DNA from: a virus
DNA: 53,788 bases
Virus record (IMG/VR): IMGVR_UViG_3300027631_000027
Coordinates: 1 to 53,788 of that record
Direction: 5' to 3' (one strand)
The translations under genes were made by a program, and so were the position numbers. Under the pieces are notes generated by a model. That model saw only the letters and a list, made by a program, of their open reading frames with translations, was not told the origin of the DNA and ran no database searches. This document shows positions 1 to 53,788 of the stretch, piece after piece; position 1 is the first letter of the stretch, and the number at the start of each line of letters is the position of its first letter.

Positions 1-542
1 CCACTAGATCCATTTCCACCAGGATTTCCGAAGTTACCAGCGTACTGGCCAGCGGCACCACCAGTGGTAATCGGAGTTGTTGAAGGTGCATATCCTGCTG
101 CACCATTTCCAGCATATCCCGTGGATTCTCCTCCAAATGAACTAGTACCAATACTAGTACCGCCACCGCCAGCACGGGCACGTAATAGTACTGTGCCTCC
201 ACGGGATATAGATGATTGTTGTCCAGCCAAAATAACAGCAGAGGAGTTGGTTCCTGCACTTCCCGAACCAACTACAACAGTTAACGATTCACCTGGCGTT
301 ACTACAAGGGATCGTAGATAGGACAAACTTCCAGCAAATCCACCTAAGTTACCATATGCGTAATTACCATTACCTTGCCCGGCACCAACTGCTACAGCCG
401 ACACCGTAGTTACTCCGGCGGGTACTATGAATGTATATGTACCAACTGTAGTATATGCAATCTGAGATTCCCCAGCACTACCAATTCCCCGTGCAAATGC
501 TCGTATGCTTCCAGCACTAAATGTTCCTAATAATGGTGTCAT
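1..542 (-). CDS. Glycine-rich tail fibre/adhesin protein, 3' end outside window
   Basis: The reading frame opens at an ATG at 542, right after the TAA of the upstream fibre gene (TAATATG junction), and runs off the left edge, so only the first 180 residues are seen. The N-terminus (MTPLLGTFSAGSIRAFARG) is followed by a beta-rich stretch (YTFIVPAGVTTVSAVAVGAG) and then Gly/Ser-rich runs such as GAGQGNGNYAYGN, ARAGGGG and GNFGNPGGNG. Glycine-rich sheets of this kind are common at the receptor-binding tips of phage tail fibres. Its place as the last visible gene of the fibre block fits a distal adhesin. The adhesin role is inferred; what is visible is composition, context and a clean start. Confidence 0.6.
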   Translation of the reverse strand, partial: MTPLLGTFSAGSIRAFARGIGSAGESQIAYTTVGTYTFIVPAGVTTVSAVAVGAGQGNGNYAYGNLGGFAGSLSYLRSLVVTPGESLTVVVGSGSAGTNSSAVILAGQQSSISRGGTVLLRARAGGGGTSIGTSSFGGESTGYAGNGAAGYAPSTTPITTGGAAGQYAGNFGNPGGNGSS

Positions 543-543
543 A

Positions 544-2598
544 TTATGTATACTTAGTAATTGAACCCAACAACACATACGTAGGAGTTGCTGATGTTTT
601 TATTATAGTAAATGTATGTGCATCTAAACTATTTGAGTTTGCCGAGCCAGATGTTCCGCCCTGCCAACGAGGAGTTATTGACGTTCCATCAATTTGATAT
701 GCCGATGCCGAATAGGCAGTGGTCGTATTTAATACCATTAGTGTCGTTGTTAAACTTTGCCCCGTAGACATTACACTGTTTAACGTTGTGCTTGCGTTGC
801 CACGGAAGTTTAACGTCCAATTTGTCGTGGAACTTGCACTATGAAATAATATTGCTTGATCTAATACATTATAGTTTAGTGTTGCTGGGGCGGCGGATGC
901 GGTGACTGATACTTTTTCAAATATTGATTGTACTGCCAGTGTTCCCGATACTATTTGCATAGAACCAGTATGTACAATTGAACCACTAGAAAAAATATTA
1001 TTTGCAAATACTTTATCCCACGGATTTATTAATGCACCTAAATTATATGCTGCAAAGATTGGAATAAACGCTCCCGCTCCAAACTGATATGTTGGTGTAT
1101 TATTTATAGTCATATTGACTACGTGATTTGTTTCTGCCCCAAACTCTACCGCAGTTGTAGTTGGATTTGCTCTTAGTAATGCGGTAACTGACCCCGATAC
1201 GTGTCTATATCCAATTGTACCATTTGTTAAGAATCCAAGTGAACTTGTATATGAACTTGCCGAAACGTTTCCTGCAACATAAATATTTCGTGGTCTACGT
1301 GTTGTGGGTCTTCCTATGTCATATGAATTGTCTGTAATATATTCTAAATTATTATATAATCCTAGAACTCCAGAAGTATCCAAGAACATTTTATTCGAAA
1401 GAGTTATTGCTGAACCAGAAGCTCCAAAGCCGCCGTGATACCAAATCCATCCCGTGGACGCTATTTGTGAGAACACCGCAGAGCTTGCAGCCTTGGCCCG
1501 AACGCCCGCAGATCCATCGTAAACTACATTTGATGTTATGTCAACGGAGCTACCAGCAAATAATAAGGCGTCACTTCCTCTTTCAAAATCAATGCCTGCA
1601 TAACTGGCAGGGAACCAATTAGCCAAAATTTTACTTCCATAACTTCCATATGTTAATGAAAGAAATCCGTCTTTCAGCATTGTAGTAATACCGTTTGCAC
1701 TACTACTTTCCACTAAAATAGAAGAGGACACATATACATTTCTAGGACGATTTGTTTTATCTGCACCGATATCATGTGCGCCAGCCGGAGCAAATAATAA
1801 ATTACCACGTAATGTAGATATTCCATTAACATCTAATGTGGTAGAGGGAGTTGTTGTTCCAATACCAACATTTCCACCAAATGCTTGAATGGCAAGATTT
1901 TTCCATGCGGTAGCTCTATGAATACTGTGTACAAATCCGTAGTCTCCCGTATTATCATATCCAATGCCCACAAATTTATCAACATTTGATGGATTTGCTA
2001 CTGCAAGACGAGGAGTGACACCACCATCAGTGCCAGGTGTAAGATTTCCAATACCAATATTTCCCGCAGTTTGATATATTGCACTGGAACTTTGTGCAGT
2101 TGCGCTGATCCACAATGGAATGTAGTTTGCGGTACCACCTGTCAAATTACTTGCTGTTGCGGCCCAACTCGCGGTACCAATCAATGTTCCTGTCAATGAA
2201 CCAGAGAATGATCCCGTATTAATTTGTGTAGAACTGGAGACGGTTCCCGCAGGTAATAACACGGTAACTTGTGCAGAACTGCTAACAATACCTACGGGTA
2301 TATTGGATAGTCCGGCGTAGGATACTTGTCCCGAACTAGATACAATACCCGATGGAATGTTGGAGAGTCCTGCATACGATATTTGTCCTGAACTTGATAC
2401 CGTTCCCACAGGTAAGAATGCCGTAACTTGTGCAGAACTAGATACAATGTTTGTGGGTATATTAGAAAGACCTGTGTAGGATACTTGGCCAGAACTACTG
2501 ACTGTTCCAGCCGGTAGTATAGTTGGTGCAAAGGAAGCAGAGGTTGCCAACGTAATCAGACTTTGATTACCTGTGTGTAATTGAATAGTTCTACTCAT
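544..2598 (-). CDS. Repetitive tail-fibre protein, 684 aa
   Basis: The N-terminal quarter (about residues 25-125) has five near-identical copies of a roughly 21-residue unit with the core VSSSGQVSYAGLSNIP. A TGSFSGSLTGTLIGTASWAATAS segment follows, of the type found in the two neighbouring fibre genes. The middle and C-terminus alternate short beta motifs with a repeated phrase (NRPRNVYVSSS, then RRPRNIYVAGNVS). This recalls the IGxxxxRPRNVYV element seen near the ends of many environmental phage fibres. No enzymatic motif or chaperone domain is evident. It lies 1 nt from the genes on either side, in one minus-strand transcription unit. I call it a trimeric fibre shaft/knob protein by composition and context; receptor specificity is unknown. 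Confidence 0.7.
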   Translation of the reverse strand: MSRTIQLHTGNQSLITLATSASFAPTILPAGTVSSSGQVSYTGLSNIPTNIVSSSAQVTAFLPVGTVSSSGQISYAGLSNIPSGIVSSSGQVSYAGLSNIPVGIVSSSAQVTVLLPAGTVSSSTQINTGSFSGSLTGTLIGTASWAATASNLTGGTANYIPLWISATAQSSSAIYQTAGNIGIGNLTPGTDGGVTPRLAVANPSNVDKFVGIGYDNTGDYGFVHSIHRATAWKNLAIQAFGGNVGIGTTTPSTTLDVNGISTLRGNLLFAPAGAHDIGADKTNRPRNVYVSSSILVESSSANGITTMLKDGFLSLTYGSYGSKILANWFPASYAGIDFERGSDALLFAGSSVDITSNVVYDGSAGVRAKAASSAVFSQIASTGWIWYHGGFGASGSAITLSNKMFLDTSGVLGLYNNLEYITDNSYDIGRPTTRRPRNIYVAGNVSASSYTSSLGFLTNGTIGYRHVSGSVTALLRANPTTTAVEFGAETNHVVNMTINNTPTYQFGAGAFIPIFAAYNLGALINPWDKVFANNIFSSGSIVHTGSMQIVSGTLAVQSIFEKVSVTASAAPATLNYNVLDQAILFHSASSTTNWTLNFRGNASTTLNSVMSTGQSLTTTLMVLNTTTAYSASAYQIDGTSITPRWQGGTSGSANSNSLDAHTFTIIKTSATPTYVLLGSITKYT
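2230..2515 (-). repeat. Tandem repeat coding VSSSGQVSYAGLSNIP units
   Basis: About five tandem copies of a 60-66 nt unit lie inside the fibre gene. Each codes a phrase like VSSS(G/A)QV(S/T), alternating between YAGLSNIP and FLPVGT/LLPAGT. Copies differ mainly at third positions, so selection acts on the protein while the DNA drifts. Such units can expand or contract by recombination and change shaft length. Confidence 0.8.
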
Positions 2599-2599
2599 A

Positions 2600-5500
2600 T
2601 TATAATTTTCTCAAGAGTCGCACCGACCGGTACTCTACTGTTCCCGGTGGTGTTGAATTTTCACTAAATCTAATTCGCATTTGCCACGAACCACTGGCAA
2701 TTGGAACGGTGACCCGTTCGGTTGCTGATAATGCGTTGGTTGTATTTACAAACGATACATTTACGTTTGAACCTGCCCCATCGTAACTTCCCGACCCGAT
2801 TGATCTAAATAATTCGTTATATTGAACGGTAACTACATTTTGTATACCGTCGTATCCGTCGTTAATATAAATATTACCATGAATAATGTTGCGATAATTA
2901 CTACTTCCTGCGGTGTTTGGGTTATATTGCGTAAGTAATTCATATACCGCAGGACCAGTGGGAACTAATGAAGTTACAGTAACTCCCGTGTCATAAAAAT
3001 AATCACCGATTCCAATGGAACTTGATGTTTGTGTTAAGATGTTGCCAAGTACACCTGTTGCTTGAATTGACCCAGTAAATGACCCAGTAAATGAACCCGA
3101 ATATGCTCCCAATCCCGTGATACTTCCGCCCGAAATAACTTCTACCGTATCTGCTAATATTGCCCGACTTGCACTAACTGCATACGATGCCGAGACGACA
3201 AAGGATGATGAAATTGCCACTGACGATGATTGTGCCCAACTGCTGGTACCAAACGTAGACCCGCTGTGCGTTCCGATGAACGAACCAGTAAACGAGCCTG
3301 TGTTAACGGCAAACGTAATTGACGTTGCTGCAGAAGAAGTTGTGGCAAATGAGGATGAAAGTGCGTAGGAAGCAGAAGTAACAATACCACCAACTGCTCC
3401 CGCTGCTACATATGACGCAGTTATTGCAAATGATGCAGTTGACGGAGTAAACGTAATGGACGTTGCTGCAGAAGCCGTTAATGCGTAGGATGAACTCAAC
3501 GACGAAGAAGCGTAAGACGCCGACGTTGCTGCAGAAGCCGTTAATGCGTAGGATGAACTCAACGACGAAGAAGCGTAAGACGCCGACGTTGCAAACGATG
3601 ACGTTAGTGCGTAGGACGCAGTGGGTGGAGTAAACGTAATGGACGTTGCTGCGGAAGCCGTTAGTGCGTAAGATGAACTCAACGACGAAGAAGCGTAGGA
3701 CGCCGACGTAGCAAAGAATGAACGTGAAGCGTAAGACGCAGACGTAGCAAACGATGACGTTAGTGCGTAAGACGCCGTGGGTGGAGTAAACGTAATGGAC
3801 GTTGCTGCGGAAGCCGTTAATGCGTAAGATGCCGATAACACGGTTCCTGCTACGTAAGACGCAGAAGTTGCAAAGAATGATTGAGAAGCGTAGGACGAAC
3901 TTAACGACGAAGAAGCGTAAGACGCAGATGTTGCAAAAAATGATTGTGATGCATAGGATGAACTAACTGCGTTTATTGCATTTGAAGAACTTAGTGCATA
4001 AGACGAACTTAGCGACGAAGAAGCGTAAGACGCTGAGGTTGCAAATGATGCAGTACCATATAAAGATCCGGTGAATGATCCAGAGAATGATCCTGTACTT
4101 AACGATGATGGTAATATTACATTAATAGATGCCGTTGCAAATGAAACTGTTGCCGTTAGATAATTACCAAATTCTATTCTACCTGCGTTTCCTAGGAAAG
4201 TTCCTTCGTCAGTAATATCTACTCCTGCTCCTACTGCACTTAAATTAGTTAATGCCGACCCATCGCCAGTAAATTTTCCGGTAAATGAACCAGAAAATGA
4301 TCCCGTATTAGAAATTGGTGCATATGATGCACTTGTTGCATAACTTGCCGTTGTTGTGAATGATGATGAAATTGAAATAAATGACTGTGACGCATAGGAC
4401 GAACTTAATGCAATTACTCCATAAGAAGAACTTATTGCGTAGGATGAACTCAATGAAGAAGAAGCGTAAGACGCCGACGTTGCAAACGATGACGTTAGTG
4501 CGTAGGACGCAGTTGACGGAGTAAACGTGATGGACGTTGCGGCGGAGGCCGTTAATGCGTAAGACGCCGAAAGTACGTTTCCTACTACGTAAGACGCAGT
4601 AGTAGAAAACGATGACGTTAATGCGTAAGACGCTGTAGGTGGAGTAAACGTAATGGACGTTGCTGCGGAGGCCGTTAATGCGTAAGACGAACTTAACGAC
4701 GAAGAAGCATAAGATGCAGAGGTTGCAAAGAACGATTGTGACGCATAAGATGCTGAAGTTGCAATAGATGCCGTTAGTGCGTAGGATGCTGACAAAATAT
4801 TTCCTGCTACATAGGACGCCGTTGTGGCTATAGATGAGGTTAATGCGTAAGATGCGGTTGGTGGAGTAAACGTAATTGACGTTGCAGCGGAAGCCGTAGT
4901 TGCAAATGACGCAGATGTAACGTTATTGGCCCAACTTGCCGTGGTAGCAAAGGACGAACTTGCAATTGGATTGGAAGAACTAATGTTGGTAGTCCATATG
5001 GTCTTAACACGTTGGCCGGTCAACCCAATATCCATTGTATTACCAAAATTTGGTAATAAACGTTGGCTCGTGTCAATATACCATGCAGTAGTTCCGTTTG
5101 TCATGAAGGAGATTATACCACCGCCAGTATCAGTTCCTAGTCTAAAATCTCCCGTGGAATATCGTAAAAATGCAGTATTACCGACAAAATTTAATTGTGG
5201 GTTGTGATTAATAGTTAGAGTATTAAATAAAGTAGTAGAACCCGAAACTGAGAGTGAACCTGTATTACTCAGACTTCCCGATATAATTGCACTGCCCGTA
5301 AATGGGAATACTGATGCGTTAGTTACATAACTTGACGTAAGTGCATACGAGGCCGAAGTGGCAATTGATGAACTTATCGATACACTTGCGGTTCCAAAAA
5401 TAGATCCAGTAAATGATCCAGTAAATGAACCCGAATATGCTCCCAATCCAGTTATACTTCCACCGGCAACAATTTCTACTGCGTCTGCTACTATTGCATG

Positions 5501-5710
5501 ACTTGCACTTAGTGCATATGAAGCAGAAAGAACATTTCCTGCTACATAGGATGCTGTGGTAGCATATGACGCACTGGTAGTTGAAAATATTAACGAACTA
5601 GTAGATACTGTATTCCACAGTCCCCTAGTTTGGTCATAGATTGGAATGTGATTATTTTGTGGGTCACCTATTTTAATATCTAATGGTAGCCGCGTGGTAT
5701 ATTTTCCCAT
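2600..5710 (-). CDS. SASYA-repeat tail-fibre protein, 1036 aa
   Basis: Most of this protein is built from short degenerate repeats with cores SASYA, TASYA and SSSYA, often joined by ALTASAATSITFTPPT. They are interspersed with GSFSGSFTGSL blocks, a motif shared with the flanking fibre genes. Two non-repetitive islands occur. One near residues 160-235 (NHNPQLNFVGNTAFLRYSTG, then DTSQRLLPNFGNTMDIG) resembles fibre decoration domains. The other is the C-terminal domain after about residue 860, ending in VEYRSVRLLRKL. The alternation of small and aromatic residues every five to seven positions suggests an elongated beta-fibrous trimer. The protein is very poor in charged residues along the repeats. 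It is co-directional with and only a few bases from its neighbours. Function as a fibre shaft is inferred. Confidence 0.7.
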   Translation of the reverse strand: MGKYTTRLPLDIKIGDPQNNHIPIYDQTRGLWNTVSTSSLIFSTTSASYATTASYVAGNVLSASYALSASHAIVADAVEIVAGGSITGLGAYSGSFTGSFTGSIFGTASVSISSSIATSASYALTSSYVTNASVFPFTGSAIISGSLSNTGSLSVSGSTTLFNTLTINHNPQLNFVGNTAFLRYSTGDFRLGTDTGGGIISFMTNGTTAWYIDTSQRLLPNFGNTMDIGLTGQRVKTIWTTNISSSNPIASSSFATTASWANNVTSASFATTASAATSITFTPPTASYALTSSIATTASYVAGNILSASYALTASIATSASYASQSFFATSASYASSSLSSSYALTASAATSITFTPPTASYALTSSFSTTASYVVGNVLSASYALTASAATSITFTPSTASYALTSSFATSASYASSSLSSSYAISSSYGVIALSSSYASQSFISISSSFTTTASYATSASYAPISNTGSFSGSFTGKFTGDGSALTNLSAVGAGVDITDEGTFLGNAGRIEFGNYLTATVSFATASINVILPSSLSTGSFSGSFTGSLYGTASFATSASYASSSLSSSYALSSSNAINAVSSSYASQSFFATSASYASSSLSSSYASQSFFATSASYVAGTVLSASYALTASAATSITFTPPTASYALTSSFATSASYASRSFFATSASYASSSLSSSYALTASAATSITFTPPTASYALTSSFATSASYASSSLSSSYALTASAATSASYASSSLSSSYALTASAATSITFTPSTASFAITASYVAAGAVGGIVTSASYALSSSFATTSSAATSITFAVNTGSFTGSFIGTHSGSTFGTSSWAQSSSVAISSSFVVSASYAVSASRAILADTVEVISGGSITGLGAYSGSFTGSFTGSIQATGVLGNILTQTSSSIGIGDYFYDTGVTVTSLVPTGPAVYELLTQYNPNTAGSSNYRNIIHGNIYINDGYDGIQNVVTVQYNELFRSIGSGSYDGAGSNVNVSFVNTTNALSATERVTVPIASGSWQMRIRFSENSTPPGTVEYRSVRLLRKL
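3420..4960 (-). repeat. Degenerate SASYA/SSSYA coding repeat array
   Basis: Dozens of short related units occur here (plus-strand flavours such as gaagcgtaagacgc and gacgttgctgcggaagcc), coding ASYALTAS, ATSASYASSSLSSSYA and SITFTPPTASYALTSS. Larger blocks of about 100-150 bases recur almost exactly, for example around 3470, 3540, 3650 and 3790. This shows recent segmental duplication on top of an older short repeat. It is translated throughout, so it is a coding repeat and not a CRISPR array. Confidence 0.8.
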
Positions 5711-5718
5711 ATTATATA

Positions 5719-6057
5719 TTAGGTATTTGCGTTTTCAAGAATGGACAGTGCTGCCTGTATTGCTCCTGAATTGGACGCGCTCACCACTAGACTATTACTA
5801 GTTTCTAACACCACTCGACCACTAAATGGATTCAGAGTTTCTTTTGTTGGAACCAATGCTTCCACTAAAATTGATGCCGTAACTGACCCACTAACCAATC
5901 GAACACTTACTCGTTGGTCCGTTGTAGAATAATTGGCAAGATGTAACGATAAAATAATTGTCGATACATTTACCGGAGTTGTATAAATAATATTTTCTCC
6001 ACCATTTAAATCTTTTGGTACGAGTTTAAATGTATTAATTGGTATTTTTGTTGCCAT
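5719..6057 (-). CDS. Small tail-fibre-associated protein, 112 aa
   Basis: This is an unrecognised protein beginning MATKIPINTFKLVPKDL. It reads as a compact beta sandwich: alternating hydrophobic strands (VNVSTIILSLHLANYS, QRVSVRLVSGS, GRVVLETSNSLVVSAS), no cysteine and no catalytic motif. It sits between the 1240-residue and 1036-residue fibre genes, with short gaps on both sides. It could be a small virion decoration or a fibre attachment protein; its size and place between fibre genes are the only clues. No homologue is claimed. Confidence 0.55.
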   Translation of the reverse strand: MATKIPINTFKLVPKDLNGGENIIYTTPVNVSTIILSLHLANYSTTDQRVSVRLVSGSVTASILVEALVPTKETLNPFSGRVVLETSNSLVVSASNSGAIQAALSILENANT

Positions 6058-6070
6058 GAATATTTCCTAT

Positions 6071-9000
6071 TTAAATGGATTCTAATGCCAATTGCAATGG
6101 AGTAACTTGTGCAGCAATTGATTTACTAAAAGTTCTTCCATCAATCGTTCCGGTGTCTTGTCGAATGATAAAGTCGTTTCCTGCGTAAAAATCTCCAGTT
6201 TCATCACCTGACGTATGATATACTCGTCCGCCGTCTTCTTCGTATACTCGCAGTTCAATATTTGTTACGCCAACACCGGATTGGTTTGCGGGAAGTGCCA
6301 AGAAGTTTACACCAGAACCTGCATAGGAAAAGTCATGTGACGTAGAGGTAACTAATGATCCAAACTCTTGTAACAAGGTGGGTTCTACGTTTATAACAAC
6401 ACTTTGAAGTGTTTTTATTCCCACATCTAATGATTGACTTAGTTTTAACTTAGCGGATGCATTTAATCCCCCAATTGTATATATATAGTCCCGTATATAC
6501 TTATATGACGCAGTAAAGTCATGTGTCATCTTAAGTCCGTCGTTTACACGAAATGCGGCAATAGCACCTTTGTCAAATCCGCTGGCACTGTTGATTGTGT
6601 AAATACTCCCCACGCTTATATCTTGTCCCTGAAATAATCCTTGGACGAAATTTGATGTTCGTGAGGCCGATACTACCAATAAATCTGCGGCAATTGCATC
6701 AATTAATAATCCAGAATCTTTAATAGTTGAAGCAGATACGGCAGTATTTGTGGAATATGACGATGAATAATTCCCACTCACTATCAGATTATTCATCATA
6801 TATGTCTGTATATTTGACTTTTGTGCTACTACCGTTGCATAATCTACTGAACTGGTGTAATTACTTACTGTTGAAATATCGGGAATAACTAGTATTCTCT
6901 TTCCTTTAGATCGTAATCCATAATCACCAAACGTGGTGTTTGAATTCAACAATGACGCATGTCCACCGTCAATTGCAAATATACCTACACGAGAAAAATT
7001 GGTAAAGAAGGATACTTGTTGTGCATATCCACGCCCACGAACACATAATCCAATCCCATTAAATGCTACCTGCGTATAGGCATCCACAATCATAGATTTC
7101 AATGGACTATATCCATCTAGTACAGAGTCATCCACAATCATACCACCCGGCCCGTTTCCGACTAAAATATTTCCGTCATTTGGTGTTAATGGCGTGTAGA
7201 ATTTATCCTGTGGGGCACGGGCAGATGTACAGTTTTGAATGTATGGGGAAGTTGCAATTGACGCACTTGGTGCAAAGGCAAAGAAGAATCCTTTACGGGG
7301 ATCTTCTAAATTATCAATTTCGCAACCTTCCAACCGAAGACCGTATGCATACGTACCGTTATTCATCAAGAATAAATTTTCCCCCTTGGTAGCGTCGGTA
7401 GGGGATACAACGACAGTACGTAAATCGTCACCATAAATAGAAGTATATGGGGGAACCCAAATTGATGCACTTTCGATATAATATCCTGTTTTTACTTTGA
7501 TGGTAATTCGAAGTGGTGGAATGCGTGGATTTGCGGCAATACTTGCACTTGCAGCAACCGCAGCGGCTTTAATGGTTCTGAATGCACTTACCAATGTCTT
7601 TCCATCATTTGCATCTGACCCTTCTTGGGTAACATAATAGGTAGTTTCTAAATATCCGAGTTGACTTGATTGTACTTTTTGTGCAAATGACGCTGTTGTA
7701 GCAAATGACGCCGTTACTAATCCAATTGACGCAGTGGACGATGCTAACGATACCGTAAGATTATCAGTAAAATTTAATATTGCTGCATTACCTAATATTG
7801 TTCCGTGGTCAGAAACAGTTGACCCAGAATTTGCTGAAGTGAGTCCTATCAATCCCGACCCATCTCCAGTAAATATTCCTTTAAAACTCCCGGTAAATGA
7901 CCCCGTGTTTATTCCTGCAGGTAATCCTGAAGGAAGTACATATGACGCTGTTACTGCATATGATGCAGAAGCTGCAATAGTTTGTGGAATGATAGACCCA
8001 GTAAAGTATACTGGTGTGGAAATTGTATACAGTCCCGTAGAGTTATTATTAACGTCTAAATAATCGGCTCTGAAGGTTAAGACGGACGTTTGATAGTTTG
8101 TATTGGGAATAAGTATATCAATTTCATCTGGACTAAAAAATGGTTCTTGTGCAGGTTTTATTGATACGTTTGCAATGTCCCAAAATCCACCATATGCAAC
8201 AAATCGTAATCCAAAATTTCCGGTAGTAATAATTTTTGGAGTAAAATTAAATTCCGTATTTTCAAAATTTTGCCGCTGAAATGTAGCTATTGGTGTCAAC
8301 GTTCCCAGTAATTGTCCACGACTATCAGTTTCTAATAGTTGTGTACCAAACCCACCTTCCCGCACTAAATATATTTCTAATGAATAGTCATCTTGATTTA
8401 ATGTAATCGACGATGACATTTTACTTACTATGGCGTCAAACGTTAATGTATATTCAACCCGTGGAAATATTTGTATTGTATTGGTATTTTTGGTACCAAT
8501 AAAATATGAAATGTTATTAACATAACTATTATTAACTATTTGCGGAGTAGATGAGATTGCATCCATCAATGTAGTGGACGATTGCACAATTGGCAAATAT
8601 GATGACGATAATGATGAAGAAATATAGTACGCAGGCAATATTGGATTACTTGCATTTTTTTGAAGTGACATAGTTTCACTATACCAGTAATCACTAATTT
8701 TTATATCAGCAAACTGTCCCGTTTCTACCATTCTACTACTACTATCAATAGTTAATAATTCAGAAACCGTAGTGTTTACATCACCCAATGCTATAAACTC
8801 CCCAGGTTCAGTAGACGGTTTATATGCAAGTCGTACTTTATGAATCTCACCGGATGTAGTTTTTAAATCAACCAATCGAAGTTTTGCAAACGATACAGAC
8901 GACCCTGTATTAACTGTTAGCAGTTTATTATATTGAATATTAATACTACTACTTACCGTGACTACCCCAAACGGTTGAATGCTAGCAGTATATATTCCAC

Positions 9001-9793
9001 TACTACTTAAAATTGCGTTCGATATTAAATTATTTTTATTAGTATAAATTAAGACACCTTGCGATTCCGCAAGAGTATTATTATAAATTTTGGTAATTGG
9101 TATATTGATACTTGCGGTTTCAGAAATTGTACTATTACTAAAGGCAATCGTTCCTGTGATAAACCCGTCAAGGTAGTCTGAGTTGTATTGTGACGACCCC
9201 TGCGTTTTTAATAAATATCCATTTGGAAATACATTAAAATATTGTTGAGTAAGTTCAACATCCACCGGAACTCTAAGTTGTTGTACGAATACTGACGAAC
9301 TCGGTGCATAATAAAACTTTTCAGTGGCTACTATAGATGGCGTCTTTTCAAACCTAATAGGAGTTTTATTTTCTATTAATGGAGAAATAATAACATCTAC
9401 TATCCAACGCACATTATATTTATTTTTCCACACTGCAGGTATGGGTCTACCGTCCAAATATGTTTCTGCGCATCCCAATAATACTAGTTTTCCGGCCCCA
9501 ATCGGTGTATCGTTATATACTTCAATTTGTATAAGACGGGAACTTCCTTCAACAAATGAACTAACAGGGGCACTGTATACTGTACTACCATCTTTATTTA
9601 ATATTTCTACGAGTATTCTTGAATTAGGTTTTAATACACTCGCACCTGCCACAAGAAACGCGTTACGGCCGCCATAAAAGTTACCATCAAATTGTGATAC
9701 TTTGAAGTAATCTGATCTGGTGGCCTTATCTTCTATAAGGACATCGTATTTATAAAGATTTAACGGTTGTATAGATTTTCTAGTGCGTGCCAT
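6071..9793 (-). CDS. Large tail fibre/tailspike with a right-handed beta-helix region, 1240 aa
   Basis: The N-terminal part (residues 1-600) is a series of beta-rich domains rich in Ser/Tyr/Asn. A GSFTGSFKGIFTGDGSGLIGL segment at about 640-665 is shared with the neighbouring SASYA fibre. At about residue 718 the sequence YYVTQEGSDANDGKTL followed by SAFRTIKAAA matches the start of DUF1565/pectate-lyase-like parallel beta-helices. The following roughly 260 residues (FLMNNGTYAYGLRLEGCEID, GILVGN-type turns) fit such a helix. Beta-helices in phage tailspikes often bind or cut surface polysaccharide, but I see no clear catalytic Asp/Glu pair. A TATTTATA motif lies 28 nt before the start. Fibre or spike assignment is fairly secure; enzymatic activity is open. 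Confidence 0.75.
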   Translation of the reverse strand: MARTRKSIQPLNLYKYDVLIEDKATRSDYFKVSQFDGNFYGGRNAFLVAGASVLKPNSRILVEILNKDGSTVYSAPVSSFVEGSSRLIQIEVYNDTPIGAGKLVLLGCAETYLDGRPIPAVWKNKYNVRWIVDVIISPLIENKTPIRFEKTPSIVATEKFYYAPSSSVFVQQLRVPVDVELTQQYFNVFPNGYLLKTQGSSQYNSDYLDGFITGTIAFSNSTISETASINIPITKIYNNTLAESQGVLIYTNKNNLISNAILSSSGIYTASIQPFGVVTVSSSINIQYNKLLTVNTGSSVSFAKLRLVDLKTTSGEIHKVRLAYKPSTEPGEFIALGDVNTTVSELLTIDSSSRMVETGQFADIKISDYWYSETMSLQKNASNPILPAYYISSSLSSSYLPIVQSSTTLMDAISSTPQIVNNSYVNNISYFIGTKNTNTIQIFPRVEYTLTFDAIVSKMSSSITLNQDDYSLEIYLVREGGFGTQLLETDSRGQLLGTLTPIATFQRQNFENTEFNFTPKIITTGNFGLRFVAYGGFWDIANVSIKPAQEPFFSPDEIDILIPNTNYQTSVLTFRADYLDVNNNSTGLYTISTPVYFTGSIIPQTIAASASYAVTASYVLPSGLPAGINTGSFTGSFKGIFTGDGSGLIGLTSANSGSTVSDHGTILGNAAILNFTDNLTVSLASSTASIGLVTASFATTASFAQKVQSSQLGYLETTYYVTQEGSDANDGKTLVSAFRTIKAAAVAASASIAANPRIPPLRITIKVKTGYYIESASIWVPPYTSIYGDDLRTVVVSPTDATKGENLFLMNNGTYAYGLRLEGCEIDNLEDPRKGFFFAFAPSASIATSPYIQNCTSARAPQDKFYTPLTPNDGNILVGNGPGGMIVDDSVLDGYSPLKSMIVDAYTQVAFNGIGLCVRGRGYAQQVSFFTNFSRVGIFAIDGGHASLLNSNTTFGDYGLRSKGKRILVIPDISTVSNYTSSVDYATVVAQKSNIQTYMMNNLIVSGNYSSSYSTNTAVSASTIKDSGLLIDAIAADLLVVSASRTSNFVQGLFQGQDISVGSIYTINSASGFDKGAIAAFRVNDGLKMTHDFTASYKYIRDYIYTIGGLNASAKLKLSQSLDVGIKTLQSVVINVEPTLLQEFGSLVTSTSHDFSYAGSGVNFLALPANQSGVGVTNIELRVYEEDGGRVYHTSGDETGDFYAGNDFIIRQDTGTIDGRTFSKSIAAQVTPLQLALESI

Positions 9794-9821
9794 TTACTTC
9801 TCGGTTATATCTACAGGTATG

Positions 9822-9829
9822 TATAAATA
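9822..9829 (-). promoter_or_regulatory. Candidate late-promoter motif TATTTATA
   Basis: Coding-strand TATTTATA (plus strand TATAAATA), 28 nt before the ATG of the 1240-residue fibre gene, in the short gap after the recombination nuclease gene. It belongs to a set found at the same distance from other genes in the window. Confidence 0.45.
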
Positions 9830-9842
9830 GTTTACCCCGCAC

Positions 9843-12800
9843 TTAAATTGAGATTTGAGAATATCCATCCTCTTTTTTAATTTCTATTAAATTATCTACC
9901 ATATCACGGGCAGTCTCTAAGTGACTTACTATTAATATAAAATCAAAATGCGTTTTAAGTAAATTAAACAGTGTTTGCATAGAATGCATGTGTTCAGCAT
10001 CCAATACCCCAAATCCTTCATCAATTATCATGAAATTTGACTTGGGAAGATTACTTGCGTTCATGAGTGCAATACGAATGGCAAGACTACTGACAAATCG
10101 TTCCATGCCAGAACTGTTCTCCAACGGCCAAATACGATCATAATCATAGGTTAATTTACCATTGATATTTTTCCCATCCACTTCTAATGCCACTGTAAAG
10201 TCTACAATCTGTGAAAGGATTGAGTTAATCTCCGATTCAATATTAGGAATTGCCTTACTCATCAGTTCATATGGAATACCATCTCGACCAATCGCAGTCA
10301 TATACTGATTATATGCTTCGTAGGTAATTTCCAATTCTTCTGCTTCCTTTAATTTATTCATTAATTCTTGCTTCTTTGATTCCAACACACTAATATTACC
10401 ATGTAGTGCCCGAAGTTTTTGTTCAACCGACTGCATCATCTTTTTGTTCGTAGTAATCTTTTCTTGAATTTGTGCAATATCAATATCAATTGCTTGATTG
10501 TGTAGAATATTTTCTTCGTTAGTTTTATAAATAACAATTTCATTCTCAATATTAGGAATAGAAATTTCTATTTTTTCAAGAACTACCTTACAATTTGCTA
10601 ATACAGTTTTTGACTTTTCTACGTCAAACCCACATGATTCAATTTCTTTCTGGGCAACCAATGCTTCCTCATATATTTCCTTATCAGTTTCCAACGGTTT
10701 CATCTTATCAATAATCTGGGTAATGGAATCTTCTTGGATTAACCGTTTTGCGTTTAACTCGTCTAGTTCATTATGTACTGCGTCCAAATCTTCAATAACC
10801 GATGCATTGTTGGTGACACACACATCACAATTTAAGTTATATTTGTAACTTGATAGTTTATTCTTAAATTTTGTTTTTTCATCAATTTTAGTATTCACAA
10901 CACGAAGAGCACTATTTCCCTTTATTAAAATATCATTTAACTTATTCCAGTTAGCTACTGATTCTTTAAGAGCACCCATATCATATTGCTCAAAGTCACT
11001 TAACGCATCAGTTAAATTCATTTCACTATCAGTCAATGCATATTCTGCAATTGCCACATCTTCCTGTGCCTTCTTACGATTTGTTGTTGCATTAGTTAAT
11101 GCCTTAGTTAAATCGACAAGATTGCCGGACGTTGATGGAACAGGTCTTTTTAGTTCTTGTGTAGAAATTAATACATCATCAAGTACTTCCCGACTTTCCT
11201 TGAGTTCCATATGTTCCACTTCGACATGGGAAACTTCTTCTTGTGCTGTAGTCAATTGAGCATGGGTAGATGCAATATTGTCGGTAACTTCTGACTTCTT
11301 AAATCGTTTGAGAACTCCCGTAATTTCCTTTGCTTCATCGTGTGCAGCATCAAACAACTTATCAAAGATATTCAATCCCATAAACTGAATAAGTAAATCT
11401 TTTCGCTCCGAATGGGATTTATCAATGAACAATGCGTTGCTGGTTTGTCCACTCAATGCCGTCATTACAAAGTCTTCATATGACCCAACATAGTTACGAA
11501 TATTTGCATTTGTATCTCGACGGTCTTCTCCATTCAAGGAAACAATACCAGTAGGAGTTACCTTCCAGAATTGTGCATCAACTTTGACATCACCGTTCTT
11601 TTTACGAGCACCATTTCGTTTAATACCATAGACCTCATTATTAATTTCAAAGGTCAATTCACATTCAAACGTATCCTTACGATTATTAATAATATGGTCA
11701 CCCTTAAATGCCCGTGGAGTCTTGTCATATAAACAGAACATCAACGAATCCATAATAGAACTTTTACCACTTGCGTTTGCAGCAAAGATTCCATACAATC
11801 CTTTCATATCACTGAAATTAATTTCGTTGTCTTCTCCATACGAGAACATATTTGAAAACTTAAACTTCAGTGGACGCCAATGAATATTTCTAGATTGGTC
11901 ATCGTGTTGAATTCTTCCGTTGAGGTCAGTATTAATCTTTTGAATTGCTGTTAATACCTCGGCATCCAATGAACTATTGTTTCTGGTCAACCAATCTGTA
12001 ATCAGTGTATGTTGTAATGACACATCTGTCAAATCCATTGCATCATGGGCAACCGTAGTAGACCGATTGATGGTCTTATTGAATCGACTCTTATTGACAC
12101 TGAGTTCAATTATATTATGATTGTTACGAAGCGTGGTAATAATCTTTTTTACTTGGGTATTATCTAAATCACCCGTGAACAGTCGCATGCGAACGTTCTT
12201 CGGCATATGTGACGGATAGGTGATATTTCCATCGGATACTTCTAGTGTTACATATCCGTAATCATTGTGAAGAGGAATAAATTCAAACGTATGTGATTGC
12301 ACATCCCACAAACACCATCCATGATTGTCAAGACTTTCCCCGTGGTTTTGCTGAATGAGGGATGATGCATAGACAATTACTGGATTGCTATCTTGGAGTA
12401 CTTGATGCTTATGAATGTCACCTAACAACACCATATCAAATTCGTCGAATGTGGCTACGTGTACATGTCTATTTGTAATCGTAAATCCCGCATCAGTCGT
12501 TGAACCGTGAACAGGTCCGTGGTATAGTGCAATTCTATGCGAAGAATCACATTCGTCTGCACGTGGCCATTCTGTTGCATCATCAAGAATAGACATCACC
12601 GCAAAGTCGGTGTCTGCAACCGTGACAATAGCAGAGTTCTTAATATAATAAAGATTTGGATGTTGTAAACTATTCACAATTGGAGTAAGACTATCCAATC
12701 TGTTTGTATTGGCAAGATTACAATCGTGATTACCCGCAATTAAAATTGTTGGAGCAATGTCGGCAATACTTGCCAGAAACTTAGAAGTGACTTCGACCAT

Positions 12801-13001
12801 TTCTGGGGACATATCCGTCTTTGCATGCACGATATCTCCTGCCAATACAATGACAAAATTTTTAAGATTCTTTGCACGAATGTCTGTATACAATGTTTCG
12901 AACGCGGTTTCGTATTCTTCATGACGACGAAACAACCGAATGTGAATATCAGCAATGTGAACAATAGATTTTAATTTATTAAATGGAACATTTATTTTCA
13001 T
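9843..13001 (-). CDS. Fused SbcD-SbcC (Mre11-Rad50 / T4 gp47-gp46) recombination nuclease, 1052 aa
   Basis: One polypeptide carries both halves of the double-strand-break nuclease. Residues 1-300 are a calcineurin-type phosphodiesterase with HIADIH (D18, H20), AGDIVH (D56), GNHD (90-93), the YHGPVHG segment and GDIHKH. From about residue 395 there is an SMC-like ATPase with a Walker A (AANASGKSS, near 405), two long coiled-coil arms around a zinc-hook CDVC near 723, an ABC signature (ENSSGMERFVSSLAIRIAL) and Walker B FMIIDEGFGVLD near 990, then a SHLE H-loop. In T4 the two proteins are separate. I chose ATG 13001, which overlaps the upstream stop as ATGA; the longer frame would overlap that gene by 70 nt. 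All catalytic motifs look intact. Confidence 0.93.
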   Translation of the reverse strand: MKINVPFNKLKSIVHIADIHIRLFRRHEEYETAFETLYTDIRAKNLKNFVIVLAGDIVHAKTDMSPEMVEVTSKFLASIADIAPTILIAGNHDCNLANTNRLDSLTPIVNSLQHPNLYYIKNSAIVTVADTDFAVMSILDDATEWPRADECDSSHRIALYHGPVHGSTTDAGFTITNRHVHVATFDEFDMVLLGDIHKHQVLQDSNPVIVYASSLIQQNHGESLDNHGWCLWDVQSHTFEFIPLHNDYGYVTLEVSDGNITYPSHMPKNVRMRLFTGDLDNTQVKKIITTLRNNHNIIELSVNKSRFNKTINRSTTVAHDAMDLTDVSLQHTLITDWLTRNNSSLDAEVLTAIQKINTDLNGRIQHDDQSRNIHWRPLKFKFSNMFSYGEDNEINFSDMKGLYGIFAANASGKSSIMDSLMFCLYDKTPRAFKGDHIINNRKDTFECELTFEINNEVYGIKRNGARKKNGDVKVDAQFWKVTPTGIVSLNGEDRRDTNANIRNYVGSYEDFVMTALSGQTSNALFIDKSHSERKDLLIQFMGLNIFDKLFDAAHDEAKEITGVLKRFKKSEVTDNIASTHAQLTTAQEEVSHVEVEHMELKESREVLDDVLISTQELKRPVPSTSGNLVDLTKALTNATTNRKKAQEDVAIAEYALTDSEMNLTDALSDFEQYDMGALKESVANWNKLNDILIKGNSALRVVNTKIDEKTKFKNKLSSYKYNLNCDVCVTNNASVIEDLDAVHNELDELNAKRLIQEDSITQIIDKMKPLETDKEIYEEALVAQKEIESCGFDVEKSKTVLANCKVVLEKIEISIPNIENEIVIYKTNEENILHNQAIDIDIAQIQEKITTNKKMMQSVEQKLRALHGNISVLESKKQELMNKLKEAEELEITYEAYNQYMTAIGRDGIPYELMSKAIPNIESEINSILSQIVDFTVALEVDGKNINGKLTYDYDRIWPLENSSGMERFVSSLAIRIALMNASNLPKSNFMIIDEGFGVLDAEHMHSMQTLFNLLKTHFDFILIVSHLETARDMVDNLIEIKKEDGYSQISI

Positions 13002-13225
13002 AATACCTTCTTTGTAAGTAACCATCCTGCAAACACTCCCATTGAAATACCTTTGGGGTCTAACCAAACTGCATCATAACTTTTACAAAAATCTTTCCAT
13101 GCCATACCAGCCGTTATTGGCGATATCATGTCATTGGGATCTATCAAATCTAACAATTCTTCAATATCAGCAATGTCCACACCAGACCCTTTTGCGATAA
13201 GTTCTATTTCTTCTTTACGTGTCAT
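12998..13225 (-). CDS. Small acidic protein between primase and SbcCD, 75 aa
   Basis: This is an unrecognised 75-residue protein joined to both neighbours by 4-nt ATGA overlaps, so it is probably translationally coupled to the primase and the recombination nuclease. The sequence (MTRKEEIELIAKGSGVDIAD, then DLIDPNDMISP) starts with an acidic helix. It ends with a hydrophobic stretch (ISMGVFAGWLLTKKVL) that could be a short amphipathic or buried helix. There are no metal-binding or catalytic motifs. Context suggests an accessory factor for replication or recombination; that is inference only. Confidence 0.7.
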   Translation of the reverse strand: MTRKEEIELIAKGSGVDIADIEELLDLIDPNDMISPITAGMAWKDFCKSYDAVWLDPKGISMGVFAGWLLTKKVL

Positions 13226-14127
13226 ATATTTAATAACCTCTGTCCAATAAATTCTTTAAATGTGGTACTGCGAGAATTACTAATTTCTTCCCATGCAGTT
13301 TCAAACCCCATATCTGCTGCGTCTTTTCCTTTTGTTAACACTACACTAACATTCATATCATATTGTTTAAGATGTTGTTCCAATTTCATAGCATCAGATT
13401 GTGCGTCTTCGTCCAAGAAAATTACAACATTTTTTACTTTATTCTGTAGTAACGCTTGCTCCAAATTCTTCGGAATCGTTTTGCCAAGTAGCGGTATAGC
13501 ATTTCTCCTAAGAGATATAGCATCAAACATGCCCTCACATAAAATTATTTGGTCGTTCCAATCTACCATGTTCTCAAAACATACAATGTTTTTTGTTACT
13601 GGAGGATTCTTATATTTCATCCCACCCTCATAAAATGATCGTGCGGTAAAATAATTTAACTGATTATTACTATCATAGGATGGGACAATAATACGTCCCG
13701 CATATGGACCGGTTTCACAATATCCCATACGATATCGCAATATATCATCAGTCCGCACTCCACGATTTTTTAAATAAGAAATAGCATTCAAATACGAATA
13801 ACTTTTTTCAGATTTCCACAACGGCTTATATTCAAGAGGAAGAAATAATTTAATATCGGCAGTTGTTGCTTTATATATCTTAATATCTTCATCACCCAAC
13901 ACTTGTTTAAATTGTTGAATAAGTTCTTTAGAGATATTGAGTTTTTTTAATAACCAAATAATATGACCACCTTTACTACCGCACGTCCAACACTTCCACT
14001 TATTATTTGATATATTAACAGATAATTTCTTTTTTGCATGATGGCAAAACGGGCAGTGAAATAGATATTCATCTGCCTGCTGCGTATATATGCCTAATAT
14101 TTGTTGGAGTAGTGTGAGTATAGTCAT
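13222..14127 (-). CDS. DNA primase, zinc finger plus Toprim (DnaG/T4 gp61 type), 301 aa
   Basis: The N-terminus has a CHC2-like zinc finger: C25-x2-C28, then C46-x2-C49 (CPFCHH, CWTCG). A primase core follows with YLKNRGVRTDDILRYRMGYC, typical of DnaG-like proteins. The Toprim domain shows the conserved glutamate in IILCEGMFDAISL and the DxD in VVIFLDEDAQSD. It would make RNA primers for lagging-strand synthesis. The length is close to T4 gp61. The start at 14127 has no good Shine-Dalgarno site; a sigma-70-like promoter ends only 6 nt upstream, which would give an almost leaderless mRNA. The gene leads an overlapping three-gene unit with the 75-residue protein and SbcCD. Confidence 0.9.
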   Translation of the reverse strand: MTILTLLQQILGIYTQQADEYLFHCPFCHHAKKKLSVNISNNKWKCWTCGSKGGHIIWLLKKLNISKELIQQFKQVLGDEDIKIYKATTADIKLFLPLEYKPLWKSEKSYSYLNAISYLKNRGVRTDDILRYRMGYCETGPYAGRIIVPSYDSNNQLNYFTARSFYEGGMKYKNPPVTKNIVCFENMVDWNDQIILCEGMFDAISLRRNAIPLLGKTIPKNLEQALLQNKVKNVVIFLDEDAQSDAMKLEQHLKQYDMNVSVVLTKGKDAADMGFETAWEEISNSRSTTFKEFIGQRLLNI

Positions 14128-14133
14128 ACTCTA

Positions 14134-14162
14134 ATGATAACACAACCACTTGACAAAATCAA
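14134..14162 (-). promoter_or_regulatory. Sigma-70-like promoter before the primase
   Basis: On the minus strand: TTGATT (14157-14162), 17-nt spacer, TATCAT (14134-14139). The predicted transcription start falls at or next to the primase ATG at 14127, which also lacks a ribosome-binding site. The match is good but not perfect. Confidence 0.5.
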
Positions 14163-14165
14163 GGG

Positions 14166-14741
14166 TTAAATGACACCTCGTGCTAATCTAACACTAATAT
14201 CTTTTTTTATTTCTTCGGGCACAGTCTCTAACCAATCTAATACTATCTGAAAATTTTCTTCACTTAACGACCCTTTCATGCCATTACTGGTCTTACAAAT
14301 AATTTGAATATTATCTATATTACTCGACCCACCCTTAGAAATCGGAATAATATGATCGAATACTAACGTATTAATATTTAATATCTTGTCACAGTATTTA
14401 CACTTCGTTCCGTACATTTTGTACAGAAGCTCTCGCAATTCTTCCACGGTAATATTACATTCCACACCATGTTTTTTTGAACGAGTTACTAACGCAATTT
14501 TGGTGGAATCAGCACGTTTTAAAATCTTATTCACCACTTTATTTAAATTGCGTTTATGACATAATTTTATTTTTTCCAAGAACTTTTCTTGCCACTCGGT
14601 TCTAATAACTGTTTTTTGAACAGTTTGTGCAGATGGCGTTCGTGGTTTAGGTAAACGCAATTGAGCCACTTCATCGGGGGTTCCATTAAATATTGCATGG
14701 ACATCCGTTGAGTGGCTCAATTTGGTAGTACGTTTTTTCAT
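14166..14741 (-). CDS. HNH endonuclease, 191 aa
   Basis: The C-terminal half carries a complete HNH fold: C114-x2-C117 (CKYC), then VFDHIIPISKGGSSNIDNIQ with the catalytic D129-H130 and the Asn at 144, and C149 as a zinc ligand. The N-terminal 100 residues are basic (KKRTTKLSH, LCHKRNLNKVVNKILKR) and likely contact DNA. Free-standing HNH genes of this size in phages are often homing endonucleases placed between replication genes, as here beside the primase. I see no interrupted gene or intron next to it, so whether it homes is not shown. Its target is unknown. Confidence 0.85.
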   Translation of the reverse strand: MKKRTTKLSHSTDVHAIFNGTPDEVAQLRLPKPRTPSAQTVQKTVIRTEWQEKFLEKIKLCHKRNLNKVVNKILKRADSTKIALVTRSKKHGVECNITVEELRELLYKMYGTKCKYCDKILNINTLVFDHIIPISKGGSSNIDNIQIICKTSNGMKGSLSEENFQIVLDWLETVPEEIKKDISVRLARGVI

Positions 14742-14768
14742 ATAACCGTTATAGTAATTTAATAAATT

Positions 14769-15242
14769 TTATGTTGCAACAGTTTTTGCTGCTGCACGTA
14801 CTTTAGCAAACGAGGATAAAGTGGCCGAAATTGCAAACTTTGCTGTGGGCGTCCACCGATGAAAATTGGTTGGATTATCCTTCCATGCATCAAGCGTATC
14901 CGTTCTCATACTCTTATAAGTTTTCCACGCTGAGTCTTTTATAGAACTAGCGGTTGCATTTGGATCGGTAAATGCATAATTTAATGCTCTTCCATACCAA
15001 CGACTCAATCCCTTACGTTCATTTGCAGCAATTACTGTATCTGTACCTTGGACAAACTCAGTGGTCTTAGCTTTTTCTTGCTGAAAATTTGATTGCATTG
15101 TATCAGTTGACCCTATACGTGCACCAGCATCCATAAAATTTACACCAGGGCCTGAACTGTCTTGTACCAAATCCGTATTTGCTTTAGCTCTGCCTGCATT
15201 CGTGTTAGCTGCTGCATTTTTATATCTTTCTTCTAACGTCAT
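14769..15242 (-). CDS. Uncharacterised, probably virion-associated protein, 157 aa
   Basis: I do not recognise this protein. It starts MTLEERYKNAAANTNAGRAK, is rich in Ala, Thr, Asp and Asn, has no cysteine and looks partly disordered at the N-terminus (TDLVQDSSGPGVNFMDAG). The C-terminal half is more ordered and aromatic (SRWYGRALNYAFTDP, NFHRWTPTAKFAISATLSSF). ATG 15242 is preferred over a TTG at 15254 because it has a GGAG 7 nt upstream. It is the last gene of the long structural block. A small structural or tail-completion role is only a guess from position. Confidence 0.55.
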   Translation of the reverse strand: MTLEERYKNAAANTNAGRAKANTDLVQDSSGPGVNFMDAGARIGSTDTMQSNFQQEKAKTTEFVQGTDTVIAANERKGLSRWYGRALNYAFTDPNATASSIKDSAWKTYKSMRTDTLDAWKDNPTNFHRWTPTAKFAISATLSSFAKVRAAAKTVAT

Positions 15243-15257
15243 ATAAATCTCCAAGTA

Positions 15258-16187
15258 TTAGGTATCGAACCTAACTATAAATATCTGGTTAACATCAAAA
15301 GTACGTTGAATTGGTTCACTTGTTTTTGCCACTGCTAACAATTCGTACTTGTCATTATATAACCCAATTGTTGTAATATATGGTTTGATAACTCCAGCAC
15401 TCATTAAATTATACAAATTCCACGTTGAACTTCCACTGGACGGTTTAATATTCATTTCATTAAATGACTGTGTAACACTGCCCGTCGTTGCGGTGTATGC
15501 AGATAATATTGACGGATTAAATGGAGAAAAATTAAAATCCATAGGACGTAATTTTACATTCACTTGATGTCTATGAAGTTTTACATCACTATTATAATCC
15601 ACATATACATTCGTGCCACTTACTATTTGTAATCCAGTTGACGATATAGAAGTATTTATCGATGCCGTATCGTGTTTGATGACTGCAATACCTGTATTGT
15701 AAAATATATTACCGAGATATACATTAACCGACGAACTGACGTAGTATAAATTACCTCTACCGTCATCCCGTATTGCCGTATTTGCAATTTCTGTAGTTAT
15801 TTCAAATGACCCCGGTTTTACTCTATCCCCATAAAAATTTTGTCCAATACTAAATACGTAAGAATCATTTGGCAATCCTGCTAAACTAGAAGTGGTCAAT
15901 ACCGACCCACTATAGAAGTTTCCTCTGTTATAAAACAAATGTTTTATGGATGAATATAAAATATATTCATATACACCAGAATCAGAATTAATTTTAGGAA
16001 AATCACTTTCAAAAAAATCAGTTGGGTCATTAGTAGCACGACCTACTGTAATTGCACCATCCAACTCGTCGGGCGATGTAATATGTATACCCGACGACCC
16101 AGATAGTAACTCCCAAGACATGGGAGCAGATACGTACATGTCTTCAACAGTATAATCTTTTGAATCTAACGTACTAAAGACTTTCAT
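15258..16187 (-). CDS. Virion structural protein with shared C-terminal domain, 309 aa
   Basis: This is a beta-rich protein (MKVFSTLDSKDYTVEDMYV start) with many Ser/Thr/Tyr strands and no enzymatic motif. Its last 40 residues (YITTIGLYNDKYELLAVAKT then EPIQRTFDVNQIFIVRFDT) closely match the end of the next upstream gene (YITTVGLYNSKNELLAVAKL then KPVRKSFDEEILLRVRLDF). The two genes therefore share a paralogous terminal domain on different N-terminal parts. They overlap by one base (TAATG), indicating coupled translation. That tail is typical of a repeated phage capsid/tail decoration or baseplate-linked protein, but I cannot name the family with certainty. Confidence 0.65.
   Translation of the reverse strand: MKVFSTLDSKDYTVEDMYVSAPMSWELLSGSSGIHITSPDELDGAITVGRATNDPTDFFESDFPKINSDSGVYEYILYSSIKHLFYNRGNFYSGSVLTTSSLAGLPNDSYVFSIGQNFYGDRVKPGSFEITTEIANTAIRDDGRGNLYYVSSSVNVYLGNIFYNTGIAVIKHDTASINTSISSTGLQIVSGTNVYVDYNSDVKLHRHQVNVKLRPMDFNFSPFNPSILSAYTATTGSVTQSFNEMNIKPSSGSSTWNLYNLMSAGVIKPYITTIGLYNDKYELLAVAKTSEPIQRTFDVNQIFIVRFDT
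15276..15283 (-). promoter_or_regulatory. Candidate late-promoter motif TATTTATA
   Basis: Coding-strand TATTTATA, 33 nt before the ATG at 15242. It lies inside the last codons of the upstream structural gene, so it is less certain than intergenic copies. Confidence 0.35.
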
Positions 16188-17386
16188 TAAAAGTCGAGTC
16201 TAACTCTTAATAAAATTTCTTCATCGAAACTTTTACGAACTGGTTTACTCAATTTTGCCACTGCCAACAATTCATTCTTAGAATTATATAATCCAACCGT
16301 TGTAATATAAACTTTTGGATCATTTTTAAAACTCGATTGGATTAATACACCCGTATTTGGATTGGAGAATGTTGGATTATTAGAGTAATTATATTCTTTA
16401 TTACGTAATCTTACAAAGTAATGGGTAGAGGCAATAGTTTCAGCAGAACGTGCTCTAAATCCCTTATTACTTCCAGTAGCAAATGTTGCGTTTCTAATTG
16501 CTACATATAATCCAGCATGATTGTACGCAGATTTATTGGAACCCCACGCAGTTTCACTGAGTGCATGCACAATTGGTGCAAATGGATATTGTGTAGTTTC
16601 ATTATAGTCAGGATAGGTGGCTGAATAGTACAATGTGTCTCTAGACGATGTGGCCTGGCTTCCTGTCAATAGCACTGATGATGCCGATGTAAAGAATCCA
16701 ACCGCAGGACCAATTGCATTTGGGTTTAATACAATGATACCTAAATCTGGATATACTAATCCATATCCAGGTCCACTAGTTCCCCAAGTGGTTGACCCCG
16801 TTGCGGCAGAAATTGAACCAGATGTACTTGACAAGGCACCGGAAATTATGTTAAACACTCTACCTGCTTTACTATTTGCAGTTAGTGCGCCTAATGTTTG
16901 ACCACTATCATCGATAAACGTACTAATTCCATTTGCACCAGACAACGGCAATTCCCAATTTCCCGGATCAAGTTGTTCTCTAATACGAGCTCGTTGAAAA
17001 TTTATGACATATATGTGGTCGGAATCTACCCCTTGAAAAGAAAATTTTGTATCTTCGGGATTTAATAATAAATTTCTATATTGACTGTATATTGCTTTTG
17101 TTGGTAGTTTTGATTGTTCATTTACATCAAGCGTTGGAGAACCACCGCCGTTTATGTGACCATAACTAATGGCAAATTGTACTTCCGCTAGTGGATTACT
17201 AGTAGGATCAATATTAAATGCGTCAAAATAATATTCGCCACTTGTACCAAACTGTTGGCCATCGCCATCATTAATATACAATAAATTTTCAAATGAACCC
17301 GTATCACCCGTGAACAATCCAGTAGTTATGGTTGTGGGGTTTGCGGTCACTATATCATCGTTCTGAAGAGTTGTGTAAATAGTCAT
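16187..17386 (-). CDS. Virion structural protein, 399 aa
   Basis: The protein starts MTIYTTLQNDDIVTANPTTI and is dominated by Gly/Ser/Thr-rich beta segments. The N-terminal part (GLFTGDTGSFENLLYINDGD, EYYFDAFNIDPTSNP, VQFAISYGHINGGG) is followed by a long central domain. It ends with the paralogous domain shared with the 309-residue neighbour. No signal peptide, metal site or hydrolase motif is visible. It lies in the run of structural genes between the baseplate core and the fibres. A tail-tube, sheath-proximal or decoration protein are all possible; the sequence does not decide. Confidence 0.65.
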   Translation of the reverse strand: MTIYTTLQNDDIVTANPTTITTGLFTGDTGSFENLLYINDGDGQQFGTSGEYYFDAFNIDPTSNPLAEVQFAISYGHINGGGSPTLDVNEQSKLPTKAIYSQYRNLLLNPEDTKFSFQGVDSDHIYVINFQRARIREQLDPGNWELPLSGANGISTFIDDSGQTLGALTANSKAGRVFNIISGALSSTSGSISAATGSTTWGTSGPGYGLVYPDLGIIVLNPNAIGPAVGFFTSASSVLLTGSQATSSRDTLYYSATYPDYNETTQYPFAPIVHALSETAWGSNKSAYNHAGLYVAIRNATFATGSNKGFRARSAETIASTHYFVRLRNKEYNYSNNPTFSNPNTGVLIQSSFKNDPKVYITTVGLYNSKNELLAVAKLSKPVRKSFDEEILLRVRLDF

Positions 17387-17405
17387 ATATATTTCCTAGT
17401 GTTGG

Positions 17406-18053
17406 TTACGCTACTGTAGCTGGAAGGATAGTTACTGGAATTACCTTTGTTGCGCCGGTTTCATTGCCAATAATTACTAGTTGTGTAGATGTTTCCGTAT
17501 TTACATTTCGTGGGGTGAGGGTAAATTGTGTCCCTGTTAATACGATGGCATTCTGTGAATTTACCGAAGAGGTTTCTCCCACAAACAATGGTACCGTTGC
17601 ACTTCCAGCCACACCATTACTTGTTAATGAAGCAGCTTCTCTGTCATACAGAATTGCAGTGTATCCAAGTGTTTGGTCCAGATTAGTTCCGCCGGTAGTA
17701 ATTACCGTTACCTGCTGTCCCAATGCGTTCGTAGAATATCGTAGTTCAATAGAAATTGGTGCAACTTGTAATAATGGAATTGTATTTTGTCCTTGGGCAA
17801 AGGTGACCAGTTTATATCGTAAATTTTGTGTTTCATCTACGGAAGCTTCTACAATGGGCATATTTTCAATCGCCGAACCATAATATTCCGTTCCAAGTGG
17901 GTGAGCGGGATCATATAAAGAATAATCAATCTCATCGTCTGATACCGCAAACTGTGTAATGTTGAATGCAGAACGGCCTTGTGCAAGCAATTCTCGTCCT
18001 TTTTTTGTTAAAATAGCGTCAACCGTAACGCTTGCTTTATTTAAATATCCCAT
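17406..18053 (-). CDS. Virion structural protein (MGYLNKASVTVDAILTKKG family), 215 aa
   Basis: The highly regular N-terminus MGYLNKASVTVDAILTKKGR, followed by ELLAQGRSAFNITQFAVSDDEIDYSLYDPAHP, resembles a protein that recurs in T4-like environmental phages next to baseplate and tail genes. I recall it only as a structural protein of unknown exact role. The rest is beta-rich (ISIELRYSTNALGQQVTVIT, GTQFTLTPRNVNTETSTQL) and could form an Ig-like domain. It has its own start after a 58-nt gap. Family recognition is moderate and function is not known. Confidence 0.65.
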   Translation of the reverse strand: MGYLNKASVTVDAILTKKGRELLAQGRSAFNITQFAVSDDEIDYSLYDPAHPLGTEYYGSAIENMPIVEASVDETQNLRYKLVTFAQGQNTIPLLQVAPISIELRYSTNALGQQVTVITTGGTNLDQTLGYTAILYDREAASLTSNGVAGSATVPLFVGETSSVNSQNAIVLTGTQFTLTPRNVNTETSTQLVIIGNETGATKVIPVTILPATVA

Positions 18054-18111
18054 AAATAATAACTCCGAATAATAAGAGGTCTGATATACATATATAGTAT
18101 TGTTTGTTTTA

Positions 18112-21100
18112 TTACGTTACGTTTAAGGTTCCACCACCACCCGTAGTTATTTCCGTATTGGTTTGTGTTTTTGCAATCGTAATATCTGTTCCTTCACTTA
18201 AGAATACTTCAACTGGGTCACGCCCATCAATTGTAGTATCTTTTGTGTTTAAGCATCCTACATAATTTCGTCGTTTCGTAGCAGTGGAATTGTCTCTAAA
18301 AAATCTATAATGCTTGCGCAAATATCCAAACGGAATTCGTGGTTCAATTTGTAATGCATAATAATATAATAATAAATTAACATCTTTTATAGTTGTAGTA
18401 GTATTATTTATCGTGTAAAAAAGTTTTCCGGAAGGTGGCATACTATCAGCCACTAATGTAGAAATTGGTCCTATGGTTTCTACGTTGGTAGTGGACATTT
18501 GCATATCTAATAGTACGCCGTGTGAATTTAATGGCATACTTTCAATGGGTCGTGCAATATCTACGTCACGTGCCGTTTGTGTTCTATAAAAACGAATACG
18601 CAATCCAGTAGTTCCTGTTTGTATTCCGAATAACAATGCGATATTTTGTACCACTACCTCACCAGTAATATATGAGTTTCCATTCACCGATGGTAAAGAA
18701 AATAAATCTACATATCTGTCTGGCACATCTATAATTTTATTTATTGATATCGTGGTTGTTTTATAATTATTTAGCGCAGGAGTTGGTATAGTATATGTAT
18801 CATATACAATTCTGCGCGGTTCTAGTTTTTGTATAGGTAAAAATCTTAATAATTCCCAATTGTTTTTATCCAAGGATGGCGGTGTATATGATGGAACTCC
18901 GTCAGTATATGCTGGAGTACCATCCGTGGATTCTTTATATGATGTTCTTGTGGTAAATACATAATATTTTCCATTACCACCCTGTGCGGCTTTTATTGAA
19001 CCATCAATACTCGTATATGTACTATCTATGTTTTGATATACCACATCATAAATGTTGTATTTTTTTCCAACAGTCCATGTAATATCCCCGTCAAATGATT
19101 GACTGACGTTGTTCCATGTGGCATTTAGTGGCCGCGTATATACTGGGGTTTTTACTATTACTGGAAAATAATAAATTCCATATGTATCGTTAAAATATGT
19201 GTATACTCCCACATCTCTAAAATCTGTTGACGGTTGAATATCATATACCGCAGGTACATATATACTAGTATTTCCTCCCAACCGAGGTGTGGCAATTTCC
19301 GTATCAAATAATTTTCTAGTATATAATCTACTGTATGGCTCTGATCCTATACTTCCGTTATTTACATCATTATATGGAATTTTGTTCATGTCAGATAACT
19401 GCATGTCAATATTTGAAGCTCGTGCTGGTCTGGAAGAACTGATGTCCGTCAATTGCCATATTTCATGTCGTTTGTTATAAGTTGTAAACTTTGCCTCTAC
19501 CAGATTCACATCTTCTGCTATCGTGGTTTTTAAGTTTGAATAACTTCCTGTTAATGTGGCAGGTTGCATATCTAACTTTGTGGTCTGGTTAATGACATTT
19601 GCAGAAACGGGTAGTGGCAATGTTACTTGTTCTTGCACTCTATACGTCGGATAATTTCCTTCTACCGTTGTGACCGCAGATTCTATTACATCAGATACAT
19701 TAAATGTGGCTCCATAATCTGGTCGGCTGCTCGATAATGACCCAACTGCCGATAAGGTTTTTTTTGTATCTTTTCCATAAAAACGAATATTTTTTACGGG
19801 TGGTATTTTTACCTGTTCCAAAATATTTGGTTCTATAAGAATGCCTTGGATTGTTGCCGCCTTTGATGGAATAAAATAATCCATTACTTGATTTAATACA
19901 GACCCTACATCTGCGGCAATTCGTATAAATCGATTCGTGTTGACATACACATAATGATATTGTTGGTAATGTCGTTTTAATGTTTCCAACGATTTATCAA
20001 ACTGCGTGTATAATGTTGTCGGTGACCCGAGTACTGCATTAATATTTTCTAATCCTAAATTACGAATGATATTTTGGTTGATGATTTCGGTTGGAGACAT
20101 TGCCAATACAACTTTATTACGACCTCTACGAAGTTTTTTTGTCTGCGCAGAAACAATACTTTGTGTTCTGTATAATCTTGCTCCTTTCGTATCATCAATA
20201 AATACCGGTGGCGCGGCCACCTTTACTTTATTTGTTATATATCCACTTGACCCCGCAAATGGCATTTCTTGTCGAATTGTTCTGTTGTACCTCACAAAAT
20301 CAGACCCAGTGACATTAAATGTTGATAATGTTTCTAATGATGGAGACACAGATATATTTTTATATGGACTTTCGTTTGGTACCGAAGATGACGCTATTAA
20401 TGATCCGGTATCAATTTTATTAAAAGATAATTGCACCAATAAATTATCAGCAGCGGATGAATATGTGTCACCTGCGTTTGAACCGGCATCAAATACCGTG
20501 TTTAGAATTACCTCATCTGATAATGTGTCATTCCACAAACGTATTTCGTCAATTGTGCCTTCAAATCTAGAAATTGTCCGAGAACCCGATGCGCCCATAT
20601 AAACATAATTTGTACTTTGCCACAGTGATGGGAATTTATCTGAATTACTTGATATTGAACTGAATATTAGATCTTCGCCGTCTGTCTGTATTATGTATAC
20701 CGATGATGTTGATGCGTATGTTTGTAATGTTATACTCACCGGTTGGTTGTAAATTTCGTGGTAACTACTTGACAATATTTGTATAGTATTACTACCAGAT
20801 GTTATTATAAATCTACCAAGTGACGTATTACTTGGATGTCTCGCTACGTGTAATGCCCACTTTTCGTCACCAGTTACTAAGGTTGTAATTGGTGTTGTTG
20901 TGTTTTCCGTAACACACGTAAATTGTAGTGTTGTAGGAGTACGTGTTGATGCAGATACCGGCACCTCTATATATGAAGTTTTTGCTTGAGTAAATTGTAA
21001 CCCATTCGTATATTCGTCATATACGTGATACGAACTGGATTCAGGAGTTCCGGTTTCTTTCACGCTGAGTAATTGCGGTCCAATACCAAACGTTTTTAAT

Positions 21101-22854
21101 AACGTATCTAGAGCAGTTTTCGTACCCTTTGCCTTTGCAAAGAACGGTAAGTTATGTAATAATCTTTTATAAAGTTCCGCGGACATATCTCTGCGTGGAA
21201 TTTCGGAATCCGTTCCAATAATATTATCTGCTAAATTGTACACAGAATTTAATGTTGGTAATGTAAATCCGATAGATTCTGCAATTTCATTAATTAAATC
21301 TTTAGAAAGTTCTTCGTTTGGATTTAAATTTCTACTGTATATGTTCGGAAATTGGTCTACGAACGGTTTAATCGTATCAAAGAAATGTCCCATCATAGAT
21401 ACAAATGTAATATATGCACCAGATGCATCATCCTCACGGAGATGTGATGGGATGGTATTAACTAAATTATTTTCGTTAAATTCATCAAATCGTTGTGCAA
21501 TTAAACTTTGCGTTTCATACCAATTTTCAACCGTAGTACTACTTACGGACCATAACGCACTTCCCGACTTTGGCCAATACGCAAGTGAATTATATTCTTG
21601 TCCAGTGTCTGCGTAATAAGCGGATGCAGAATATGGACTATTGGACCCCGACGGCGTGAAATACAAATATTGTTCATATCGGTCAAATCCACGGATAATA
21701 TCTTCTTGTTGTTTTGCAAATGTAGCGGATTGGTCTTGTAGATAAATTAATCCCACGGACGCCGTATTTGATGTATAATTAGCTAAAAATTGTATACGTT
21801 TAGATTCTAATGTTTCTAACTGAGTAACTTTTTGTTTAAATGTTTCAAGTCGCATTGCGGCTGACCCATAAAAAATAAAATTATTATAATCAGTAAAATC
21901 TATATTAAGTTCTGATGATTTGAAGTCGTATGAATACCATTGTCTAAAAATTTCGTCTTCGAAAGTTTTATTTTGATATTGATCAGTTGCCCCCATTGAC
22001 CCTGATTGCAGTGATAATTTCTGTAACGTCATGTTATTTAATGACTTTCCAGTATCAAGATCAGTTTGTACTGCTAAATTTTTTGGACGTAAGTATGGAG
22101 TAGCATCCAATTCAGGCGCAAATCTAACACGGACTTTATCAATTAATGTTTTGGTAACTTCTCGACTTAAAAATACAGAGGAACTAACAGTAATATCATC
22201 TGGTACTGGCTGTAATAGTTTTAATTGTAGCCGTTGCAATCCATTTACATCAACTGGTCCATATCGATACGCCAATGCAACCGATTGTTTATCTTCACCA
22301 TAATTTAATAACGTTTTTAACGTTCGTTCTTCGTCTACATACGTGTTAATTGCTGTTTGTAAAAATTCTAACGCAGACGTAATTATGGGTTCAGAAAGAT
22401 TTACATTAATTACGGTAGGTTTAATTACTATAGAATTACTTCTGGTTAATACTTGTGATGGAGTTATTGCAGGAGTTATAATTACTCGTACAATTGCGGA
22501 AATAGTTGTATTAAACTTGTCACGTTGTTGGGTCACCACTTGTTGCGTTACTGTAGTCGGTGCTGGTGCCACCGTAATTGCTGGATCGGCGGGTGTATCT
22601 ATCGGATGTGTAACTGACTGTGAGTATACTGCTGGGGGTGGTGCCTCTGGCAAAAATCTGACCCATGTACCTGGCGCAGATGCGGCTTCTTCCGGCCCAC
22701 CCGTACGCTCACCGGACTCGTACAACCGAATCGACTCTGGATACGCAGGATTTAGAAAAATAAATCCACCAGACGAGGTACGAACGGTTACGTAGTTGTC
22801 CGGTACGTTATTTCCGATTCTATTTGCTTCAATGTATTCGTCAGTATATGCCAT
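18112..22854 (-). CDS. Giant baseplate/tail protein with LamG-like lectin domain, 1580 aa
   Basis: This is the largest protein in the window. The N-terminal part has a Pro/Ala-rich linker (about 65-110) and helical segments (about 300-520). At about residues 563-598 the phrase LYKRLLHNLPFFAKAKGTKT followed by LLKTFGIGPQLLSVKE resembles the P2 gpI-like phage tail family. Residues about 640-788 form a concanavalin/LamG-like sandwich, with strands ending in FEGTIDEIRLWNDTLSDEVI, a hallmark of that fold and a likely glycan binder. The C-terminal 700 residues are beta-rich and unassigned. Position after the gp6-like wedge gene suggests a gp7-like wedge or fibre-network scaffold that also contacts the host surface. 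The exact equivalence is inferred. Confidence 0.7.
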   Translation of the reverse strand: MAYTDEYIEANRIGNNVPDNYVTVRTSSGGFIFLNPAYPESIRLYESGERTGGPEEAASAPGTWVRFLPEAPPPAVYSQSVTHPIDTPADPAITVAPAPTTVTQQVVTQQRDKFNTTISAIVRVIITPAITPSQVLTRSNSIVIKPTVINVNLSEPIITSALEFLQTAINTYVDEERTLKTLLNYGEDKQSVALAYRYGPVDVNGLQRLQLKLLQPVPDDITVSSSVFLSREVTKTLIDKVRVRFAPELDATPYLRPKNLAVQTDLDTGKSLNNMTLQKLSLQSGSMGATDQYQNKTFEDEIFRQWYSYDFKSSELNIDFTDYNNFIFYGSAAMRLETFKQKVTQLETLESKRIQFLANYTSNTASVGLIYLQDQSATFAKQQEDIIRGFDRYEQYLYFTPSGSNSPYSASAYYADTGQEYNSLAYWPKSGSALWSVSSTTVENWYETQSLIAQRFDEFNENNLVNTIPSHLREDDASGAYITFVSMMGHFFDTIKPFVDQFPNIYSRNLNPNEELSKDLINEIAESIGFTLPTLNSVYNLADNIIGTDSEIPRRDMSAELYKRLLHNLPFFAKAKGTKTALDTLLKTFGIGPQLLSVKETGTPESSSYHVYDEYTNGLQFTQAKTSYIEVPVSASTRTPTTLQFTCVTENTTTPITTLVTGDEKWALHVARHPSNTSLGRFIITSGSNTIQILSSSYHEIYNQPVSITLQTYASTSSVYIIQTDGEDLIFSSISSNSDKFPSLWQSTNYVYMGASGSRTISRFEGTIDEIRLWNDTLSDEVILNTVFDAGSNAGDTYSSAADNLLVQLSFNKIDTGSLIASSSVPNESPYKNISVSPSLETLSTFNVTGSDFVRYNRTIRQEMPFAGSSGYITNKVKVAAPPVFIDDTKGARLYRTQSIVSAQTKKLRRGRNKVVLAMSPTEIINQNIIRNLGLENINAVLGSPTTLYTQFDKSLETLKRHYQQYHYVYVNTNRFIRIAADVGSVLNQVMDYFIPSKAATIQGILIEPNILEQVKIPPVKNIRFYGKDTKKTLSAVGSLSSSRPDYGATFNVSDVIESAVTTVEGNYPTYRVQEQVTLPLPVSANVINQTTKLDMQPATLTGSYSNLKTTIAEDVNLVEAKFTTYNKRHEIWQLTDISSSRPARASNIDMQLSDMNKIPYNDVNNGSIGSEPYSRLYTRKLFDTEIATPRLGGNTSIYVPAVYDIQPSTDFRDVGVYTYFNDTYGIYYFPVIVKTPVYTRPLNATWNNVSQSFDGDITWTVGKKYNIYDVVYQNIDSTYTSIDGSIKAAQGGNGKYYVFTTRTSYKESTDGTPAYTDGVPSYTPPSLDKNNWELLRFLPIQKLEPRRIVYDTYTIPTPALNNYKTTTISINKIIDVPDRYVDLFSLPSVNGNSYITGEVVVQNIALLFGIQTGTTGLRIRFYRTQTARDVDIARPIESMPLNSHGVLLDMQMSTTNVETIGPISTLVADSMPPSGKLFYTINNTTTTIKDVNLLLYYYALQIEPRIPFGYLRKHYRFFRDNSTATKRRNYVGCLNTKDTTIDGRDPVEVFLSEGTDITIAKTQTNTEITTGGGGTLNVT

Positions 22855-22872
22855 TAATAGTTACCCATAGTA

Positions 22873-23286
22873 TTATATATTTTTAAGGGCCACTGACCCA
22901 TTCGATAAATTTTTGACTATAAAATTTATTGGTGCCGTTACTGGTGCAATACTTGACCGTGCATCAAAAAATGCAGTTTTTAAGGTAACTGGTAATATAA
23001 CTTGCGCACCAGGTTCCACTATAAATACATATGGACTTGTTGTATTATCTGTACGTATCCCCAACATTTTATCGTTAAACTCTATAGTAGTTTCCAATCT
23101 TACATTTGACGTAATATTTTTAACTGTAATTACATCATTATATTGCTGGGTTGTTCCTATAGCGTAATTAATTTCTGTTGGTGGATTGAAAGTAATTACC
23201 ACCATATCATTTATGGAATTGACTGTACTGGTGCCCGTTGGCGGTACATATGGTGTATAACTAAGTAAAAATGGAATAGTACTCAT
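22873..23286 (-). CDS. Ig-like virion protein, 137 aa
   Basis: This is a short beta-sandwich-like protein (VVITFNPPTEINYAIGTTQQ, VITVKNITSNVRLETTIEFN, YVFIVEPGAQVILPVTLKT). The pattern of a PG-containing turn before VILPVTLK is like Ig/CARDB-type or MSP-like domains. Its layout resembles the C-terminal domain of the upstream 438-residue protein, which also has VTVTP.VFMIPPRSNVSFTV, so the two may be related. The genes abut, sharing one base. It probably decorates the virion; binding partner unknown. Confidence 0.6.
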   Translation of the reverse strand: MSTIPFLLSYTPYVPPTGTSTVNSINDMVVITFNPPTEINYAIGTTQQYNDVITVKNITSNVRLETTIEFNDKMLGIRTDNTTSPYVFIVEPGAQVILPVTLKTAFFDARSSIAPVTAPINFIVKNLSNGSVALKNI

Positions 23287-24602
23287 TATAATTCTCTAAT
23301 GCCGACAGACATTCGTAATTTGGACATACCTGTTTCTAATTCATTTAACAATTTAGGTGTTACTTGAACCGTAAATGATACATTACTTCTTGGCGGTATC
23401 ATAAATACGTTGGGCGTAACTGTAATATCTAAATTGGTTGTTATTTGCAATTCATATGATATTGCCGTAGATGAATTGGTTGCCGTTATTATTTTTGCCA
23501 TTGGATATTGTGTAGAGCCTCGTTGGTATTGAAATACCAATTCATCATTTAAACTAGGATTAAATGTAACAATTGTTACAGGTTCCCAACAGGTACCTCC
23601 TCCTGGTCCACTATATCCAACTTCTCGTCTATCACTTGGAATTCCAGCAAATAATTCTCCAGAAATGCAATCTCTCCATTTTACTGTTGGTAGAGGGGTT
23701 GCGGTAGGAGTTGCCGTTGGCGTTCCGTTAGGAGTTGACGTTGGTGTTCCATTAGGAGTTGACGTTGGAGTTGACGTTGGTGTTCCATTAGGAGTTGACG
23801 TTGGAGTTGACGTTGGTGTTGACGTTGGTGTTGACGTTGGTGTTGCCACACAGTTTAGATCATTTGCACGCCGTTCCCATTGATCTGGGGTTTTTTCATT
23901 ACATCCATCGGCATACAAACCCGTTGTTCCATCACATCTTTTGAAATATGGTGGTATTGGGTCGCAAATAACCTCAATGTCGCACAGTGCATTATTTTCT
24001 CTGTAGATACCGCAGACTCCATTTACTCCACCATCCGAAAGTACTGCATTAGTTGCACCTGTAGAATTATATCCATTCTCGCAGTACAAAAGTTCACCGA
24101 GTGGCGGACATTTTGGCGGGTCTACAATTTTAATACATTCACTTCTATCCCAATCACTTGGTACACCTGGATATGATATGCACCCAACCGGCGTGGGACT
24201 TCCATTTACCAACACATTTACTGTGCGGGTAGCTTCTCCCGTCCATTCATTTCCCAATAATGTAGCACACTGGGTATATTCGTTCTTCATATTACAATAT
24301 GGCGCACACGAACTACCCACTTCATCACATTCTGATGTGTCTGGTGGGCATGAATTAGCCAACGTCTGTCTACAGACATAGTTGGTACTGGGTCCACAGC
24401 AACGTTTTTTTGGTGCAAGATTGTCCGCACCGTCATCTGTTGTGTTACCGGTACCACCTGACGTTGGTGTAGGTGTTGGTGTAACCGTTATTCCCCCACC
24501 AAAACTTTCCACACACGTTCCGTTAAAACAAACTAACGCCGTGTCAAAAAAAGTATTTGAATTACAATCGTCACTTGATCTACAATTATCGCCAATAGCC
24601 AT
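23286..24602 (-). CDS. Cysteine-rich virion/adhesin protein with TPTSTP linker, 438 aa
   Basis: By my count there are 24 cysteines, 22 of them in the first roughly 255 residues, spaced like small disulfide-knot modules (CRSSDDCNSN, CFNGTC, KKRCCGP, CPPDTSECDE, SSCAPYCNMK). A Pro/Thr/Ser linker of TPTSTP/TPNGTP repeats (about 258-305) follows, then a cysteine-poor Ig-like domain ending in MSKLRMSVGIREL. No N-terminal signal peptide is present (MAIGDNCRSSDD). If disulfides form, they must do so after lysis or on the virion surface. Disulfide-rich surface modules on linkers look more like eukaryotic or extracellular matrix proteins than standard phage parts. Placed among tail genes, it is likely an adhesin. 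No family assigned. Confidence 0.65.
   Translation of the reverse strand: MAIGDNCRSSDDCNSNTFFDTALVCFNGTCVESFGGGITVTPTPTPTSGGTGNTTDDGADNLAPKKRCCGPSTNYVCRQTLANSCPPDTSECDEVGSSCAPYCNMKNEYTQCATLLGNEWTGEATRTVNVLVNGSPTPVGCISYPGVPSDWDRSECIKIVDPPKCPPLGELLYCENGYNSTGATNAVLSDGGVNGVCGIYRENNALCDIEVICDPIPPYFKRCDGTTGLYADGCNEKTPDQWERRANDLNCVATPTSTPTSTPTSTPTSTPNGTPTSTPTSTPNGTPTSTPNGTPTATPTATPLPTVKWRDCISGELFAGIPSDRREVGYSGPGGGTCWEPVTIVTFNPSLNDELVFQYQRGSTQYPMAKIITATNSSTAISYELQITTNLDITVTPNVFMIPPRSNVSFTVQVTPKLLNELETGMSKLRMSVGIREL
23690..23850 (-). repeat. TPTSTP/TPNGTP coding repeat (linker)
   Basis: Tandem units of 12-18 nt (plus strand ggagttgacgttggtgtt and variants) code a Thr-Pro-Ser linker of about 50 residues. 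Near-perfect repetition implies length variability by slippage or recombination. It is in frame throughout. Confidence 0.85.
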
Positions 24603-24631
24603 CTATATATTCCGTTTAAAGTGATTCGTAA

Positions 24632-25495
24632 TTAACTAACTTGTATTCTACTGTCCATAATTTGTTGCAAATTTCCTATATTGTCCCGCACAACAGATCG
24701 AATAATTTGCTCGTATTCGTCCTGTTGTATTCGGTCATCGCCATTAATAATTATGTCTTCACTTATGAAAGTATATAATTGTAAAAGAAAATCATTAACT
24801 TGTATATTAAACGATTCTCGTAAATTTAACTTGTCAATTCTTGCTATAGTATTTGCGTAGGTTTGATTTATTTCTGGAATTTCTATATTTGCTACTACGT
24901 TATCCACCGTAACTCCTTCCGTTGAATTATTCAATTCTACACCGGATTTAAAAATTTTCTGCGCCACTCCTACCGCATCCGACTTATTAAATGACGGTTC
25001 AACAAATTCTCTAAGTAAATAAGCATCTTCTCTACGTGTTACATCATCAACAACATTATTAAATGTTAATTGAACTTCGGTTCGTAACGGTGATATAGTA
25101 TCAATAGTCAATCGTTTATCAGTATAACTTCCAATTTCATCTGAAAAGAAGTTTAATACCATTCGATAATCACCTGGTACTAGTATTAAATTTTTATCCT
25201 TGAACAGTTTTGTAAAATCTATTCTGATATAATTTTTATATGAATTATCTCCGTAAGACACTATGTGAGATTTAATTATACCATCACTTAATGTAATGGT
25301 TGTACTTAATAATAATTGATTTCCAGGAATTGTATAAAAATGTACTTCCACATTGTCTTGTGCGTCAAATGCAAAACTTGCCGGAACTTCTTCAAATAGA
25401 ATTATTTCATTTGGGTTACTTACAATTCTAGATGCAGTAAATCGAGGTTCTGTCTGAGTTGTTACATCACTTCTAAAATTTGCTTGATTTGGCAT
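24632..25495 (-). CDS. Virion structural protein, 287 aa
   Basis: The protein begins MPNQANFRSDVTTQTEPRFT. The N-terminal half is a beta domain (VEVHFYTIPGNQLLLSTTIT, PGDYRMVLNFFSDEIGSY). The C-terminal half is helical and acidic (EFVEPSFNKSDAVGVAQKIF, RESFNIQVNDFLLQLYTFIS, then DDRIQQDEYEQIIRSVVRDN). It lies directly downstream of a 124-residue gene with one base between them. No known fold or catalytic motif is recognised. It fits the pattern of small tail accessory genes in this block; function unknown. Confidence 0.6.
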   Translation of the reverse strand: MPNQANFRSDVTTQTEPRFTASRIVSNPNEIILFEEVPASFAFDAQDNVEVHFYTIPGNQLLLSTTITLSDGIIKSHIVSYGDNSYKNYIRIDFTKLFKDKNLILVPGDYRMVLNFFSDEIGSYTDKRLTIDTISPLRTEVQLTFNNVVDDVTRREDAYLLREFVEPSFNKSDAVGVAQKIFKSGVELNNSTEGVTVDNVVANIEIPEINQTYANTIARIDKLNLRESFNIQVNDFLLQLYTFISEDIIINGDDRIQQDEYEQIIRSVVRDNIGNLQQIMDSRIQVS

Positions 25496-25496
25496 A

Positions 25497-25871
25497 TTAT
25501 ATACTCAACTCAGTAAATTGCGTGTCTATATTTTTAATAACATCAGCGTTATATCGTTCAAAGTAAATAGGTGCATAATATCCCTGTGAGGCGGTTGGTT
25601 CGGTGGTCATACTTGGACCTTGTAATATAGTAGACCCATCAAAATCTAACGGCATTACAATTTTAAAAGGATATACCGTAGAAATTTCCGGTTGTAATTC
25701 TTGTAAAGATTGTGTGGTTTGTATTAAATTAGGAGATAATGTACGTGTATCTAATTCATATATGTCACCCTCTGGGGAGAAATATGAAGAGGATACTATT
25801 ATAATATCTTCGTTATCCTTTTTAAGATTTACCAAAAATTTTGGAATATAAGAATTAAATATATTAATCAT
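25497..25871 (-). CDS. Virion-associated protein, 124 aa
   Basis: An unrecognised small protein starting MINIFNSYIPKFLVNLKKDN, with mixed beta strands (IIIVSSSYFSPEGDIYELDT, YPFKIVMPLDFDGSTILQ) and a polar C-terminus. Its start overlaps the stop of the upstream DNRLRE-like gene by 8 nt. It is one of three short-spaced genes following the gp6-like wedge and is therefore probably a baseplate or fibre attachment factor. Nothing in the sequence fixes the role. Confidence 0.55.
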   Translation of the reverse strand: MINIFNSYIPKFLVNLKKDNEDIIIVSSSYFSPEGDIYELDTRTLSPNLIQTTQSLQELQPEISTVYPFKIVMPLDFDGSTILQGPSMTTEPTASQGYYAPIYFERYNADVIKNIDTQFTELSI

Positions 25872-26904
25872 CGGAATCTATTTTAAACGTATAATTAAAC
25901 TCTGGGAAGAACACCAATCCACTTGATTTTACTTTCAAATCCAATGTATAATATCGATTTACCTCCAATCCAGACGTATCTAATATAATATAAGAACCTG
26001 ATGCATCGCAATTTATAGCAGAATATTGATCAAACTCATATATTACCGTATCTGCCACTTGGTCACGTATTCTAAAATACGATTCTGATGGTAGGTAGTA
26101 GATGTTTTTATACCGTTGGGTTGCGTTAAATTTTCTGTCTGGATATGGTTCTCTAACTACTAGATATACTTTATCTATTTCTCCTAGAGTATATGCTTCT
26201 TTTATATTCTTGGGAACAATTGTAACATTACTATTTGGAATGGGTTTTAAACTTCCAGTAACGAAGGTTTGATTTACACTAACAATTTCTAATTTTGGAG
26301 CAAATATAGTGTGTGTATTTCCTGAAAAGAACTTAATATTACCCACGTTCGTAGAATCCAGTTCATCGGCGTCTGGAAATTTAATCACCAATCCACGCCA
26401 GGTTGTTGCATTATTTCCAGCAACAACCGGTGCAATTATACTAGTCACATTAATTTTAATATCTTCGATGGGCACGTTTGATATACTGTGTGTAGAGTAT
26501 AGTACCGTCGTATAATCACTTCCTGATGTTGTCCAATTTGTTATGTTAGTAGCTTGTTGCCATGTTACGCCGTCTTCTACATTTTCTACATCTTGATAAA
26601 AATATCCACTACCTTCTACCCAGTTCCGTGATACTGGATACACCAGTAATTGCTGGTATCGGTTAACATTTGTTGCGTTAGCAATTCTAAGATTTAGGTA
26701 ATATACTGAACTAGTGGAGTACTGTTGTGTCGATGGTATATTAAAATCTAATAATATACGAGCTGATCCCGACGCATATTGATTGGGGCCATCTAATGAT
26801 TTTATTATTTTTCCAACTTCAATAATTTCATCAAGACCAGTATTTAGTGTTGGGTATCGTTCATAAATTGTTGCATCTTGTGTTGTTGGTAGGAATGTTC
26901 TCAT
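25864..26904 (-). CDS. DNRLRE-like domain virion protein, 346 aa
   Basis: The first 170 residues fit the DNRLRE/CBM96-type beta domain. A start like TFLPTTQDATIYERYPTLNT is followed by ARILLDFNIPSTQQY and a YLNLRIAN strand. Then come VYPVSRNWVEGSGYF and a VTWQQATN motif, which is the order expected for that family. The C-terminal half has two further beta domains (VYLVVREPYPDRKFN, YYTLDLKVKSSGLVFFPEFN). DNRLRE domains are carbohydrate- or surface-associated. In a baseplate neighbourhood this fits a structural or adhesin protein. Family call is moderate, from pattern memory. Confidence 0.55.
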   Translation of the reverse strand: MRTFLPTTQDATIYERYPTLNTGLDEIIEVGKIIKSLDGPNQYASGSARILLDFNIPSTQQYSTSSVYYLNLRIANATNVNRYQQLLVYPVSRNWVEGSGYFYQDVENVEDGVTWQQATNITNWTTSGSDYTTVLYSTHSISNVPIEDIKINVTSIIAPVVAGNNATTWRGLVIKFPDADELDSTNVGNIKFFSGNTHTIFAPKLEIVSVNQTFVTGSLKPIPNSNVTIVPKNIKEAYTLGEIDKVYLVVREPYPDRKFNATQRYKNIYYLPSESYFRIRDQVADTVIYEFDQYSAINCDASGSYIILDTSGLEVNRYYTLDLKVKSSGLVFFPEFNYTFKIDSDD

Positions 26905-26913
26905 ATATTATCT

Positions 26914-28899
26914 CTATTGACGAGCGAATCCAACAATATCGGTTTCTGGGTGACGTATTTCAAATATACATGGGTCAAGTGATGGATATACAATATCATC
27001 TACAGTTGCTTCTTCGATAGGATATCGATATTCAAAATAATCACGACCATCTTGGAATCTATACTTATTTGTTATAATTACATCGGAAATTGTTTGCACA
27101 CCTTCCACCGACCCAATTGTTAATCGTAAATCATTCATGATAATTGGTTGATTAATTTGCCACTTTGCAATATCAAAGAAATCTTTAATTGCATCAATAC
27201 ACCGTGCAACAACATCATTCATATTATAATTACGGTACACCACAATATGAAATTGAACACCGACATTCACAACAAACGCATCTAAAATATTTACGTCATC
27301 AGTAAGTACTCTATATTGTTCTAAATATTTAGCCAAGTTCTTTTTTACTAATGTATTCAATGTAGCTAAATTTTTATTTTCGTCATACCCCAACACATAT
27401 AAATTAATTGCGTTGGGAGCAACGGGGTCCACTACATATGACCGGTCGTTATATGGATTTTGATCGTTATTTAACGTCAATGAACCAGAATCTTGTCGTG
27501 CAATTGCGTTAATTTGTTCATCACGAACTACAAATACCTTTGATATTTGTCCAAACTGTGCTGGCATGGCCAGACTACGTACTAAATAATCCTTATCGGT
27601 AACAACTCGATTTTGTGCATTAAAAAATGCTAAGGCATTTTGCCGTATTTCCTCTACCGTTTCTGTGCTTCCCCCACCACGTGCAGGTTCTTCATTAAGA
27701 ATAGCTACACTAGATACTACTTGATTATATAATCCTTGTTCTGCGGAGGTATAATTTGCTGGATTGTTTGCAATATTAACATAGTCTACGCTAGTAATTG
27801 TATTTGACGCCACGTTTGATTCTATTCCACCGCCCACCATATATGTAACCGTTAGTGTAGTATTAGCAGGAGCCAAACCAAACGTATCCGTTGATATAAA
27901 ATCCGCAGGATCTAGTGATGAGTTAGTAATAACTTGATTATATTTTGAATTAGCTATTTGTGTGGAGTTCAATGTCAATAATTCATCACTAGTATCGTTT
28001 GTTCCTGACCCAAACCATAATTCTAATTTCATATCAGAGTTAATTCTTGTGGCAAATCTTCTTGGTTTTTTACGAAATATTGCAAGTTTTGCGGGAGACA
28101 ATGACCCAGATTGCATGACGGTGGATGAAAAAAATCCACCGGTGCCACGAGATTCTATATTACGTTCTTCTATGATTAAATCTTGTCCCAAATAATCTAC
28201 TTCATACCAAGGATTTCCATCGGAATCTGTCACATTAGTGATTGAGATAACGTTTGAATCTACAATTTCTATCTTAGAAAATTTTTGTGCCGAACCAAAC
28301 GAAAACGTTGCCGTTTTTATATCTGCCGATACGAGTTTTATTTTCTTAGACACAACATACATGGTTGGTGCATTTGACGCATCACGTGCCAATACGCGAA
28401 TGGTTCTATTTAATCCATCGGCAAAATTTACATCCTCAGTAGAACGAAAATTTTGTGTTGGTAACGTACTTGTAGAAAATTTAGAATTTGCTAATATTTT
28501 TAAGAAAAATTTCTGGTCAGGTTCGTAATTAAACGTAGATCCCAATGCGGGAACCATCTGATATATGTCTGCTTCTACTGTGGCTGCTGCAGTAAGTTTA
28601 GGTTTATAGCCCAATGCCTGTGATATACTTACAACATTATTTCTTTCCTTTGCAAACAACAATAAATTTTCTTTGAACTGGTTATCAATATAAAATGACA
28701 TAACATCACCCACATATGCTGCCATTTCCATGAACATCATACCAGGTGACGCTTCATTAAAATCACTATACGTATCTGGATAATATGATTTAGCAAACTC
28801 AATCAAATTTTGCCGATATTCGGAAAAATTCTTTGACAGATAATTAACATCTTTGAAATTTGGATTGAATTTTTTTGTAATTGATTGGTTCACTGCCAT
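26914..28899 (-). CDS. Baseplate wedge protein, T4 gp6-like (baseplate J family), 661 aa
   Basis: The N-terminus NFSEYRQNLIEFAKSYYPDT followed by NEASPGMMFMEMAAYVGDVM is the signature of gp6-like wedge proteins. The central part has the J-like domain (TETVEEIRQNALAFFNAQNR, VVTDKDYLVRSLAMP). The C-terminal part (IDAIKDFFDIAKWQINQPII, GRDYFEYRYPIEE) matches the dimerisation region. The length of 661 is close to T4 gp6. In T4-like baseplates, gp6 dimers form the ring that joins the wedges. The gene sits just downstream of the gp25-like gene, the usual neighbour in contractile systems. Confidence 0.9.
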   Translation of the reverse strand: MAVNQSITKKFNPNFKDVNYLSKNFSEYRQNLIEFAKSYYPDTYSDFNEASPGMMFMEMAAYVGDVMSFYIDNQFKENLLLFAKERNNVVSISQALGYKPKLTAAATVEADIYQMVPALGSTFNYEPDQKFFLKILANSKFSTSTLPTQNFRSTEDVNFADGLNRTIRVLARDASNAPTMYVVSKKIKLVSADIKTATFSFGSAQKFSKIEIVDSNVISITNVTDSDGNPWYEVDYLGQDLIIEERNIESRGTGGFFSSTVMQSGSLSPAKLAIFRKKPRRFATRINSDMKLELWFGSGTNDTSDELLTLNSTQIANSKYNQVITNSSLDPADFISTDTFGLAPANTTLTVTYMVGGGIESNVASNTITSVDYVNIANNPANYTSAEQGLYNQVVSSVAILNEEPARGGGSTETVEEIRQNALAFFNAQNRVVTDKDYLVRSLAMPAQFGQISKVFVVRDEQINAIARQDSGSLTLNNDQNPYNDRSYVVDPVAPNAINLYVLGYDENKNLATLNTLVKKNLAKYLEQYRVLTDDVNILDAFVVNVGVQFHIVVYRNYNMNDVVARCIDAIKDFFDIAKWQINQPIIMNDLRLTIGSVEGVQTISDVIITNKYRFQDGRDYFEYRYPIEEATVDDIVYPSLDPCIFEIRHPETDIVGFARQ

Positions 28900-28909
28900 T
28901 GATTATCTC

Positions 28910-29290
28910 CTAAAACGTTAGAATAATAGTGTCTCTGATATTTGGATTCTTCTTTAAACGATATCCCACGTATAATCGAAGTCTATTATTATCCAAATCG
29001 TTTGGTTCTGCATTAAGTTCAAACTGCACAAGTTCTAAAAACGGCATCCATCGTTCTACAGCGTTTACAACCGATAATCGAGCGCCTTCAATATTTTCAG
29101 GAGTCAATTGTTCAAAAAGATAATCATGAATACCACACCCAAATTCAGGTTGGTGTACACGTTCACCTTTTCGTGTAAGTATCAAGTTTAAAAAATTTGA
29201 TTTTACTTGAACTAATGTATCAAAGGATTGTTGAAAATATCCCATGTTGCCAATTTGTATTGGTAAAGTAATACCAATTCCTTGTGCCAT
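28910..29290 (-). CDS. Baseplate wedge protein, gp25-like (GPW/gp25 family), 126 aa
   Basis: This matches the small lysozyme-like wedge protein conserved in all contractile tails and type VI secretion systems. The signature GERVHQPEFGCGIHDYLFEQ is followed by LTPENIEGARLSVVNAVERW, where an EF.CGL-type segment is the family hallmark. It joins wedge to sheath and starts sheath assembly. Size is normal (T4 gp25 is 132 aa). It is followed by the gp6-like gene after a 10-nt gap, the classic order. Confidence 0.92.
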   Translation of the reverse strand: MAQGIGITLPIQIGNMGYFQQSFDTLVQVKSNFLNLILTRKGERVHQPEFGCGIHDYLFEQLTPENIEGARLSVVNAVERWMPFLELVQFELNAEPNDLDNNRLRLYVGYRLKKNPNIRDTIILTF

Positions 29291-29298
29291 ATCTTATC

Positions 29299-29625
29299 TC
29301 AGGTTAATTTCATTGCCTTCATCATTGCCGAATAATCTTTCGTAATTGCCTTCACTACTTCTGGATCTGCGTCTGTCGGCACATTATCAGGAAGTCGAGA
29401 CGGTAAATTATTAGTTGTTGCTTGTATCGTGTTACCATCGTATGAAACACCCATTAATTCTGAGAGCCTGTTACGGTCAAATTTTGGTGCATTTTTTGTT
29501 GGTGTTACATTTTCTTTTAACTGCTTAACTTGTGACACTGCTTCCGACAGCATTTGCGGTAGAATTCGGGTAACTTCTTCCTCAACAATGGTACGGATAT
29601 ATGCTTTAAGTAATTGTCTATCCAT
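29299..29625 (-). CDS. Small helical protein, 108 aa
   Basis: Starts MDRQLLKAYIRTIVEEEVTR with a long amphipathic helix (RTIVEEEVTRILPQMLSEAV), then a flexible Asn/Thr/Pro-rich part and a C-terminal helix (VVKAITKDYSAMMKAMKLT). Similar short proteins beside gp25 occur in T4-like environmental phages; I do not know their function. It precedes the gp25-like gene by 8 nt. Possibly a baseplate assembly chaperone or linker. Confidence 0.6.
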   Translation of the reverse strand: MDRQLLKAYIRTIVEEEVTRILPQMLSEAVSQVKQLKENVTPTKNAPKFDRNRLSELMGVSYDGNTIQATTNNLPSRLPDNVPTDADPEVVKAITKDYSAMMKAMKLT

Positions 29626-29678
29626 AAAACACTCTCTATATAAATGGTGGTAAATTAAACTTTAAGATGATTTTAACA

Positions 29679-30221
29679 CTATAATTTTGGTATTTGTAAC
29701 TTTGGTATTTCCGGTGGCTTAGGTAGTGTTGGCAATTCCTTTGGTTTCATTGGATATTTAAATGCCTCTTTTCCTTTTTTCAAATTTTCTTTACTTACTG
29801 TCCGTCGTAATTCTTGTAGTTCTTTTTTTGTCTTTGTATATGCTTTTTTTGCCAATGCCTTGACATCAATTGCCGGCAATTTTGGTGGAAATGCTAGATA
29901 TATAGTTAACGCTAATGCCAATGTTTCAGTCAATACTGTTAGTTTATCTGTTACTTGTTTTTCTATATCAGTTTTTTGTGCTAACAATTCTTGTTGTTTA
30001 TCTGCTATCAGCGTCATTGCTTTAGCTTCTGCTTCTTTTTTTATAAACTCCGGATCTTTAAACTTTGCTAATTCATCCAATTTTGCTTGTGCGGCATCCG
30101 TCGTGGCATTTACGGTATTGGATGCCAACGAGTTTGCATCAGCAACATTTCTAGGAACCGAAGAATTTGAGGCGGCAGCTTTTGTAGCATCCATTGCATT
30201 TTTTAATGGGTCAAATGACAT
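29679..30221 (-). CDS. Ala/Lys-rich helical protein, 180 aa
   Basis: Residues 1-85 are Ala-rich helices (MDATKAAASNSS, ATTDAAQAKLDELAKFKDPE). A hydrophobic helix (LTVLTETLALALTIYLAFPP, about 92-112) could enter a membrane. A basic coiled region follows (KKAYTKTKKELQELRRTVSK). The end is Pro-rich with LPKPPEIPKLQIPKL repeats. It is next to the gp5-like hub gene. The central hydrophobic stretch and position make a tail-tip or membrane-contacting role possible. I do not recognise the family. Confidence 0.55.
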   Translation of the reverse strand: MSFDPLKNAMDATKAAASNSSVPRNVADANSLASNTVNATTDAAQAKLDELAKFKDPEFIKKEAEAKAMTLIADKQQELLAQKTDIEKQVTDKLTVLTETLALALTIYLAFPPKLPAIDVKALAKKAYTKTKKELQELRRTVSKENLKKGKEAFKYPMKPKELPTLPKPPEIPKLQIPKL

Positions 30222-30223
30222 AA

Positions 30224-31771
30224 TTATAACACCTTGTAATAATCATCGGAAAGTTTCCATTTACTATTTTCAGTTTTTATTTGTTCACCTTTTTTAAACT
30301 CATTTTTTTCAACGAGAACCGATGTGTCTTCATTCCCCATATTCACAAATACATCAGAACTATTAAATGGTGCGCCGGAGTATGGTAATTTTTTAATCGA
30401 ACCGGCATTTGGCGGTATTAACTCGGCATATAATGCAGTTAGTCCCGCTATTACAACGGATGATAATTGTACTGGCATACTTCCCATTAACCCGTGAGTA
30501 ATAGCAGCAGGACCAGGTACTAGTGGGGGAACTACCGTAGTTGGTATTGGTGAACCCGTCAATTGATATGGTAATTGTGGTGGTGTTATTCCAACCCCCA
30601 TCAACGCCTGAATTAATCTAGCCAACCACATTGATAAACTTGTACCACCCACCGTAGGCTCTACATCATTTGCAGAACTTCCCAGATATATTTTTTTAGC
30701 AAGCAGTGACATGGTACCTATTCCAACCATTGATATATCATTACCGGATATAATAGTAACATCGGAATCTGCTTGTACATCTATACGACGACTTGATTTG
30801 AGTTCGATGTCTAAATTTGCCGTGAGTATAATACTACTATCAGTATCTATTGCGGTATTTTTAAAACTATTCAAATAAATTTCTTCATTTGAATACAGTA
30901 ATATATGAGTTTTCTTAGCACCCAATACAATTGAATCAGAATTCATTAGAATTTGAGCACCGCCATATTTTTGTGGCGGAACTTGCATGGACCTATTGAA
31001 TGAGCCGGCATTAATTGTTATGGGTTCGAATGGAATATTTTGGTCAGAAGTCATCCAGATAGAAGATGCGTCTTTATTAACATCTTCTAATATTAATCCA
31101 AACACACTATCTTTAGTTGCGTCCGTTTTTTCAACGTCCTTCCCTTGTCCAGTACGAAGTATTATATTTGGAGCCATGCCTGGACTTGATAACTCCATCT
31201 GACTTGATCCAAATCGAATAGAATTTCCCATACGTCCTTGAATAACCAAGTCACCTTCGAAATGTTTTAACGGACGAACTCGACTATCTGGTTTGAAGTA
31301 TTCACCAAATTTATGTTTATCTACTGTTATTTCTTGTTTCGTTACTGCAATTTTAGATTTGATACGTTCTCCTCTATTATTTAACGCATCATTTAACTTT
31401 AACATGCCGTTTTCTTGTACTCTATGGGCGAGAAAAACTTTTCGTGTATAAAAAAAGTTCCCAAGAATTTTATGAACAATAACTAGTTCACCAATTAATG
31501 GCATTTCTACTATTGCAGATTCAATTGGGTCTGCCCAATCCAATAACTCGTCCTTTCTCCCGTTGTGTACGGAGAATATACGAATTTTAACAGCACCGAC
31601 GTTATACCCATCTTTTTTAGCATACTGTGGGTGGTGGTGATCCAATATTACATCGACAACAATTGCTTCGTAAAATTGATTTGGAACCGTTCGAGCGGAT
31701 TCAGTAGTACCGGAAGTAGCCAATAAACCATCGGGTTTACCATTATATACGTACTTATCTCCCGATGCCAT
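30224..31771 (-). CDS. Baseplate hub / tail-spike protein, gp5-like without lysozyme domain, 515 aa
   Basis: The N-terminal part (residues about 30-135) is the gp5 OB-fold: FYEAIVVDVILDHHHPQYAK, VGAVKIRIFSVHNGRK, then PLIGELVIVHKILGNFFYTR. The middle has NSIRFGSSQMELSSPGMAPN followed by IILRTGQG, typical of the strand-rich connector. Repeated beta strands (HILLYSNEEIYLNSF, SSIILTANLDIELKSSRRID, IYLGSS) build a VgrG/gp5-type triple-stranded beta-helix. The T4 lysozyme domain is absent; a separate lysozyme-like gene lies at 33228. It would form the membrane-piercing spike. It ends two bases before the next gene begins. Confidence 0.82.
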   Translation of the reverse strand: MASGDKYVYNGKPDGLLATSGTTESARTVPNQFYEAIVVDVILDHHHPQYAKKDGYNVGAVKIRIFSVHNGRKDELLDWADPIESAIVEMPLIGELVIVHKILGNFFYTRKVFLAHRVQENGMLKLNDALNNRGERIKSKIAVTKQEITVDKHKFGEYFKPDSRVRPLKHFEGDLVIQGRMGNSIRFGSSQMELSSPGMAPNIILRTGQGKDVEKTDATKDSVFGLILEDVNKDASSIWMTSDQNIPFEPITINAGSFNRSMQVPPQKYGGAQILMNSDSIVLGAKKTHILLYSNEEIYLNSFKNTAIDTDSSIILTANLDIELKSSRRIDVQADSDVTIISGNDISMVGIGTMSLLAKKIYLGSSANDVEPTVGGTSLSMWLARLIQALMGVGITPPQLPYQLTGSPIPTTVVPPLVPGPAAITHGLMGSMPVQLSSVVIAGLTALYAELIPPNAGSIKKLPYSGAPFNSSDVFVNMGNEDTSVLVEKNEFKKGEQIKTENSKWKLSDDYYKVL

Positions 31772-31772
31772 A

Positions 31773-32156
31773 TTACTTTTTCATTCCTTCTAAAGTAATG
31801 TCTAAATCGTCTTGTTCTGCTATTACCGACTCAAAATCTGATTTAATATTCTTAAGTAATTGAGATTTTTCTTCCTCAGTAAGCAGGCCAGTGTCGGCGT
31901 TTTTAGAAGAAACACCGACCAACCGTTGAGCAATTTGTACCAATCGTACAATGTGTTCATCATTACGCACGTTTACTTCCAGAAAATCTTTTATAACAGG
32001 GCCCATAACGGCCGCATCTTCTGGGGTACGGATCATTTTTACAAAACTAGCTACGAAACTATTAATCTGTTCGCGCTTTGTATTTGTATTTTTATATACA
32101 TCGGAAAACATATCCGATAATGTTTTTCCTTCAAAAATAACGTCATCAAATGCCAT
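31773..32156 (-). CDS. Small helical protein, 127 aa
   Basis: The sequence (MAFDDVIFEGKTLSDMFSDV, REQINSFVASFVKMIRTPED, VGPV-type turns, VRLVQIAQRLVGVSSKNADT) is all helical and acidic at the C-terminus (SDFESVIAEQDDLDITLEGM). It heads the structural operon, directly upstream of the gp5-like hub with one base between. A TATTTATG motif sits 27 nt before its start. Comparable small helical genes in T4-like phages are unnamed structural or assembly proteins. No specific function is proposed. Confidence 0.6.
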   Translation of the reverse strand: MAFDDVIFEGKTLSDMFSDVYKNTNTKREQINSFVASFVKMIRTPEDAAVMGPVIKDFLEVNVRNDEHIVRLVQIAQRLVGVSSKNADTGLLTEEEKSQLLKNIKSDFESVIAEQDDLDITLEGMKK

Positions 32157-32183
32157 AAGATAGTCTATGAGAAAGGTCTACTA

Positions 32184-32191
32184 CATAAATA
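32184..32191 (-). promoter_or_regulatory. Variant late-promoter motif TATTTATG
   Basis: Coding strand AACTATTTATG, 27 nt before the first gene of the baseplate operon. It differs from TATTTATA at the last base and shares the AACTATTTAT core with the copy before the fibre gene at 9793. Confidence 0.4.
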
Positions 32192-32192
32192 G

Positions 32193-32963
32193 TTATTTCT
32201 CTGGGTTATAGACGAAAAGCATAGAGGGATCGACTAAATAACCCGACTTTCTGTACTCTTTCATTTGTTTAAGAACGTGGACCTTCATTTTATTAATAAC
32301 TTTGGTAATATGAACCGTTTTATTATTCGTCATTTCACGAATGAGTACATATAATGCTTTTTTATTGAAATTCTCAATGGAGTTTGCCCGTTTCAATAAC
32401 TCAACAACGGCGTTGGCAATTTCACGGTCACGTTGTTTCTTAAAAATACGGTCTAAATTAAAGTCCCAATACTGAACTAATAACTCCACGAAGTCGCTGG
32501 TATCTCGTTGGGAAGTTTCCGCATCGGGTTTTGTGGTGAGCACTTCTTCCAACATAAACGATTCGTCGCTAGAGGAATCTACCAAATATGAAGACCGTAA
32601 CTCATCACGGTACGAGTTGTTATTGTGTAAGACTAAGTAGTTCTTTGCTACAACAGAAAAATAAGAGAATGCTTTTCCCTTATCTTCAGTAAACTTATGT
32701 AGATTTAATACCAAAAATGACACGACTTGGTTTTTAATGTCTTCAAAATTTCCATTCATATATGGAAACTTAAATCGATTAATGATATTTTCTGCTAACT
32801 TATCTATTGGAGCATGAATTCTTTCTCTAAAGATTGTATTTCTTTCATCTTCATCAGTAGACTTGTTATATTCAACAATTGCCTTTTCTGTTTCTGGGGT
32901 AAAATACATCTTTCCCAGTTTTGCTCGTCGCATTTCTAAATCAGTTTTTTTAGTTTTCGTCAT
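32193..32963 (-). CDS. Late-transcription sigma factor, T4 gp55-like, 256 aa
   Basis: The central region (LAENIINRFKFPYMNGNFED, then IKNQVVSFLVLNLHKFTEDK and GKAFSYFSVVAKNYLVLHNN) has the layout of the sigma region 2 core seen in gp55-type factors: a helix pair followed by an aromatic-rich segment that contacts the promoter -10 element. It lacks a region 4, as gp55 does. The C-terminus (KSGYLVDPSMLFVYNPEK) could carry a clamp-binding peptide, but I do not see a definite one. ATG 32963 is preferred over 32975 because it has GGA at good spacing. Its presence supports a dedicated late promoter class in this phage. Confidence 0.62.
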   Translation of the reverse strand: MTKTKKTDLEMRRAKLGKMYFTPETEKAIVEYNKSTDEDERNTIFRERIHAPIDKLAENIINRFKFPYMNGNFEDIKNQVVSFLVLNLHKFTEDKGKAFSYFSVVAKNYLVLHNNNSYRDELRSSYLVDSSSDESFMLEEVLTTKPDAETSQRDTSDFVELLVQYWDFNLDRIFKKQRDREIANAVVELLKRANSIENFNKKALYVLIREMTNNKTVHITKVINKMKVHVLKQMKEYRKSGYLVDPSMLFVYNPEK

Positions 32964-33219
32964 CAGTAGTTCCATATAAAAGTGGACGAAGTGAACCCAC
33001 TATCTCAGTTAATTGCTGAAATAATGTGCCCACTTCGTCGTCGGATTCAAACATTTTTTTCTCATCTAATACACGCATTGTATGTAACACCATACTGGTG
33101 TCTTCGTAAAATTGTTGTATAGATTGTTCGTATAGGGTAATTTTCTTTGATAAATTAAAAATTATATACCCTGTTGCTGTTACATATAGTAGTAATACAC
33201 ATACTATGAATATTGTCAT
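32950..33219 (-). CDS. Small N-terminally anchored membrane protein, 89 aa
   Basis: Residues 2-24 (TIFIVCVLLLYVTATGYIIF) form a clear transmembrane helix. The rest is a cytoplasmic coiled segment (KKITLYEQSIQQFYEDTSMV, FQQLTEIVGSLRPLL) with an acidic end. The 3' end overlaps the sigma-factor start by 14 nt. Function unknown; it could be a host-membrane effector or part of lysis timing given the lysozyme-like gene 8 nt upstream. Confidence 0.6.
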   Translation of the reverse strand: MTIFIVCVLLLYVTATGYIIFNLSKKITLYEQSIQQFYEDTSMVLHTMRVLDEKKMFESDDEVGTLFQQLTEIVGSLRPLLYGTTDDEN

Positions 33220-33227
33220 AAGTAATC

Positions 33228-33761
33228 CTATAATGATAGTGGTGGCAATTTGAAATTGCTAAACGACGACATATATTTTCGGATAGATGTGCCGTTACCA
33301 TCAATTATACCATGTTTGTCGTCAGAAGTCAAGTAGGTAACAACACCTCCACTACCAGCAAAATGTGCTCCTGCAAGAATTCCTGCTCGGGTAATCTTGA
33401 TACCGTGTTTAGTTTTGCCGTCGTATCGGTCAATCAGATGTTTCAATTCCCGATAGTTTGCTTTCATATACGCTAACATCACCGTATCTTGGATATCTTC
33501 ATTCTGTAAGAACTGTCGTGGCGTCATTCTAAATCCCAACGCACGTACTGTACTTGGACTGAACTGATACTTTCCCATCATCCCATATCGATTAACTACT
33601 TTATAGTTACCGTCACTTTCAATACGAGCAACCCTATCCATAAACAGTTCTGTTTGTGTAGGCTGTGACTTAGGTACTTTGTTCATTGTGAATGCTGGAA
33701 TTTCGTTTGTTGCGTATATTGCACACATCAAAATTATAAGAGGTAATATTTTTTTAATCAT
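33228..33761 (-). CDS. Secreted lysozyme/lytic transglycosylase-like protein, 177 aa
   Basis: The N-terminus (MIKKILPLIILMCAIYATNE) is a signal peptide or signal anchor. The domain DRVARIESDGNYKVVNRYGM followed by MGKYQFSPSTVRALGF matches lysozyme-like/SLT folds that cut peptidoglycan; the likely catalytic Glu is E48 in RIESDG. The later ITRAGILAGAHFAGSGGVVT segment matches the second half of that fold. It could be the endolysin (signal-anchor type) or a virion-associated muralytic enzyme. No spanin or clear holin lies adjacent, though small membrane proteins occur nearby and at 43 kb. Confidence 0.75.
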   Translation of the reverse strand: MIKKILPLIILMCAIYATNEIPAFTMNKVPKSQPTQTELFMDRVARIESDGNYKVVNRYGMMGKYQFSPSTVRALGFRMTPRQFLQNEDIQDTVMLAYMKANYRELKHLIDRYDGKTKHGIKITRAGILAGAHFAGSGGVVTYLTSDDKHGIIDGNGTSIRKYMSSFSNFKLPPLSL

Positions 33762-33773
33762 AAATTTCTCGGT

Positions 33774-34397
33774 TTATAGTTGGCTATAAAACTCGTTTTG
33801 CAGCCGTTGTCTGTCTATGTCTTTAATATGATACAGTGCCCATTCTTCTTCGTCGGGTAACGGTGCCATATTTTTATATCCTACAATACGTTCGTGAACT
33901 TTTCCTTCCCATTTAATATCTGCGTGATTACGATAGACTCTAGTTTGATAGTCAGGAAACATAACCCATCCTTGTTCGTTTACTCTCCATCCCCACTTTG
34001 CAATATCCTCGTCAGTCAATCCCGTCACTACGTTGACCCGTGGGATAGCAAACAAATCAATCTGTGGGTTGTGTTCGATAAGGTCATGAATATATGTTAG
34101 TAGATTTGTATGTAGTGTTTCATCCGCATCTACTTGAAAAATATAATCTCCCGAACACTGTTGTGTCAGAAAGTTCTTATGTTCCGCAAAGTTATTGTTT
34201 AAGGCATGTTTAATCAACTTAATCTCACCACCAGTTGCATATGCATCCAACAGTGCCACCGTAAATTCATCGGTTGAATAATCATCAACGACTACAATTT
34301 CATCTCCAGTTTGCTCACAAAATGGAACCAACTGACTTAGTAAGTTCTGGATGTATTCGCCTTCATTATGTGTTGTTATTGCAAATGATATCTTCAT
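33774..34397 (-). CDS. Family 2 glycosyltransferase (GT-A), 207 aa
   Basis: KISFAITTHNEGEYIQNLLS at the N-terminus and EIVVVDDYSTDEFTVALL are the nucleotide-sugar-binding signature of GT2 enzymes. QVDADETLH supplies the DXD metal site (about residue 112). The acceptor part (PDYQTRVYRNHADIKWEGKV) resembles the WaaE/KdtX-type subgroup that often adds sugars to lipopolysaccharide. ATG 34397 is preferred over a GTG at 34406, which sits too close to the AAAGAG ribosome-binding site. It overlaps the end of the next gene by 32 nt. Target, either host LPS or the virion, is not known. Confidence 0.85.
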   Translation of the reverse strand: MKISFAITTHNEGEYIQNLLSQLVPFCEQTGDEIVVVDDYSTDEFTVALLDAYATGGEIKLIKHALNNNFAEHKNFLTQQCSGDYIFQVDADETLHTNLLTYIHDLIEHNPQIDLFAIPRVNVVTGLTDEDIAKWGWRVNEQGWVMFPDYQTRVYRNHADIKWEGKVHERIVGYKNMAPLPDEEEWALYHIKDIDRQRLQNEFYSQL

Positions 34398-34740
34398 GTT
34401 GTTCACTCTTTATTGGTAGATAGTTACGACGAAGTTCGCCAAATGGATAATAGTTGTCATCACGACCAAGTGCCAGTACTTGTATATGTGTTTTACCTGT
34501 ACGCCATTGTTTATAAGGATTCAACATGACCGGGTAAATTAATTTCCCCTTTGTAATAAGTGTTGACAGACGAACCCTATGTCGAGCGCACATCTTCGGC
34601 ATGGGGTCTAGAATAGCATCTCCACTTTCCGTAATACAATTTACACGACCCCAGAACCCATAACCACTCCAATACTGTCCAATGATAACTCCAAATTCTT
34701 CACAATGTGTGTAAATTTGATGATGATTTTTAAACATCAT
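34366..34740 (-). CDS. Uncharacterised protein, about 124 aa
   Basis: I do not recognise this sequence. Motifs include FGVIIGQYWSGYGFWGRVN, then GDAILDPMPKMCARHRVRLS and GKTHIQVLALGRDD. The aromatic-rich first part and basic second part suggest a small globular enzyme or nucleic-acid binder. The start codon pair ATGATG (34740/34737) overlaps the UvdE stop; GGAG lies 3 or 6 nt upstream, favouring 34737. The 3' end overlaps the glycosyltransferase start. Coupled translation with both neighbours is likely. Confidence 0.6.
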   Translation of the reverse strand: MMFKNHHQIYTHCEEFGVIIGQYWSGYGFWGRVNCITESGDAILDPMPKMCARHRVRLSTLITKGKLIYPVMLNPYKQWRTGKTHIQVLALGRDDNYYPFGELRRNYLPIKSEQHEDIICNNNT

Positions 34741-35633
34741 AAACTCCAATATTTAAATAGGGCAAGTTCTTTGGCTTTGGCTTCTAGGTCAAAGTCGAGG
34801 GTCATACCAAAGTCGTCAATTTTATTGAACACATAATCTGCATGCGCACGAGGATTACCCGTGACATTCTCATTGAGATTTTTGGATTCACTATAATGAA
34901 ACAATGGAACTATATTTTCTGGCCATGTACCGGCGGCCAATTCAGCAGCATCTTGTGTAGATAGTCCGTCTGGATGAAATTGATGATGAAAGTAGTCAAA
35001 CGTAATAGGAATATTGAGTGTGGCATACAAGTACGTAAACAATTGTATAACCGAAAACGACGATGCCTTGTCATCATTTTCTACTACAAGCCGTGCTTTG
35101 CAATTTGGAGACAACCGATTATAAGCGGCAATCCAACGGGACGCCACTTCTTCGGAGAAATTCATTCCAACGTGAATATTTAACGCATTATACGGAGTTG
35201 CCGCAAGACCCATAAGATCAAATACGGTAGAATGAAGTTCAAGATCTTTGATCGAATTCTCAACAACAGCAGGCTTAGTTGAAGCAAGTTTTACAAAGTG
35301 GTCAGGGTGAGCGGTAATACGTTGTCCATATGTTGCAGCTAACTTACCAGCAGTACTAAGAGTATCTACAATCTTGTCATAATCGGGAAGGTCCGATACA
35401 TTGTATGCAGACCCCCACGGAAAGATACCAGACCCCATGCGAAACACTTTGACGTTGTTAATATGATTCCATTCAATAATCTTAATAAGATCACGTGCAT
35501 TTGCTAAAGCTAATTCAGATGCATATGGCAATCCTTTTTGGTTAAATGTACGTTGAATCATACCACGGCCAGTGGTAATTTTCTTTTTATTTAATTGTGT
35601 ATTAATACAGCAATAACCAATTTGATGGGGCAT
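34737..35633 (-). CDS. uvdE: UV damage endonuclease (UvdE/UVDE family), 298 aa
   Basis: The protein shows the TIM-barrel UvdE pattern. It starts QIGYCCINTQL, then has ALANARDLIKIIEWNHINNV followed by VFRMGSGIFPWGS, and later RITAHPDHF. Metal ligands are seen in NIHVG, VVENDDK, ITFDYFHHQFH and LFHYSES. UvdE nicks DNA 5' of UV photoproducts and starts alternative excision repair. T4 uses the unrelated DenV glycosylase, so this is a functional replacement. A strong promoter (TTGACA, 17, TATATT) lies 27 nt upstream and a GAGG ribosome site precedes the ATG. It suggests exposure of the phage to sunlight. Confidence 0.9.
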   Translation of the reverse strand: MPHQIGYCCINTQLNKKKITTGRGMIQRTFNQKGLPYASELALANARDLIKIIEWNHINNVKVFRMGSGIFPWGSAYNVSDLPDYDKIVDTLSTAGKLAATYGQRITAHPDHFVKLASTKPAVVENSIKDLELHSTVFDLMGLAATPYNALNIHVGMNFSEEVASRWIAAYNRLSPNCKARLVVENDDKASSFSVIQLFTYLYATLNIPITFDYFHHQFHPDGLSTQDAAELAAGTWPENIVPLFHYSESKNLNENVTGNPRAHADYVFNKIDDFGMTLDFDLEAKAKELALFKYWSL

Positions 35634-35659
35634 GTAACCTCACTTGATATGAATACCTA

Positions 35660-35688
35660 AATATAACACATTTGGTAAGAAATGTCAA
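35660..35688 (-). promoter_or_regulatory. Sigma-70-like promoter before uvdE
   Basis: Minus strand TTGACA (35683-35688), 17-nt spacer, TATATT (35660-35665). The sequence from -35 to beyond -10 is nearly the same as the plus-strand promoter at 43820-43848, including the spacer ends TTTCT and AATGT. Confidence 0.8.
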
Positions 35689-35697
35689 GGGATACTA

Positions 35698-36612
35698 TTA
35701 TCCAGAATGCTTACCGTGTTGCCATGCAGGTATCTTGGACACCTCCACAGTGGTCGTAGGAACCTCTGTGGGAGACTCCACATATACTTTGAAGGGTTCG
35801 TCCGTAGTATCTACCGTAGTCGTTTCTAACGGTACTACCGTTGGTTGATTCTTTAATAAAAAATTAATTGCAATTACTAGGGCCACGGCCAACGGGTCAA
35901 ATACTAATACAATTACTAACGTAAACCATTTTACTACAGTGTCCAGTGGTACTCCAAATGTTTTTGCAATGTATACAAACGTACCAATGTCACCATTTGT
36001 TTCAATTTCTACTTGTTTCGATGTAGAAATAGCTGATAAACTATCTTTGGTTGATGATAAAACGGTGATTTCACGTTGTAATTCGACGACATTTTTATCA
36101 GCTTGTGCTAATTGTGCTTGTGTAGATCGAATCGACGAGGTGTTTCCTGTTGTACTTTTTCCGATAAGATTGTCCAATCGAGTTTCTTGTTGTGTGCGCA
36201 ATGAAATTAATTGGTTTAACCGAGTATTTTTTCGGGTAATGTCTTGTTCTACGGAAGAAACCTTTGATGCGGTGGTTGATATGTCTGCGGACAATTGTAG
36301 TGGGGTTGCAGCAACCTTTGCATAGGCAGATGACAGATACCCATAGATGCCGGCAGACGTTATAACCATCAATATACATGATGCAACCGATAAATAATAT
36401 TTTAATGCCTTTGGAATATCCGTCCAGTACTGATATAAGAATGAAATACTAACAATCTTACCCAACTCCAATGCCGATGCCATGATTGCAACACTTAATG
36501 CGGCACCTGCAAATAGTTTGGCAATTCCGGTTACAGAAAACACTGCGGCGCACAGTGCCACAAATGTTGCCGTCAATGACGTAACCGTAATTAATGATGT
36601 GCGTGTATTCAT
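35698..36612 (-). CDS. Multi-pass membrane protein with periplasmic/cytoplasmic coiled coil, 304 aa
   Basis: Two N-terminal hydrophobic hairpins occupy about residues 8-60. A third helix lies at about 72-95 (YLSVASCILMVITSAGIYGY). A long polar coiled-coil part (about 110-205; DITRKNTRLNQLISLRTQQE) follows, and a last helix at about 225-255 (WFTLVIVLVFDPLAVALVIA). The C-terminal tail is Thr/Val/Pro-rich. Proteins of this layout are common in large marine phages but have no assigned role. The start lacks a Shine-Dalgarno site and is preceded by a strong hairpin, so its translation may be regulated. Confidence 0.65.
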   Translation of the reverse strand: MNTRTSLITVTSLTATFVALCAAVFSVTGIAKLFAGAALSVAIMASALELGKIVSISFLYQYWTDIPKALKYYLSVASCILMVITSAGIYGYLSSAYAKVAATPLQLSADISTTASKVSSVEQDITRKNTRLNQLISLRTQQETRLDNLIGKSTTGNTSSIRSTQAQLAQADKNVVELQREITVLSSTKDSLSAISTSKQVEIETNGDIGTFVYIAKTFGVPLDTVVKWFTLVIVLVFDPLAVALVIAINFLLKNQPTVVPLETTTVDTTDEPFKVYVESPTEVPTTTVEVSKIPAWQHGKHSG

Positions 36613-36626
36613 AAGATATTTTGAGA

Positions 36627-36663
36627 AAACGCGATTGAGGATTATATAACCTCAACCGCGTTT
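36627..36663 (-). terminator. Strong hairpin upstream of the membrane protein gene
   Basis: AAACGCG-TTGAGG pairs with CCTCAA-CGCGTTT around an 8-9 nt AT-rich loop. Stem of about 13 bp, with TTTTC following on the minus strand. It would end the Hsp20 transcript or attenuate the downstream gene, whose ATG is only 14 nt away. Confidence 0.65.
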
Positions 36664-36691
36664 CATTCTCCAATGTAGAGAGTTTTAGATG

Positions 36692-36733
36692 TAACGTAAC
36701 TGTTAGATCACCTCCTAGATGATAGTTACGTTA
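36692..36733 (-). other. Inverted repeat displaying an SD-like AGGAGGTGATC loop
   Basis: Perfect 10-bp arms TAACGTAACT (36692-36701) and AGTTACGTTA (36724-36733) enclose a 22-nt loop. On the minus-strand RNA the loop reads AGGAGGTGATC, complementary to the 3' end of 16S rRNA over 11 nt. No start codon with an open frame follows at normal distance. The first arm covers the last codons of the 22-residue ORF. Confidence 0.6.
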
Positions 36734-36783
36734 GTGGGAGTAATAATACAATTGCCAGTACACAATATACAGTTTCCACACAT
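36715..36783 (-). CDS. Cysteine-rich micropeptide, 22 aa
   Basis: Very short ORF MCGNCILCTGNCIITPTNVT plus II, preceded by GGAGG 6 nt before the ATG, one of the best ribosome sites in the window. Four cysteines in the first 12 residues (C2, C5, C8, C12) could bind zinc or iron, or form disulfides. It sits between Hsp20 and the SD-loop hairpin. Its stop codon is inside that hairpin. It could be a genuine small protein or a leader peptide controlling the hairpin; the strong ribosome site is the main support. Confidence 0.45.
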   Translation of the reverse strand: MCGNCILCTGNCIITPTNVTII

Positions 36784-36808
36784 ACTAAACCTCCATTTAA
36801 TAATGGTT

Positions 36809-37318
36809 TTATTTGATCGTAACCGTATTAACTTTACTTTGTGAGACTTGTACCTTTCGTGGAATAACCAGTTTGAGTAACCCATCTTTAAAAGTAGCAT
36901 CAATTTTTTCTGTATCCAACTGGTCATCTAATTTAAATGACCGACTAAAAGAACTACGTTTAAGTTCCCGAAGAATATATACTTTGTTTGTTGAATAATC
37001 ATCAACGTCTGACGTTGCTGCTTTTCCTACAATACTAAGAACATTATCCTCCACCTGAACTGAGATATTATCTTTTGCATATCCAGCAATTTCTGCTTCT
37101 AATTCAATCTTATCATTGAATGATGTAACATTGACTTTTGGATATGATGTTTTACTAAATGGATCAATTCCAAATGTCTTATAGATATCGGGAAAATTTC
37201 CTCGGAACGCATCATCAAATAACTTGTCGAACGAAGTCAGCAAATTATCTCTGTTGAATTCCATTTCTTTGGCAATTACTGTTGCCGGCACTGCTTGCAT
37301 AGTCCACTTTCTTGTCAT
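36809..37318 (-). CDS. Small heat-shock protein Hsp20 (alpha-crystallin family), 169 aa
   Basis: The alpha-crystallin domain covers about residues 58-155 (YPKVNVTSFNDKIELEAEIA, GYAKDNISVQVEDNVLSIVG, then SFSRSFKLDDQLDTEKIDAT and FKDGLLKLVIPRK). Hsp20 holds unfolding proteins for refolding. Phage Hsp20 is common in T4-like cyanophages and other aquatic phages and may help virion or scaffold folding. The first 50 residues are the variable oligomerisation arm. A strong AAGGAG site precedes the ATG, and the leader carries two hairpins. Confidence 0.92.
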   Translation of the reverse strand: MTRKWTMQAVPATVIAKEMEFNRDNLLTSFDKLFDDAFRGNFPDIYKTFGIDPFSKTSYPKVNVTSFNDKIELEAEIAGYAKDNISVQVEDNVLSIVGKAATSDVDDYSTNKVYILRELKRSSFSRSFKLDDQLDTEKIDATFKDGLLKLVIPRKVQVSQSKVNTVTIK

Positions 37319-37404
37319 AATATTTCTCCTTGTTATGTTTCCATCTCCACTATTGGATGATGGTGTGTAGGAACTCCGAAGACATCCCTACAAAAATAAG
37401 TATA
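37319..37404 (-). promoter_or_regulatory. Hsp20 leader with -10 element and two hairpins
   Basis: TATACT (37399-37404, minus strand) is a possible -10 with no clear -35. The leader then forms an 8-bp hairpin TGTAGGGA/TTCCTACA capped by CTTCGG, and a CCATC/GATGG hairpin. The ribosome site AAGGAGA is left unpaired, so a simple RNA thermometer blocking it is not evident. Confidence 0.4.
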
Positions 37405-37406
37405 AC

Positions 37407-37447
37407 AAACGGACAAAATACAACGATTTGTTGTACTTTATCCGTTT
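37407..37447 (-). terminator. Long hairpin between HD hydrolase and Hsp20 genes
   Basis: An 18-bp stem (AAACGGATAAAGTACAAC with GTTGTATTTTGTCCGTTT, two G-U wobbles) around a 5-nt loop, just after the HD gene stop. There is no uninterrupted U-run, though an AU-rich stretch follows. Either a terminator or an mRNA end-protecting structure. Confidence 0.65.
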
Positions 37448-37453
37448 AGATTA

Positions 37454-38092
37454 TTAGAATCTACCTTTGTCACCTTCAACACGACATGCAATATGATCTG
37501 CCCAATGGATAATATATGGGAGACTAGTTTTCATTGGTTGCTTCATGGAGTAATTGACTAGATATCCTTTATTACCATCATCATATATACCATCCGACAA
37601 CTTAATACCTAGCCATTCATTCTGAGTAATTTCAACGCCATATTTCTGTAGCAAGAACAACCCACGTTCAGGTACCTTGAAATATTGAAGGTTCTCGTTG
37701 TGTGTATATAGTTCGCCACGTTTACGATGCCAATCAGAATCTTGATTTACATAATATGGACCTTCGTCCGGATGTCCTAACTTTCCAAGGTCATGATGGA
37801 GTGCAGCAAAAATTAATTCTTGTTTGGTAAATGTAATGTCACCTTCCATACTCTTATAGAGTGCCGCAACCTTCAGTGCAGTTTCCGTGACCCGAAGTAC
37901 ATGATCTAGATATCCCCCAGGAAATGCATTGTGATAATGTGTCCGAGCCGACGCCGGTGCTTGTGCCAACTCATCGGTGAATGGGATATACATTTCCTTA
38001 AGTTTTTCCGCACGTGGGTCTGCCTCAATGTACTCCATAAACTTTGTATAATCCTGCTGAATCTTTTCTTCGGTGTTTGTGATAGTAAACAT
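37454..38092 (-). CDS. HD-domain phosphohydrolase, 212 aa
   Basis: The metal-binding HD motif is complete: H64 (YLDHVLR), H100-D101 in LHHDLGKLGHPDE, and a late D in IHWADHIACRVEG. Such enzymes hydrolyse phosphate esters of nucleotides or cyclic nucleotides. Phage examples are usually thought to adjust nucleotide pools or signalling, but the substrate cannot be read from the sequence. The N-terminal segment (IPFTDELAQAPASARTHYHN, AFPGGYLDH) is typical of HD proteins acting on (d)NTP or oligonucleotides. An AAGG ribosome site precedes the ATG. Confidence 0.85.
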   Translation of the reverse strand: MFTITNTEEKIQQDYTKFMEYIEADPRAEKLKEMYIPFTDELAQAPASARTHYHNAFPGGYLDHVLRVTETALKVAALYKSMEGDITFTKQELIFAALHHDLGKLGHPDEGPYYVNQDSDWHRKRGELYTHNENLQYFKVPERGLFLLQKYGVEITQNEWLGIKLSDGIYDDGNKGYLVNYSMKQPMKTSLPYIIHWADHIACRVEGDKGRF

Positions 38093-38110
38093 AATAACCT
38101 TTAGTTGATG

Positions 38111-38632
38111 TTAAATTAAGTATTCAATTTTTCGTTGATTGCGTTTCATCCACAATTCAAACAATGTAGGAATTGTAGGTTTTTTCTGTAGTACCAATGT
38201 GGTATCTGCCAAATCATGGTACGCCTTCTTATTATTACACGTTGAACAAGCAGTTACTAAATTATCCCACGTACTTTTACCACCTCGACATTCCGGAACT
38301 ATGTGATCTCTGGTTAGAAACTCATATGATTTAAGTTCTATTTTAGACCGACTACAGTATTGACAAGTATTATTATCACGAAGAAATAAATTACGTTGAC
38401 TTAATGCCGCGGGAGTTTTGTATATTTTTCTACCCCGAACAAACATTTTCAATGCTACCATCACTGGTAATTTAAACGTGACTTTTGGCGATCTTACCAA
38501 TAAATACGGATGTTCTTCAACGACGACGGCCTTTCCCTGTAAGATCATGACCATTGCTCGTTGGGATGTAACAACATCTATTGGTTCATACGTAGAATTT
38601 AGAACAACGCATCTGGTTGTTTCAAACTCCAT
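38111..38632 (-). CDS. HNH endonuclease with N-terminal VLNSTYEPI domain, 173 aa
   Basis: The N-terminus VVLNSTYEPIDVVTSQRAMV followed by MILQGKAVVVEE is the fixed lead-in of a widespread HNH family found in cyanobacteria, proteobacteria and phages. The nuclease part has C90-x2-C93, D109-H110 (TRDHIVPECRGGKS), N124 in TWDNLVTACSTCNNKKA and C129-x2-C132. It would bind and cut DNA; a nicking or genome-processing role is possible. It is distinct from the HNH gene at 14166, which has a different N-terminus. A GAGG site lies 9 nt before the ATG. Confidence 0.87.
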   Translation of the reverse strand: MEFETTRCVVLNSTYEPIDVVTSQRAMVMILQGKAVVVEEHPYLLVRSPKVTFKLPVMVALKMFVRGRKIYKTPAALSQRNLFLRDNNTCQYCSRSKIELKSYEFLTRDHIVPECRGGKSTWDNLVTACSTCNNKKAYHDLADTTLVLQKKPTIPTLFELWMKRNQRKIEYLI

Positions 38633-38636
38633 AAAA

Positions 38637-38954
38637 TTATTCCTCTGATTTAGTGGAGTCCTTAATTAATTTATTAATATGATAGGACTTAATGATGTTA
38701 TCAGTTTTTCTAGCATATTCATATTCTTCTGCTTTAATGAAGACTTTCATTGCCTTCTGTAACGTTTTAAGAATTTTATTCTTGGGTACCCATGCATGCA
38801 TGGTATCATCTTCAACCTTAAATAACTCAATGCGGTCTTTTTCTGTATCAATGTTCCGTCTAATTTCACGAACAATATACTTGTATACTAAGACTTCATT
38901 CTCTTTAAGAAAACGTTCCCAGATAGCAGATGTTTTATTTGGTAGTACGAGCAT
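38637..38954 (-). CDS. Small basic protein, 105 aa
   Basis: The translation from ATG 38954 begins MLVLPNKTSAIWERFLKENE. That start has GAGG 7 nt upstream, whereas the longer frame to 39035 would overlap the next gene by 101 nt. The protein is helical and Lys/Glu-rich (YIVREIRRNIDTEKDRIELF, KILKTLQKAMKVFIKAEEYE), with no recognised domain. It ends 5 nt before the HNH gene. Probably a nucleic-acid-associated or regulatory helper; that is inference. Confidence 0.6.
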   Translation of the reverse strand: MLVLPNKTSAIWERFLKENEVLVYKYIVREIRRNIDTEKDRIELFKVEDDTMHAWVPKNKILKTLQKAMKVFIKAEEYEYARKTDNIIKSYHINKLIKDSTKSEE

Positions 38955-39318
38955 TTTTGGCACCTCGTTTCTTAACTGGCTTTTTTGTTGCGGTGGATTT
39001 AACAGTCGTGGCAATAGACTTTTTAAGTCTTGCAATTTCCTTTTTGTCTGTTACAACTTCACCCTTCGAATATACGATACCATCATGTTCAAAATATACC
39101 TTAAAATGCCAACCACGGGGTTTATCAGATTTTACTGCCTTTTCCTTATAGGCGGGAGGAGCAACCATTTTCTGTACACATCGACCACAAACCACATTTC
39201 CGATATCTGTACCGACCAGTACTTCTTCAGTATTACACTCGGTACATACCAAATAATGTCTACCAGAAACTTTTGATACCGTAGCCTTTGATGCCTTCTT
39301 AATTCGCCGCTTTAACAT
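38935..39318 (-). CDS. Zinc-ribbon protein with basic tail, 127 aa
   Basis: Two knuckles C25-x2-C28 (CTEC) and C44-x2-C47 (CGRC) form a zinc ribbon flanked by basic stretches. A mixed domain (RGWHFKVYFEHDGIVYSKGE) follows, with a Lys-rich C-terminus (KKSIATTVKSTATKKPVKKR). Such proteins may bind RNA polymerase, RNA or DNA. Paralogues are frequent in T4-like aquatic phages, mostly unnamed. It overlaps the next gene start by 20 nt. Confidence 0.7.
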   Translation of the reverse strand: MLKRRIKKASKATVSKVSGRHYLVCTECNTEEVLVGTDIGNVVCGRCVQKMVAPPAYKEKAVKSDKPRGWHFKVYFEHDGIVYSKGEVVTDKKEIARLKKSIATTVKSTATKKPVKKRGAKNARTTK

Positions 39319-39322
39319 GATT

Positions 39323-39595
39323 TTAATCCCGTAGTTTCCATAGTCTATATTGACGATTCCAACGAGCTTCTAAATATACTGTATAGTTAGCTGCCCAGTG
39401 GGGTGAACCCATTTTCTTAACTGCTTTATCGAACGCACGTATATTCTTTTTGATACTCATTAATTCTGATAGTGTATTAGCAATTGCCATTTCATCCATC
39501 AAAATCTTATACTGTCCTACTACAATTTCTTTTCTTGATGATGTACCTACTAATACCATCAAGGTATTGAGCCAATGTTGAATAAATTTGAACAT
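39323..39595 (-). CDS. Uncharacterised small protein, 90 aa
   Basis: From ATG 39595 (GGAG 5 nt upstream) it reads MFKFIQHWLNTLMVLVGTSS, with a moderately hydrophobic N-terminus. A helical part (ILMDEMAIANTLSELMSIKK) and an aromatic end (AANYTVYLEARWNRQYRLWK) follow. The earlier ATG in the same frame has no ribosome site. The C-terminal pattern recalls small phage proteins of unknown role. It lies just downstream of the tmRNA gene and may be co-transcribed with it. Confidence 0.6.
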   Translation of the reverse strand: MFKFIQHWLNTLMVLVGTSSRKEIVVGQYKILMDEMAIANTLSELMSIKKNIRAFDKAVKKMGSPHWAANYTVYLEARWNRQYRLWKLRD

Positions 39596-39630
39596 AGTAT
39601 CTCCAAACATTATTAACACTAACCCTTCAG

Positions 39631-39975
39631 TGGACCCGGCGGGAGTCGAACCCGCGTCCGAGATTGCTTACTATTAAGTTTTTATGTACGTAGTCATTTT
39701 ATTGTACTACACCGCGTTTAAACAAATGACGAACCCACGCAGCTTTGAGTTGAAGAATTCTTTACCGAATATCAACTCATTCTTCGGTAATATATCATAT
39801 GCGATTACAAATTACCTTATATGAATCAGTAACTTGTCAAGCAGCGGATCTAAAAGATCAGGCTGCTAAGGCTAAGTTTTGGTTGCCGTTTGAAATTGTT
39901 GGTCTGTTTTACCAGTTTTACCAAGCTGGGTACAAAGCTTAATCATCCACACCCCGTCGAAACCAGTGCGGGCCC
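39631..39975 (-). ncRNA. ssrA: Phage-encoded tmRNA (ssrA), tag GNQNLALAA
   Basis: The 5' end is GGGCCCGCACTGGTTTCGAC followed by GGGG, matching the conserved tmRNA start. The 3' end is a T-arm (GCGGG-TTCGACT-CCCGC) and CGGGTCC pairing with the 5' GGGCCCG, then discriminator A (CCA not encoded). The tag frame at 39858-39887 reads GGC AAC CAA AAC TTA GCC TTA GCA GCC TGA, giving GNQNLALAA, which ends in the LAA degron seen in bacterial tags. Interleaved stems TTACCGAA/TTCGGTAA and GAGTTGA/TCAACTC, plus TCATAT/ATATGA with GTTAC/GTAAT, form H-type pseudoknots. It rescues stalled ribosomes with SmpB; no smpB is seen here, so host SmpB is presumably used. Confidence 0.95.
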
Positions 39976-39983
39976 GAACTACG

Positions 39984-40166
39984 TTAACCTTCGGTTGGTA
40001 TAATTTTAGAATCGTCCGGTGAACCACCGCCAGAACCAGTACCTACAGTGGACGTATCTAATCCCACTTTTGCGGCCGGTGCAGCTGCAGCAACTTTTTT
40101 ATTCTTAGCACGTACTACCACGAAAGCGACCACCACAACTGCTACTAATACGATAATTGTACTCAT
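39984..40166 (-). CDS. Small membrane protein, 60 aa
   Basis: Residues 2-19 (STIIVLVAVVVVAFVVVR) form a single transmembrane helix. A short positive stop and an Ala/Gly/Ser-rich soluble tail ending DSKIIPTEG follow. GGAG precedes the ATG by 6 nt. The stop codon lies only 8 nt before the 5' end of the tmRNA, so the two are probably one transcript from the promoter at 40199-40227. Function unknown. Confidence 0.65.
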   Translation of the reverse strand: MSTIIVLVAVVVVAFVVVRAKNKKVAAAAPAAKVGLDTSTVGTGSGGGSPDDSKIIPTEG

Positions 40167-40198
40167 AATATTCTCCGTTAAACGATGGATGTTTACTT

Positions 40199-40227
40199 AA
40201 TATAAATAGATGGGAACTAAAAGTCAA
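40199..40227 (-). promoter_or_regulatory. Promoter for the small membrane protein and tmRNA
   Basis: Minus strand TTGACT (40222-40227), 17 nt, TATATT (40199-40204). The -10 overlaps a TATTTATA motif (40201-40208) 34 nt before the ATG, so the same site could serve two sigma factors. The -35 lies inside the last codons of greA. Confidence 0.7.
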
Positions 40228-40706
40228 GACTCTTTTTGAATATCATGAATGGTTAATAATTCAAGTATTTTATAAGTGGCTTTTCCGTTGGGTAATGATA
40301 CTATAACTTGTTCATTAACAGTCTTATTATATAGTGATTTTCCAATCGGAGAATTACTGGTTATTTCTGTGTAGGCCACTGAGATATTATCTGATATCTC
40401 GGCAAAGACTATTTTAAATACTTTTGTAGTTTCTTGTTCTACGTGATAGACGGTAATTATTGAACCCATTCCTACTTTATCTTTAGGAATAAGATTTATA
40501 TTAATATTTTTATAAGCAGAAAGACGTTGTTGCAACTGTGATAATCGTATACCAGCAAATTGCTGCCTACCAACAATTTCAGTATATTCTGAGTTTTCAC
40601 GTAAATCACCCATTTCCGCCGCGTCTTGCATTTCCTGTGGAATAGTGACAGATAATTCATATTTTAATCTATCAATTTCGTTTTCTAATTGTTTGCGTTC
40701 ATTCAT
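40224..40706 (-). CDS. greA: Transcription elongation factor GreA-like, 160 aa
   Basis: The N-terminal coiled-coil hairpin carries the tip loop MGDLRENSEY (D34, E37), the acidic residues that stimulate transcript cleavage in backtracked RNA polymerase. The C-terminal domain ends with ITSNSPIGKSLYNKTVNEQV, close to the canonical SPLGRALLGKKVGD. The length matches bacterial GreA (about 158 aa) when started at ATG 40706 rather than the longer frame. GreA genes are rare in phages; it may rescue stalled host polymerase during phage transcription. It is flanked by the tmRNA unit downstream and a terminator upstream. Confidence 0.88.
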   Translation of the reverse strand: MNERKQLENEIDRLKYELSVTIPQEMQDAAEMGDLRENSEYTEIVGRQQFAGIRLSQLQQRLSAYKNININLIPKDKVGMGSIITVYHVEQETTKVFKIVFAEISDNISVAYTEITSNSPIGKSLYNKTVNEQVIVSLPNGKATYKILELLTIHDIQKES

Positions 40707-40730
40707 AGTATATTCTCTTGCAAAAGACAA

Positions 40731-40764
40731 AATAGAAATGAAGACCAAAGTCCCCATTTCTATT
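40731..40764 (-). terminator. Hairpin between the 101-aa gene and greA
   Basis: AATAGAAATG pairs with CATTTCTATT (10 bp), extended inside by GGGAC/GTCTT to about 15 bp with a TTTG loop, then TTTG. It lies between the 101-aa gene stop and the greA start, so it would end the upstream transcript. Confidence 0.65.
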
Positions 40765-40803
40765 CTGATAAGTATCGTAAGTTTTTTTAAAACTTCAATT
40801 TAC

Positions 40804-41109
40804 TTATGCCGTCCACTCCGTAATTGCCCGTCCCTTTGCTGCCGGTCGAGTAGAGCTCGTCATACCCGATGCTTCAAAGTTTGGTGCCCGAAGAACTGAG
40901 TTAATAAAACTCAATCTAGTACGGACCTGCTGGGGACGTACACCTTCACGATTAAGATACGTGTGTACATCATCTGCGGTTACCGTGCCTGAATTACGAC
41001 GACGGACAAGGCTATAAAGCCATGTACGCATACGACTTACTGTGCGGTCATACTCTTCATCGGAGTATGTCTTAACGGTAAACCGTTCTGTGGGATTGTT
41101 ACGTTTCAT
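40804..41109 (-). CDS. Uncharacterised basic protein, 101 aa
   Basis: Started at ATG 41109 with AGAGG 4 nt upstream, it reads MKRNNPTERFTVKTYSDEEY. Arg-rich helices follow (VSRMRTWLYSLVRRRNSGTV, ADDVHTYLNREGVRPQQVRT, RLSFINSVLRAPNFEASG). The arrangement of helices with a GxxxxxxxxVRxRLSFINSV segment resembles a winged-helix-like DNA binder. That is a weak structural impression, not a family match. It has its own promoter at 41179-41207. Confidence 0.6.
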   Translation of the reverse strand: MKRNNPTERFTVKTYSDEEYDRTVSRMRTWLYSLVRRRNSGTVTADDVHTYLNREGVRPQQVRTRLSFINSVLRAPNFEASGMTSSTRPAAKGRAITEWTA

Positions 41110-41178
41110 AAAACCTCTTGTGTTTTGTAAGGTACATATATTGAACGTAAATGCCTTACTCACTTACATTCAATTATA

Positions 41179-41207
41179 AATATACTACGCTACTACGTTG
41201 GTGTCAA
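41179..41207 (-). promoter_or_regulatory. Sigma-70-like promoter with overlapping TATTTATA
   Basis: Minus strand TTGACA (41202-41207), 17 nt, TATATT (41179-41184). Coding-strand TATTTATA (41175-41182) overlaps the -10, here 65 nt before the ATG at 41109. Confidence 0.75.
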
Positions 41208-41485
41208 GTAGTAGGTACGTACTTTGTTGCACTCGTATAATCAAACGTATTACTGTTATTAAACACATATACAGTCTGATTAATGCGCTGACTCAAGTTC
41301 TTAAACTGAATATTGGGATGTACACCGAACATATCAATATCGCCATACCAAATCTTTCCAAACTCACGGGTGGCAAGTGTCACATTGCGCATAACATTCT
41401 TACCGTCCAACATTCTTCCAGACTTACCAAACATTTCATTGGCAATAGTAACAACTGGCTGTACATCATCTTCGTTATAAAACAT
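41204..41485 (-). CDS. Uncharacterised protein, 93 aa
   Basis: From ATG 41485 (GAGG 5 nt upstream) the protein reads MFYNEDDVQPVVTIANEMFG, a mixed alpha/beta sequence ending TFDYTSATKYVPTT. No cysteine, no membrane segment and no motif I recognise. Its last codons overlap the -35 of the next promoter. Small phage proteins like this often act on host targets; nothing in the sequence tells which. Confidence 0.55.
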   Translation of the reverse strand: MFYNEDDVQPVVTIANEMFGKSGRMLDGKNVMRNVTLATREFGKIWYGDIDMFGVHPNIQFKNLSQRINQTVYVFNNSNTFDYTSATKYVPTT

Positions 41486-41506
41486 AACTACCTCACTCAA
41501 TAGTGA

Positions 41507-41830
41507 TTATTTATTATTCGTCTCTATGGCATCTACCTCTAGAGCGTAACACTTCCAGCAAAGACACATTTTCTCTGACAGGAATTCATCGCGTCGGATT
41601 CCACGGATACCACATCCCTCACACGTATGTGCCGAATCCCGTTCAATCTTGTACGTTACACAATCTAATACATACTGCACCTGTTTGTCAAGTGCCTCTA
41701 ACTTAATTCGCAACATACCGTAATTACGATTAATACTTACTAATTTGATATCTGGCCAAAACGTGAATAACGTTTGTATACGTTCTTCAAACGTTATTTG
41801 CCATCCTGTTTTAAACTCTTTAAGTATCAT
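41507..41830 (-). CDS. Zinc-ribbon protein, 107 aa
   Basis: The N-terminal 60 residues are mixed alpha/beta (FKTGWQITFEERIQTLFTFW, NRNYGMLRIKLEALDK). The C-terminal part has C70-x2-C73 (TCEGCGIRGI) and C91-x2-C94 (CWKCY), a treble-clef or zinc-ribbon type site. Possible DNA, RNA or protein binder. The ribosome site is weak. No closer assignment. Confidence 0.62.
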   Translation of the reverse strand: MILKEFKTGWQITFEERIQTLFTFWPDIKLVSINRNYGMLRIKLEALDKQVQYVLDCVTYKIERDSAHTCEGCGIRGIRRDEFLSEKMCLCWKCYALEVDAIETNNK

Positions 41831-41997
41831 TACTTTAACTGTTTTTAAAAGTTATAACGTTTTTTTCTTTTTGGTTCTTTTTCTTTTATAAGAAGTAGAC
41901 ATATAGGTATAGTAATTTACTGTACCGTTTATATGTACATTAATAAAAACTTTAAATTGTATAATCGCGATTGTCTACGTAGGTACTACTATACTGC

Positions 41998-42174
41998 TTA
42001 TTCGGTAAATGAAAGTTTTTTCATTTCCTTAAATATATCCGTAGCATCTTCACCCGCTGCTTCGGTTTCTACTATGGAAGTATCAACATACTTACGTTTC
42101 GTAATGGGTTGATTTCCACATTTCTTCTGAATCTTTTTAATTAAAGATTGAATGTTCTTATCCTTTATAATCAT
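41998..42174 (-). CDS. Short basic/acidic protein, 58 aa
   Basis: The sequence starts MIIKDKNIQSLIKKIQKKCG and ends AAGEDATDIFKEMKKLSFTE, a basic first half and an acidic helical second half. GAGAAG lies upstream of the ATG. It follows the 148-aa membrane protein by 6 nt and is probably cotranscribed from the promoter at 42645. The C-terminal DIFKEM-LSF pattern faintly resembles clamp-binding tails of T4 late-transcription proteins; this is speculative. Confidence 0.5.
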   Translation of the reverse strand: MIIKDKNIQSLIKKIQKKCGNQPITKRKYVDTSIVETEAAGEDATDIFKEMKKLSFTE

Positions 42175-42180
42175 AGTATA

Positions 42181-42627
42181 TTACTTCTCATCATCAAGAG
42201 TGTCATCTTCATCGTCATCTTCCCAATCATCGCCAAATAACTCACGTAACTTATCTAGGTCTGAATCTGAGAAATATTCTGATTCTGCATCATCTTCCTT
42301 TATTTTATTCAATAATTCATCAAGTGTTTTTGCGGTATATTTCCCGTCTTTAGTCTTGAAGAGTTGTGCTGAATACCCACCTGCTTGCATCTCCGTTCGA
42401 CTAATCATATCTTCAGTTAATGCAATGACTTCCGTAAATCCTGCTGCCATCTTGGATGTTACTACTTCCAAAGACATAACCTTTCCTAAAATTGTTGCCA
42501 TTCCTACGTGCATTTGATTAATATGTACTTTTGCTGATATTAAACTTGTATACGTTAAAAATGTCAACGCCAACAGTAATATATTTATTACTCCAACTAC
42601 TATCACAACCGTTTCAAACACGCTCAT
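42181..42627 (-). CDS. Membrane protein with acidic tail, 148 aa
   Basis: Residues 5-30 (ETVVIVVGVINILLLALTFL) form a transmembrane helix. A helical soluble region follows (MATILGKVMSLEVVTSKMAA), then a very acidic C-terminus with SEYFSDSDLDKLRELFGDDW and a run of D/E. AGGAG 5 nt before the ATG and the consensus promoter at 42645-42673 suggest strong expression. Possible host-membrane effector. No family recognised. Confidence 0.62.
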   Translation of the reverse strand: MSVFETVVIVVGVINILLLALTFLTYTSLISAKVHINQMHVGMATILGKVMSLEVVTSKMAAGFTEVIALTEDMISRTEMQAGGYSAQLFKTKDGKYTAKTLDELLNKIKEDDAESEYFSDSDLDKLRELFGDDWEDDDEDDTLDDEK

Positions 42628-42644
42628 GTGAGCTCCTATGATGT

Positions 42645-42673
42645 ATTATACCTTGTAAGGTGTTATGTGTCAA
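42645..42673 (-). promoter_or_regulatory. Consensus sigma-70 promoter
   Basis: Minus strand TTGACA (42668-42673), 17-nt spacer, TATAAT (42645-42650): a perfect match in both boxes. It reads into the 148-aa membrane protein. The spacer contains a CCTT-AC-AAGG dyad. Confidence 0.88.
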
Positions 42674-43004
42674 GGGGTGGGTCCAACTTAATTGCAGTCC
42701 ACTCCGTACTTTGTTTGTATTCGCGCAATTCATCACTCAAACTAATTAATTCCAATTTTAATTCATTAGTCAACTGTACTTGGTCGAAATACTTTAATTT
42801 CCAGTTGTCCAGTTCTGTTTGAATAAGTCGTAGTTCTGTCTTCACAGTATCCAATTCTTCACGCAACTCTTTTCTAAGAGCCACATGAGTTTCTAGGTCA
42901 TTGCCGTTAGATTCTACGAATTTATTAAACAGTTTAACTATTCCCGCAACGACCATACCGGACACTGCTGCATACATAGCTGTTTGAAATTCTTGCGGAA
43001 TCAT
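42663..43004 (-). CDS. Membrane-anchored coiled-coil protein, 113 aa
   Basis: An N-terminal transmembrane helix (about residues 8-26, TAMYAAVSGMVVAGIVKLFN) is followed by a long coiled coil (DLETHVALRKELREELDTVK, LRLIQTELDNWKLKYFDQVQ, NELKLELISLSDELREYKQS). This single-helix plus coiled-coil layout is that of i-spanins, but also of many unrelated phage proteins. No partner lipoprotein is evident. Its last codons overlap the consensus promoter of the next gene. Confidence 0.6.
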   Translation of the reverse strand: MIPQEFQTAMYAAVSGMVVAGIVKLFNKFVESNGNDLETHVALRKELREELDTVKTELRLIQTELDNWKLKYFDQVQLTNELKLELISLSDELREYKQSTEWTAIKLDPPLDT

Positions 43005-43051
43005 AAATTATCTCAATAAGTGTTAATAACACTGTAACCTCATTGAAAAAC

Positions 43052-43249
43052 TTATTTACGAAACCTTCTAAACAGATATGGAACATAGTTTGTTAAAAAA
43101 AACATTCCCGATGCAATAAAAATGACTATAATGTGTTTGTGGTCTAACAACGAATTCATTTCTGTGTGCCCTATTAACGCACCGATTATCGTTCCGAACA
43201 TAAACAATAATGTATTACTTATTGCGGTCAGAGTTTGTTTGTTAAACAT
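43052..43249 (-). CDS. Two-helix membrane protein, holin-like layout, 65 aa
   Basis: Two transmembrane helices (about 11-29, NTLLFMFGTIIGALIGH, and 40-58, IIVIFIASGMFFLTNYVPYL) joined by a short polar loop, with a basic C-terminus (FRRFRK). Size and topology fit a class II holin, but many small phage membrane proteins share them. AGAGG lies 6 nt before the ATG and a TATTTATA motif 35 nt before it. Confidence 0.55.
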   Translation of the reverse strand: MFNKQTLTAISNTLLFMFGTIIGALIGHTEMNSLLDHKHIIVIFIASGMFFLTNYVPYLFRRFRK

Positions 43250-43284
43250 GGTAATCCTCTAATATGGTAGGATATCCTTACAAC

Positions 43285-43292
43285 TATAAATA
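43285..43292 (-). promoter_or_regulatory. Candidate late-promoter motif TATTTATA
   Basis: Coding strand ACTATTTATAG, intergenic, 35 nt before the ATG of the holin-like gene. One of the clearest copies of the motif. Confidence 0.5.
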
Positions 43293-43307
43293 GTATCCCC
43301 TACACGT

Positions 43308-43532
43308 TTACTTTAAATTGGAAAGGACGTAATCGTTACATAACGGTTCAGATTTCATTACGATAAGGGTATCCCGTGCAGACCGTGAGATACTGAACAA
43401 TGCCGGACAGATGGCATCTTTACGTACCACATTATACTCTGTGCGTTTGGTATATCCAACATGCGACAACTTTGCCAACGCAACCAATGTAACTACTACA
43501 TATGCTACACGTACATACTTTTTAATATCCAT
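43308..43532 (-). CDS. Small signal-peptide or anchored protein, 74 aa
   Basis: The ATG at 43532 gives MDIKKYVRVAYVVVTLVALA, a basic start and a hydrophobic helix typical of a signal peptide or anchor. A soluble tail with two cysteines follows (KDAICPALFSISRSARDT, SEPLCNDYVLSNLK). The longer frame to 43679 would lie over the next gene and is rejected. It overlaps that gene by 11 nt. The cysteine pair in a likely periplasmic tail could form a disulfide. Function unknown. Confidence 0.55.
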   Translation of the reverse strand: MDIKKYVRVAYVVVTLVALAKLSHVGYTKRTEYNVVRKDAICPALFSISRSARDTLIVMKSEPLCNDYVLSNLK

Positions 43533-43734
43533 GTTCCGAGTCGTCTCCGGCATCATCGTCCTCCGCAAGTTCAATCGTGTCTTCAAGAAGTTCAATTCCC
43601 ACCACTCCGTCTTGTTCAAGCAAATCAGTGAATGCAATTGCACTAGTTGCATAATCCAACGCATCTTCTGGCGTTTCACCCACTATGGTAAGTTTGACAT
43701 ATACTACATATTCATTTAATTTTACATCGTCCAT
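43522..43734 (-). CDS. Acidic small protein, 70 aa
   Basis: MDDVKLNEYVVYVKLTIVGE with a beta-alpha start (ETPEDALDYATSAIAF) and a strongly acidic C-terminus (ELLEDTIELAEDDDAGDDSE). This mimics DNA-like charge seen in some phage inhibitors, though acidic tails are common. It is the first gene of the minus-strand arm, preceded by AGGAG and by the divergent promoter pair, and thus probably expressed early. Confidence 0.6.
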   Translation of the reverse strand: MDDVKLNEYVVYVKLTIVGETPEDALDYATSAIAFTDLLEQDGVVGIELLEDTIELAEDDDAGDDSEHGY

Positions 43735-43770
43735 AATGTTCTCCTATGTTTAATGGTAAGTGATATTCTA

Positions 43771-43799
43771 ATCTTAATTACTGTAATTCCATTTGTCAA
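43771..43799 (-). promoter_or_regulatory. Leftward promoter of the divergent pair
   Basis: Minus strand TTGACA (43794-43799), 17 nt, TAAGAT (43771-43776), reading into the small acidic protein gene. The -35 lies 20 nt from the -35 of the rightward promoter, so a single bound factor could affect both. Confidence 0.65.
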
Positions 43800-43819
43800 G
43801 AGGCATTTTAAAAAAAGAC

Positions 43820-43848
43820 TTGACATTTCTGGTTCAATGTATTATACT
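43820..43848 (+). promoter_or_regulatory. Rightward promoter of the divergent pair
   Basis: TTGACA (43820-43825), 17-nt spacer, TATACT (43843-43848). It drives the plus-strand accessory arm. It is nearly identical, including much of the spacer, to the uvdE promoter at 35660-35688. Confidence 0.82.
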
Positions 43849-43874
43849 TAAATCTCAACCACTAACTTCGTGAT

Positions 43875-44084
43875 ATGTTAAATTATTTAATACTAATTAA
43901 TATTTTATTATTTGTTGTTTGCATTGCCTTCATATTTAAATGGTATACACAACGGGCGTATAATAAACAGTTATTTACTCGGGCATTGGAATTGGAATTG
44001 ACTCTTATGGATATATATGATGAGTCCGCTGAGAAAGTACAGAAAAAAATCATCCATACATTAGATAATATTACTCCATTATAA
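43875..44084 (+). CDS. Small membrane-anchored protein, 69 aa
   Basis: The N-terminal helix (YLILINILLFVVCIAFIFKW) spans the membrane, followed by a polar helix (TRALELELTLMDIYDESAEK) and a short end. It is the first gene of the rightward operon, 26 nt after the promoter -10. The ribosome site is weak. Unknown role; possibly a host-membrane effector. Confidence 0.6.
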   Translation: MLNYLILINILLFVVCIAFIFKWYTQRAYNKQLFTRALELELTLMDIYDESAEKVQKKIIHTLDNITPL

Positions 44085-44112
44085 GTCATACACACATAAC
44101 TACCGGGATTTT

Positions 44113-44589
44113 ATGAAGCCTCCCAAACGCATCACCAAAAAACAATTATTTATTAAGACAATAGAAATTGCACAACCACTTATTGGACTTAGTGAATGGA
44201 AGATTGCAGTTAGATTTCCAGCCAAGATGAAAGGTGCCGCAGATTGTCAGGCATATCCAGAATATAAGCAAGCGGGTATTCGGGCAAACTTAACGGTATT
44301 CAAACGATTGTCAGAGTATGAAATTATCCAAACGGCAATTCATGAAATGGTGCATTGTCTTTTGTGGCCGTTAGTTGATTGGACGGAGGAGTTGTGTAGG
44401 AAAAATCCACAGAAGTTAGAACTAACGAGGAAATTGGAAGAAGCAACGGTGACCGACTTTGAGAAGTTACTGACTAAGTTGTGCATTGAAGCAATACAAA
44501 CAGAACTAGTTGCGTTAGGATATGAACGGGTCACCACATCATTTGCATCAGTACAAGTCGTCAACGAACCTAAAAAACGGACAACATAA
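44113..44589 (+). CDS. HExxH metallopeptidase-like protein, 158 aa
   Basis: The zinc-protease motif is IHEMVHCLLWPL (H77-E78-x2-H81), preceded by a substrate-strand segment (AADCQAYPEYKQAGIRANLT) as in SprT/gluzincin-like small phage proteases. The third ligand is probably in the helix rich in Glu (ELTRKLEEATVTDFEKLL). Substrate unknown. It is separated from the heme oxygenase start by only 3 nt, so translation is likely coupled. It is the second gene of the plus-strand operon. Confidence 0.7.
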   Translation: MKPPKRITKKQLFIKTIEIAQPLIGLSEWKIAVRFPAKMKGAADCQAYPEYKQAGIRANLTVFKRLSEYEIIQTAIHEMVHCLLWPLVDWTEELCRKNPQKLELTRKLEEATVTDFEKLLTKLCIEAIQTELVALGYERVTTSFASVQVVNEPKKRTT

Positions 44590-44592
44590 ACT

Positions 44593-45138
44593 ATGATACC
44601 ATTAAAAGAAGCAGTAGCAACCAAACATCAAGAGGCAGAACAGCATGTAGTTAATAGACATTTGATGAGCGGACACGTTATGGAACACGAATATCACACA
44701 TATTTGTGGCAGCAATTTCTTGTGTTTGATGCGATTGAAAGAGTTCCACTTCCGCACGCATCATTGAATAGATTGCCAGCAATTCTATTGGACATGCGTG
44801 AATTACCCACGCATGTTCGCCGCACCAGTGGGGAACTTGATGTGCCGATAATGACCAACCATGCCATTGAATATAACGAATATCTTTCAACTCTTACACA
44901 AGAAGAATTGCTGCCGCATATATATCTTAACTATTTGGCACTAATATTTGGTGGTCAAATGATGAAAGATAAAGTTCCTGGTAGCGGTAAGATGTACGAG
45001 TTTGATAATATGAAGGACATAATTATGTCTATTCGGTCTATTCAACAAGACGAATGGGCAGATGAAGTAAATAAAGGATTTACCTATATTATTGGAATAT
45101 TTAATGAACTACAAACTATATTTGGATTACTTAGCTGA
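44593..45138 (+). CDS. Heme oxygenase (HemO/HO-1 family), 181 aa
   Basis: The proximal heme ligand is H12 in ATKHQEAEQHVV, a clear match to the family's HxxAE pattern. The distal helix has the glycine pair G120-G121 in LNYLALIFGGQMMKDKVPGS, equivalent to the conserved LSGGQ region. Heme oxygenase opens heme to biliverdin, iron and CO using ferredoxin. Phage ho1 genes are known in cyanophages together with a bilin reductase. Here the next gene, overlapping it by 35 nt, is such a reductase. The length is slightly short but complete. Confidence 0.85.
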   Translation: MIPLKEAVATKHQEAEQHVVNRHLMSGHVMEHEYHTYLWQQFLVFDAIERVPLPHASLNRLPAILLDMRELPTHVRRTSGELDVPIMTNHAIEYNEYLSTLTQEELLPHIYLNYLALIFGGQMMKDKVPGSGKMYEFDNMKDIIMSIRSIQQDEWADEVNKGFTYIIGIFNELQTIFGLLS

Positions 45139-45796
45139 ACGATTTCAAACCATTATTACCGCACAAAATACCACGATAATTGATACAGAAGATTTTGGGT
45201 GGACAAATCATCGGTATAAGGCAGACTCGTTTCGTATGGCACACATTGAACGGTATACTGATGACAAGGTAAACGTATTACACGTTACCACATTTCCAAA
45301 TCAGTGGAGTCCAGAACCCATTTTTGGGTTTGATATAATCACCACACAGAATGCAGTAATTGGTGCCTATATGGATTTTAGTCCTGGATTGAAAACATAT
45401 AACTTTACGAACGGAATTACATTTGTTGACCGTAAACCTATTCCAGAATGGGCAACGGTATTTAGTGATCAATTCTTAACGCTAAAACCAAAAGATGATA
45501 ACGAGTTTATGCGGTTTTGTGATTGGGCAATACAAAAATATGAATGGTATTTGGGTATACTTGCAGAAAAGTATATGGTTGAGTGGGAAGAAGAACATGA
45601 AGTTATAAAAGTGCAAAATAACTATTGCGAAGTTCAAGCATCAAATCCACGTACATATAATGTATTGAAAGCTAAAATCGGGGAGCAACGAGCAAAATAC
45701 TTTATGGAAGAAATTTTGTTCCCGCAAATACCCACTGACCGTGTTGTCATCGACAGGGATGTAACAGAATTATATAAATTATTGGGTATTCTATGA
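45104..45796 (+). CDS. Ferredoxin-dependent bilin reductase (PcyA/PebS/PcyX-like), 230 aa
   Basis: The family core is visible: HIERYTDDKVNVLHVTTFPN, then PEPIFGFDIITTQNAVIGAY and MDFSPG. D91 corresponds to the catalytic Asp of PcyA/PebS. The C-terminus (RAKYFMEEILFPQIPTDR) matches the last helix. It would reduce biliverdin to a phycobilin (phycocyanobilin or phycoerythrobilin). I start at ATG 45104, not at the upstream TTG; the overlap with heme oxygenase implies coupling. Which product, PcyA-, PebS- or PcyX-type, cannot be decided by eye. PcyX genes from uncultured marine phages are the closest precedent I know. Confidence 0.82.
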   Translation: MNYKLYLDYLAERFQTIITAQNTTIIDTEDFGWTNHRYKADSFRMAHIERYTDDKVNVLHVTTFPNQWSPEPIFGFDIITTQNAVIGAYMDFSPGLKTYNFTNGITFVDRKPIPEWATVFSDQFLTLKPKDDNEFMRFCDWAIQKYEWYLGILAEKYMVEWEEEHEVIKVQNNYCEVQASNPRTYNVLKAKIGEQRAKYFMEEILFPQIPTDRVVIDRDVTELYKLLGIL

Positions 45797-46155
45797 GATT
45801 CTTAACAAGAAAACTGGTTCAACCTGGCGATTTAAATGCCGGTGGTACCTTATTTGGTGGCAGATGCTTGTCGTGGATTGACGAAGAAGCAGCCATTTTC
45901 GTGGGCGTTGAAACGAATCATCGTAGAGTAGTTACAAAAAGTATGTCTGCAATTAATTTCATTGCACCCGCATATCAAGGTGATGTTGTTGAGATTGGCG
46001 TTGCGCTAAAAGGTGTCGGTAAAACATCCGTTTCGGTAGAAGTGGTGGTACGAGACTTGACAACACAGAAGATTATCGTTAACATTGATGAAATGGTATT
46101 TGTGTGCGTTAATGAAGAAGGGCGGCCAGTAAGACATAGTTTATACACCGGATAA
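45793..46155 (+). CDS. Hotdog-fold acyl-CoA thioesterase (YciA-like), 120 aa
   Basis: The sequence LVQPGDLNAGGTLFGGRCLS followed by WIDEEAAIFV is a hallmark of the YciA/BFIT acyl-CoA hydrolase family. It is followed by the strands SMSAINFIAPAYQGDVVEIG and GKTSVSVEVVVRDL. Its ATG overlaps the bilin reductase stop as ATGA, so the two are coupled. Why a thioesterase rides in a heme/bilin operon is unclear: it might alter lipids or CoA pools, or act on an unknown thioester. The length is near the typical 130 residues. Confidence 0.85.
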   Translation: MRFLTRKLVQPGDLNAGGTLFGGRCLSWIDEEAAIFVGVETNHRRVVTKSMSAINFIAPAYQGDVVEIGVALKGVGKTSVSVEVVVRDLTTQKIIVNIDEMVFVCVNEEGRPVRHSLYTG

Positions 46156-46157
46156 GA

Positions 46158-46165
46158 TATTTATA
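46158..46165 (+). promoter_or_regulatory. Candidate late-promoter motif TATTTATA
   Basis: Plus-strand TATTTATA just after the thioesterase gene, 36 nt before the ATG at 46202. Same orientation and spacing relative to its gene as the minus-strand copies. Confidence 0.45.
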
Positions 46166-46201
46166 TAGACACGGTTATATTTCATATTACCGAGAATTTA
46201 C

Positions 46202-46375
46202 ATGTCAGATACAAAAACCGCAATTCTAATGGAAGTTATTAGAGGAATATTCGACTTACTAAAAACATGGTGGGTTGTTCTTGGGTTGGTGGTAATGGTT
46301 GGCATGTACACTGAAGTGTTAACCCAAAAGAATATCATCACCGTGATGAACAAAGTAGTTCAAATAGTTAAATAA
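46202..46375 (+). CDS. Small membrane protein, 57 aa
   Basis: Reads MSDTKTAILMEVIRGIFDLL, then a transmembrane helix (TWWVVLGLVVMVGMYTEVL) and a basic tail (NKVVQIVK). The MSDxxT start and single helix resemble the partial gene at 53556, though the match is short. It fills an otherwise empty 244-nt gap between thioesterase and the proline-rich gene. Unknown role. Confidence 0.55.
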   Translation: MSDTKTAILMEVIRGIFDLLKTWWVVLGLVVMVGMYTEVLTQKNIITVMNKVVQIVK

Positions 46376-46399
46376 ATTTTATTTTTATGGAGTATCGTT

Positions 46400-46831
46400 A
46401 TGAAATTCATGTATTTGTTGTTAGCAATTCCGAACATTGCATTTGCACAAGTGGACACACGTATTATAGAAACGGAACAGTCCCGTGGTAATCCACCAAC
46501 GGAAAAAGTGGTACGACCAGAACCGCCGCGGCGAATGGAACCACCAGTACGACCAGAACCACCGAGAAATATTGATCGGCCACTTCCAGTGCCAATGAAT
46601 CAACACTGGATTTCCCAAAGTCCTTCGTGGGGCGATTGTTTAAACATGCCACCACAGTTCCGTTCAGTTTGTATGGATATAGGAATGTCACGTAATCGTT
46701 CTATGAATTATCGTCCAACAAAGCCCACACTCCGCCAACAGATTAAACGGGCTACCCCACAACAACGCCGTGCAATACAACAGGCCCGCAAAGAATTCCG
46801 ACAAAAAGTACAACGTATATTAAAAAAGTAG
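46400..46831 (+). CDS. Secreted proline/arginine-rich protein, 143 aa
   Basis: A signal peptide (MKFMYLLLAIPNIAFAQ, cleavage likely after AFA) is followed by a Pro/Arg/Glu-rich repeat (VRPEPPRRMEPPVRPEPPRN). A cysteine pair (WGDCLNMPPQFRSVCMD) comes next, then a very basic helical C-terminus (RQQIKRATPQQRRAIQQARK). GGAG lies 7 nt before the ATG. No lipobox, so it is not a classical Rz1-like spanin. A periplasmic protein with a basic nucleic-acid- or membrane-binding tail fits best. Confidence 0.62.
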   Translation: MKFMYLLLAIPNIAFAQVDTRIIETEQSRGNPPTEKVVRPEPPRRMEPPVRPEPPRNIDRPLPVPMNQHWISQSPSWGDCLNMPPQFRSVCMDIGMSRNRSMNYRPTKPTLRQQIKRATPQQRRAIQQARKEFRQKVQRILKK

Positions 46832-46845
46832 TATAAATAGTTACT

Positions 46846-46928
46846 GGACGAGTGGCTGAGCGGTTGAAGGCACGGGTCTGCAAAACCCTTGGAGAAATCC
46901 CACATCGGTTCAAATCCGATCTCGTCCT
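46846..46928 (+). tRNA. tRNA-Cys(GCA), class II shape
   Basis: Acceptor GGACGAG/CTCGTCC, discriminator U (the Cys identity base), anticodon loop CTGCAAA giving GCA, T-arm ATCGG-TTCAAAT-CCGAT. The variable region is about 14 nt with a small GGA-GAAA-TCC hairpin, longer than usual for tRNA-Cys. CCA is not encoded. A TATAAATA lies 5 nt upstream. Confidence 0.9.
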
Positions 46929-46945
46929 TATTACAGGAGATAGTT

Positions 46946-47332
46946 ATGAAAAATCAGATATTTGTATTTGGAAGTAATTTAGCAGGGCGGCATGCATGCC
47001 GCGGCGGCATGCATGCCGCCCTTACCGCATATAGAACCCATGGCGCTATTTACGGACAAGGATATGGAATGCAAGGTAACAGTTTTGCTATTCCAACGAA
47101 GGACGAAAATTTAAATACATTACCAGTGAATAAGATTGCAAAATATGTAGATAAATTTATTAATTATGCAGTATTAAACCCAGATTTAATGTTTCAAGTT
47201 ACAAGAATTGGTTGTGGGTTGGCTGGATATGAAGACAGTGATATTGCTCCACTATTTATAAACGCACCCAGTAATTGTATTCTTCCTGTTGGGTGGCGAA
47301 ATTTTAAACCACACTCACTTGAGAAATTATGA
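46946..47332 (+). CDS. Conserved phage/bacterial protein with palindrome insert, 128 aa
   Basis: FVFGSNLAGRH at the start and GAIYGQGYGMQGNSFAIPTK, LMFQVTRIGCGLAGYEDSDI and PLFINAPSNCILPVGW follow the pattern of a conserved small protein (A1S_2505-like in my memory). Its fold seems Rossmann/macro-like, but I am not sure. Normally a short GAG-type loop follows GRH; here the loop reads ACRGGMHAA because a 37-nt perfect palindrome has been inserted in frame. AGGAGA precedes the ATG at 46946. It shares an ATGA overlap with the TonB-dependent receptor, so the two are coupled. Confidence 0.65.
   Translation: MKNQIFVFGSNLAGRHACRGGMHAALTAYRTHGAIYGQGYGMQGNSFAIPTKDENLNTLPVNKIAKYVDKFINYAVLNPDLMFQVTRIGCGLAGYEDSDIAPLFINAPSNCILPVGWRNFKPHSLEKL
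46985..47021 (+). repeat. Perfect 37-nt GC-rich palindrome inside a coding region
   Basis: Two copies of the 16-nt palindrome GCGGCATGCATGCCGC, separated by one G and flanked by GG and CC, give 18-bp inverted arms around a single central base. It is far more GC-rich than its surroundings and keeps the reading frame. It looks like an inserted palindromic element. Confidence 0.85.
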
Positions 47333-50037
47333 GATTTTTATTGCTTGCTGTATTGAGTTTGTTACTTCCGATTGAGATACTTCAATCACAGTCTGGACAA
47401 ATTGTTGGTAAGATTGTTGACGGTGCAACTGGACAAGGTATTGTAAACGCAGGAATTCAGGTTGTTGGTACCTCAACGGGAACATTATCGGGAATTGATG
47501 GAAGATACCGTGTCAAGGTACCCGCCGGAACAACTACACTACAAGTTCGCATTATTGGATATAGTCCAAAAACAGTTACGGGTATTATGGTTACCGAAAA
47601 CCAGACTATTGAACAAGACATTAGTATGGTATCGGCAAATATTCAATTGTCAGCAGTAAGTGTAACTGCCACAAAAGAAAAAGGAACTATCAATGATGCC
47701 CTAAATCAACAGAAAAATTCCACAAATGTAGTGAATGCAATTACCGCAGAACAAATTGCACGAAGTCCAGATGGTGATGCAGCACAAGCAGCACAACGAA
47801 TTAGCGGTGTTACCGTCCAAGATGGTAAGTATATCCAAGTTCGTGGATTAAGTGAACGGTATACAACGGCATCGTTGAATGGAGTTCGAATGGCAAGTCC
47901 AGAACCAGAGCGTAAAGTCGTTCCGCTTGACTTATTCCCATCAAGTTTACTACAAGATATCAGCACCAGCAAAACATTTACTCCAGACCAACCAGGAGAT
48001 TTTGCCGGTGCAAATGTAAACATACGAACAAAAGAATTTCCTGCTCGTAGACAAGTAAATTACTCCATGTCGATAGGGTCAAACAGTCGGGTATTCAACA
48101 GAGACTTACCATTTGCTCCCCGTGCGGGAGGAGAATTAGTTGGAGTCGTAAATTCTACTAGAGATATTCCATCGGAATTGAGTAATGTGAGTTTTTTAAG
48201 TAATACCACACAACAACAGTTCAATACTGCAATACGTCAACAACGAAATGTCTGGTATCCAACATATCGAAGTGGTGCGTTAAACGGGTCATTTGGTGCA
48301 TCTACTGGCGGAAATCAAATTTTTGGTAAACGAATTGGATATGTGCTGAGTGGGAATTATGGATATTCCGAAGAAACTCGTGCCGACGAACAATATGCGG
48401 TGGGAAATCAAGGAGCAAACAACACCGTCGTACCGCTCACGACTATCAATGGCGCAACGGGACGGGTTGGAGTTCAATGGGGAGGAATTGCAAATTTCTC
48501 AACCATGATTAAACAAAGTTCTAGGGTATCTTTGAACACCACCATTACTCGGAGTGCCGATAATGAAGCACGAGTGGACGGTGGATATGATGAAAATTTG
48601 GCAGATAGTATTAGTCGTACTACATTGCGGTATGTTGAACGCGGTGTCCTTGCTATTACTGGACAAGGTGAACATCAATTGTCATCTCGTAATAAGTCAT
48701 CGTGGTCGTTAACCTACGGAAATACAACCCGCAACGAACCAGACAGGTCTGATTTGGTATATGTTCGAAATCCGATGGGTCAGTATAATTTACTTGGGTC
48801 GTTGGACGGTGCCCGGCGATTGTATTTTAACTTACATGAAACCAATTATGTTGGTCAATTAGACCATACAATAAATGTAGGAGATATAGCATCACAGAAT
48901 GTAATTAAGACGGGTGTATATCTTAGAAAAACTAATCGATTGACCAATGCTCCTATTTATGCATTTATTAGTCGAGCAAATGAAAGTGTTACTACACAAT
49001 CTGCCGATGTAATTTTTGGTAACTCACAAACCTGTCTAACATGCAATCAAGTAAATATTCAACCGATTGGACAAGCAGGATCATATATCGCATCCGACGA
49101 AAATTATGCGGGATATGTAATGTCTGAGTGGAAGATGTCAGATAAAATTCGTATGATTGTAGGTTCACGGATTGAATCTGCTGATATCAAGGTTAGTACA
49201 TCTACACAAGGTGGGTTTACAGCAGATGCACATTTACAAAATGTAGATGTATTACCATCCTTGTTAGTGAATACTAAGTTGTCTGAAACACAAAATTTAC
49301 GATTTGCATTTTCACAAACCGTATCCCGTCCCGAATACCGAGAACTTGCACCAGTAACATTTAGAGATGTATTGGGTGGAGTAAGTGTAACGGGTAATAG
49401 TAAACTGCAACGTGCCCGTGTGAATAACATTGATGTGCGTTATGAAATTTTTCCTACTTCATATGAAATTTTTAGTATTGGAGTATTTTCTAAAAAATTC
49501 AATCGTCCAATTGAACGAGTAGAATCTGCAACGTCTGGAGCATATCAAGCACTATATCAAAATGCAATGTCGGCAACGAACTATGGTATTGAGCTGGAAG
49601 GTAGAAAACAATTATGGACAAGTCCTATTACTGTATTTAGTAATGTAACCGTCATGAAATCGTCGGTACAATTAGATACCACTCAGGGATTAACGGTTAC
49701 CGACACAAAACGGGCATTGGTTGGACAAGCACCATATGTATTAAATTCCGGAATTACCTATTCGTCATTGGATGGAAGAACGAACGCAACAATATTATAT
49801 AACGTTGTCGGGGACCGCATTTTTGCTGCGGGAGTATTGCCATTACCAAACATCATTGAAAAGTCTCGGAAAATGATTGATGTAACTATCAAAACTCCTA
49901 TTAAGCAGAACACATCAATTCGTGTAGATGTTAGAAATCTATTGGATTCACGATATACCTTTACACAAGGAACATTAGAACGTGAAGGATATAATGTGGG
50001 AAGAATGGTGTCGGCGGGAATTTCAATCAATAAATAA
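47329..50037 (+). CDS. TonB-dependent outer-membrane receptor, 902 aa
   Basis: After a signal peptide (MRFLLLAVLSLLLPIEILQS) come a CarboxypepD_reg-like domain (GQIVGKIVDGATGQGIVNAG to GIMV, about 24-90), a TonB-box-like LSAVSVTA (about 108-115) and a plug. The plug (about 125-235) carries VRGLSERYTTASLNGVRMAS and PGDFAGANVNIRT. A 22-strand-type barrel with extracellular loops runs to the end. The last residues SAGISINK lack the terminal aromatic usually needed for barrel insertion, an oddity. Such receptors import siderophores, heme or other large ligands with host TonB. A complete receptor in a phage genome is very unusual. It may import heme, or replace or mask a phage receptor. Confidence 0.88.
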   Translation: MRFLLLAVLSLLLPIEILQSQSGQIVGKIVDGATGQGIVNAGIQVVGTSTGTLSGIDGRYRVKVPAGTTTLQVRIIGYSPKTVTGIMVTENQTIEQDISMVSANIQLSAVSVTATKEKGTINDALNQQKNSTNVVNAITAEQIARSPDGDAAQAAQRISGVTVQDGKYIQVRGLSERYTTASLNGVRMASPEPERKVVPLDLFPSSLLQDISTSKTFTPDQPGDFAGANVNIRTKEFPARRQVNYSMSIGSNSRVFNRDLPFAPRAGGELVGVVNSTRDIPSELSNVSFLSNTTQQQFNTAIRQQRNVWYPTYRSGALNGSFGASTGGNQIFGKRIGYVLSGNYGYSEETRADEQYAVGNQGANNTVVPLTTINGATGRVGVQWGGIANFSTMIKQSSRVSLNTTITRSADNEARVDGGYDENLADSISRTTLRYVERGVLAITGQGEHQLSSRNKSSWSLTYGNTTRNEPDRSDLVYVRNPMGQYNLLGSLDGARRLYFNLHETNYVGQLDHTINVGDIASQNVIKTGVYLRKTNRLTNAPIYAFISRANESVTTQSADVIFGNSQTCLTCNQVNIQPIGQAGSYIASDENYAGYVMSEWKMSDKIRMIVGSRIESADIKVSTSTQGGFTADAHLQNVDVLPSLLVNTKLSETQNLRFAFSQTVSRPEYRELAPVTFRDVLGGVSVTGNSKLQRARVNNIDVRYEIFPTSYEIFSIGVFSKKFNRPIERVESATSGAYQALYQNAMSATNYGIELEGRKQLWTSPITVFSNVTVMKSSVQLDTTQGLTVTDTKRALVGQAPYVLNSGITYSSLDGRTNATILYNVVGDRIFAAGVLPLPNIIEKSRKMIDVTIKTPIKQNTSIRVDVRNLLDSRYTFTQGTLEREGYNVGRMVSAGISINK

Positions 50038-50046
50038 TATCACCAC

Positions 50047-50054
50047 TATTTATT
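50047..50054 (+). promoter_or_regulatory. Variant late-promoter motif TATTTATT
   Basis: Plus-strand ACTATTTATTAC, 30 nt before the glycosyltransferase ATG at 50085. It shares the CTATTTAT core and spacing of the other copies. Confidence 0.35.
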
Positions 50055-50084
50055 ACTGGTCATCCCATACTCCAGAGAACTTCA

Positions 50085-51152
50085 ATGTCACACTTTAAAA
50101 AACCTCGCGTATTATTTGTTCTTAAACTACGACATCAATCGGGCGGTGAATCTACCGTATTAAAGCATTCGGGGTTATTTAATTCGGCAACGTTTGTAAA
50201 AGATATGTTGTGTGAAAATGGATATGTGGCAGACTTAGTGCAAGTGGTGGACAATAATCAAATTGACGCACAGGTAAAAAAACACAATCCCGACATTGTT
50301 ATTATTGAAGCATTGTGGGTTGTACCGGAAAAATTTGATGTGTTACGGAAGTTATATCCAAAAGTAAAATGGATTGTACGACTACATAGTGAATTACCAT
50401 TTTTAGCCAATGAAGGTATTGCATTAGAATGGATTAATAAATATTTGCATATGAAGAATGTATATATTTCTGCAAATTCTGATTTTGCACAACGTGATTT
50501 GGAAAATTACTTCAGCGCATCCATGTACCCAGACTTATATCGCAAGATTATATTTTTACCGAATTATTATCCAGTAAAACAAGTAAAAATCTCATTACAA
50601 AAGGTTTGGAAAGCCGGTGGTACTATTAATGTAGGATGTTTTGGGGCAATTCGTCCGATGAAAAATCATTTAGTACAAGCCGCAGCGGCAGTAGAATTTG
50701 CAGAACAGCGTGGATTAATATGTAAATTTCACATTAATTCTGGTCGGGTTGAGGGTAAGGGGGATACGGTATTAAAAAACCTTAGAGCGTTTTTTCATGG
50801 ATTGGGTGGCCGCCATGTATTGGTTGAACATGGATGGCTGGATAGAACAGAATTCTTACAACTAGTTCGTCAAATGGATATTGGGTTGCAAGTATCATTG
50901 TCGGAAACCTTTAATATTGTCTCAGCAGATTTTGTAAATGAGGATATTCCTATTGTGACCTCCACTGAAGTAGATTGGATGCCTAAATTCTTCACATCGA
51001 AAGCAACTGATGCACATAAGATTGCTAACGTAATGTCCCGCACATTATTTTATAACCGATATTTTCGTTGGTTGGATTGGCCAAGACAATCATTAAAATC
51101 CTATGTTAATAGAACAGAACGATTGTGGGTTGACAAACTGAATAGACTCTAA
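50085..51152 (+). CDS. GT-B glycosyltransferase, 355 aa
   Basis: The N-terminal half is Rossmann-like (RVLFVLKLRHQSGGESTVLK, PDIVIIEALWVVPEKFDVLR). The C-terminal half begins NVGCFGAIRPMKNHLVQAAA and contains SETFNIVSADFVNEDIPIV, the donor-binding E-x7-E-like segment of GT4 enzymes. It would transfer a sugar from a nucleotide donor to a host glycan or virion acceptor. Next to the carbamoyltransferase it forms a likely glycan-modification pair. There is no membrane anchor. Confidence 0.8.
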   Translation: MSHFKKPRVLFVLKLRHQSGGESTVLKHSGLFNSATFVKDMLCENGYVADLVQVVDNNQIDAQVKKHNPDIVIIEALWVVPEKFDVLRKLYPKVKWIVRLHSELPFLANEGIALEWINKYLHMKNVYISANSDFAQRDLENYFSASMYPDLYRKIIFLPNYYPVKQVKISLQKVWKAGGTINVGCFGAIRPMKNHLVQAAAAVEFAEQRGLICKFHINSGRVEGKGDTVLKNLRAFFHGLGGRHVLVEHGWLDRTEFLQLVRQMDIGLQVSLSETFNIVSADFVNEDIPIVTSTEVDWMPKFFTSKATDAHKIANVMSRTLFYNRYFRWLDWPRQSLKSYVNRTERLWVDKLNRL

Positions 51153-51226
51153 TATATTACTGTATCTACTCTACGCACGGAATTGTATAAATTTAAGTAC
51201 TAAAACATTTTTAATTAAAAGAGGTT

Positions 51227-52756
51227 ATGATGTTACCAAACATATCTGTGTATGGGTCACATAATGCTGGATTTGCGGTGGAACACAACAATAAAATTTT
51301 AGAAGTGGTAGAATTAGAAAGATTTTTAAATATTAAGAATCTTGGATATACTATGTGGGAAGTACCACGGTCGCAAAAATATGTTGTAAAATTAATATTA
51401 GATTATTTTAAACAAAAATATGGATTTGATAGATATGAAAATTGTCTACATCAAGCCGCCCATCCATTTTATCAAGACATACCTGCAAACAATTATATAG
51501 AGTCGAATCACCACGAATCTCATGCGGCAGGCTGTTTTTATCAATCAACATTTACAGAAGCAATTGTCGTTTCGTTTGACGGTGGTGCACCGGACGGGTA
51601 TTTCAATATCTATAAAGTTATACGGGGTCAATCACCGACGCTCATAAAAAAAATTGATTTAGATGTCGGTGGTTCATACATGGCGTTTGGACATTATCTA
51701 GCAGATATTAAGCAAGAACATAAAATGGAATTCATAACATATCCAGGAAAAATTCTCGGATTACAGTCATACGGAATTGCCAATCCCGATTGGTTGCCGC
51801 ATTTTATAAATTATTATTTGGAGGGGAAAAATTATAGTTCATTGCCAGAACTTGGTAGACGCATTGGAGTACCATTTAATCAACGATATACTGGTCAGTT
51901 AGCGTACGACATTGCAGCAACATCGCAGGCAGCATTTGAACAAGTAACCCATCAATTAATTGCCGAAAGTATAGAAGAAAATCCAACTCTTCCAATTTGT
52001 TTAACCGGTGGATGTGCATTAAATATTGTATTTAATACGAAGTTAAAAGAATATTACAATAGACCTGTATTTGTCGGTCCAAGTCCAAGTGACTGTGGAA
52101 TTGTTGTTGGAATGTTAGCTGGGTTAATAAAACCCACCGAACCAATTGATGTTACTTATGCGGGACAAGAAATATTAGACAGTCTTAGACTGCCGGAGTA
52201 CATAGAACAATATAACGCTACATATAAAACTGCGGAAGAATTGTCCACGGAATTGGTGTCTGGAAAAATAGTAGGACTAGTACAAGGAAGAGCAGAACAT
52301 GGACCCAGAGCATTAGGAAATCGTAGTATTATCTGTAATCCATTGATAGCAGATATGAAAGATAAATTGAATCATAAGGTAAAACACCGAGAATGGTATC
52401 GACCGTTTGCCCCAGTAGTACGGTTGGAGGATGTATCTGAATACTTTGAATGGGAAGGAGATTCTAGGTGGATGAGTTTTTGTATAAAAGTAAAGTCTGA
52501 ATATCTGAATGTGATGCCGGCAATTGTACATGTAGACAACACTGCCAGAGTACAGACGGTTACTAGGGAAGAAAATCAATTTTTATATGATTTACTGACC
52601 GAATTCAAAAAAACTACCGGAATCGGTGTTTTATTAAATACATCATTTAACATGGATGGCCGGCCAATTTTATCAACATATGCCGACGCCCTGCATGTAC
52701 TAAATAATACAGAATTAGACGCCGTACATTTAAACGGATTTTATTTTACCAAATAA
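51227..52756 (+). CDS. Carbamoyltransferase (NodU/CmcH family), 509 aa
   Basis: The metal site NHHESHAAGCFYQS (H95, H96, H99) and FDGGAPDGYFNIY belong to the N-terminal Kae1-like domain. CLTGGCALNIVFNTKL, EHGPRALGNRSIICNPLIAD, WYRPFAPVV and TSFNMDGRPILS are hallmark motifs of the catalytic region. It transfers a carbamoyl group from carbamoyl phosphate to a sugar hydroxyl. Phage copies are known in several marine genomes. Beside a GT-B enzyme it may carbamoylate surface polysaccharide or a virion sugar. The ATG pair at 51227/51230 follows GAGG. Confidence 0.9.
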   Translation: MMLPNISVYGSHNAGFAVEHNNKILEVVELERFLNIKNLGYTMWEVPRSQKYVVKLILDYFKQKYGFDRYENCLHQAAHPFYQDIPANNYIESNHHESHAAGCFYQSTFTEAIVVSFDGGAPDGYFNIYKVIRGQSPTLIKKIDLDVGGSYMAFGHYLADIKQEHKMEFITYPGKILGLQSYGIANPDWLPHFINYYLEGKNYSSLPELGRRIGVPFNQRYTGQLAYDIAATSQAAFEQVTHQLIAESIEENPTLPICLTGGCALNIVFNTKLKEYYNRPVFVGPSPSDCGIVVGMLAGLIKPTEPIDVTYAGQEILDSLRLPEYIEQYNATYKTAEELSTELVSGKIVGLVQGRAEHGPRALGNRSIICNPLIADMKDKLNHKVKHREWYRPFAPVVRLEDVSEYFEWEGDSRWMSFCIKVKSEYLNVMPAIVHVDNTARVQTVTREENQFLYDLLTEFKKTTGIGVLLNTSFNMDGRPILSTYADALHVLNNTELDAVHLNGFYFTK

Positions 52757-52781
52757 ACAAATATATTAATAAGAGGTTATT

Positions 52782-53042
52782 ATGTTACCAACTATGAATG
52801 CAAATGACAAACTGAAACTGATGGGTGCAATTAAGGATATGAGTACGTCCCTTACTCGTATGGACGCAGAACGTGACCTTCAAAAGAATATTAAAAACGA
52901 TATTTGTAAGGAATTGGACTTGAATAAGAAGGTATTCACGAAACTTGCCAAGACCTATCACAAGCAGAATTTTAGTGAAGAAGTGGCATTGCACGAAGAA
53001 TATGAGACTTTATACGAAAATGTCACGAAATCGTCGGTGTAA
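52782..53042 (+). CDS. Small helical protein, possibly DsbA-like DNA binder, 86 aa
   Basis: The pattern LTRMDAERDLQKNIKNDICK followed by ELDLNKKVFTKLAKTYHKQN and EEVALHEEYETLYENV resembles the small helical proteins of T4-like phages (dsbA or uvsW.1 type), thought to bind DNA in late transcription or replication. The match is from memory and moderate. GAGG precedes the ATG by 5 nt. The coiled and charged sequence has no cysteine pair or membrane segment. Confidence 0.6.
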   Translation: MLPTMNANDKLKLMGAIKDMSTSLTRMDAERDLQKNIKNDICKELDLNKKVFTKLAKTYHKQNFSEEVALHEEYETLYENVTKSSV

Positions 53043-53074
53043 TTGAATAAGTATTCATAATTAATGAATGTTTA

Positions 53075-53112
53075 ATTCCCCACTTGACAAGTATCAGGTG
53101 GGGAATTATAAT
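53075..53112 (+). promoter_or_regulatory. Consensus promoter of the tRNA array inside an inverted repeat
   Basis: TTGACA (53084-53089), 17-nt spacer, TATAAT (53107-53112), a perfect match, 8 nt before tRNA-Trp. The -35 and spacer lie within an inverted repeat: ATTCCCCAC (53075-53083) with GTGGGGAAT (53098-53106), extended by TTGA/TCAG. This may be an operator, or a hairpin ending the upstream transcript. Confidence 0.88.
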
Positions 53113-53120
53113 TAAGGTAA

Positions 53121-53193
53121 GTCTTCATGGTGAAATTGGCTATCACACCGAACTCCAAATCCGGTTTTCTAGGTTCAAATCCTAGTGGAGGCG
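53121..53193 (+). tRNA. tRNA-Trp(CCA)
   Basis: Acceptor GTCTTCA/TGGAGGC (two wobbles), discriminator G. Anticodon loop CTCCAAA gives CCA. Anticodon stem CCGAA/TCCGG has one mismatch. T-arm CTAGG-TTCAAAT-CCTAG. No encoded CCA end. First gene of the tRNA array. Confidence 0.85.
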
Positions 53194-53208
53194 TAAAAAT
53201 TGTTGTAC

Positions 53209-53295
53209 GGGAGTGCTGCTCTGATGGCGGAAGGGCATTGGACTGTAAATCCAACACTTAAAGAAACGCAGAAAGTTCGAATCTTTCCACTCCCA
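53209..53295 (+). tRNA. tRNA-Tyr(GTA)
   Basis: Acceptor GGGAGTG/CACTCCC, discriminator A, anticodon loop CTGTAAA giving GTA, a long class II variable arm and T-arm GAAAG-TTCGAAT-CTTTC. The form is normal for tRNA-Tyr. Confidence 0.92.
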
Positions 53296-53298
53296 TAT

Positions 53299-53372
53299 CC
53301 GCGTTAGGTGTAAGTGGTGTGCATGTCTGTCTGATAAACAGAAGGTACCAGGTTCAACTCCTGGAACGCGGA
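53299..53372 (+). tRNA. tRNA-Ile(GAT)
   Basis: Acceptor CCGCGTT/AACGCGG, discriminator A. Anticodon stem TCTGT/ACAGA around CTGATAA gives GAT. T-arm CCAGG-TTCAACT-CCTGG. Position 8 is A instead of the usual U, which is mildly unusual. Confidence 0.82.
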
Positions 53373-53378
53373 CTTATT

Positions 53379-53450
53379 GCCTTGATGGTGTAATGGATAG
53401 CACAATAGTCTTCGGAACTATTTGTGGGGGTTCGAATCCCTCTCGGGGCA
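53379..53450 (+). tRNA. tRNA-Arg(TCG)
   Basis: Acceptor GCCTTGA/TCGGGGC, discriminator A. Anticodon stem ATAGT/ACTAT around CTTCGGA gives TCG, reading CGA-type codons that are frequent in this phage. T-arm GGGGG-TTCGAAT-CCCTC. Confidence 0.87.
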
Positions 53451-53484
53451 TGTTTAATTAGTTGTTTGGTTATATTTATATAAA

Positions 53485-53525
53485 AGGTTCTGTGTACTCG
53501 TAAAAGAGTATATAGAACCTTTTTT
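53485..53525 (+). terminator. Rho-independent terminator after the tRNA array
   Basis: A 15-bp stem (AGGTTCTGTGTACTC with GAGTATATAGAACCT, two G-U pairs), GTAAAA loop and a run of T. A textbook terminator closing the tRNA transcript. Confidence 0.92.
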
Positions 53526-53555
53526 GTTTTGTATATCATTTACTGAGATTTCATT

Positions 53556-53788
53556 ATGTCAGATGAAGAATCTACAAAAACCAAAAGTGATTTAATTGAA
53601 AAACTTACGTTTGCCGCATTACCAATTTTACTATCGTGTGTAACATATCTCTGGTCCGCGTTTGCAGATATGACACAAAAAATTACGATACTAGAAAGTA
53701 AAGTATCCGTGGTGGTAACCCCAGAAAACAAACCAATTCCATCAGAAGGTACAACGGTGGCAATGGAACAAATTCGGGCAGAAGCAGC
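53556..53788 (+). CDS. Membrane protein, 3' end outside window
   Basis: The frame opens MSDEESTKTKSDLIEKLTFA and contains a transmembrane helix (FAALPILLSCVTYLWSAFA), then a polar segment (MTQKITILESKVSVVVTPEN) reaching the window edge with no stop. The ribosome site is weak (GAGA about 9 nt upstream). It follows a terminator, so it likely has its own promoter or late motif. Unknown function; 77 codons visible. Confidence 0.55.
   Translation, partial: MSDEESTKTKSDLIEKLTFAALPILLSCVTYLWSAFADMTQKITILESKVSVVVTPENKPIPSEGTTVAMEQIRAEA

What the first reader, a model, noticed from the sequence alone, without database searches (positions are those of the whole stretch)
47329..50037. A phage genome carrying a full-length TonB-dependent outer-membrane receptor
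A 902-residue receptor with signal peptide, CarboxypepD-like domain, TonB box, plug and barrel lies in a clear phage context and is ATGA-coupled to the preceding gene. Phages normally use such receptors to enter cells; encoding one could allow nutrient import during infection, exclude rival phages by swapping the receptor, or supply a decoy. The C-terminal SINK lacks the usual terminal aromatic, so insertion or function may be altered.
Basis: partly seen in the sequence, partly recalled or inferred. Interest (0 to 1): 0.85.

Follow-up and report, generated by a model that had tools for sequence, protein, structure and literature searches.

The report
Phage-borne outer-membrane phosphate-uptake receptor
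A T4-like virus carries a complete outer-membrane import gate that its probable hosts (Gemmatimonadota bacteria) keep beside their phosphate-starvation genes, which suggests that some phages make infected cells pull in phosphorus through the outer membrane, a step missing from the catalogues of phage phosphorus genes read here.

Summary
In detail: window 47329-50037 encodes an intact 902-aa TonB-dependent receptor (TBDT) in a T4-like phage fragment, predicted with good confidence to have the plug-barrel fold. It is not an assembly chimera: eleven other IMG/VR contigs carry the gene at 67-71% identity in phage neighbourhoods, one a 146-kb relative collinear with window 6-43 kb.

It was captured from Gemmatimonadota. 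Its nearest cellular relatives (65-71%) sit in a conserved phosphate locus: PhoB/PhoR-like regulators, TBDT, ElpS-like surface lipoprotein, PstS/PstC or Ppx. The phage copies form one clade under strong purifying selection. Another phage of the same lineage captured the gene separately from a second Gemmatimonadota clade. Other phages carry a Bacteroidota-type TBDT-lipoprotein pair; at least 222 viral contigs encode the lipoprotein.

Best reading: an outer-membrane phosphorus-import auxiliary gene, complementing phage pstS and phoA. It may work with the host's lipoprotein, and it lacks the host's Pho-box-like promoter. The substrate is inferred from orthology and synteny, not shown. Heme uptake (a heme oxygenase-bilin reductase pair lies 2 kb upstream), B12 uptake and receptor decoy are less supported.

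The parts
47329..50037 (+). TonB-dependent receptor, 902 aa: signal peptide about 1-20, CarboxypepD-like domain 25-112, TonB-box-like LSAVSVTA about 107-114, plug about 120-240, barrel 241-902
   Evidence: orthologues; tree
46946..47332 (+). A1S_2505-family phage non-structural protein, overlapping the receptor start by ATGA; TTG start at 46889 in the ORF list is probably wrong
   Evidence: NF049995 2.7e-42, phrog_2072, 436 phage records
46846..46928 (+). tRNA-Cys(gca)
46400..46831 (+). small Pro/Arg-rich protein with signal peptide, function unknown
   Evidence: sequence; no family match
45793..46155 (+). YciA-like hotdog acyl-CoA thioesterase
   Evidence: PF03061 7e-14; YciA model 1.4e-11, below cut-off
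45104..45796 (+). ferredoxin-dependent bilin reductase; Glu, His and Asp at the PcyA catalytic positions
   Evidence: PF05996 2e-23, phrog_7278
44593..45138 (+). heme-oxygenase-like protein with a non-canonical distal helix
   Evidence: PF01126 1.7e-10
43820..43848 (+). sigma-70-like promoter TTGACA-17-TATACT at the head of the plus-strand block; one of many consensus matches
   Evidence: total count equals shuffles
50085..51152 (+). glycosyltransferase-like protein, also near HO-FDBR tandems in other phages (44%)
51227..52756 (+). NodU/TobZ-type carbamoyltransferase
   Evidence: PF16861 2e-62, phrog_1601
52782..53042 (+). DsbA-type late transcription regulator
   Evidence: PF11126 4e-13
26914..28899 (-). 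T4-type baseplate wedge protein, used as lineage marker
   Evidence: phrog_219

Best explanation
The gene is a captured Gemmatimonadota TBDT from the phosphate-starvation locus, kept by a T4-like phage lineage as an outer-membrane phosphorus-import auxiliary gene. During infection the phage makes the receptor from phage promoters. It would insert in the host outer membrane, be powered by host TonB-ExbBD, and import phosphate or a phosphorylated compound. The host's PstSCAB would then complete uptake, possibly with the host's own ElpS-like lipoprotein as surface partner. This would keep phosphorus flowing while host transcription is shut down. Shown: fold (predicted), intactness, purifying selection, origin from Gemmatimonadota, Pho-locus synteny of the donors, separate captures. 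Inferred: the substrate, expression during infection, Gemmatimonadota as host, and partnership with host proteins.
For: Nearest cellular relatives are Gemmatimonadaceae proteins at 65-71% over about 900 aa; Bacteroidota are near 28-30%. In Gemmatimonadota loci with enough flank the gene usually lies between PhoB-like and PhoR-like regulators and an ElpS-like lipoprotein followed by PstS/PstC or Ppx. Best-matching upstream stretches in 27 loci align as an 11-bp-period direct repeat resembling a Pho box. In the careful tree ten phage copies including the window form one clade (100/100) inside Gemmatimonadaceae, and a phage of the same lineage (L280) groups with a different Gemmatimonadota clade (100/99), a second capture. 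dN/dS is about 0.07 for the one unsaturated pair. Gene GC is 0.40 against 0.62-0.73 in close donors. The TBDT sits in several different positions in the lineage. Other phages carry a Bacteroidota-type TBDT next to the same lipoprotein: adjacent in 73 of the 80 best contigs, with a T4-type baseplate gene in 13 of 24 lipoprotein-bearing records checked. Literature: Caulobacter ElpS is induced by phosphate starvation and is encoded beside a TBDT (PMC2996285); a Flavobacterium TBDT with the same two Pfam domains, beside a lipoprotein, is strongly induced by Pi depletion (PMC8115612); phage pstS donors usually match the host genus, 24 of 30 (PMC10976474).
Against: No substrate has been measured for any member tested here. 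Homology to CC0171 and Fjoh_3857 rests on architecture and neighbourhood; their sequences were not at hand. The window and its clade lack the lipoprotein next to the TBDT, and none was found in the 146-kb relative. The phage copies lack the Pho-box-like repeat, so no phosphate regulation is visible. A heme oxygenase and bilin reductase lie in the same gene block.
Confidence: 0.68

Rival explanations
1. Heme or iron receptor: it imports heme for the phage heme oxygenase and bilin reductase encoded 2 kb upstream, releasing iron and making a bilin.
For: HO and FDBR genes in the same plus-strand block. Top Foldseek hit is the heme receptor PhuR.
Against: Donor orthologues lie in Pho loci, not heme loci. 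No FRAP or NPDL-type motif and only four His residues. The other phages with the window-type TBDT show no bilin reductase match, and twelve close HO-FDBR records lack the window-type TBDT, though most are fragments. Fold ranking is tied among many substrates.
Confidence: 0.1
2. Superinfection exclusion or receptor decoy: the phage receptor replaces or dilutes the host TBDT used by rival phages.
For: TBDTs such as FhuA are phage receptors, with solved phage and exclusion-protein complexes. Several positions in related genomes suggest mobile, selected cargo.
Against: Loops are as conserved as the barrel and the plug is most conserved (0.86) against host copies. Purifying selection. The same family was taken up repeatedly together with a lipoprotein by other phages.
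Confidence: 0.1
3. Cobalamin receptor serving a phage class II (B12-dependent) ribonucleotide reductase.
For: BtuB is the best VIA-align match (Z 30). The TBDT is next to a class II RNR-like gene in L277 and its relatives.
Against: The neighbour differs in other relatives. No cobalamin riboswitch at six donor loci or in the phages searched. Donor loci are Pho loci.
Confidence: 0.05
4. Chimeric contig or functionless passenger gene.
For: The 100%-identical contig G001 ends before the gene, and reads were not available.
Against: Eleven other contigs carry intact or end-truncated copies in phage neighbourhoods. Low dN/dS and GC near that of the phage.
Confidence: 0.03

Closest known systems
Caulobacter CC0171 TBDT with ElpS lipoprotein (PMC2996285)
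   Same: TBDT encoded beside a surface lipoprotein linked to phosphate starvation; co-occurring pair in many genomes
   Different: Cellular; CC0171 itself was reported as constitutively expressed; sequence homology not tested here
Flavobacterium low-Pi TBDT Fjoh_3857 with lipoprotein Fjoh_3856 (PMC8115612)
   Same: Plug plus CarbopepD_reg_2 domains, adjacent lipoprotein, strong induction under Pi depletion
   Different: Cellular, Bacteroidota; the window clade has no adjacent lipoprotein; sequence homology not tested here
Cyanophage pstS and phoA (PMC10976474)
   Same: Host-derived phosphorus-uptake genes in T4-like phages, donors usually matching the host, patchy distribution
   Different: Periplasmic protein or enzyme, not an outer-membrane gate; cyanophage pstS is reported to be under host PhoBR, whereas no Pho-box-like repeat is seen here
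SusC-like TBDT of megaphages Mar_Mega_1 and LR745206 (PMC9723777)
   Same: Phage-encoded full-length TBDT. The only clear viral fold match is an uncultured marine phage SusC, TM 0.78/0.87. LR745206's copy also has the ElpS-like lipoprotein beside it
   Different: Proposed there for carbohydrate uptake; LR745206's copy is only about 26% identical; different phage kind and donor
Phage phosphorus-gene catalogue (PMC10987575)
   Same: 17 kinds of phage phosphorus-acquisition genes
   Different: Lists no TBDT (TonB does not occur in the text)

Membership tests
TonB-dependent receptor | Plug domain within a 22-strand barrel | tested here: met
   Plug by Pfam; AlphaFold2 pLDDT 86; BtuB Z 30, FecA Z 29
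TonB-dependent receptor | Signal peptide and TonB box | tested here: inconclusive
   Seen in sequence (N-terminal hydrophobic stretch; LSAVSVTA before the plug); no predictor run
Pho-locus TBDT of Gemmatimonadota | Orthology to receptors encoded in the phosphate locus | tested here: met
Pho-locus TBDT of Gemmatimonadota | Adjacent ElpS-like lipoprotein | tested here: not met
   Absent beside the phage gene and in relatives searched
Pho-locus TBDT of Gemmatimonadota | Pho-box-like upstream repeat | tested here: not met
   Window scores are near the shuffle level and not upstream of the gene
Phage phosphorus-acquisition auxiliary gene | Host-derived, intact, under purifying selection, in a phage genome | tested here: met
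Phage phosphorus-acquisition auxiliary gene | Demonstrated role in phosphorus uptake during infection | not testable with these tools
   Needs an experiment
Heme TBDT (HasR/ShuA type) | FRAP/NPDL motifs and heme-ligand His | tested here: not met
   Motifs absent, four His in all

The most novel reading that the evidence does not exclude
Outer-membrane phosphorus import by TonB-dependent receptors is a widespread, unrecognised auxiliary function of T4-like phages. It was captured separately from Gemmatimonadota (at least twice) and Bacteroidota, in receptor-only and receptor-plus-lipoprotein forms, and the window lineage is a group of Gemmatimonadota phages.
Probability: 0.55. Interest if true: 0.75.

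Novelty: new variant of a known kind. Interest (0 to 1): 0.62.

Why it matters
Phage phosphorus genes described in the papers read act in the periplasm, inner membrane or cytoplasm. An outer-membrane receptor would show that phages also control the first barrier of the cell. The family is common (at least 222 viral contigs with the partner lipoprotein), yet among 50,697 phage records it was found only in a 635-kb metagenomic phage and short human-fecal fragments. It gives a testable handle on the unknown substrate of ElpS-linked TBDTs. It also points to a host for a T4-like lineage: the paper search for phages of Gemmatimonadota returned nothing.

Tried and rejected
Bacteroidota as donor: suggested by the CarboxypepD domain and by Flavobacterium phages as relatives, rejected by the 28-30% identity. 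The window and G036 (L247) as unrelated phages sharing only the TBDT: dropped when G197 linked the two genome parts. Canonical E. coli Pho box: not found upstream of the donors or the phage gene. Single-sequence IMG/VR scans with the TBDT and with the FDBR found nothing; alignment queries worked. Promoter counts equal shuffles, so no promoter claim is firm. Substrate from fold ranking: Z values are tied among B12, heme and siderophore receptors. The conserved basic residues were not used, since acidic residues are also conserved. Bilin reductase in Gemmatimonadota: 0 of 150 genomes, so the HO-FDBR pair probably did not come from there. Absence of a Pho box is not proof of constitutive expression, as box prediction in phages is unreliable (PMC10976474).

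Full report
What is there. The ORF at 47329-50037 is intact and 902 aa long. Pfam finds a CarboxypepD-like domain and a plug. AlphaFold2 with a 47-sequence alignment gives pLDDT 86.2 and pTM 0.78, and the nearest solved folds are TBDTs, BtuB at Z 30. Among predicted viral proteins only one clear match exists, a SusC-named protein of an uncultured marine phage. The start overlaps the stop of an A1S_2505-family phage gene, and a tRNA-Cys precedes that gene.

Phage context. The window is a 53.8-kb linear IMG/VR record. Its minus strand holds T4-type structural and replication genes. The first 36.8 kb are 100% identical to a second contig that ends before the receptor. G197, a 146-kb record, is collinear with window 6-43 kb and also carries the TBDT, at another position, among genes matching the replication module of G036. 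So the window belongs to a T4-like lineage in which the receptor recurs. The window's own plus-strand auxiliary block, HO and FDBR included, has no counterpart in G197, whose contig ends there.

Independent copies. Besides the window, eleven contigs encode a window-type TBDT at 67-71% identity (some truncated by contig ends) and one encodes a 42% relative. Positions differ: before a dCMP deaminase in G036, near PhoH and gp32 in L249, next to a class II RNR-like gene in L277. The gene is therefore mobile within the lineage. This rules out chimerism as a general explanation, though reads for this contig were not available.

Origin. A scan of 84,980 genomes returned Gemmatimonadota at 65-71% over the full length, others far lower. 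The careful tree places ten phage copies in one clade (100/100) next to Gemmatimonadaceae, and the phage copy L280 with another Gemmatimonadota clade (100/99): two captures. Phage TBDTs with a lipoprotein (L253-L255) group among Bacteroidota, and LR745206 is separate again. dN/dS is near 0.07 for the one pair with usable dS; other pairs are saturated. GC of the window gene is 0.40, that of the close donors 0.62-0.73.

Function. In donor genomes the gene lies with PhoB-like and PhoR-like genes upstream and an ElpS-like lipoprotein downstream, followed by PstS/PstC or Ppx. The best-matching upstream stretch of 27 loci lines up as a repeat of 11-bp period. These were chosen as best matches to one consensus, so the number overstates the strength. 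Published work gives the pairing of a TBDT with such lipoproteins a phosphate-starvation link in Caulobacter (PMC2996285) and Flavobacterium (PMC8115612), but the proteins of those papers were not compared by sequence here. The lipoprotein occurs in at least 222 viral contigs, next to a TBDT in 73 of the best 80. No isolate in the phage collection carries either protein of that pair. From orthology, synteny and repeated capture I infer phosphorus import at about 0.68.

Differences from the donors. The window clade lacks the lipoprotein and the repeat. Since the receptor is 65-71% identical to the host copy and its loops are as conserved as its barrel, it may use the host lipoprotein. This is inference.

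Host. Two captures from Gemmatimonadota by one phage lineage, and the finding that phage pstS donors usually match hosts (PMC10976474), make Gemmatimonadota the likeliest host (about 0.7). Bilin reductase is absent from 150 Gemmatimonadota genomes, so that gene probably came by another route.

Novelty. Phage phosphorus genes and phage TBDTs are both known separately. A TBDT of the phosphate locus in phages was not found in the papers searched; the library holds only open-licence papers and the search was by words. I file it as a new variant of a known kind.

Noticed in passing
44593-45796 (+): Heme oxygenase-like gene overlapping a PcyA-like bilin reductase gene; the tandem recurs at 38-53% and 40-47% identity in twelve IMG/VR loci (L167-L178). 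Catalytic Glu, His and Asp of PcyA are kept, so phycocyanobilin is the predicted product.
   Followed up: partly
44593-45138 (+): The phage heme-oxygenase clade has NYLALxxGGQ where canonical enzymes have GDLSGGQ; the distal Asp is lost, which could change the reaction.
   Followed up: partly
L281-L360, L253-L255: ElpS-like lipoprotein in at least 222 IMG/VR contigs, beside a TBDT in 73 of the best 80; a widespread phage gene pair apparently undescribed.
   Followed up: partly
L002 (LR745206.1): The TBDT published as SusC in this megaphage has an ElpS-like lipoprotein beside it, so a phosphorus role fits better than carbohydrate uptake.
   Followed up: partly
39628-39975 (-): Phage tmRNA whose predicted tag ends LNAV rather than the usual ALAA; L249 has a permuted-type tmRNA beside the TBDT.
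   Followed up: no
L003, L004 (MT837092.1, MT835888.1): Records named Bacteriophage sp. from human feces whose genes look like Bacteroidota chromosome; probable contamination of the phage collection.
   Followed up: no
L231: A phage locus with a bilin reductase also encodes a PstS-like protein (38%).
   Followed up: no
46400-46831 (+): Small secreted Pro/Arg-rich protein of unknown function two genes upstream of the receptor.
   Followed up: no
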